Origin: a virus
IMG/VR virus record: IMGVR_UViG_3300023237_000533
Coordinates: 1 to 27,801 of that record
Length of the DNA stretch: 27,801 nucleotides
Strand: one strand, 5' to 3'
Part shown: piece by piece, positions 1 to 27,801 of the stretch
Numbering within the stretch: the stretch's first letter is position 1
Layout of the letters: every line of letters starts with the position of its first letter
Translations under genes and position numbers: made by a program
The notes under the pieces: model-generated
The model's database searches: none
What the model saw: the letters and a program-made list of their open reading frames with translations, nothing else
Told to the model about the DNA's origin: nothing

Positions 1-2
1 AA

Positions 3-149
3 GACCGAGATTTTAAGAATCAGTTTACAGAATTCTTACAAAAGAATATGGTGCCAACGGAAGAACTAAATCCTAGTGCTAAAAAAATGCCAAAGAGAAC
101 TACATTACAACATAAAAAGAAATTAGAAGCCGCAAAGAAGAAAAAATAA
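3..149 (+). CDS. C-terminal end of an unrecognised protein (5' truncated)
   Basis: An open frame enters from the left edge and stops at TAA 147-149, giving the last 48 residues of a protein whose start lies outside the window. The tail is strongly basic: it contains KKMPKRTT and ends in KKKLEAAKKKK. No domain can be recognised from this fragment. It is followed by an inverted repeat and a late-type promoter box, so it is probably the last gene of the preceding transcription unit. A basic tail fits nucleic-acid binding, but that is only a guess. Confidence 0.6.
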   Translation, partial: DRDFKNQFTEFLQKNMVPTEELNPSAKKMPKRTTLQHKKKLEAAKKKK

Positions 150-180
150 TGAAGATAGTTATCGTTAAGATACTAACTAT

Positions 181-188
181 TATAAATA
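181..188 (+). promoter_or_regulatory. T4-type late promoter box TATAAATA
   Basis: TATAAATA matches the T4 late -10 element read by gp55-containing polymerase. A 7-bp inverted repeat (ATAGTTA 155-161, TAACTAT 174-180) ends exactly at the base before the box. The start of transcription would fall near 194, leaving a leader of about 28 bases with a good ribosome site (AAGGAG 211-216) before the ATG at 222. It probably serves the endonuclease VII-like gene and may read into 47/46. Confidence 0.6.
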
Positions 189-221
189 TTAATGATACTA
201 ATATTAATATAAGGAGTAGTT

Positions 222-638
222 ATGAGTAGATTAGGAAGTCCCAATGGGACTAGAAAATACAAAGTTGGAGAAATAAGAACAACCCCAGCAAGAAGAAAAG
301 AAACATTAGCAAAATATAATAATTCAGAAAAAAGAAAATCTGCTATGAGAGAGTATTATGCTAAGAATAAAGACCAATCAGCAAACAAAGCAATGATGAA
401 AAACTATGGTATTACTTTAACTGAATATAATACAATGTTAACAGAACAAAAAGATTGTTGTTATATTTGTAAAATTCATAAAGATACGCAAGTTAAAAGA
501 TTACATATAGACCACAATCACAAGACAGGCAAAGTAAGAGCTTTGTTATGCCACTATTGTAATGCAACTATAGGAAATGCTAGAGAAGATATGAAACGAT
601 TAACAAACATTATTACTTACCTAAAGGAGTTCAACTAA
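222..638 (+). CDS. Endonuclease VII-type (His-Me finger/HNH) nuclease
   Basis: This 138-residue protein carries the recombination endonuclease VII fold signature. It has a zinc pair C80-x2-C83, the catalytic segment HIDHNHKTGKVRALLC (H95-C110), and a second zinc pair C110-x2-C113 followed by N114. The N-terminal 60 residues are basic and probably bind DNA. The family includes T4 gp49, which resolves Holliday junctions and branched DNA during recombination and packaging, but many phage members are stand-alone homing-type nucleases. Its place one base upstream of 47/46 favours a recombination role, though a homing origin is not excluded. AAGGAG at 211-216 supports the ATG. A late-type promoter box lies upstream. 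Confidence 0.85.
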   Translation: MSRLGSPNGTRKYKVGEIRTTPARRKETLAKYNNSEKRKSAMREYYAKNKDQSANKAMMKNYGITLTEYNTMLTEQKDCCYICKIHKDTQVKRLHIDHNHKTGKVRALLCHYCNATIGNAREDMKRLTNIITYLKEFN

Positions 639-639
639 T

Positions 640-1686
640 ATGCGAATCGCTCTGCTAAATGATACTCACTTTGGGGCTCGTAACGATTCACCAGCCTTTA
701 TTGAGTTTCAAAACAAATTTTATAATGAACTGTTTTTTCCATACATGCAACAGTATGGTATCAAAACATTAATACATCTAGGTGATGTGGTAGATAGAAG
801 AAAGTTTATCAACCACAATACAGCACACAATTTCAAGAAAGTATTTTGGAATAGATTAGATGAACAAGGTATTGATACACATATTATCATTGGTAATCAC
901 GACACTTATTATAAGAATACAAATGAGGTCAATGCTATGCAAAACCTTGACATATGTAAAGACGCCAAGGTATATACACAATCAACAACAGTTGAGTTTG
1001 ATGGTCTACCAATACTCTTTATACCATGGATTTGTGATGACAATGAGGCAGAAAGTATTAGAACAATAGAGAATAGTACATCATCTATTGCTATGGGTCA
1101 CTTAGAAGTAAAAGGTTTTGAAATGCACAATGGACATTTCAATGACCATGGCCAAGAAAAGGCAATGTTTAAAAGATTTGAAAAGGTTATGTCTGGTCAT
1201 TTTCATAAGAAATCAGATGATGGTCATATCTATTATCTTGGCACTCAATACGAAATGACATGGTCAGACTACCAATGTCCTAAAGGCTTTCATATCTTTG
1301 ATACTGAAACTAGAGAGTTGACAAGGGTAGAAAATCCTAATAGTATGTTTAAAAAGATTATTTACAATGATAAAGAAACAAACTATGATGAGTTAGACAT
1401 TAATCAATACGACAAATGTTTTGTTAAGTTGTTTGTATCTAATAGGTCAGATAATGACATGTTTGAAAGACTAATGGATAGATTGTATAACGCTATTAAC
1501 ATACATGCTATTGATGTAATTGAAGACCCTACAGATATTGGTGCCTCAGTACGAGAAGATATATTAGAACAAGGTGAAGACACACTTACCTTTTTAAGTA
1601 ACTATATCGAACAGACAGATATAAAATTAGACAAACAAAAATTAAAACAGTTTGCAAAAGAACTGTACATGGAAGCTAGCGAATGA
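640..1686 (+). CDS. 47: Recombination endonuclease subunit gp47 (SbcD/Mre11-like)
   Basis: This 348-residue calcineurin-type phosphoesterase is the nuclease subunit of the gp46/gp47 complex, which resects DNA ends for recombination-dependent replication. The metal-binding motifs are in order: D8-x-H10, GD49-x2-D52, GNHD at 85-88, H154 and GHFH at 186-189. T4 gp47 is of very similar length. The ATG follows the preceding stop by one base, with AAGGAG just upstream at 624-629. The end overlaps the start of gene 46 by four bases (ATGA), which indicates translational coupling of the two subunits. Assignment is secure from motifs plus gene order. Confidence 0.95.
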   Translation: MRIALLNDTHFGARNDSPAFIEFQNKFYNELFFPYMQQYGIKTLIHLGDVVDRRKFINHNTAHNFKKVFWNRLDEQGIDTHIIIGNHDTYYKNTNEVNAMQNLDICKDAKVYTQSTTVEFDGLPILFIPWICDDNEAESIRTIENSTSSIAMGHLEVKGFEMHNGHFNDHGQEKAMFKRFEKVMSGHFHKKSDDGHIYYLGTQYEMTWSDYQCPKGFHIFDTETRELTRVENPNSMFKKIIYNDKETNYDELDINQYDKCFVKLFVSNRSDNDMFERLMDRLYNAINIHAIDVIEDPTDIGASVREDILEQGEDTLTFLSNYIEQTDIKLDKQKLKQFAKELYMEASE

Positions 1687-3398
1687 TACTATTTAAAAGA
1701 ATATCATATAAGAATTTTTTATCAACAGGCAATCAGCCAATAGAGATAGATTTAAGTATCTCACAAACTACTTTAATCGTAGGTACAAACGGCACAGGTA
1801 AGTCAACCTTACTAGACGCATTATGTTTTGTACTATTCAACAGACCTTTTAGAATTATTAAGAAAGAACAAATGGTCAACACCATTAATAATGGTGATTG
1901 TATGGTAGAGATAGAGTTTGATGTTGGCACAAAGAACTATATTATACGAAGAGGTATAAAACCAAATCTATTTGAGATATTTTGTAATGGTAAACTTATT
2001 AATCAAGACGCCAACAATGTAGATTATCAAAAGTACCTTGAAACAAACATAATGAAACTCAATTATAGGTCATTCATTCAGGTGGTTTTATTAGGTTCTT
2101 CCTCATACGAACCGTTTATGAAAATGAAACCTAGATATCGTAGAGAAGTTGTAGAAGAAATCTTAGATATTAGAGTTTTTGGCTTAATGGACCTAATTTT
2201 GCGTTCCCAACAGAGCGAACTTCAAAAAAAACTTACGGAGGTGAGGCACCAATGTGAGTTAATAAAGACCAAGTATGAAACTGAAGCAAAGTATCTAAAA
2301 ACTCTGGAGACCAAAGGTAGCGACAACCTGACGGTACAACAAAATAAGATAGTAGAAAATGATGGAAATAGAATAATATATGAACAAAAATTACAAAAAC
2401 TAAATGAAGACATTGCAGTCAGTCAAAATGCATTAATTGGCCATGACACAACCACCAAAAAGGTTAAAGACTTAGAAAAATTTGAAACTAAGATAGAGCA
2501 AAATATATCTACACATAAAAAGACACTAGATTTTTTTAAAGATAATGACACATGTCCGGTGTGTACACAATCAATAGACGAAACCTTTAAGGAAGAAAAA
2601 TGCAATCACGAAACTACAACAATTTCCAAACTAGAATCAGGACTCAAGCAGCTCGTAGGAGAATTAACTGGTCACGAAGAGAAGTTGACCCAATTCAACC
2701 AGATGTCAAACAAGATACAAGAAATGAATGTCGAGATAGCCAAGATAAACGGAAGTCTATCAGCGTTGAAGAAACACAGCGACCAAATTCAGTTAGAGAT
2801 TTCTACAGCTAGTCGAAAAGATATTGACATTGAAAAGATAGAACTTGAATTGGCCAATATGGCAGCTGACCTTGGTGTTGCTGACGCAAAGTTAACAGAT
2901 GTACAAGAAGAAAAAGATTATGTTGACATACTAAGAGAAATACTTAACGATAAAGGTGCTAAAGCAAACATCATTCGTAAGTATGTACCTATTATGAATC
3001 AACTTATTAATAAGTATCTACAAGCAATGGACTTTTACATATCATTCAACTTAGATGAAGAGTTTAATGAAACAGTTAAGAGTAGATTTAGAGATACATT
3101 TAATTATAATAACTTTAGTGAAGGTGAGAAGATGAGAATTGACCTTGCCTTACTATTTACATGGCGTGATATCGCTAGAATGAAGAATAGTACAAATACC
3201 AATCTATTAATCTTAGATGAAATCTTTGATAGTAGTTTAGATGGTCAAGGTACAGATGACTTCTTTAAAATTATTAAAGGTTTAGAGAAAGAAAACATCT
3301 TTATTATATCACACAAAGGAGATATTTTGTTTGACAGGTTTACAAACATTATTAAATTTGAGAAACATCAAAACTTCACACAGTTAGGAACAATATGA
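1683..3398 (+). CDS. 46: Recombination endonuclease subunit gp46 (SbcC/Rad50-like ATPase)
   Basis: This 571-residue SMC-type ATPase partners with gp47. The Walker A motif GTNGTGKST is at residues 34-42. The middle is a long coiled coil interrupted by a CPVC zinc hook at 291-294, the Rad50 dimerisation point. The ABC signature FSEGEK is near 478-483 and the Walker B LLILDE is at 508-513. The length fits T4 gp46. It overlaps 47 by four bases upstream and the deformylase gene by four bases downstream, so the three are co-translated. The complex is expected to prepare 3' single-strand ends for UvsX, which is also encoded in this window. Confidence 0.96.
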   Translation: MILFKRISYKNFLSTGNQPIEIDLSISQTTLIVGTNGTGKSTLLDALCFVLFNRPFRIIKKEQMVNTINNGDCMVEIEFDVGTKNYIIRRGIKPNLFEIFCNGKLINQDANNVDYQKYLETNIMKLNYRSFIQVVLLGSSSYEPFMKMKPRYRREVVEEILDIRVFGLMDLILRSQQSELQKKLTEVRHQCELIKTKYETEAKYLKTLETKGSDNLTVQQNKIVENDGNRIIYEQKLQKLNEDIAVSQNALIGHDTTTKKVKDLEKFETKIEQNISTHKKTLDFFKDNDTCPVCTQSIDETFKEEKCNHETTTISKLESGLKQLVGELTGHEEKLTQFNQMSNKIQEMNVEIAKINGSLSALKKHSDQIQLEISTASRKDIDIEKIELELANMAADLGVADAKLTDVQEEKDYVDILREILNDKGAKANIIRKYVPIMNQLINKYLQAMDFYISFNLDEEFNETVKSRFRDTFNYNNFSEGEKMRIDLALLFTWRDIARMKNSTNTNLLILDEIFDSSLDGQGTDDFFKIIKGLEKENIFIISHKGDILFDRFTNIIKFEKHQNFTQLGTI

Positions 3399-3967
3399 AA
3401 GAACTAAAGTTAATACCACCAAACGACCCTAGAGTACAATCAGCAATAGCACCATTTACAGATGAACTATTGAAAGAAGAAGGTTTTAAAGATAGACAAG
3501 AACTTGTTGACTGTATGTTTTTAGTTATGAAGAAATTTGGTGGCATAGGTCTAACTTGTAATCAAGTAGGTCTTCCTTTCAATATGTTTGTAGCTGGTGG
3601 CCATGAGGGTATAGAAAAAGGTATGGCTTTTGCAATGTTTAATCCTATGATAGTATCAGTAGGTGAAGAAAAGATTAGAATGAAAGAGGGTTGTTTAACT
3701 TATCCTTTCATGTTTATTGATATAGAAAGACCTAGAAAATGTGTGATAAAATATGAAGACAAAAATGGCGACACAAAAGAAGTACACTTAGATGGTATAA
3801 TGAGTCGAATATGTCAACATGAATACGACCACATTATTGGTAGAAACTTTACAGAGAATGTATCTAAACTAAAATTAGACATGGCTAAAAAGAAAGCTAT
3901 GAAACAAATCAAAAGAATGGAAGAATATAGAAAATTTAATAAATTATTAGAGAAGAACCAAGCTTGA
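3395..3967 (+). CDS. def: Peptide deformylase
   Basis: This 190-residue enzyme removes the N-formyl group from nascent proteins. All three family motifs are visible: GIGLTCNQ (50-57, usual GxGLAAxQ), EGCLT (98-102, with metal ligand C100) and QHEYDH (141-146, with ligands H142 and H146 and catalytic E143). Marine T4-like phages commonly carry a deformylase. Phage forms are often short at the C-terminus, but this one has an added basic helix after the third motif. The ATG overlaps the gene 46 stop (ATGA). Its own TGA overlaps the -35 box of the next promoter. Confidence 0.93.
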   Translation: MKELKLIPPNDPRVQSAIAPFTDELLKEEGFKDRQELVDCMFLVMKKFGGIGLTCNQVGLPFNMFVAGGHEGIEKGMAFAMFNPMIVSVGEEKIRMKEGCLTYPFMFIDIERPRKCVIKYEDKNGDTKEVHLDGIMSRICQHEYDHIIGRNFTENVSKLKLDMAKKKAMKQIKRMEEYRKFNKLLEKNQA

Positions 3968-3992
3968 CAATTGTAAACAATTAGAGTATTAT
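3964..3992 (+). promoter_or_regulatory. Sigma70-like promoter giving a near-leaderless transcript
   Basis: TTGACA 3964-3969, a 17-base spacer and TATTAT 3987-3992. The box is preceded by GC and the -10 by G, as in six other promoters of the window. The expected start is about 3998-4000, on or next to the ATG at 4000, so the mRNA would have almost no leader. The -35 box overlaps the stop codon of the deformylase gene. The spacer resembles that of the promoter at 22374 (AAACAA followed by TAG and GTAT in both). Confidence 0.75.
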
Positions 3993-3999
3993 ATACATT

Positions 4000-5298
4000 A
4001 TGAGTTATTCGTGGAACAAAGACATGTCAATAGACGACCAATGGCAAAGCTGGCAAGACGCCATAGATTTATCTCTAGTACCAGATATTGATACAGATAC
4101 ATTAAAGGAAACAATCATAAAAGATTTGACCTTGGTGTCTGCTATGACAGTACAAGAGTATACACTTTATCAAAAATTTCAAGAGGTAAAGTTTAGATAT
4201 CCAACAGTAGAAACTAATTCATTCTTTGATGATAAACCTGCTATGCTGAAACCAGACCAGGCGACAGTCATACAAGAAGTAAAGAATAACTTTTGGTTAC
4301 CAGAAGACCCCGAAGAATATATGAACCTACAACCAGAACTTATCTGGACAGATGGTGCTGAAATACAATCACACACAAATGCCAAAGGTAGTGAGATATG
4401 GAATGCATTAAGAACATTCTTATCTACTATGAAAAACAATAGTAACATTGGTAGAAATTTAAACTTCTTAGTAAGAGATAAAGTAACACAGAAATATCTA
4501 GGTGTTATCTGTATGTCTAGTGACTTCTTAGACCTTACACCAAGGGACGCATACATTGGTTGGGATAGAACTAGAAAAACACAAAAGATGATTAATCATA
4601 CTTGCATTGGTAGTACAATTGTACCTATACAGCCGCTTGGATACAACCTGGTTGGTGGGAAACTACTAGCCTTATTATGTTTGTCAGATGTGGTAGAGCA
4701 AACATGGGAACATCAATATAAAGATAAACTAGTAGGTGTCACAACTACAAGTCTATATGGTAAAACTAAAGTAATACCATTATCACAATATGATAGACTA
4801 AAAAACTGGAAGAAAATGGGTTGGACTGCTGGTTCAGTTTCGTATGAACCTGAGAAAACAACTAATACCATGATACAACAATGGTTAATGAAGAACCACA
4901 CATACAAATTCTTTGAATGGTATGTTGCAAAGAAACCTAGTGGTCAACCTCATAAAAGAGACCATAGAAATAGAAGTAGAGCATTCACATATAGTAAACT
5001 AGGCATTGATAAGAAACTACAAAAGTCTGAACATGCTAGAGGTATATACTTTGGTGAGTTATTTACAAATACAAGAGAATTTTTAAGAGAAGAACATACT
5101 GAGGTTGCGTTAACTAGAAAATTTGATAATTCAGTTGAAGCATTAACAGAGTTATGGAAGACCAAGTATGCTAAGAAACGGTTGGCTAGTCTAAAGAAAC
5201 AAGACAGAGTGTCAACTGAAACCCACTTCTATGATGATATCATTTATCTATCATGGGAAGAAACTAAAGAGAAATATTTACCACAGGTAGGGAGATGA
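4000..5298 (+). CDS. DruA-like (DUF4338-like) protein, first paralogue
   Basis: This 432-residue protein is a paralogue of the one at 21032-22138. The shared core contains RDAYIGW (182-188), an LGYNLVGGKLLALL stretch (213-226) and TTSLYGKT (249-256), and the spacing between the last two blocks is the same in both proteins. The pattern (LVRD..T..YLG.I, RD.YIGW, P.GYN..GGKLLAL, Y..LVGV.TTSLYG, W..MGWT) resembles DUF4338/DruA, named from Druantia defence systems and also found in mobile elements and phages. That assignment is by eye and tentative. The C-terminal 170 residues are basic. An in-frame ATG at 4024 is an alternative start if the leaderless ATG is not used. MazG follows seven bases downstream. 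Confidence 0.8.
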   Translation: MSYSWNKDMSIDDQWQSWQDAIDLSLVPDIDTDTLKETIIKDLTLVSAMTVQEYTLYQKFQEVKFRYPTVETNSFFDDKPAMLKPDQATVIQEVKNNFWLPEDPEEYMNLQPELIWTDGAEIQSHTNAKGSEIWNALRTFLSTMKNNSNIGRNLNFLVRDKVTQKYLGVICMSSDFLDLTPRDAYIGWDRTRKTQKMINHTCIGSTIVPIQPLGYNLVGGKLLALLCLSDVVEQTWEHQYKDKLVGVTTTSLYGKTKVIPLSQYDRLKNWKKMGWTAGSVSYEPEKTTNTMIQQWLMKNHTYKFFEWYVAKKPSGQPHKRDHRNRSRAFTYSKLGIDKKLQKSEHARGIYFGELFTNTREFLREEHTEVALTRKFDNSVEALTELWKTKYAKKRLASLKKQDRVSTETHFYDDIIYLSWEETKEKYLPQVGR

Positions 5299-5304
5299 TT
5301 TACC

Positions 5305-5697
5305 ATGAGCGGACAATTAGAACTAGAATTAGGGGCTCAAAGTAACGAGTCTAATAAATACAAAAAAGTAAGTGACTTTGACATGTATCAAAAGGTTGCT
5401 TTAACAACGGCAATATATCCGAGAGAACAGGCCATTATATACCCAACATTGGGGTTGACCGGTGAAGCAGGTGAAGTAGCTAATAAAGTAAAGAAGATAA
5501 TAAGAGATGGCTCAGATAGTAAAGATGAAAAACTGGTGTCTGAAATCAAAGCTGAAATTGGGGATTGCCTTTGGTATATCGCTGTATTGGCTAATGATTT
5601 TGGCATTAAGTTATCCGACATTGCAAGCGCTAATTTAGAAAAGTTAGAGAATCGTAAAAAAAACAACACGATTCGTGGATCCGGCGACAAAAGATAG
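5305..5697 (+). CDS. mazG: MazG-like nucleoside triphosphate pyrophosphohydrolase
   Basis: This 130-residue all-alpha NTP pyrophosphatase has the two metal-binding half-motifs, E54-x2-E57 (GLTGEAGEVANK) and E84-x2-D87 (EIGDCLWYIA). MazG-type enzymes convert (d)NTPs to monophosphates. In marine phages they are thought to tune the nucleotide pool or (p)ppGpp during infection, although substrate preference varies. A GGGAG ribosome site lies about ten bases before the ATG, inside the end of the upstream gene. It is the last gene of the unit that starts at the 3964 promoter. The N-terminal 22 residues are polar and lie outside the domain. Confidence 0.9.
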   Translation: MSGQLELELGAQSNESNKYKKVSDFDMYQKVALTTAIYPREQAIIYPTLGLTGEAGEVANKVKKIIRDGSDSKDEKLVSEIKAEIGDCLWYIAVLANDFGIKLSDIASANLEKLENRKKNNTIRGSGDKR

Positions 5698-5748
5698 TAG
5701 AACAAACTAAGAACATCAGCTGTGCAACCTGACGCAGCCTTAATAGTT

Positions 5749-5857
5749 GTTACCTGGTATAGAAAAATAATTCAAAAAAAGTGTTTTTAACGCTTGACTT
5801 TTACAGATTTCACCTGTATAATATACTTATATAATGAAAAAGGACACTAACACTATG
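5749..5857 (+). repeat. First copy of a duplicated regulatory module (operator-like element, promoter, leader)
   Basis: This segment and 8199-8311 are diverged direct repeats. Shared pieces, at the same spacing, are GTTACCTGGTA (5749-5759), an A-rich stretch, TAACGCTTG just at the -35 box, TTTTACA in the spacer, CCTGTATAATATAC around the -10, and a leader with AAGGACA.TAACACTATG. The interval from the GTTACCTGGTA element to the -35 box is 45 bases in both copies. In this copy the palindrome GTTACC-T-GGTAAC is degraded in its right arm. The upstream bases 5698-5748 hold only a weak hairpin (5719-5738). Confidence 0.7.
5794..5822 (+). promoter_or_regulatory. Sigma70-like promoter for the CobT-like gene
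   Basis: TTGACT 5794-5799, 17-base spacer, TATAAT 5817-5822. The start of transcription is expected near 5829. This leaves five bases before the first ATG (5834) but about 26 before the second ATG (5855), which has AAGGA upstream of it. Confidence 0.8.
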
Positions 5858-8164
5858 AATATAAATCTTGATGTGAAAAGCAATCTAGCAAAATTAATTG
5901 CTACAGAAAATATTACAATACAACATAACAATGTAAGTACGGCTTCTTTTGATGTAAAGAACCGTGTATTAACTTTGCCTATTTTTAAAGAGCAAAGTGG
6001 TGATGTTTATGATATGCTTATTGCTCACGAATGTGCCCATGCTTTATGGACTCCTTATGAAAAATGGCAAGGCATTGAAAGTCAAGAACTAAGGTCATAT
6101 GTTAATGTGTTAGAAGATACTAGAATTGACCACCTTATTCAAAAGAAATATCCTGGTGTAGTTTACAATTACAAAAATGGTTTTGATATCTTAGAAAAAC
6201 AAAACTTCTTTGGTTTTGCTGGTAAAAATATTAATAAAGACTTTATGGTTATTGATAAAATCAATCTAAGGTCTAAGTCTATGAATAGATTGCCATTTGA
6301 TTTCAGTAAACAAGACAAGAACTGGATTTCTAAAGTTGATTCACTTGTTACATTTGATGATGTATTGTCACTTGCTCAAGAGATGTTAGCTTGGCAAAAA
6401 GAACAAATCGAACAGATGGCTAAATTACCTAACTTTGATGAACTTACTATCTCAAAAAATTATGACTTAGTTGATGAAGATGATTTTGATGATGAAGATG
6501 ATTTTGATGGTTCTGGAACTGGTGAAGGTTCTGAATCAGAAGCTGATAAAAACAATGACGCTGATGATGAAAAAAATGATTTCAATAACTTTGGTGACCA
6601 AAAAGCGGATACTGAAAGTGATAGTAACCAATCTGGTGACGGCAACAATAATAAAAGTGAAGCTGAAAATTCTGATAATGATAAAGAATCAGATAGATAT
6701 GCTAAAGGTTCTGGTGGTTTTGGTGATAAAGAAAAATTATTAAAAGCAATTACAGATGATTCGTTTGCTCAAAAATCTGAAGAATTATTAAACACTAAAA
6801 ACAAAGGTTATAGATACGGTAAAGTGCCTACTGCCAACCTTGGTAAAGATGGTTGTTTAACTTCATGGAAAACTTTTCTAAAAGATATGGAAGATTACAA
6901 AGTTAAATCAATTAAATCTTATGGTAACACTAAAAGTTATATAGAATTTCTTGATAGAGATTACAAAAAGTTTATGAATGAAAATAAAAAAACTGTTATG
7001 TATCTTGTTAAAGAATTTGAGATGAAGAAGTCAGCTACTGCTTACAAAAGAGCAACTACAGATAAAACTGGTGTTCTTGACAGTATGAAATTAAAAGATT
7101 ACAAATTTACAGATGATATTTTCAAAAAACTAACAGTTATTCCAGATGGTAAAAATCACGGTATGATGATGTTACTTGATTGGTCAGGTTCTATGAGTGA
7201 TGTAATATTCAATACTGTTAAACAGTTAATAAATCTTGTTGATTTTTGTAGAAAAGTTAACATACCTTATGAAGTTTATTTCTTTACAAGTGAAAGAAGT
7301 TATGATGATGATAAAGTAACAAAAGGTTTTTCAAATAATAATGGAGAATTTGAGTTTGATAATTTTCACCTTGTAAATTGTATCAGCCATAGACAGAATA
7401 AAAAACAATCTGAACTTGCTATGAAAACATTATATCACATGGCTTTATATTTTGATGATAGACATACTTGGAATAGAAGAAACAATGCGTCTATCAGTAG
7501 TGAAGACCAAATGGCAGCTGGAAACACTTATGGTATACCAAGTAAATATTATCTTGGTAACACACCTTTGAATGAGTCATTAATTTATATGGACAAATTG
7601 ATACCAATGTTTAAAAAAAAATATGGTATTGAGAAGATGACATTTATTACTCTTACTGACGGAGCAGGTAACTGTCCAAGAGGTAAACTTGTTGGTCAAA
7701 CTATTGGTAGTTGGTCAGATGAAGAGTATGGTAAAGAGAATGTTTATCAAATTGGCAAATCAAAATTTGTTGGTGGTTACCATGATACTACAGAAAAATT
7801 ATTATCTCATATTGGTAAAACATATGATGTTAACATTATTGGTTTCTACATAATCAAAAGAGTTAAAAGATGGAATATTGAAAAATATATCAATGACTAC
7901 AAAGATTATAATGATAAGCAAAATCAATATAATAAAATGAGAAAAGACTTTACTAGAGATAAAGCCTTGGCTGTAGACGCCAATGGTTATAATAAATTCT
8001 TTATCTTAGATGGTAAAAAACTTGCTGTTGAAAACTTTGATATGCAAGGTGCTGAAGTTAAAAAAGGCACAGCCTCTGAGTTAAAAAGAATCTTTGGTAA
8101 ATCAATGGCGAATCGATTGGTTTCCAGAGTAGTTTTAAACAAATTTATTAAAGAGGTTGCATAA
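5855..8164 (+). CDS. CobT-like VWA-domain protein with an HExxH metallopeptidase-type motif
   Basis: This large protein has 769 residues from this start, or 776 from ATG 5834. I prefer 5855 because AAGGA lies ten bases upstream and the sister gene at 8309 has the identical arrangement. Numbered from 5855, the N-terminal part has HECAH at 58-62, followed by a conserved-looking LEDTRID segment that could supply a third metal ligand. A highly acidic, low-complexity linker spans about 210-290. A VWA domain carries the MIDAS motif DWSGS at 442-446 and a later LTDG. CobT, the partner of AAA+ CobS in cobalt chelation, has the same acidic-linker plus VWA layout. MoxR/VWA pairs in general act as remodelling chaperones, so the phage substrate need not be a corrinoid. 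The CobS-like ATPase follows directly. Confidence 0.85.
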   Translation: MNINLDVKSNLAKLIATENITIQHNNVSTASFDVKNRVLTLPIFKEQSGDVYDMLIAHECAHALWTPYEKWQGIESQELRSYVNVLEDTRIDHLIQKKYPGVVYNYKNGFDILEKQNFFGFAGKNINKDFMVIDKINLRSKSMNRLPFDFSKQDKNWISKVDSLVTFDDVLSLAQEMLAWQKEQIEQMAKLPNFDELTISKNYDLVDEDDFDDEDDFDGSGTGEGSESEADKNNDADDEKNDFNNFGDQKADTESDSNQSGDGNNNKSEAENSDNDKESDRYAKGSGGFGDKEKLLKAITDDSFAQKSEELLNTKNKGYRYGKVPTANLGKDGCLTSWKTFLKDMEDYKVKSIKSYGNTKSYIEFLDRDYKKFMNENKKTVMYLVKEFEMKKSATAYKRATTDKTGVLDSMKLKDYKFTDDIFKKLTVIPDGKNHGMMMLLDWSGSMSDVIFNTVKQLINLVDFCRKVNIPYEVYFFTSERSYDDDKVTKGFSNNNGEFEFDNFHLVNCISHRQNKKQSELAMKTLYHMALYFDDRHTWNRRNNASISSEDQMAAGNTYGIPSKYYLGNTPLNESLIYMDKLIPMFKKKYGIEKMTFITLTDGAGNCPRGKLVGQTIGSWSDEEYGKENVYQIGKSKFVGGYHDTTEKLLSHIGKTYDVNIIGFYIIKRVKRWNIEKYINDYKDYNDKQNQYNKMRKDFTRDKALAVDANGYNKFFILDGKKLAVENFDMQGAEVKKGTASELKRIFGKSMANRLVSRVVLNKFIKEVA

Positions 8165-8198
8165 AAATGGCAATTAATTTAATGAATGTTAGAAAACC

Positions 8199-8311
8199 GT
8201 TACCTGGTAACGAAAAAAAAGTGAAAAAAATCGTATATAACGCTTGCCTTTTACAAAAAAGGCCTGTATAATATACCTATATTAACAATGAAGAAGGACA
8301 ATAACACTATG
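8199..8311 (+). repeat. Second copy of the duplicated regulatory module
   Basis: This is the counterpart of 5749-5857. The palindrome GTTACC-T-GGTAAC is intact here (8199-8211), 45 bases upstream of the -35 box. The two copies differ mainly in the promoter spacer and by four extra bases in the leader. The matching first residues of the two upstream open starts (MKKD.NTM) are a by-product of this leader duplication rather than of protein homology. Confidence 0.7.
8244..8272 (+). promoter_or_regulatory. Sigma70-like promoter for the CobS-like gene
   Basis: TTGCCT 8244-8249, 17-base spacer, TATAAT 8267-8272, preceded by G. The sequence after the -10 (TACCTATATTAA) is shared with the promoter at 20975. 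Transcription should start near 8279. Confidence 0.8.
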
Positions 8312-9529
8312 CTAAACACTAAACAACAAGAGTTCGTTGACTTTGCTATTAAAAAGTTTGGTTCAAACGAATTGACTACAGTTCAATTAAAAGAAGCTAA
8401 TGCCAATTTTGGTTGCAAGTATGCACCACAATGGCTAATTAAAAATAATGATTTCAAAATTGGTAAATCATTGTTCAAATTGCCTACTGAGGGAGATTAT
8501 ACTCCGTCTATTAAGGCTGAAACAAAAGGTGAAACTGAAAAAGTTTTGACTACTAAAGCACCTGAAACTGAAACTGTTTCTGAAGCTGCGTATGTAGTTT
8601 CATCATTAACTGGCAACATTGTTCCTGAAAAGGATCCTGTGTTCGTTTCATTTGGTAATTATCCAGATGTTAAGAGCATTATCAAAAGCAAGATGTTTTA
8701 TCCTGTTTTTATTACAGGTCTTTCAGGTAACGGTAAGACTATGGGTGTTACCCAAGCTTGTGCCGAAAACAAGAGAGAATTAATTAGAGTAAACATTACC
8801 ATTGAAACAGATGAAGATGATTTACTTGGTGGTTACAGACTTAAAGATGGCCAAACTGTTTGGCAGAATGGTCCTGTAATCGAAGCCATGGAGAGAGGCG
8901 CTGTGCTTCTACTTGATGAAATTGACCTTGCGTCTAATAAGATTATGTGTTTACAACCTATCTTAGAAGGCTCTGGTGTCTATGTTAAGAAGATAAACAG
9001 ATTTGTAAAACCTGCTCATGGTTTCAACTGTGTTGCTACTGCCAATACTAAAGGTCAAGGTAGTGATGACGGTAAGTTTATTGGTACTAATGTTCTTAAT
9101 GAGGCTTTCTTGGAAAGATTTCCAATTACCTTTGAACAGAAATATCCAAAACCAAGTGTAGAAGAAAAGATTTTAGTTTCTACATTAAAGGCTACAAGCA
9201 AAGATGATATAGATTTTTGTAAGAAGTTGGTAACATGGGCTGATGTAATCAGAAAAACCTACTATGATGGTGGTGTTGACGAGATTATATCAACTAGAAG
9301 ATTGGTTCACATCACTCAAGCATACAGTATCTTTGGTCAAAAAATCAAAGCTATTGAAGTTTGTACTAACAGATTTGATGATGACACAAAGAATTCATTT
9401 ATGGAATTATATACCAAAGTGGATGCTGGCGCTACTGCTGAGCAGATAAGCGAACAGCAAAGACAAGCGGATATGAGTTCACAAATGGACGACAATGATA
9501 GTGAGTCAGATGACAGCGATGCCATCTAA
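8309..9529 (+). CDS. cobS: CobS-like AAA+ ATPase (MoxR family)
   Basis: This protein has 406 residues from this start; ATG 8288 would add seven. Numbered from 8288, an N-terminal domain of about 65 residues precedes the ATPase. Walker A GLSGNGKT is at 144-151, a QNGPVIEAMERGA segment is near 193-205, Walker B LLLDEID is at 207-213, and there is a sensor-like TANT. The tail is acidic (DDNDSESDDSD). CobS is the ATPase of the aerobic cobaltochelatase, and cobS-like genes are a known feature of marine T4-like phages, where their real role is unsettled. The VWA protein just upstream, under a copy of the same promoter, is its likely partner. A strong terminator follows the gene. Confidence 0.88.
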   Translation: MLNTKQQEFVDFAIKKFGSNELTTVQLKEANANFGCKYAPQWLIKNNDFKIGKSLFKLPTEGDYTPSIKAETKGETEKVLTTKAPETETVSEAAYVVSSLTGNIVPEKDPVFVSFGNYPDVKSIIKSKMFYPVFITGLSGNGKTMGVTQACAENKRELIRVNITIETDEDDLLGGYRLKDGQTVWQNGPVIEAMERGAVLLLDEIDLASNKIMCLQPILEGSGVYVKKINRFVKPAHGFNCVATANTKGQGSDDGKFIGTNVLNEAFLERFPITFEQKYPKPSVEEKILVSTLKATSKDDIDFCKKLVTWADVIRKTYYDGGVDEIISTRRLVHITQAYSIFGQKIKAIEVCTNRFDDDTKNSFMELYTKVDAGATAEQISEQQRQADMSSQMDDNDSESDDSDAI

Positions 9530-9540
9530 ATCTATTAAAC

Positions 9541-9591
9541 ATAGTGTAAGTCCTTGGTGGAGGGGTAGTACCCTCCACCTTTTTACACTAT
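9541..9591 (+). terminator. Strong intrinsic terminator after the CobS-like gene
   Basis: A 9-bp perfect GC-rich stem (GGTGGAGGG 9556-9564, CCCTCCACC 9571-9579) with a 6-base loop is followed by TTTTT 9580-9584. A second, outer 9-bp pairing (ATAGTGTAA 9541-9549, TTACACTAT 9583-9591) would enclose it and partly sequester the T-tract. The ribosome site of the next gene begins four bases later. Confidence 0.92.
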
Positions 9592-9613
9592 CAAGGGAGG
9601 AGGTAATAAATTT

Positions 9614-9817
9614 ATGAGTATAACTGTAGAAGTTAGAGGTGGTAACCTCGAAAAAGCTATGAGAGTTTTAAAGAAGAAGGTTATGAAAGAAGGTCTAGTA
9701 AAAGAGTTAAGAGCTAGACAACACTATCAAAAACCATCTGAAATTAAAAGGGAAAAGAAAAAAGAAGGTATTAAAAACTATAAAAAGAACAAGAAAAAAA
9801 TGGAACAAGAACAATAG
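9614..9817 (+). CDS. rpsU: Ribosomal protein bS21 homologue
   Basis: This 67-residue basic protein aligns by eye with bacterial bS21 (E. coli 71 residues). It starts with the beta strand SITVEVRGG, continues with a helix NLEKAMRVLKKKV, then VKELRARQHYQKPSEIKREKKK and a lysine-rich tail. bS21 sits on the 30S platform next to the anti-Shine-Dalgarno and takes part in initiation. Marine phages, including phages of SAR11, are known to encode it, presumably to place a phage copy on host ribosomes. The ribosome site is unusually long (GGGAGGAGGT 9595-9604, nine bases before the ATG), and the strong terminator lies immediately upstream. No promoter of the GCTTGAC type is visible between that terminator and this gene. 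Confidence 0.85.
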   Translation: MSITVEVRGGNLEKAMRVLKKKVMKEGLVKELRARQHYQKPSEIKREKKKEGIKNYKKNKKKMEQEQ

Positions 9818-9851
9818 AATTCCCGCCTGTGCTTATAATATGAATAAATAG

Positions 9852-10138
9852 TGATACCAGGCAAGTCGTAAGACCTGGGGCGTGGAGGGTAGCTTGACCC
9901 ATTGCATAGCAATAAATTACAAGCCGCAGTTGGTGGTCTGACGATACGAAAACCACCACAAAATTCGGGCTCATTGGTCTTCGTAGGCATAATGCATAGG
10001 CTTAGTTAGATAAGTTAGTATAATGAGGTTGTTGACCTGCCTCAGCCCAATAAAATTTAGGAGAGCGAGAGTGAACCTAAATCATTAACATATTCACTAG
10101 GGAACTGGTAGGGATCCTTAGCCTAGTGAATGTTAATG
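9852..10138 (+). ncRNA. Candidate structured non-coding RNA or long structured leader (function unknown)
   Basis: The 408 bases from 9818 to 10225 contain no credible gene. Read on the + strand they can form a series of hairpins: CCAG/CTGG capped by GTC-GTAA-GAC, a GNRA tetraloop (9857-9878); GGGT/ACCC (9887-9900); TTGC/GCAA (9902-9912); TGGTGGT/ACCACCA (9931-9958); ATTTAGG/CCTAAAT (10055-10082); and a 17-bp stem with one 2-base bulge (10083-10138). GGGCT 9967-9971 can pair at long range with AGCCC 10044-10048, enclosing TGAGG/CCTCA. GCCTG 9825-9829 competes with the first hairpin for CAGGC 9858-9862. AATAAATA at 9843-9850 could be its promoter. The GNRA loop and the run order favour the + strand. 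Boundaries are my estimate, and I recognise no known RNA family. Confidence 0.5.
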
Positions 10139-10146
10139 TATAAATA
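10139..10146 (+). promoter_or_regulatory. T4-type late promoter box TATAAATA
   Basis: TATAAATA begins directly after the last base of the 17-bp hairpin ending at 10138. The transcript would start near 10152 and carry a leader of about 75 bases. That leader contains an AT-rich hairpin (AAATTCT 10168-10174, AGAATTT 10178-10184) enclosed by GGTTG/CAACC, then the ribosome site AAGGAGGG at 10209-10216 before the ATG at 10226. Confidence 0.6.
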
Positions 10147-10225
10147 ACAATGAACCGGTTGTTTATTAAATTCTAGTAGAATTTTTTAAGTAAGCAACCA
10201 AACAGTCCAAGGAGGGCTAAACGAT

Positions 10226-11362
10226 ATGTATATATCAGACCTAAGAAAAGGTGACTACAAGTTACCTGACGCAGTAAAAAATATCGACTTAAAAAAATCA
10301 CTAAATGCCTATGAAGAAAGCAAACATTTGTTTTCAATTAGTGGACAAGTTGATAAACATTTCAACACAAGAAAAAAATATCCATTCACACCATCAGAAT
10401 TAAAATCTGATAGAGGATGGAAAGAAATAGGTATTAAACCTGACGGTGTTGATTTTCAAACAATTGACCAGAAAATCAGAAAAGGTCGTAGTTTTGATAC
10501 TTATGCTTGGATTCCTAATGATATGATATACACCAATATCATTCACAATAGAGGAGACAATATCAATTTTACAAATATATCTACACATTTAGATTTAAGA
10601 GAAGGTTTATTTTGGCAAGCTATGAATATTACCGTAGTTGTATATTATGCTAAAGACGGAACATATAAATTTGTAACCGTGATTGGTAATCATTGTACAG
10701 CAAAATCTATTATTGTAAGTGGACTTGGTGCACCTGTATTTGCTAGAGTTGTTTGTTTAGGTAAAGAAACATCTTTAGATGAAATCAGAAAGTTTGGTGC
10801 TATTATTCATCACACAGATAGTGATAGAAGAACAAACCAAGGTGCTGAAGATAGATTAGTTTCAGGTGCTCAAGCTGGCGAACCTCAATATGAAAATACA
10901 ATGAGAGTTTTAGTTGACATGGGATTTAATATTAAAAATCAAGTGAAACAAAACGGTAAAGTTTTGAAAAAAATATCTTCTCCATCATCTTTAATGGCTA
11001 TTATCAAAGAGTTTGATTATGAAATAGTAAAAGATAATGTTAATTTGCTTAGAAAGGCATATCAAACAGATAGTGAAATCTTAACAGGAGCTTTATCTGT
11101 GTTAACAATTATCAGACACTATTTTGATAATAAAATTAATAAAGAAGTCTTTGAAGAATGGTTTATGGAGTGGTCAGGTCAATTTGAACAATCAGATATA
11201 TTTCCTAATTCAGGTAAAAATAAAGATGTTATGAAACCTGTTTATGAACTGATTAAAAATATCAATAGATGGAGTAAGAAGAATCTGAATAGAAAACAGG
11301 TTCTAATTAGCCGAAAAGATATTTTCAAAGCTATCCCGGAGGATAAACTAGAGAATATTTAA
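10226..11362 (+). CDS. Unrecognised protein with a faint ParB-like segment
   Basis: This 378-residue soluble protein has no domain I can name with confidence. Residues about 145-215 read like a ParB/DGQHR-type fold: a strand, then IGNHCTAK (153-160), a hydrophobic VFARVVCLG strand, and a later HHTDSDRRTNQGAEDR stretch. These positions correspond loosely to the GxHR nucleotide-binding box of that superfamily, but the arginine is missing. The C-terminal third is helical and charged. A strong ribosome site (AAGGAGGG, nine bases upstream) and a late-type promoter box support expression. It lies directly after the structured RNA region and before Hsp20. Confidence 0.8.
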   Translation: MYISDLRKGDYKLPDAVKNIDLKKSLNAYEESKHLFSISGQVDKHFNTRKKYPFTPSELKSDRGWKEIGIKPDGVDFQTIDQKIRKGRSFDTYAWIPNDMIYTNIIHNRGDNINFTNISTHLDLREGLFWQAMNITVVVYYAKDGTYKFVTVIGNHCTAKSIIVSGLGAPVFARVVCLGKETSLDEIRKFGAIIHHTDSDRRTNQGAEDRLVSGAQAGEPQYENTMRVLVDMGFNIKNQVKQNGKVLKKISSPSSLMAIIKEFDYEIVKDNVNLLRKAYQTDSEILTGALSVLTIIRHYFDNKINKEVFEEWFMEWSGQFEQSDIFPNSGKNKDVMKPVYELIKNINRWSKKNLNRKQVLISRKDIFKAIPEDKLENI

Positions 11363-11374
11363 TTAAAAATTTTG

Positions 11375-11414
11375 TATGGGGGTTGAAATATGAACTTTAA
11401 TCCCCATATAAATA
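11375..11414 (+). promoter_or_regulatory. Hairpin joined to a T4-type late promoter box, upstream of Hsp20
   Basis: TATGGGG 11375-11381 pairs with CCCCATA 11402-11408. TATAAATA (11407-11414) overlaps the last two bases of the stem. Transcription would start near 11420, 53 bases before the Hsp20 ATG. The hairpin may end transcripts of the upstream gene, although there is no T-tract. Confidence 0.55.
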
Positions 11415-11472
11415 ACTATGATACGCTCATAAGAGGTATCAAACATTAACTTGCTTAACAAAGGAGATTAAA

Positions 11473-11925
11473 ATGACAAATCACAAAGCAATTCAATCAA
11501 TTTTTACTGGACTAAGGCCGTTTACCGTGGGGTTTGACGACATGTTCGACCATTTCGACCATATGGTTGACCATCTACCACACATGACGGCTAACAATTA
11601 TCCACCATACAATATCGTAAAGACAGGTTCTTTAACATATGATATTCAAGTGGCATTAGCTGGATACAATAAGAAAGATGTATCAATCAGTTATGAGGAT
11701 AATATCCTAAAAATCGAATCAGTAAAAAGTAAAGACGAAAAAGAAGTAGAAGAAAATGACGGAGTATTACACAAAGGCATTGCTAAAAGAAACTTTATGA
11801 AATCATTTACTATTGCTGAAGATGTTGAGGTTAAAGGTGCTGAACTTAAAGACGGCCTTTTAACAGTTTCTTTAGAGAAAATTGTTCCAGACCATAGAAA
11901 GGCTAGAACAATCAACATTAAATAA
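11473..11925 (+). CDS. Small heat-shock protein (Hsp20/alpha-crystallin family)
   Basis: This 150-residue protein has an alpha-crystallin domain from about residue 45. It includes YDIQVALAGYNKKDVSISYEDNIL, a loop region rich in lysine and glutamate, RNFMKSFTIAEDVEVKGAELKDGLLTVSLEK, and a short C-terminal extension. The I-x-I/V-type tail motif is weak (TINIK). Small Hsps are ATP-independent holdases, and Hsp20 genes are a hallmark of marine T4-like phages, where a role in capsid or protein folding is suspected. AAGGAG 11461-11466 sits six bases before the ATG. A late-type promoter box lies upstream and a hairpin terminator follows the stop. Confidence 0.92.
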   Translation: MTNHKAIQSIFTGLRPFTVGFDDMFDHFDHMVDHLPHMTANNYPPYNIVKTGSLTYDIQVALAGYNKKDVSISYEDNILKIESVKSKDEKEVEENDGVLHKGIAKRNFMKSFTIAEDVEVKGAELKDGLLTVSLEKIVPDHRKARTINIK

Positions 11926-11938
11926 CATTTAATCTATT

Positions 11939-11970
11939 GGCGTCCTACGCTTGACAATAGGACGCCTTTA
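11939..11970 (+). terminator. Hairpin terminator after Hsp20 whose loop contains the next -35 box
   Basis: GGCGTCCTA 11939-11947 pairs perfectly with TAGGACGCC 11958-11966 around a 10-base loop, followed by TTTA. It lies 13 bases after the Hsp20 stop. The loop (11948-11957) contains TTGACA, the -35 element of the following promoter. The T-tract is short, so termination may be incomplete. Confidence 0.7.
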
Positions 11971-11979
11971 GAGTATAAT
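11951..11979 (+). promoter_or_regulatory. Consensus sigma70-like promoter for tRNA-Gly and the clamp operon
   Basis: TTGACA 11951-11956, exact 17-base spacer, TATAAT 11974-11979: a full match to consensus in both boxes. The start is expected near 11986, about ten bases before the tRNA. Gene 45 follows the tRNA with no other promoter, so one transcript probably carries both. Confidence 0.88.
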
Positions 11980-11996
11980 GTATAATATGAACAAAT

Positions 11997-12070
11997 GCGG
12001 AGTTAGTATAAAAGTAACACACTTGGTTTCCAACCAAGAGAAGATTGGGCAGTACAATCACTCCGCTCCA
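11997..12070 (+). tRNA. tRNA-Gly (anticodon UCC) with an atypical T-loop
   Basis: A 74-base cloverleaf with encoded CCA. The acceptor stem is GCGGAGT 11997-12003 with ACTCCGC 12060-12066, discriminator T and CCA 12068-12070. The anticodon arm is CTTGG/CCAAG (12022-12026, 12034-12038) with loop TTTCCAA and anticodon TCC at 12029-12031. The T-stem is GATTG/CAATC (12043-12047, 12055-12059). The T-loop reads GGCAGTA instead of the usual TTCRANN: C56 and a purine at 57 remain, but T54, T55 and A58 are lost. The D-stem has an A-C mismatch and its loop (TAAAAGTAA) lacks the GG pair. Layout and length follow bacterial tRNA-Gly(UCC). It reads GGA, although GGT visibly dominates in these genes. Confidence 0.85.
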
Positions 12071-12096
12071 AAACAATTGAAAAAAGGAAATATATA

Positions 12097-12762
12097 ATGA
12101 ACATAACTAGTGATACAATTGCTATTCTGAAAAACTTTTCAGATATTAACCAGAATATTTTGGTTAAGCCAGGCAACCAACTACAAACCATTTCAACTTT
12201 AAAAAATATATTAGCTGAAGCTGATGTATCAGAAAAGTTTGAACAAGAGTTTGCTATCTACGATTTACCAGAATTTTTAAGGGCTGTTGACTTATTTGAT
12301 AAGTCAGACCTTGCATTTAATGGTGGTCAAAACCTAACTATTAAAGATAGTAATAGTAAACAATCAATCAAATATTATTTTGCAGACAAGTCGGTGGTAG
12401 TTTCGCCGTCTAAAATGATTACCATGCCTGATAAGTATGTAACATTTTCTTTGAAGAAAGATGTCTTTGAAAAATTAATGAAAGGTGTAACAACACTTAA
12501 TCTACCAGACATTGCAGTAAAAGGTAATGGTAAAGAGATTAGTTTAGTTGCAACTGATAAGAAAACGCCAGCGTCAAATGACTATTCATTTGTTATCGGA
12601 GAAACAGATAAGACCTTTACGGCTTATTTTAAAACTGAGAACTTTAAAATGATTAGAGATGATTATGATGTGGCTATTTCAGCACAAAAAATCTCACACT
12701 TTATCAATCGAAACAAACCAATTCAATATTGGATTGCAATCGAACCTGATAGTGAGTTTTAA
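12097..12762 (+). CDS. 45: Sliding clamp gp45
   Basis: This 221-residue protein (T4 gp45 is 228) resembles the T4 DNA polymerase clamp from its first residues (TIAILKNFSDINQNILVKPG). It has the acidic FAIYDLPEFLRAVDLF segment and a C-terminal PIQYWIAIEPDSEF. As a trimeric ring it tethers gp43 to DNA, and in T4 it also activates late transcription with gp33 and gp55, which matters given the TATAAATA boxes here. The ribosome site AAAGGAAA precedes the ATG. Gene order 45-44-62-regA matches T4, with two small insertions between 45 and 44. Confidence 0.93.
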   Translation: MNITSDTIAILKNFSDINQNILVKPGNQLQTISTLKNILAEADVSEKFEQEFAIYDLPEFLRAVDLFDKSDLAFNGGQNLTIKDSNSKQSIKYYFADKSVVVSPSKMITMPDKYVTFSLKKDVFEKLMKGVTTLNLPDIAVKGNGKEISLVATDKKTPASNDYSFVIGETDKTFTAYFKTENFKMIRDDYDVAISAQKISHFINRNKPIQYWIAIEPDSEF

Positions 12763-12763
12763 T

Positions 12764-13111
12764 ATGTCCGATACATATAAGCTAGAAGATGGTACCGAAT
12801 ACAATTCAGACGACTATATCAAAGTAGAAACCAGAGAATATCATCAAACAACACACTATCTTAACAGACAAATTGCTGTTTCTGATATTATAAAGGAGTT
12901 TGGTGATTTACCTACCTTTGAAAAAGGTCTTTACTTTGATTGCAACGATTATCACAAATCTTCACAAGAAGATAAAGAGTTGGCTGATAAAGTCCAAGAA
13001 TTTGTATCAGAGCACGATTATGACCGTGAAGAAGATTGTTGGACAATGAATAAAGGCGGTTATGATGTTGATGCTGAAATCGTTGACAAGTTTACAATTG
13101 AAAATAAATAA
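12764..13111 (+). CDS. Small acidic protein of unknown function
   Basis: The frame is open further upstream inside gene 45, but the likely start is the ATG one base after the gene 45 stop, giving 115 residues (MSDTYKLEDGTEYNSDD). The protein is rich in aspartate, glutamate and tyrosine, with no membrane segment or signal peptide. The stretch YDREEDCWTMNKGGYDVDAEI near the C-terminus is the most distinctive part. Its place directly behind the clamp suggests co-expression with the replisome. I do not recognise a family. Confidence 0.75.
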   Translation: MSDTYKLEDGTEYNSDDYIKVETREYHQTTHYLNRQIAVSDIIKEFGDLPTFEKGLYFDCNDYHKSSQEDKELADKVQEFVSEHDYDREEDCWTMNKGGYDVDAEIVDKFTIENK

Positions 13112-13135
13112 TGGGTTTTTAGAGAATTACTGTCT

Positions 13136-13143
13136 TATAAATA
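13136..13143 (+). promoter_or_regulatory. T4-type late promoter box TATAAATA upstream of the GIY-YIG gene
   Basis: TATAAATA ends five bases before the ATG at 13149, so transcription would begin at about the start codon. There is no clear inverted repeat in front of it. Late promoters associated with homing endonuclease genes are known in T4 (I-TevI), so the placement is plausible. Confidence 0.45.
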
Positions 13144-13148
13144 CTTGT

Positions 13149-13811
13149 ATGATAAAAATATACAAGATTACAAATAAAGTAAATAAAAAATTTTATATAG
13201 GATATACCTCCAAATCTTTAGAAGAAAGATTTGCTAGACATTTATATAATGCATTTAATTTAAATATGAAAACACATCTATACAGAGCTATGAGAAAAAA
13301 TGGAAAAGATAATTTTTATGTTGAATTAATAAAAGAAGGTAAATCTAAATTGTTAGAAGTTGATACTATTTCTAAACTAAAACCTCATTATAATATGACT
13401 AATGGTAATGATGGTGGAGATACAAGTAATAGTATTAATTTTATAAAAAGTATGAAAAAATATCATAAAACTAAAACTAGAGAATCATATGCTACATACG
13501 GAATGTTGGGTAAGAAACAAAGTGAAGAACAAAAATCCACTCTTTCTAAATTAACTAAAGAAAGATGGAACAATTATACTGAAGCAGAAATCAAATCAAT
13601 CTCCGATAAAGTCCGAGGTAAAAAGAATGGTATGTATGGGAAAACTCCATCAAATGCTGTTCCTATTAAATATAAAGGTAAAAACTATGCATCTATTAGT
13701 GAGGCAAGTAGAAAAACTGGTGTTAAAAATTATATAATAATGAAAGAGGTGAAGAATGGAAAAGTCAAAAGACTTCCTTTGGGTGGAAGCTTACAGGCCA
13801 AAGCGTATTGA
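13149..13811 (+). CDS. Free-standing GIY-YIG homing endonuclease with NUMOD DNA-binding repeats
   Basis: This 220-residue protein starts at ATG 13149; the frame is open further upstream but only this start begins the domain. The GIY-YIG motif reads IYKITN...FYIGYTSKSLEERFARH, with the catalytic arginine in the ERF/ARH region and a YNMTNGNDGG end. The C-terminal half carries NUMOD3-like elements (GMLGKKQSEEQKSTLSK and GKKNGMYGKT) and a NUMOD1-like helix-turn-helix (YASISEASRKTGVKN). Such genes spread by cutting DNA near their own insertion point. It separates the clamp from the clamp loader and its last 56 bases overlap gene 44, providing the gene 44 ribosome site. Lysine and asparagine AAA/AAT codons look enriched against its neighbours, consistent with recent arrival. 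Confidence 0.9.
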   Translation: MIKIYKITNKVNKKFYIGYTSKSLEERFARHLYNAFNLNMKTHLYRAMRKNGKDNFYVELIKEGKSKLLEVDTISKLKPHYNMTNGNDGGDTSNSINFIKSMKKYHKTKTRESYATYGMLGKKQSEEQKSTLSKLTKERWNNYTEAEIKSISDKVRGKKNGMYGKTPSNAVPIKYKGKNYASISEASRKTGVKNYIIMKEVKNGKVKRLPLGGSLQAKAY

Positions 13812-14709
13812 GGATTGTATTTTAACGGAAGAGTTAAAAACTACATTTACTCAATTTTTAAAACAAAAAGAAATACCTAATCTGTTATTAGCTGGTACTG
13901 CTGGTACTGGTAAGACTACTGTTGCTCGTGCATTGTGTGAGGAACTTGGTGCAGATTACATCATCATAAACGGTTCAGATGAAGGCCGTCAGATTGATAC
14001 ATTAAGAAACAAGATTAAGAACTTTGCTTCTACTGTATCATTAACTGAACATTCAAATCATAAAGTTGTGATTATTGACGAGGCAGACTATATGAATGCC
14101 GAGTCCGTACAACCTGCTTTAAGAAACTTCATTGAAACATTTTACAAAAACTGTAGATTTATCTTTACTTGTAATTACAAGAATAAGATTTTACCTGCTT
14201 TGCATAGTAGATGTACCGTTATAGACTTTGCCATTAAAAATGGTCAAAGAGTAAAGACAGCACAGGCGTTATTACAAAGGCTAGGCAAAGTCCTTGATGA
14301 AGAAGGTATTGAATATGATACCAAAGTATTAGCTGAGTTAATTCAGAAATATTATCCAGACTTTAGACGGACTATCAATGAACTTCAAAGATATTCTGTA
14401 AGAGGTAAAGTTGATAGTGGTATTTTGTTTAGTTTATCTGAGGCAAATACAAAAGAACTGGTCAAAATCTTAAAAGAAAAAAGATTTAATGACATGCGTA
14501 AATGGGTTATTAATAATCTTGACAAAGAACCGTCATCATTGTTTACTAGTGTTTACGAGTTAATGTATAAGTCTTTAGAATCTTCTTCTATTCCACAATC
14601 AATATTAATCATTGCTGGTTATCAGTACAAGTCTGCTTTCGTGGCAGACCAAGAGATTAATATGGTTGCGTGTTTGACGGAGATTATGGCTAACTGTAAA
14701 TTTAAATAG
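13756..14709 (+). CDS. 44: Clamp loader large subunit gp44
   Basis: This 317-residue AAA+ ATPase (T4 gp44 is 319) loads gp45 onto primer ends. It begins with the WVEAYRP motif common to clamp loaders. Walker A GTAGTGKTT is at 47-55, Walker B VVIIDEAD at 104-111, sensor 1 at FTCN (137-140) and the trans-acting arginine motif SRC at 151-153. Four gp44 and one gp62 form the loader. The start lies inside the GIY-YIG gene, with AAAGAGG 5-10 bases upstream. No second promoter is seen between the two genes. Confidence 0.95.
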   Translation: MEKSKDFLWVEAYRPKRIEDCILTEELKTTFTQFLKQKEIPNLLLAGTAGTGKTTVARALCEELGADYIIINGSDEGRQIDTLRNKIKNFASTVSLTEHSNHKVVIIDEADYMNAESVQPALRNFIETFYKNCRFIFTCNYKNKILPALHSRCTVIDFAIKNGQRVKTAQALLQRLGKVLDEEGIEYDTKVLAELIQKYYPDFRRTINELQRYSVRGKVDSGILFSLSEANTKELVKILKEKRFNDMRKWVINNLDKEPSSLFTSVYELMYKSLESSSIPQSILIIAGYQYKSAFVADQEINMVACLTEIMANCKFK

Positions 14710-14718
14710 AGGTCTATC

Positions 14719-15111
14719 ATGTATGAACTGAAGGACTATCTTAAAGCTATTAATGAAACTAAAAAACCATTATTAGATACAGAGGACACGGTGTGGGAGA
14801 AGAAGTATCCTACATTTATTATTAACAAATGTTTATCTATGTTCTATGATACAATTATGCATAGTAACGAGATGAACGGACTACACTTTCTGCCAAAAAG
14901 GATGCAATTCCACTATTTTATAAATAGTATTCGAAAGAAGAAGCGATTTGGTGGGAAGTGGCTTTCACAAAAGAAAGTTAAAGACCTTGAAGTAATTAAA
15001 GAGTATTATGGTTATAGTAATCAAAAAGCAAAAGAAGCTCTTAACCTACTTTCAGACGCCCAAATTGAAAATATAACAATTGGCCTGAATAAAGGTGGGA
15101 GAAAAAAATGA
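14719..15111 (+). CDS. 62: Clamp loader small subunit gp62
   Basis: This 130-residue protein sits between gp44 and RegA exactly where T4 has gp62 (187 residues). The shorter form is usual in marine relatives. Recognisable stretches are a central SMFYDTIMHSNEMN and the MQFHYFINSIRKKKRFGGKW region. It has no ATPase motifs, in keeping with a structural role in the 4:1 loader. The stop overlaps the RegA start (ATGA). Assignment rests mainly on gene order plus general resemblance. Confidence 0.85.
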   Translation: MYELKDYLKAINETKKPLLDTEDTVWEKKYPTFIINKCLSMFYDTIMHSNEMNGLHFLPKRMQFHYFINSIRKKKRFGGKWLSQKKVKDLEVIKEYYGYSNQKAKEALNLLSDAQIENITIGLNKGGRKK

Positions 15112-15548
15112 GTGAAGATACTATAAAATGGTCGCAAAGTGATATGTTAGAGGTCACTATTAAGCAACCAGATGACTTCTTAAAAGTCAGAGAAACCTTG
15201 ACACGAATTGGTGTTGCAAGTCGTAAAGATAAAACACTATATCAAAGTTGTCACATTTTACACAAACAAGGTAAATATTACATAACACACTTCAAAGAAT
15301 TGTTTGCCTTAGATGGTAAGAATTCTAGTTTGTCAGCAAACGATATAGAAAGAAGAAACACAATAGCATTACTACTACAAGACTGGAATTTAATAGAGGT
15401 AGTTAATACTTCTTTAGTTGAAAACAAGGCACCATTAAGTCAAATCAAAGTATTACCATTTAAAGAGAAAAGTGAATGGAATATGGTCGCTAAATATAAT
15501 ATAGGTAAAAAACCAGAAGATAGTAACAATGCAAGTACAACCGTTTAA
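15108..15548 (+). CDS. regA: Translational repressor RegA
   Basis: This 146-residue protein contains the core of T4 RegA (122 residues) almost in full: IKQPDDFLKVRETLTRIG, KTLYQSCHILHKQGKYY, and HFKELFALDG. RegA binds around the start codons of early mRNAs, including those of 44, 45 and regA itself in T4, and blocks ribosomes. An extra N-terminal segment of about 14 residues and a C-terminal extension distinguish this copy. The start overlaps gene 62 by four bases and the end overlaps the ATP-grasp gene by 20 bases. Autoregulation is likely by analogy. Confidence 0.94.
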   Translation: MSEDTIKWSQSDMLEVTIKQPDDFLKVRETLTRIGVASRKDKTLYQSCHILHKQGKYYITHFKELFALDGKNSSLSANDIERRNTIALLLQDWNLIEVVNTSLVENKAPLSQIKVLPFKEKSEWNMVAKYNIGKKPEDSNNASTTV

Positions 15549-16914
15549 AAATTACTTAGAAGAAGCTACAGACAATAAAAAGTTTTTGCGTCTGCTCATT
15601 ATTACAGATGAGCCAGAGGGTGCAAAAGAATTTCATACTGCCGATAGACTACAAGAGGAATGTAAGAAGTTAAATTATCCATTCTATCTGTTTAAGTTAA
15701 CTGGTGGTTATACAACCTATGAAGATGGTATCCGTAAGTTTCATAACAAAGACGATAAGAAAGGTTTTGAAGTAGGTGCAATGACAGTTGCTATCATTCG
15801 TGGTAGTGTGGTCAGAAAAGATAGTTGGATGGACTTAGTGTCTATGCTTGAAAAGGCTAATGCAACATTAGTAAATCCAAGAACTACTATCAATATGTGT
15901 GCCGACAAATACAGAACCTCTTTAAGACTTGCAGATTATGGTTTAAGACAACCAATGACCAAGTTAATCAATGACCCCGAAAACTCAGTTGATATGGTTG
16001 AAGAAGCTGGTATTAAGTTTCCTTTAATTATGAAAACACTTAGAGGTAGTAAAGGTGTTGGTGTATTGTTTGTTGAAAGTCCTAAAAGTTTACACTCAAT
16101 TGTACAACTTATTAATAAACAAGACGAAGACGCTGACCTATTGGTGCAAGAGTATATTAAAACAGAGTATGATGTTAGAGTGCATGTACTAGGTGGTAAA
16201 ATATTAGCCTCTATGATGAGACCTGTTATTGAAGGAGATTTTAGGTCAAATGTATCACAAGGTTCAGTACCAAAAGATTATAAACTAACAGATTTAGAGA
16301 TAAAAGAATGTTTAAAGGCTGCTAAGGCAGTTGGTGGTTATTGGACTGCTGTTGACTTTATACCAAGTAAAGACAGAGAAAATAAACCATGTTATTTCTT
16401 AGAAGTAAATTCAAGTCCAGGTACAGAGGGTATTGAAGAAGCTTCTAAAATGAACATTGCAAAGGAAGTTATACAACACTTTGCTAAGAAAGAAAATAGA
16501 TATACAGTACCAACAGAGTGTGGTTATAAAGAAATCTTAACCGTTAAACCTTTCGGTGAAATTGTATCAAAGTTTGATACAGGTAACTCAGGCATGCCAG
16601 TTATTCATGCAGATAAAATGTCACCAAATGGCAAAACTATTACTTGGTCACTACTAGGTAAAACATTAACAAGTGATGTGATTCGTAAAGAAAAAATATC
16701 AGTTGGTGGTTTAAGAGATTATGATGAAGACCGATATGTCGTAAAACTAGATGTAGAATTCGCCGGTGGTTACTACAAAGATGTAGAATTTACCATTGAT
16801 GATAGAGAAGATAGAACACCTATCTTACTTGACCGTGAGTTTATGAATCGTTTAAATGTGATGGTAAACCCACAAAGAAAATATGTAGTAACAACTAAAT
16901 ATAGTTTAGATTAG
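15529..16914 (+). CDS. RimK-like ATP-grasp ligase fused to a retropepsin-like domain
   Basis: This 461-residue protein has an N-terminal RimK-like part (about 1-315). It includes KTLRGSKGVGV (169-179), DVRVHVLGGKILASMMRP (215-232) and the metal-binding end EVNSSPGTEGIEE (292-304). RimK enzymes add glutamate to protein C-termini such as ribosomal S6, or make other amide bonds. The remaining 140 residues resemble the retropepsin-like family often found next to RimK (PF05618, RimB/RloA2 type). They contain FDTGNSG (349-355) with a putative catalytic D350, a late ILLDREFMNRLNVMVNP (432-448) and beta strands between. Substrate is unknown; host or phage ribosomal or RNA-binding proteins are candidates. 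It overlaps regA and lies in the replication operon. Confidence 0.85.
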   Translation: MQVQPFKNYLEEATDNKKFLRLLIITDEPEGAKEFHTADRLQEECKKLNYPFYLFKLTGGYTTYEDGIRKFHNKDDKKGFEVGAMTVAIIRGSVVRKDSWMDLVSMLEKANATLVNPRTTINMCADKYRTSLRLADYGLRQPMTKLINDPENSVDMVEEAGIKFPLIMKTLRGSKGVGVLFVESPKSLHSIVQLINKQDEDADLLVQEYIKTEYDVRVHVLGGKILASMMRPVIEGDFRSNVSQGSVPKDYKLTDLEIKECLKAAKAVGGYWTAVDFIPSKDRENKPCYFLEVNSSPGTEGIEEASKMNIAKEVIQHFAKKENRYTVPTECGYKEILTVKPFGEIVSKFDTGNSGMPVIHADKMSPNGKTITWSLLGKTLTSDVIRKEKISVGGLRDYDEDRYVVKLDVEFAGGYYKDVEFTIDDREDRTPILLDREFMNRLNVMVNPQRKYVVTTKYSLD

Positions 16915-16922
16915 GAGATAAT

Positions 16923-17237
16923 ATGAGTGAAGTGAAATTATTAAGATTGAGTACAGGTGAAGATATAATTGCTAAAGTAGGAGAAAACGACCAAGGTGTG
17001 AGTTTACATAAACCATTTGTAATCATACCACAACAAAAGGGACCAGGTCAACCCATTCAATTAATGATGTCGCTGTATAATGCATTTGGTAAAAATGATA
17101 CAGTAACGGTTTCAAAAGATAAGATTGTCTTTATGACAGAACCTAAAGATGACATCAAATCAAATTACGAAGCAAACACAAGTAAGATAATTACTAAACC
17201 ATCAGGACTTATAACAGAAACTAATATACCAGGCTAA
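16923..17237 (+). CDS. Small protein, possibly Sm-like
   Basis: This 104-residue protein opens with VKLLRLSTGEDIIAKVGENDQGVSLHKPFVI. That is a pattern of short beta strands with a conserved glycine, typical of Sm/Lsm-like barrels (strand 1-2 hairpin, then the KP turn). A second block, KIVFMTEPKDDIKSNYEA, could be the last strand plus a helix. The first 75 residues would make the fold and the C-terminus is polar. Sm-like proteins usually bind RNA as rings, but this is inference from pattern alone. GGAG precedes the ATG and the ferredoxin gene starts five bases after its stop. Confidence 0.8.
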   Translation: MSEVKLLRLSTGEDIIAKVGENDQGVSLHKPFVIIPQQKGPGQPIQLMMSLYNAFGKNDTVTVSKDKIVFMTEPKDDIKSNYEANTSKIITKPSGLITETNIPG

Positions 17238-17242
17238 GGTCA

Positions 17243-17572
17243 ATGGTAAAAGTTAATTTTGTAAGAGAGAATGGTGAAACATTATCGACAGAGATACCTG
17301 TTGGTTATACCATCATGGAAGCAGCTAAAGAACTGGATTTACCAGAGATACCTGCTGACTGTGGTGGATGTTGTGCGTGTGCGACTTGCCATATCTATGT
17401 AGATGTGTTACAATGGCCACAGTTAAAGATAAAAGATAACTCTTTAGAACAAGAGTTGTTGGAATATGAGAAAGGTTATATCGCAGACAAGTCAAGATTG
17501 GCATGTCAGATACAACTAAATGATGAATTAAATAATGTAACGGTGAAATTAAGAAAAGATGAACTTCTATAA
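17243..17572 (+). CDS. 2Fe-2S ferredoxin, adrenodoxin type
   Basis: This 109-residue protein has the cluster ligands in adrenodoxin-type spacing, C40-x5-C46-x2-C49 and C88 (in LACQI), with the TCHIYV segment after the third ligand. Two extra cysteines (C43, C44) lie inside the cluster loop, which is unusual. The N-terminal VNFVRENGETLSTEIPVGYTIMEAA is the usual beta-grasp start. Such ferredoxins carry electrons for cluster assembly, monooxygenases or reductases, but no redox partner is visible here. The gene overlaps the DNA polymerase start by 14 bases, so the two are translationally linked. Confidence 0.92.
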   Translation: MVKVNFVRENGETLSTEIPVGYTIMEAAKELDLPEIPADCGGCCACATCHIYVDVLQWPQLKIKDNSLEQELLEYEKGYIADKSRLACQIQLNDELNNVTVKLRKDELL

Positions 17573-20048
17573 AAATGTAATTGAACACAGAGGCAAACTT
17601 CTAATACGAGGTGTCTTAAATGGTAAAGAGTATAAAGAAAAAATTGATTTCGGTCCTACTTTATATTCATTAACACAAGAAGACTCTGTTTATAAAACAC
17701 TACAAGGTCAATCTTTAAAACCTATTGAGTTTACCAATATTTTTGCAGCTCGTAAATTTCGTAAAGATATTGCAACACAAAATTCTCCTATCTATGGTCT
17801 TGAAAGATACCATTATCAATATATTGGCCAAGAATATCCAACAGATATTGATTGGGATAAAGAATATATTAAAATCTTTACACTTGATATTGAAACAACT
17901 TGTGAAGGTGGTTTTCCAGATGTACAAGACCCACAAGAACAGTTGTTATGTATTACAGTAAAAAATCAATCTAATAAACAAATCATTACATGGGGTGTAG
18001 GTAAGTTTGTAACTGACCGACTAGATGTAACTTATGTTGAATGTAAAGACGAAAAACAATTGATGTTTGAGTTTATGAAATTCTGGATTAAAAATTATCC
18101 AGATGTTATCACAGGTTGGAACACCAAGTTTTTTGATTTGCCATACTTGATGAACAGAATTAAATTGGTTGCAGGTGAAACGGTTGCAAACAAGATGTCG
18201 CCATGGGGTATAGTAAACCAAGGTGAAGTCATCACACATGGTAGACCACAAACTACTTACAATCTTTATGGTATTTCTATGTTAGATTACCTAGACTTGT
18301 ATAAGTGGTTTATTCCAACACGACAAGAGAGTTATAAACTAGACCATATTGGTGAAGTTGAACTTGGTCGTGGTAAAGATGACGCCGGCTTTGATACATT
18401 TAAAGATTGGTACACTAAAGATTTTCAATCATTTGTTGATTACAATATTCAAGATGTTGAAATTGTTGACGCATTAGAAGATAAGTTAGGTCTTATTGAC
18501 TTGTCACTTACTGTTGCATATGATTCAAAGGTAAACTATGATGACATATTCTCACAAGTTAGAGTGTGGGATACCTTGATTGCTAATCATTTAATGAAAA
18601 AGAATATATGTGTTCCTCCAAGACAAGAGAATACTAAAGATACGAAATATGAAGGTGCTTATGTTAAAGAACCTATACTAGGTAAACATGACTGGATTGT
18701 TTCGTTTGATATTAACTCACTATATCCACATATTATTATTCAATACAATATTTCGCCTGAAAAGATACTCGGTGAATCAGCTTATAATGTCAATGTTAAT
18801 AAAATGATTGACATGACTGTACCACTTGACAATCTTAAACAAGAAGGAGTTTGCATAACACCAAACGGTGCCAAGTTTAAGAATGATAGTCAAGGTTTTC
18901 TTCCTGAAATGATGGAGAAAATGTACAATGAAAGAGTTGTATTCAAACAGAGAATGTTGAAGGCGAAAGCCGAATATCAAAAGACTAAAGACCCTAAACT
19001 TGTCAAAGAGATTGCAAGGTGCCATAACATTCAATGGTCAAAGAAGATTGCCTTAAACTCAGCTTATGGTGCAGTAGGTAATCAATACTTTAGATACTAT
19101 GATGTTAGACAGGCTGCCGGCATTACAACTGCTGGTCAATTTATTATTCGTTTTATTGAGAAAAAGGTAAACAAATATTTAAATGAAATATTACAAAGTG
19201 GAGAAAACCGAGATTATATTGTTGCTTCTGATACTGATAGTATCTATGTTAGATTTGATAAACTTGTAGAAAAAACATGTCAAGGTAAAAGTCAAGAACA
19301 GATTATAGATTTTCTTGGTAAAGTTTGTGACAAAAAGATTGAACCATTTATTGAAAAATGTTTTGATGAGTTAGCAGATTATTCTAACGCATTTAAAAAT
19401 GCCATGGTTATGAAACGAGAAGTGGTTGCCAATAAAGGTATATGGGTTGCAAAGAAAAGATACATGTTAAATGTACTTGATGATGAGGGAGTTAGACTTG
19501 CTGACCCCAAACTTAAACTTATGGGTATTGAGGCAGTCAAGTCATCTACACCACAAGTTTGTCGTGGTAAGATTAAAGAGGCAATCAAGGTTATCATGGC
19601 TAAAGAAGAAACTGATTTACATAAACTTGTTGCAGATTTTAGAAAAGAATTTATGCAATTACCGGCAGAGTCTATTGCCTTTCCTAGAAGTTGTAACAAT
19701 CTTAAAAAGTATAAAGATAGTGCAAACATTTTTATTAAAGGTACACCAATCCATGTGAAAGGTGCATTAGTTTACAACTATCAAATACATAGACTAGGTT
19801 TACAAAGTAAATATCCTATTATACAAGAAGGAGATAAGATTAAATTTATCAAACTTAAGCCTGCTAATCCATTTAAGTTTGATGTAATTAGTTATATGAC
19901 CACACTACCTGAAGAGTTTAAATTGCAAGAGTATATTGATTATGATATACAATTTCAGAAAACTTTCCTTGACCCTATGCGTTTCATTCTGGACGCTGTA
20001 AACTGGAAAGAAGAACCACAAGCAACATTGGAGGCATTCTTTGGATAA
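17559..20048 (+). CDS. 43: DNA polymerase gp43 (family B)
   Basis: This is an 829-residue replicative polymerase (T4 gp43 is 898). The exonuclease motifs are DIE (110-112), the TGWNTKFFDLPYL segment and YNIQDVE. Polymerase motif A is DINSLYPHI (from D384), motif B KIALNSAYG, and motif C SDTDS (D558, D560). All catalytic acids are present, so both proofreading and synthesis should work. The C-terminus QATLEAFFG matches the Q-x2-L-x2-FF clamp-binding pattern and should contact gp45. The start lies inside the ferredoxin gene and the end overlaps the next start by eight bases. Confidence 0.97.
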   Translation: MNFYKNVIEHRGKLLIRGVLNGKEYKEKIDFGPTLYSLTQEDSVYKTLQGQSLKPIEFTNIFAARKFRKDIATQNSPIYGLERYHYQYIGQEYPTDIDWDKEYIKIFTLDIETTCEGGFPDVQDPQEQLLCITVKNQSNKQIITWGVGKFVTDRLDVTYVECKDEKQLMFEFMKFWIKNYPDVITGWNTKFFDLPYLMNRIKLVAGETVANKMSPWGIVNQGEVITHGRPQTTYNLYGISMLDYLDLYKWFIPTRQESYKLDHIGEVELGRGKDDAGFDTFKDWYTKDFQSFVDYNIQDVEIVDALEDKLGLIDLSLTVAYDSKVNYDDIFSQVRVWDTLIANHLMKKNICVPPRQENTKDTKYEGAYVKEPILGKHDWIVSFDINSLYPHIIIQYNISPEKILGESAYNVNVNKMIDMTVPLDNLKQEGVCITPNGAKFKNDSQGFLPEMMEKMYNERVVFKQRMLKAKAEYQKTKDPKLVKEIARCHNIQWSKKIALNSAYGAVGNQYFRYYDVRQAAGITTAGQFIIRFIEKKVNKYLNEILQSGENRDYIVASDTDSIYVRFDKLVEKTCQGKSQEQIIDFLGKVCDKKIEPFIEKCFDELADYSNAFKNAMVMKREVVANKGIWVAKKRYMLNVLDDEGVRLADPKLKLMGIEAVKSSTPQVCRGKIKEAIKVIMAKEETDLHKLVADFRKEFMQLPAESIAFPRSCNNLKKYKDSANIFIKGTPIHVKGALVYNYQIHRLGLQSKYPIIQEGDKIKFIKLKPANPFKFDVISYMTTLPEEFKLQEYIDYDIQFQKTFLDPMRFILDAVNWKEEPQATLEAFFG

Positions 20049-20433
20049 TCCAGTAAACATATCAGGTCAGTTGCTTGAAGATAAAGTAGAAAACTATTGT
20101 AAAGAAAACAATATATCTTATCAAAGAGCAAAACCAGGCGCCCATGCCATAGATTTCATAATTGAAACTGATAATGGTAAGGTGTTTGCAGATTGTACCA
20201 ATCAGAATTCAGTAGGTAGTGTTGAAGAAAAATTACCACATAAACTATGGAAGTACCATAACAAATATGGTTACAGTAATGTGTGTATAATTAAAGGTGA
20301 CCATAAGATTAGTGCAACTGTACTCATGCATTGTAATGAGATGGCAAGAACTAAAAACTTTGACTTAACATTTAAAAGTTGTGAGGACTTTTGTAATACA
20401 TTAACAACTAAAACGGAGAGTTTCTTTGGCTGA
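20041..20433 (+). CDS. PD-(D/E)xK-like protein with altered active site, TTG start
   Basis: This 130-residue protein starts at TTG 20041. GGAGG at 20030-20034 lies six bases upstream, and there is no in-frame ATG before residue 97. The pattern resembles a restriction-endonuclease fold: E13 in GQLLEDKVENY, then IDF (D38), then VFADCTNQ, then GSVEEKLPHKLWKY. In active relatives the third block reads E/D-x-K-x-Q, but here it is D51-C-T53-N-Q55, so the lysine is replaced by threonine and activity is doubtful. The protein ends in ESFFG, like the polymerase (EAFFG), which suggests a shared clamp-binding tail. It overlaps the polymerase by eight bases. Confidence 0.78.
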   Translation: MDNPVNISGQLLEDKVENYCKENNISYQRAKPGAHAIDFIIETDNGKVFADCTNQNSVGSVEEKLPHKLWKYHNKYGYSNVCIIKGDHKISATVLMHCNEMARTKNFDLTFKSCEDFCNTLTTKTESFFG

Positions 20434-20962
20434 TTTACCAAACAAAAAATATAAAGTAATCTATGCAGACCCACCATGGTTGTTTAGAACACGGTCAGAT
20501 AAAGGCAAAGATAAAAGTCCTGAAAAACATTATGAATGTATGTCACTAAATGATATTTGTAATTTGCCAGTTAAAGAAATTGCAGATGAGGATTGTGTAT
20601 TGTTAATGTGGGTATGTGACCCTATGTTAGACCAAGCATTAAAAGTTATTGACGCATGGGGATTTAAATATAAAACAGTAGGCTTCACATGGGCAAAAAC
20701 AAATAGAAAGACACTTGGATTTTTTACAGGTTTAGGTTATTGGACTAGAGGTAATCCTGAAATGTGTTTACTTGCAACAAGAGGTAGACCAAAACGAATC
20801 AATAAAGATGTTGCTCAATTAGTGGTTGCACCAAGAGGTCGACACTCCGAAAAACCACTTTTACATGGTGAAATTGAAAGACTTGTTCCGGGCCCCTATA
20901 TTGAACTGTTTGCTCGTAAGAAAACCAGAGAGAATTGGGACTTTTGGGGTAATGAAGTATGA
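20426..20962 (+). CDS. MT-A70-family adenine-N6 methyltransferase, TTG start
   Basis: This 178-residue protein has the catalytic DPPW motif at 15-18 (YADPPW), a hydrophobic VLLMWV strand, GFTWAKTN, and the C-terminal PGPYIELFARK and NWDFWG segments typical of phage MT-A70-like enzymes. It should transfer a methyl group to adenine N6 in DNA, perhaps protecting phage DNA, though RNA cannot be excluded by sequence. The start is TTG with GGAG seven bases upstream (20415-20418). Both this gene and the previous one begin within a TTCTTTGG that encodes the FFG end of the gene before. It is the last gene of the clamp-polymerase unit. Confidence 0.9.
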   Translation: MADLPNKKYKVIYADPPWLFRTRSDKGKDKSPEKHYECMSLNDICNLPVKEIADEDCVLLMWVCDPMLDQALKVIDAWGFKYKTVGFTWAKTNRKTLGFFTGLGYWTRGNPEMCLLATRGRPKRINKDVAQLVVAPRGRHSEKPLLHGEIERLVPGPYIELFARKKTRENWDFWGNEV

Positions 20963-20974
20963 TATACTTAGAGC

Positions 20975-21003
20975 TTGCCTTTTGGTTGAGTTTAGTGTAT
21001 ACT
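20975..21003 (+). promoter_or_regulatory. Sigma70-like promoter for the second DruA-like gene
   Basis: TTGCCT 20975-20980, 17-base spacer, TATACT 20998-21003, with GC before the -35 and TG directly before the -10. The following TACCTATATTAA matches the CobS promoter at the same distance. Expected start near 21010, about 22 bases before the ATG at 21032. Confidence 0.7.
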
Positions 21004-21031
21004 GTACCTATATTAATGTTATGGAAGATGA

Positions 21032-22138
21032 ATGGCGAAAACCCTAGATAGAGAACAGGCACTACATTGTGCTGGTATATTCAATGACTACTTTGGTCAG
21101 TTTGAAAGAATAGACCAATACATGCGTGACCAAAAGATGGCTCAGATTGAATCATTACCATCAAGTCTTCCTGGTATGGGGTTTGATAGTGATATGTTTT
21201 GCGATTTTACTATGTCACCAAAGGACATGGATTTACAAGTTGTAGAACTAGATAATCACACATGGGACACCTGTATTAATATGATATCAAGTCATAGTAA
21301 TATGACAAGTATTCCTGGTAAGACTTTAAAGCTTGCAGTAAAAGAAATGAACACAGGTAAGTTTGTAGGTTTTATGAGATTTGGTTCGCCAGTTATTAAC
21401 TGTAAACCTAGAAACGATATGTTAGGTAATGTACCTGATTTAAAAGTATTTAACAAGACTGCTATTATGGGTTTTGTAATTGTACCATGCCAGCCATTTG
21501 GTTTTAATTATCTTGGTGGTAAATTATTGGCTGGTCTATGTTGTTCACATCAAGTTAGAGAGATGTTAAACAAGAAGTATGACATGAACTTGGTGTTGTT
21601 TGAAACCACATCTTTATATGGGAAAACAAAAGGTGCCTCAATGTATGATGGTATGAAACCATTTTTAAGATACAAAGGCAATACAATGTCAGATTTTATT
21701 CCTATGTTGCATGGTAAACCATACTTAGATATGGTAGACTATGTTGAAAATATTATTGGTAAAGGTCAGTTAGTAAAAGCGGATGCTTCAAGTCGTAAAC
21801 TTAAAATGACCACCGGCATTATTGGTCTATGTAAGAAAACACTTGAAGGTGATGACTTAGAAAAATTTAAACTTACGATTGCAAATGCTAAAAATCTTAC
21901 CGAACAAAAAAGATATTATGCAAGTAACTATGGTATAGAAAACTTTATAGACATTGTAAATGGTAAGACACAAGATATAGTTAAGGCACCAAACTATGAC
22001 AGATATAATGAAAAAGAAATCATAGAATGGTGGAGAAAAATGGCCATAAAAAGATTTGACAATCTAAATAAGGATGGTCGTCTTAGAAATGACCTAGAGG
22101 TCTGGACTAAAGATAGTAAGATAGATATTATAAGATGA
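21032..22138 (+). CDS. DruA-like (DUF4338-like) protein, second paralogue
   Basis: This 368-residue protein shares with the protein at 4000-5298 the blocks FGFNYLGGKLLAGLC (156-170) and ETTSLYGKTK (191-200), which lie the same distance apart. It differs in the block before them: RNDMLGN here replaces RDAYIGW there. The resemblance to DUF4338/DruA is the same tentative one. Both proteins have a basic C-terminal half ending in a charged helix (IIEWWRKMAIKRFDNL). Each paralogue stands first behind its own GCTTG-type promoter, so early expression is likely. The role in a phage is unknown. It overlaps the next gene by four bases (ATGA). Confidence 0.8.
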   Translation: MAKTLDREQALHCAGIFNDYFGQFERIDQYMRDQKMAQIESLPSSLPGMGFDSDMFCDFTMSPKDMDLQVVELDNHTWDTCINMISSHSNMTSIPGKTLKLAVKEMNTGKFVGFMRFGSPVINCKPRNDMLGNVPDLKVFNKTAIMGFVIVPCQPFGFNYLGGKLLAGLCCSHQVREMLNKKYDMNLVLFETTSLYGKTKGASMYDGMKPFLRYKGNTMSDFIPMLHGKPYLDMVDYVENIIGKGQLVKADASSRKLKMTTGIIGLCKKTLEGDDLEKFKLTIANAKNLTEQKRYYASNYGIENFIDIVNGKTQDIVKAPNYDRYNEKEIIEWWRKMAIKRFDNLNKDGRLRNDLEVWTKDSKIDIIR

Positions 22139-22371
22139 AGAAAGCGAAAACTTACATACATGTCAATCAACATGTCATTAGAGCTAACAAAAAACACGGT
22201 ACCAATGAACCTGTTATTACAGTTAAACAAGGTAAAACTAATAGATATTGTCACGAAGTTAAAATCTTAGGTGATAGTGTAGTTAGATATGGTGGTAGTG
22301 AGAAACCTATTCTACCTTGTGGTGCAAGAGTTGTCATTGAAACGAATAGTGAAGTTGAGATATTAAAATAG
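22135..22371 (+). CDS. Small conserved-looking protein of unknown function
   Basis: This 78-residue, mostly beta protein begins TYIHVNQHVIRANKKHGTNEPVITVKQGK, followed by a YCHEVKILG strand and a C-terminal PCGARVVIETNSEVEIL. I recall small proteins of this pattern as frequent in unrelated phages and some bacteria, without a known function; that is recollection and not a search result. It is translationally coupled to the DruA-like gene through an ATGA overlap. The next promoter begins directly behind its stop. Confidence 0.8.
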   Translation: MKKAKTYIHVNQHVIRANKKHGTNEPVITVKQGKTNRYCHEVKILGDSVVRYGGSEKPILPCGARVVIETNSEVEILK

Positions 22372-22373
22372 GC

Positions 22374-22402
22374 TTGACAAATTGAAACAAATAGTGTATA
22401 TT
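22374..22402 (+). promoter_or_regulatory. Sigma70-like promoter for uvsX
   Basis: TTGACA 22374-22379, 17-base spacer, TATATT 22397-22402, preceded by TG. The expected start is near 22409, giving a 15-base leader that contains the ribosome site AAGGAG (22413-22418). The -35 begins three bases after the stop of the previous gene. Confidence 0.78.
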
Positions 22403-22423
22403 ATACATAACTAAGGAGAAAAT

Positions 22424-23449
22424 ATGAGTGATTTTTTAAAAGATATAATTAAAGAAACTGGCAATGAATATGCTGGTTTAGTAAGTGAGGGTGTTGATAG
22501 TGCAGATGTAACCAGTTTCATTGACACAGGCTCATATTCGTTCAATGCGTTACTATCAGGTAGTATATATGGTGGTATGCCAGCAAACAAAATTACGGCA
22601 ATTGCCGGAGAAGCTGCGACAGGAAAGACCTTCTTTGCATTAGGTATCTGTAAAAGTTTTTTAGATGTAAACAAAGAAGCTGGTGTTATCTATTTTGAAT
22701 CAGAGGGTGCAATTTCAAAAAGTATGATTGAAGCTAGAGGTGTTGACGCTACTAGAATGGTAATTGTTCCGGTTGCAACTGTACAAGAATTTAGAAGTCA
22801 ATCAATTAAAGTGATTGAAAAATATTTAAGCCAAAAAGAGTCAGATAGAAAACCTTTACTGTTTGTATTAGATAGTTTGGGTATGTTATCGACTACAAAA
22901 GAAATGGAAGATACGGCTGCTGGTAAAGAAACAAGAGATATGACAAGGTCTCAAATTGTAAAATCTACATTCAGAGTTTTAACATTAAAATTAGGTAAGG
23001 CTGGCATTCCAATGATTATGACCAACCATACATATGATGTTATTGGTTCTATGTTCCCACAAAAAGAAATGGGTGGTGGTTCAGGTTTGAAGTACGCCGC
23101 TTCATCAATTATATATCTAAGTAAAAGAAAAGACAAAGATGGTACCGAAGTTATTGGTAATATTATTCATTGTAAAAATTATAAGTCAAGATTGACCAAA
23201 GAAAATGCAATGATTGATGTTAAGTTAACATACAAAACAGGACTAGATAGACATTATGGTTTACTAGAACTTGGTGAAGAAGCTGGTGTGTTTTCAAAAG
23301 TATCTACAAGGTTTGAAATGGCTGATGGTACAAAAGTATTTGGTAAAACTATCAACGAGAATCCAGAAAAGTATTTTACAAAAGAAGTATTAGATAAAAT
23401 TGATGAACATGCAAAAAGAAAATTCACATACGGACAAGACGAAGACTAA
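22424..23449 (+). CDS. uvsX: UvsX recombinase (RecA family)
   Basis: This 341-residue strand-exchange protein (T4 UvsX is about 390) has Walker A GEAATGKT at 62-69, a Walker B strand in [12 protein letters not shown], and the DNA-binding loop region around [17 protein letters not shown]. It loads on single-stranded DNA, produced here by gp46/47, and starts recombination-dependent replication. AAGGAG lies five bases before the ATG and a dedicated promoter precedes it. The small next gene overlaps its end. In T4 uvsX is also close to gene 41. Confidence 0.95.
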
Positions 23450-23732
23450 AAGATATACCTTCGCTCAAAAAAGTGGCGAAGAACATTCTTGTGTCAAGTT
23501 GACAGAGGGTAAATTCAAAGATGTAATTTATCATTATGGCAAAGTGCAACTAGCTAAGGAAGAGGAAGAACTTCCAGATGGCAGGTTGCCTATGAGATTT
23601 GATTACACAGTTGATAAGAATCCTAATGATTTAGAATTGCTTGACAACAAAGAGTTTATAGATTATATCGGCGACATTTTAATAGAACTACTAGAGGAGA
23701 AATTAGATAATGGTACAGCAATCACGGATTGA
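23400..23732 (+). CDS. Small protein between UvsX and the helicase, function unknown
   Basis: This protein has up to 110 residues. Possible starts are the ATGs at 23400, 23403 (frame-equivalent) and 23409, all inside the end of uvsX, and none has a clear ribosome site. The convincing part begins at [36 protein letters not shown] and continues through [38 protein letters not shown]. It is acidic, with a C-terminal helix. The overlap at both ends (uvsX by about 40-50 bases, gene 41 by 23) indicates tight coupling with recombinase and helicase. No family is recognised. It does not resemble T4 gp40 to my eye. Confidence 0.75.
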
Positions 23733-25077
23733 GAATACAATAATCTCTAGCCTCTTCTTTAACGAAGGGTACACTAGAAAGGTTTTACCTTTTATTAAAG
23801 AAGAATACTTTAGTAATCGTGTTGAACAATTATTGTTTGGTGAAGTCTTTGGTTTCATTGAGAAGTATAATAATCTTCCTACAAAAGACGCTATTCTAAT
23901 TGAACTGAATAGTCGAAGAGATATTAATGAAGAAGAATTACAACACATAAAAGACTATGTTGTTGGTGTTGAGAATACTGAATCAGATGACCAATGGTTA
24001 TTAAATACAACAGAAAAGTTTTGTAAAGACCGTGCTGTACACAATGCTGTATTAGCTGGTATTAAAATCTTAGATAATAAAGATAAGACACAAACACCAG
24101 AGGCAATACCACATATTCTATCAGAGGCATTGGCTGTATCATTTGACAAGTCAGTTGGTCACGATTACATTGAAGACGCAGATAGTAGATTTAAATTTTA
24201 TCATACTAAAGAGAAGAAGTATCAATTTGATTTAGATTATATGAATAGAATTACCAAAGGTGGTGTTCCAAGTAAGACATTAAACATTGCTCTTGCTGGT
24301 ACTGGCGTTGGTAAATCATTGTTCATGTGTCATGTAGCGGCTAGTTATTTGTTGCAAGGTCTTAATGTATTGTATATCACTTTAGAGATGGCAGAGGAAA
24401 GAATTGCAGAAAGAATTGACGCAAACTTACTAGATGTCACTATGGAAGATTTACATGATATGCCTCAATCATTATATGATGGCAAGATTAAAAAACTCAG
24501 AGAGAAAACACAAGGTAGACTTATCATCAAAGAATATCCAACAGCGTCTGCTCATAGTGGTCACTTCAAGTCTTTGATTAATGAACTTGCATTAAAGAAA
24601 AGTTTTAAACCAGATGTTATCTTTATTGATTATCTAAATATTTGTGCTAGTGCTAGATTTAAAGGTGGTAATATATCATCTTACTTCTACATCAAAGCAA
24701 TTGCTGAAGAGTTAAGGGGTCTAGCTGTAGAGGCAAATGTGCCTATCTTTAGTGCGACACAAACAACTAGAACTGGTTTCGTAAGTACAGACCTTGGTCT
24801 TGAAGATACTTCTGAATCTTTTGGTCTACCTGCTACTGCTGACTTCATGTTTGCCTTAATGTCAAATGAAGAATTAGAAAAACTAGGTCAGATGAAAGTA
24901 AAACAATTGAAGAATAGATATAATGACCCAAGCGTAAACAGAGCATTTATTATTGGTGTTGATAGGTCTAAGATGAGATTATATGATGTACAACAATCAA
25001 GTCAAAATATAGTTGACGCCAATCAAGTAGAACCAAAAGAGGACGCTTACAATAAGTTTAGCGATTTTAAATTATAG
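23710..25077 (+). CDS. 41: Replicative helicase gp41 (DnaB family)
   Basis: This 455-residue protein is slightly shorter than T4 gp41. The N-terminal helical domain (1-150) is followed by a RecA-like motor. Walker A is GTGVGKS at 197-203, followed by the H1a-type LYITLEMAEERIAERID, the Walker B VIFIDYLNI and the SATQTTR sensor segment. It unwinds the fork as a hexamer and recruits primase, which is not in this window. GAGGAG at 23694-23699 serves as ribosome site. The start lies inside the preceding small gene. Confidence 0.95.
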   Translation: MVQQSRIENTIISSLFFNEGYTRKVLPFIKEEYFSNRVEQLLFGEVFGFIEKYNNLPTKDAILIELNSRRDINEEELQHIKDYVVGVENTESDDQWLLNTTEKFCKDRAVHNAVLAGIKILDNKDKTQTPEAIPHILSEALAVSFDKSVGHDYIEDADSRFKFYHTKEKKYQFDLDYMNRITKGGVPSKTLNIALAGTGVGKSLFMCHVAASYLLQGLNVLYITLEMAEERIAERIDANLLDVTMEDLHDMPQSLYDGKIKKLREKTQGRLIIKEYPTASAHSGHFKSLINELALKKSFKPDVIFIDYLNICASARFKGGNISSYFYIKAIAEELRGLAVEANVPIFSATQTTRTGFVSTDLGLEDTSESFGLPATADFMFALMSNEELEKLGQMKVKQLKNRYNDPSVNRAFIIGVDRSKMRLYDVQQSSQNIVDANQVEPKEDAYNKFSDFKL

Positions 25078-25079
25078 TT

Positions 25080-25346
25080 ATGGTAAAAAGTAAGACACAA
25101 AAAGTAAGATTTCATAAAGGTGATAAGAGGCCAGGTGGAGTAGATTTGAAAGGTAAATTAGCATATTCAGTAGAGATGATAAAAGAAGAAAGAAAAATAC
25201 TATGGCATGTAGTAGAAACACCTACAGAGAATGTTGTAGCTAAATATTTCTTCGAAGAAGACGCAAAAAAAATAGCAGACTTTCAAAATCAACATAAAGT
25301 TTGGCAAGAGAATGGTGGTATTCCCAAATTTCTTTGGAATTACTAG
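25080..25346 (+). CDS. Small basic protein of unknown function
   Basis: This 88-residue protein starts two bases after the gene 41 stop. It opens with a basic stretch (VKSKTQKVRFHKGDKRPGG) and continues with beta-strand-like ILWHVVETPTENVVAKYFFEEDAKKIADFQNQHKVW, ending in GIPKFLWNY. The second half looks like a small strand-helix unit of the kind seen in many short phage proteins, with no diagnostic motif. It is probably translated together with gene 41, since no promoter separates them. It may be the last gene of the uvsX unit. Confidence 0.75.
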   Translation: MVKSKTQKVRFHKGDKRPGGVDLKGKLAYSVEMIKEERKILWHVVETPTENVVAKYFFEEDAKKIADFQNQHKVWQENGGIPKFLWNY

Positions 25347-25358
25347 TTGACACTCTCT

Positions 25359-25366
25359 TATAAATA
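25359..25366 (+). promoter_or_regulatory. T4-type late promoter box TATAAATA
   Basis: TATAAATA lies 17 bases before the ATG at 25384. Transcription would start near 25372, and GGAG at 25374-25377 falls in the short leader. A TTGACA at 25347 has only a poor -10 partner (TATAGG) at 17 bases, so the late-type reading is preferred. Confidence 0.55.
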
Positions 25367-25383
25367 TGTTATAGGAGAGAACT

Positions 25384-26769
25384 ATGGCATTATTCAGCAA
25401 AGCAGATTTATCTAAATCAAAATACATTGTATCTATCGTAGCTAAAATTAAAAAAGGCACGAAGATTAAGGTAAAAGATGGTAAGTCTTACTTGTTTAAA
25501 AGAACTAAAAATATTGATAGTTTAGAAAAAGTACAAACAGACTTTCCAAAATATAGTAAGATACTTTATCCTAATAATAAATGGGATTATATATTTCAGG
25601 ACGGTAAAAAATATTTTACATTTACAGATATTGATAAAGCACCATTCTCAGGTATGGGTGGCAAATCAAGAAATGCTTTAGGTAAAGCACTATCAGACGC
25701 AGGTGAGTTAGCTACTGTAATGTCTTTGCGAAAAAAAATTGCAACTGCTGAAGATACTAAACAATCTATATTCGTAAGGGACCCGGAGGCTTTTGCTGAT
25801 TGGTATAACACATTTCAACTCACAGGTCCAGCAGTTAAAAAAATTGTAGGTTCTTTAACTAGTTATGATATTATACATGACGCTACCGATAAATCAAGTT
25901 TTGGAAAAACTATTACAGAATTTTTAAAGAAATCAAAATTAGGAAAATCAGATTCCTGGAATCCAGCAGATGTTTATATTATTAAGAAAAATGAAAGAGA
26001 AAAAGTAATCAAAGCTCTGAAAAAAATAGTAGAAACTTATGACATTTCAGATGGATTAATTAATATGTTTAACAATAAATTGTATAATCTTTATGAAAAT
26101 AAAATTCTTTATCCAATTTCTCTTAAACAGATAATTGCAGAAAAAGCAAATGTAGATTATACAAATGTACCAGGTCAAACTAAAGTGTCAGATTACGATA
26201 TTGAAATATCAAAATTTAATTGTAACTTAACTATCGAAGGTAAAGAAATAGGTTTATTTACCTTTACAAATAAAGATACAAAAAAACAAATTAATTTACA
26301 AGTTAGAGGATTTCCTCACGGTTATGGTACTGCACAAACCGAAATTACATCTGATGGTACACCAACTGGAGGTCGTTTAGGAAAAATTCCTACAAAAGTG
26401 GTTGATAGTGTTATGAGTCAATACAAGGATGCTAGAATTAATAGTATAAAATATTTTGGTACACCTAAACCATTTTCAGATTTTGATGAAACTAAACTTA
26501 AAGAAACTTATAAGATGTATGAAACTGTTATTAAAGACACAAAAGTTTTTAATGAAAAAAAAATAAGTTATAAAGAGTTTGTTAAAACAATTAATATTGC
26601 AAAATCTAATATGGATATTGCTGAAAATATGGTTATGAAGATTCAAGGTTTAAAAATAATGCATTTTTTTATAAAAAATAAAAAAGACTTATCTGGTATT
26701 ATGAATAAGATGATAAACGGTGCTAAAAAAATAAGTGATTCTAACGGCTTCTTTATTAAAATATACTAG
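25384..26769 (+). CDS. Large unrecognised protein
   Basis: This 461-residue, lysine-rich soluble protein has no signal peptide or membrane segment. The clearest motif is DSWNPADVYII at 190-200. I associate similar WNPAD segments with uncharacterised phage proteins, but cannot name the family. An N-terminal strand-rich part (KGTKIKVKDGKSYLFKRT, then IFQDGKKYFTFTDI) precedes a helical middle. A second recognisable block is QVRGFPHGYGTAQTEI at about 310. A late-type promoter box and GGAG directly upstream suggest expression in the late phase, when structural or packaging-associated proteins are made; this is only suggestive. Confidence 0.8.
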   Translation: MALFSKADLSKSKYIVSIVAKIKKGTKIKVKDGKSYLFKRTKNIDSLEKVQTDFPKYSKILYPNNKWDYIFQDGKKYFTFTDIDKAPFSGMGGKSRNALGKALSDAGELATVMSLRKKIATAEDTKQSIFVRDPEAFADWYNTFQLTGPAVKKIVGSLTSYDIIHDATDKSSFGKTITEFLKKSKLGKSDSWNPADVYIIKKNEREKVIKALKKIVETYDISDGLINMFNNKLYNLYENKILYPISLKQIIAEKANVDYTNVPGQTKVSDYDIEISKFNCNLTIEGKEIGLFTFTNKDTKKQINLQVRGFPHGYGTAQTEITSDGTPTGGRLGKIPTKVVDSVMSQYKDARINSIKYFGTPKPFSDFDETKLKETYKMYETVIKDTKVFNEKKISYKEFVKTINIAKSNMDIAENMVMKIQGLKIMHFFIKNKKDLSGIMNKMINGAKKISDSNGFFIKIY

Positions 26770-26780
26770 AGATAAAGTAT

Positions 26781-26788
26781 TATAAATA
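26781..26788 (+). promoter_or_regulatory. T4-type late promoter box TATAAATA
   Basis: A short inverted repeat (ATACT 26763-26767, AGTAT 26776-26780) ends directly before this TATAAATA. It lies 12 bases after the stop of the large unknown gene and about 35 bases before a consensus sigma70 promoter, so the gene at 26873 may have an early and a late promoter in tandem. Confidence 0.5.
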
Positions 26789-26822
26789 GTAATATATTTG
26801 TTAATGGACTGATTGAGAGGGC

Positions 26823-26851
26823 TTGACAAACCTCATATTTTATAGTATAAT
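26823..26851 (+). promoter_or_regulatory. Consensus sigma70-like promoter
   Basis: TTGACA 26823-26828, 17-base spacer, TATAAT 26846-26851, a full match in both boxes, preceded by GGGC. The expected start is near 26858, 15 bases before the ATG at 26873, with GAGAGAG in between as a weak ribosome site. Confidence 0.85.
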
Positions 26852-26872
26852 GGATAAAAATGAGAGAGAAAA

Positions 26873-27801
26873 ATGTTTAATTTTAAAGGTTTCCTTACAC
26901 AGGACAAGAACACACACTTAGAACATCTTGAAGATGATATCATCAATAGAGGTATGATAGGTGGTGACAATGCAGTCAACTTTCTAAAGTCAGTTAGAAA
27001 TATGTTGGCAGGTACAGGTGACACAGCCAATATTACCGTCAAATGGGACGGAGCACCAGCTATTATCTGTGGTATTAATCCAGAAAATGGTAAATTCTTC
27101 GTTGGTACAAAATCTGTATTCAATGTAACTCCAAAAATCAATTACACAGTTAGAGATATAAACAATAACCACGGCGGTGTTGTAGCACAGAAACTAACTG
27201 TATGTTTATCACAATTATCCAGACTTAACATCAAAGGTATTCTACAAGGCGATTTGTTATTTACAAATGACTTGAAAGATATAACTATAGATGGTGAGAA
27301 AATGGTATCATTTACACCAAACACTATTACATATGCAGTACCTAAGGGTAGTGACCTTGCCAACAAAATTTCAAAAGCCAAAATGGGTATTGTATTTCAC
27401 ACTCAATACAATGGTAAAAAGATGGATAGTTTATCTGCTAGTTTTGGTACAGTTCAAGGTTCATCTAATAGAAATGTATTCTTAGCAAGTGCAGGTTATA
27501 AAGAAACAAAAGTTATGTTTGATAAATCTGAGTTATCTAAATTTGACGCACAGATAAGAATGGCCGAAGGTTCTCTTAGAAAGGCTGCTCCTATTTTAAA
27601 CTTGATGAGTAAAAATATATCAGATGACCTATCTGTTGGTTACAGATTAAAAACATACTTCAATCATTACATTAGAAATTCAAATAGTAGTATGGATAAA
27701 GTTTCAGTTATGCAAAAACAATTCAGAGATTACTTTGAAAGTATATTACAGAATGAGATTGATAGTAGAAAAACACCAAAAGGTAAAGATAAATTTATTA
27801 A
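26873..27801 (+). CDS. Protein with KxDG nucleotidyltransferase (ligase-like) motifs, 3' truncated
   Basis: The frame is open from ATG 26873 to the window edge, giving 309 full codons. The segment TVKWDGAPAIICG (55-67) resembles motif I of covalent nucleotidyltransferases such as DNA and RNA ligases, with K57 as the candidate adenylated lysine. Further pieces appear in the right order: FFVGTKSVF, GILQGDLLF (like motif III), NTITYAV (like IIIa) and MGIVFHT (like motif IV, though the usual E is not present). The family is common in marine T4-like phages as an uncharacterised protein. Ligase activity is inference. It has its own consensus promoter. Confidence 0.8.
   Translation, partial: MFNFKGFLTQDKNTHLEHLEDDIINRGMIGGDNAVNFLKSVRNMLAGTGDTANITVKWDGAPAIICGINPENGKFFVGTKSVFNVTPKINYTVRDINNNHGGVVAQKLTVCLSQLSRLNIKGILQGDLLFTNDLKDITIDGEKMVSFTPNTITYAVPKGSDLANKISKAKMGIVFHTQYNGKKMDSLSASFGTVQGSSNRNVFLASAGYKETKVMFDKSELSKFDAQIRMAEGSLRKAAPILNLMSKNISDDLSVGYRLKTYFNHYIRNSNSSMDKVSVMQKQFRDYFESILQNEIDSRKTPKGKDKFI

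Follow-up and report, generated by a model that had tools for sequence, protein, structure and literature searches.

In marine T4-like phages the manA and wcaG RNAs have been reported, with manA located 5' of genes that include the chaperone gene ibpA (PMC2864571), GOLLD and ROOL are large ornate noncoding RNAs of phages and prophages (PMC12286853), and the ornate noncoding RNA OLE has bS21 as an experimentally shown partner (PMC12054373, PMC12286853). A published survey of pelagimyophages searched for riboswitches and found none, and reports no structured RNA at the place considered here (PMC7029224). The stretch of viral DNA that we analysed, hereafter the window, comprises 27,801 nucleotides (IMG/VR record IMGVR_UViG_3300023237_000533), and between its bS21 gene (9614-9817) and a gene for a 378-aa ParB-like protein (10226-11362) lies a gap at 9818-10225. 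Judged by comparison of sequences, this gap encodes a genuine family of structured RNAs of SAR11-type phages, better described as a set of RNA domains that can be reused; the family is apparently undescribed, and our literature searches, which covered subscription papers and preprints only in part, found no description of it.

The original prediction, made from the letters of the window, held that this gap is free of genes and forms a structured RNA, and both points were borne out. We found no credible gene within 9818-10225, the sole + strand open reading frame of at least 30 aa inside it being a 35-aa TTG frame, and the fold of the gap RNA (minimum free energy -115.1 kcal/mol) was better than that of every one of 100 dinucleotide shuffles (-95.3 +/- 4.8 kcal/mol; z -4.11), in addition to the compensatory changes among homologues described below. 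As a single structured region, however, the gap holds up only for about 9820-10138 on the + strand, a multi-domain RNA of a pelagimyophage; the remainder, 10139-10225, is the promoter and leader of the next gene (Table 1), and has matches in loci with the ParB-like gene and in a few more, but none in Mosig. This nearest named relative, Pelagibacter phage Mosig EXVC030M, is 80% identical across 9530-10082 and is annotated in the same region with two hypothetical proteins. The first of these has no open frame in the window, and coding potential of the window was rejected, as its frame from the Mosig_00015 start stops after 19 codons. The GTC-GTAA-GAC hairpin, the 10083-10138 stem and the long-range GGGCT/AGCCC pair that had been predicted are all present in the window sequence, but the GNRA loop is unconserved, its first base being A in 83/192. 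No known RNA family had been recognised originally, and in agreement with this cmscan of the window RNA against Rfam gave no family at gathering score; when E was relaxed to 5, all matches were sub-threshold and implausible.

A search with bS21 led to 80 viral loci, nearly all of which carry similar sequence immediately 3' of the bS21 stop codon. Used as a DNA pattern, the most conserved stretch matched at least 120 IMG/VR stretches; among the matches listed, 107 distinct sequences form one family, with one outlier of the same layout, and a looser pattern brought the total to 215 distinct copies of the 5' hairpin SL1. RNA lengths within the family range from about 110 to 400 nt. A pattern scan of 257 Gb of genomes for bacterial copies gave 102 matches, and such copies were rejected, as only the two phage-like L279 and L291 carry the promoter box. 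Since the structures were derived from the very sequences tested, and related sequences inflate counts, shuffle and slide controls outweigh raw pairing in what follows.

Table 1. Features between the bS21 gene and the ParB-like gene of the window
Feature	Position	Strand	Description
Outer stem P0	9820..9887	+	UUCC-CGCC 9820-9827 pairs with GGCG-U-GGAG 9879-9887
Putative T4-type late promoter ATAAATA	9844..9850	+	precedes SL1
SL1, near-invariant 5' hairpin	9856..9879	+	core 9860-9875 GGCAAGUCGUAAGACC; 215 distinct sequences
Pseudoknot PK-A	9887..9924	+	GGGU/ACCC with GCUUG/CAAGC; support moderate
H-type pseudoknot PK-B	9926..9957	+	CAG/CUG with GGUGGU/ACCACC; third loop A-rich
Module C, junction domain	9966..10049	+	GGGCU/AGCCC, hairpins, GAGG/CCUC; internal pseudoknot GGUC/GACC
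GAGA-loop hairpin	10056..10081	+	UUUAGG-AGAGCGAGAGUGAA-CCUAAA
Module E, terminal long hairpin	10083..10138	+	near-invariant core 10092-10131; palindrome AGGGAUCCUU at 10110-10119
Segment outside the RNA unit	10139..10225	+	TATAAATA promoter at 10139, leader hairpin 10157-10199, Shine-Dalgarno of next gene; assigned from sequence

The core of SL1 has the consensus GG-C-AAYUCRUAA-G-W-CC (in its wider form NNNAGG-C-AAYUCRUAA-G-W-CCUNNN), in which positions 3 and 13 covary (C-G in 183 copies, U-A in 9), and at least three of the four pairs of the flanking stem form in 173/215 copies, against 33/215 when one side is slid by one base. The stretch AAGUCGUAA of the SL1 loop in the window matches the 16S decoding site; considering that the family consensus AAYUCRUAA departs from that site, we regard the match as coincidence and rejected a decoding-site mimic. 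Upstream of SL1 stands a box with the family consensus ATAAATA or TATATATA, and in all 106 copies having ATAAATA its end is 6-11 nt from SL1. SL1 is found once in the entire Mosig genome, where the coding strand carries ATAAATA 47 times and the opposite strand 9 times; the box stands upstream of the portal, protease, gp25 and ssb genes, whereas early genes (e.g. gp55 and primase) have TTGACA/TATAAT-like promoters instead; Mosig is moreover annotated with gp55 (late sigma factor), gp33 (late accessory protein) and gp45 (clamp). T4-type late transcripts are recognised by a TATAAATA-type promoter together with gp55, gp33 and gp45, and the promoter spacing, the Mosig strand bias and the Mosig annotation agree with this. 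We infer that SL1 is probably the 5' end of a late transcript. Promoter and SL1 are both enclosed by P0, which starts 2 nt past the bS21 stop codon and keeps 7-10 bp of complementarity in 17 divergent groups, with a mean self score of 20.6 versus 14.0 when permuted and none of 20000 permutations as high; a class without P0 also exists, in which the late promoter overlaps the upstream stop codon.

Across SL1, P0 and PK-B, 96.3% of the cells of an alignment of 35 sequences pair, with a covariation score of 0.367 compared to 0.141 +/- 0.011 for shuffled and at most 0.112 for slid alignments, and stem 2 of PK-B is 97.6% paired over 35 sequences, with compensatory changes at 5 of its 6 pairs. Of 30 distinct relatives, 12 have a PK-A above the 95th percentile of shuffles, and in the wider family 80% of 136 RNAs have H-type pseudoknots beyond that percentile. 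Similarly, in module C 98.3% of the cells are paired among 22 sequences, double changes are seen at 12/22 pairs, and the covariation score of 0.428 compares with 0.138 +/- 0.014 shuffled and at most 0.053 slid (22 sequences); its pseudoknot GGUCU/AGACC becomes GGCCU/AGGCC in four sequences, the general form being GGYCU/AGRCC. The original prediction had proposed covariation among homologues as a check, and compensatory changes were thus found in the SL1/P0/PK-B set, in P0 and in module C. The GAGA-loop hairpin keeps its loop AGCGAGAGUGA while its stem varies between UUUAGG/CCUAAA, UUCAG/CUGAA and UUGAG/CUCAA. Module E is nearly identical in 56 viral contigs whose remaining domains differ, lies 116-243 nt behind SL1 in nearly all copies with enough upstream sequence, and carries a palindrome that becomes AGGGUACCUU in L024, a symmetric change; such a palindrome might allow loop-loop dimers. 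The set of domains behind SL1 differs by phage: the window has PK-A, PK-B, module C, the GAGA-loop hairpin and hairpin E, and short RNAs consist of SL1 and a single pseudoknot, in some cases with a second hairpin. Comparison shows that the predicted domains are swapped between phages while SL1 remains nearly invariant, and that this conserved hairpin stands just 3' of the putative late-promoter sequence, with pseudoknots or compact domains extending to the next gene's promoter. The 3' end of the unit shows no obvious intrinsic terminator of hairpin and U-run, so that transcription may continue into the next gene.

With a covariance model of module C (R1), the window scored 76.3 bits and Mosig 52.9. 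The module was also found outside the SL1 unit: in Kolga and Aegir, two isolated siphophages (66.9 bits; unannotated there, two genes downstream of bS21, and in Kolga between gene blocks), in the podophage-like contig L373 before an ssb-type gene (98.1 bits), in L463 just 3' of the ssb stop codon (97.8 bits), in L477 immediately behind a permuted tmRNA (96.9 bits) and in L446 (41.3 bits). In HTVC008M, Melnitz and the 146-kb contig G011 the R1 model matched nothing, and in S-PM2 no match was significant. The occurrence of module C in unrelated phages, and also 3' of a tmRNA, suggests an exchange of folded RNA parts among phages. In L187 and L454 the variable arm or hairpin of module C contains the UAGGGAUCCUUAG core of hairpin E, pointing to loops swapped between domains.

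The gene order around the RNA is CobT-like, CobS-like, (bS21), (HTH protein), RNA, (hsp20), ..., DUF3310, gp45, gp44. The RNA does lie immediately 3' of bS21 in the window, as had been noted originally, and likewise in Mosig and many others, but this position is no requirement: in HTVC008M (one gene between bS21 and the RNA), L092 and L142 it comes after an HTH-like gene that itself follows bS21, and in L094, L097 and L145 it is immediately 3' of the CobS-like gene. On its other side most loci have hsp20, L101 has a DUF3310-like gene, and the window, Mosig and others have inserted genes. Since the RNA is kept while the genes on either side change, it depends on neither neighbour. In the OM43 phage Melnitz the same place holds a hairpin that resembles SL1 but has diverged, together with a clear pseudoknot.

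The interval between the RNA and hsp20 (window 10226-11362; L323, L326, L331, L333) is a hot spot of accessory-gene insertion, with genes that differ by phage. The hsp20 leader (window 11448-11475; L092, L311, L312, L313) ends in CUUGCUUAAC..AAAGGAG, in cyanophages CUCGCUU..AAGGAG, an end that resembles a short ROSE-type RNA thermometer covering the Shine-Dalgarno sequence, and a small hairpin with a GCYNAUAANRGG-like loop stands between the promoter and this thermometer-like end. At 11997-12067 of the window Rfam calls a tRNA (42.6 bits; anticodon loop UUUCCAA by eye, odd T-arm) where ARAGORN reports none, and comparable Rfam tRNA calls occur just upstream of bS21 in L310 (2913-2983) and L111. 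Just before bS21, at window 9556-9585 and likewise in Mosig, the CobS-like gene has an apparent intrinsic terminator, formed by a GGUGGAGGG/CCCUCCACC hairpin and a T-run behind it.

Considering these comparisons, we favour, at a probability of roughly one half, the reading that the window RNA is an autonomous, late-transcribed structured noncoding RNA of SAR11-type T4-like phages. RNA polymerase directed by gp55, gp33 and gp45 would start at SL1, the 5' hairpin and pseudoknots would shield the ends of the RNA and so make it stable, and the stable RNA would serve, late in infection, as a trans-acting scaffold that binds protein or RNA; with a 5' hairpin and 3' pseudoknots or compact domains it is probably both stable and trans-acting. 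In phages where bS21 is adjacent, P0 could form as a second hairpin on read-through bS21 transcripts, around the same promoter. Counting against autonomy, however, SL1 and its pseudoknot in L094, L097 and L145 lie in the apparent 5' leader of hsp20, in the order promoter-SL1-pseudoknot-hairpin-SD-hsp20 and with no separate promoter between. Such an order would fit a cis-acting 5' leader that controls the stability or translation of a downstream late mRNA, originally that of hsp20, and additional support comes from the related leader of Melnitz and from hsp20 being the next gene at most loci. We nonetheless find this reading doubtful, as most classes have a second promoter before hsp20 (TTGACA..TATAAT, a further ATAAATA or both; the further ATAAATA lies within 450 nt in 127/189), and the RNA persists where the DUF3310-like gene replaces hsp20 (L101) or inserted genes intervene (window, Mosig).

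It is unlikely that the unit is an intercistronic stability or 3'-end element, with no job of its own, whose domains block exonucleases for upstream transcripts such as the bS21 mRNA. The places of module C after the ssb stop codon (L463), behind the tmRNA (L477) and between gene blocks (Kolga) would suit such a role, as would the start of P0 so close to the bS21 stop codon and the compact fold of H-type pseudoknots with A-rich loops, but it leaves unexplained the near-invariant SL1 loop, the fixed promoter distance and the class without P0, in which promoter and upstream stop codon overlap. In favour of a riboswitch that binds a ligand, or of a switching leader, perhaps of the manA/wcaG type reported in marine T4-like phages, manA RNAs are reported 5' of ibpA and other genes (PMC2864571), and competing helices are indeed present in the window, where the rivalry of GCCTG and CCTGG for one partner had led to the original suggestion of a switching RNA. 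Such a riboswitch or leader we now hold to be very improbable: the competition of GCCUG/CAGGC with CCAGG/CCUGG is unconserved (76 of 189 relatives versus 70.4 with swapped partners), so that the switch was rejected, and neither manA nor wcaG matches, the manA RNA of Mosig lying elsewhere. A DNA-level element (a cruciform around the late promoter, or a replication or insertion site) is barely credible, for although P0 is an inverted repeat around the promoter, module E is palindromic and near-invariant and genes are inserted just downstream, the covarying H-type pseudoknots and the GGYCU/AGRCC pseudoknot within the junction are RNA features.

For the autonomous late RNA, the phage's own bS21 is the first candidate partner. 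It is the most interesting one possible because OLE RNA binds bS21 (PMC12054373) and because bS21 is encoded in every complete phage genome checked that has module C or SL1/pseudoknot. The genomes are few: Mosig, HTVC008M, Melnitz, Kolga and the contig G011 have bS21 together with the RNA or module C, and S-PM2 has no SL1 upstream of hsp20, no significant module C and no bS21. For HTVC008M, phage bS21 is reported to be taken up into E. coli ribosomes (cited in PMC9723584). A ribonucleoprotein in which the late modular RNA binds or delivers bS21 would nevertheless be a long shot, drawn by analogy: an OLE-type SD/anti-SD mimic (the bS21 site) is not conserved, with CCTCC in 7/189 and GGAGG in 25/189 RNAs, and given this and the small genome sample we can at present only speculate about the partnership. 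If true, such a complex would alter the choice of mRNAs at which the host ribosome initiates, and the domains of the RNA, foremost module C, would be portable parts that unrelated SAR11 phages exchange and that even become joined to tmRNA. SAR11 are the ocean's commonest bacteria, and few biological entities are as abundant as their phages; an RNA that is deeply conserved and yet has domains that can be swapped offers a tangible way into the control of their late genes.

Like manA RNA (RF01745), which is reported in part upstream of ibpA/hsp20, the RNA described here belongs to marine T4-like phages. The place of manA RNAs is the 5' UTR of manA, ibpA, nucleotide-synthesis or photosynthesis genes; here the next gene is usually hsp20, often with its own promoter. 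The manA model (threshold 55.2 bits) has no match in 9500-10260 even at E 5, no manA or wcaG was found in 18 loci at gathering score, and Mosig has a manA copy at a separate locus, on which grounds a manA identity was rejected. That copy (MT647606 108164-108371, - strand) is unannotated, scores 64 bits, above the cut-off, and lies just upstream of a rubrerythrin gene; contig G011 has a manA-like RNA of 53 bits, under the cut-off. With GOLLD and ROOL (PMC12286853) our RNA shares being phage-encoded, rich in pseudoknots and outside protein genes, but those RNAs span several hundred to more than 800 nt compared to about 110-400 nt, whereas the SAR11-phage RNA is modular, outside tRNA islands and without Rfam match, the GOLLD and ROOL models among them giving no match to the window RNA. 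A homo-oligomeric RNA cage is a further mark of GOLLD and ROOL, and in this respect the conserved palindrome of module E might permit dimers through loop-loop contacts. OLE is bacterial and about 600 nt long, and its Rfam model does not match the window RNA, yet the protein that OLE binds, bS21, is here the neighbour gene in many phages. A tmRNA identity was likewise rejected: the window RNA has no model match and shows no tRNA-like domain with a tag ORF, and the annotated tmRNA of Mosig lies away from it (111467-111805). In L477, on the other hand, positions 4202-4561 hold a phage permuted alpha-type tmRNA (tag ANDNFASVDYAIAA by eye) that matches Rfam tmRNA_permuted and alpha_tmRNA (RF04321, RF01849), and directly behind it stand an H-type pseudoknot and module C.
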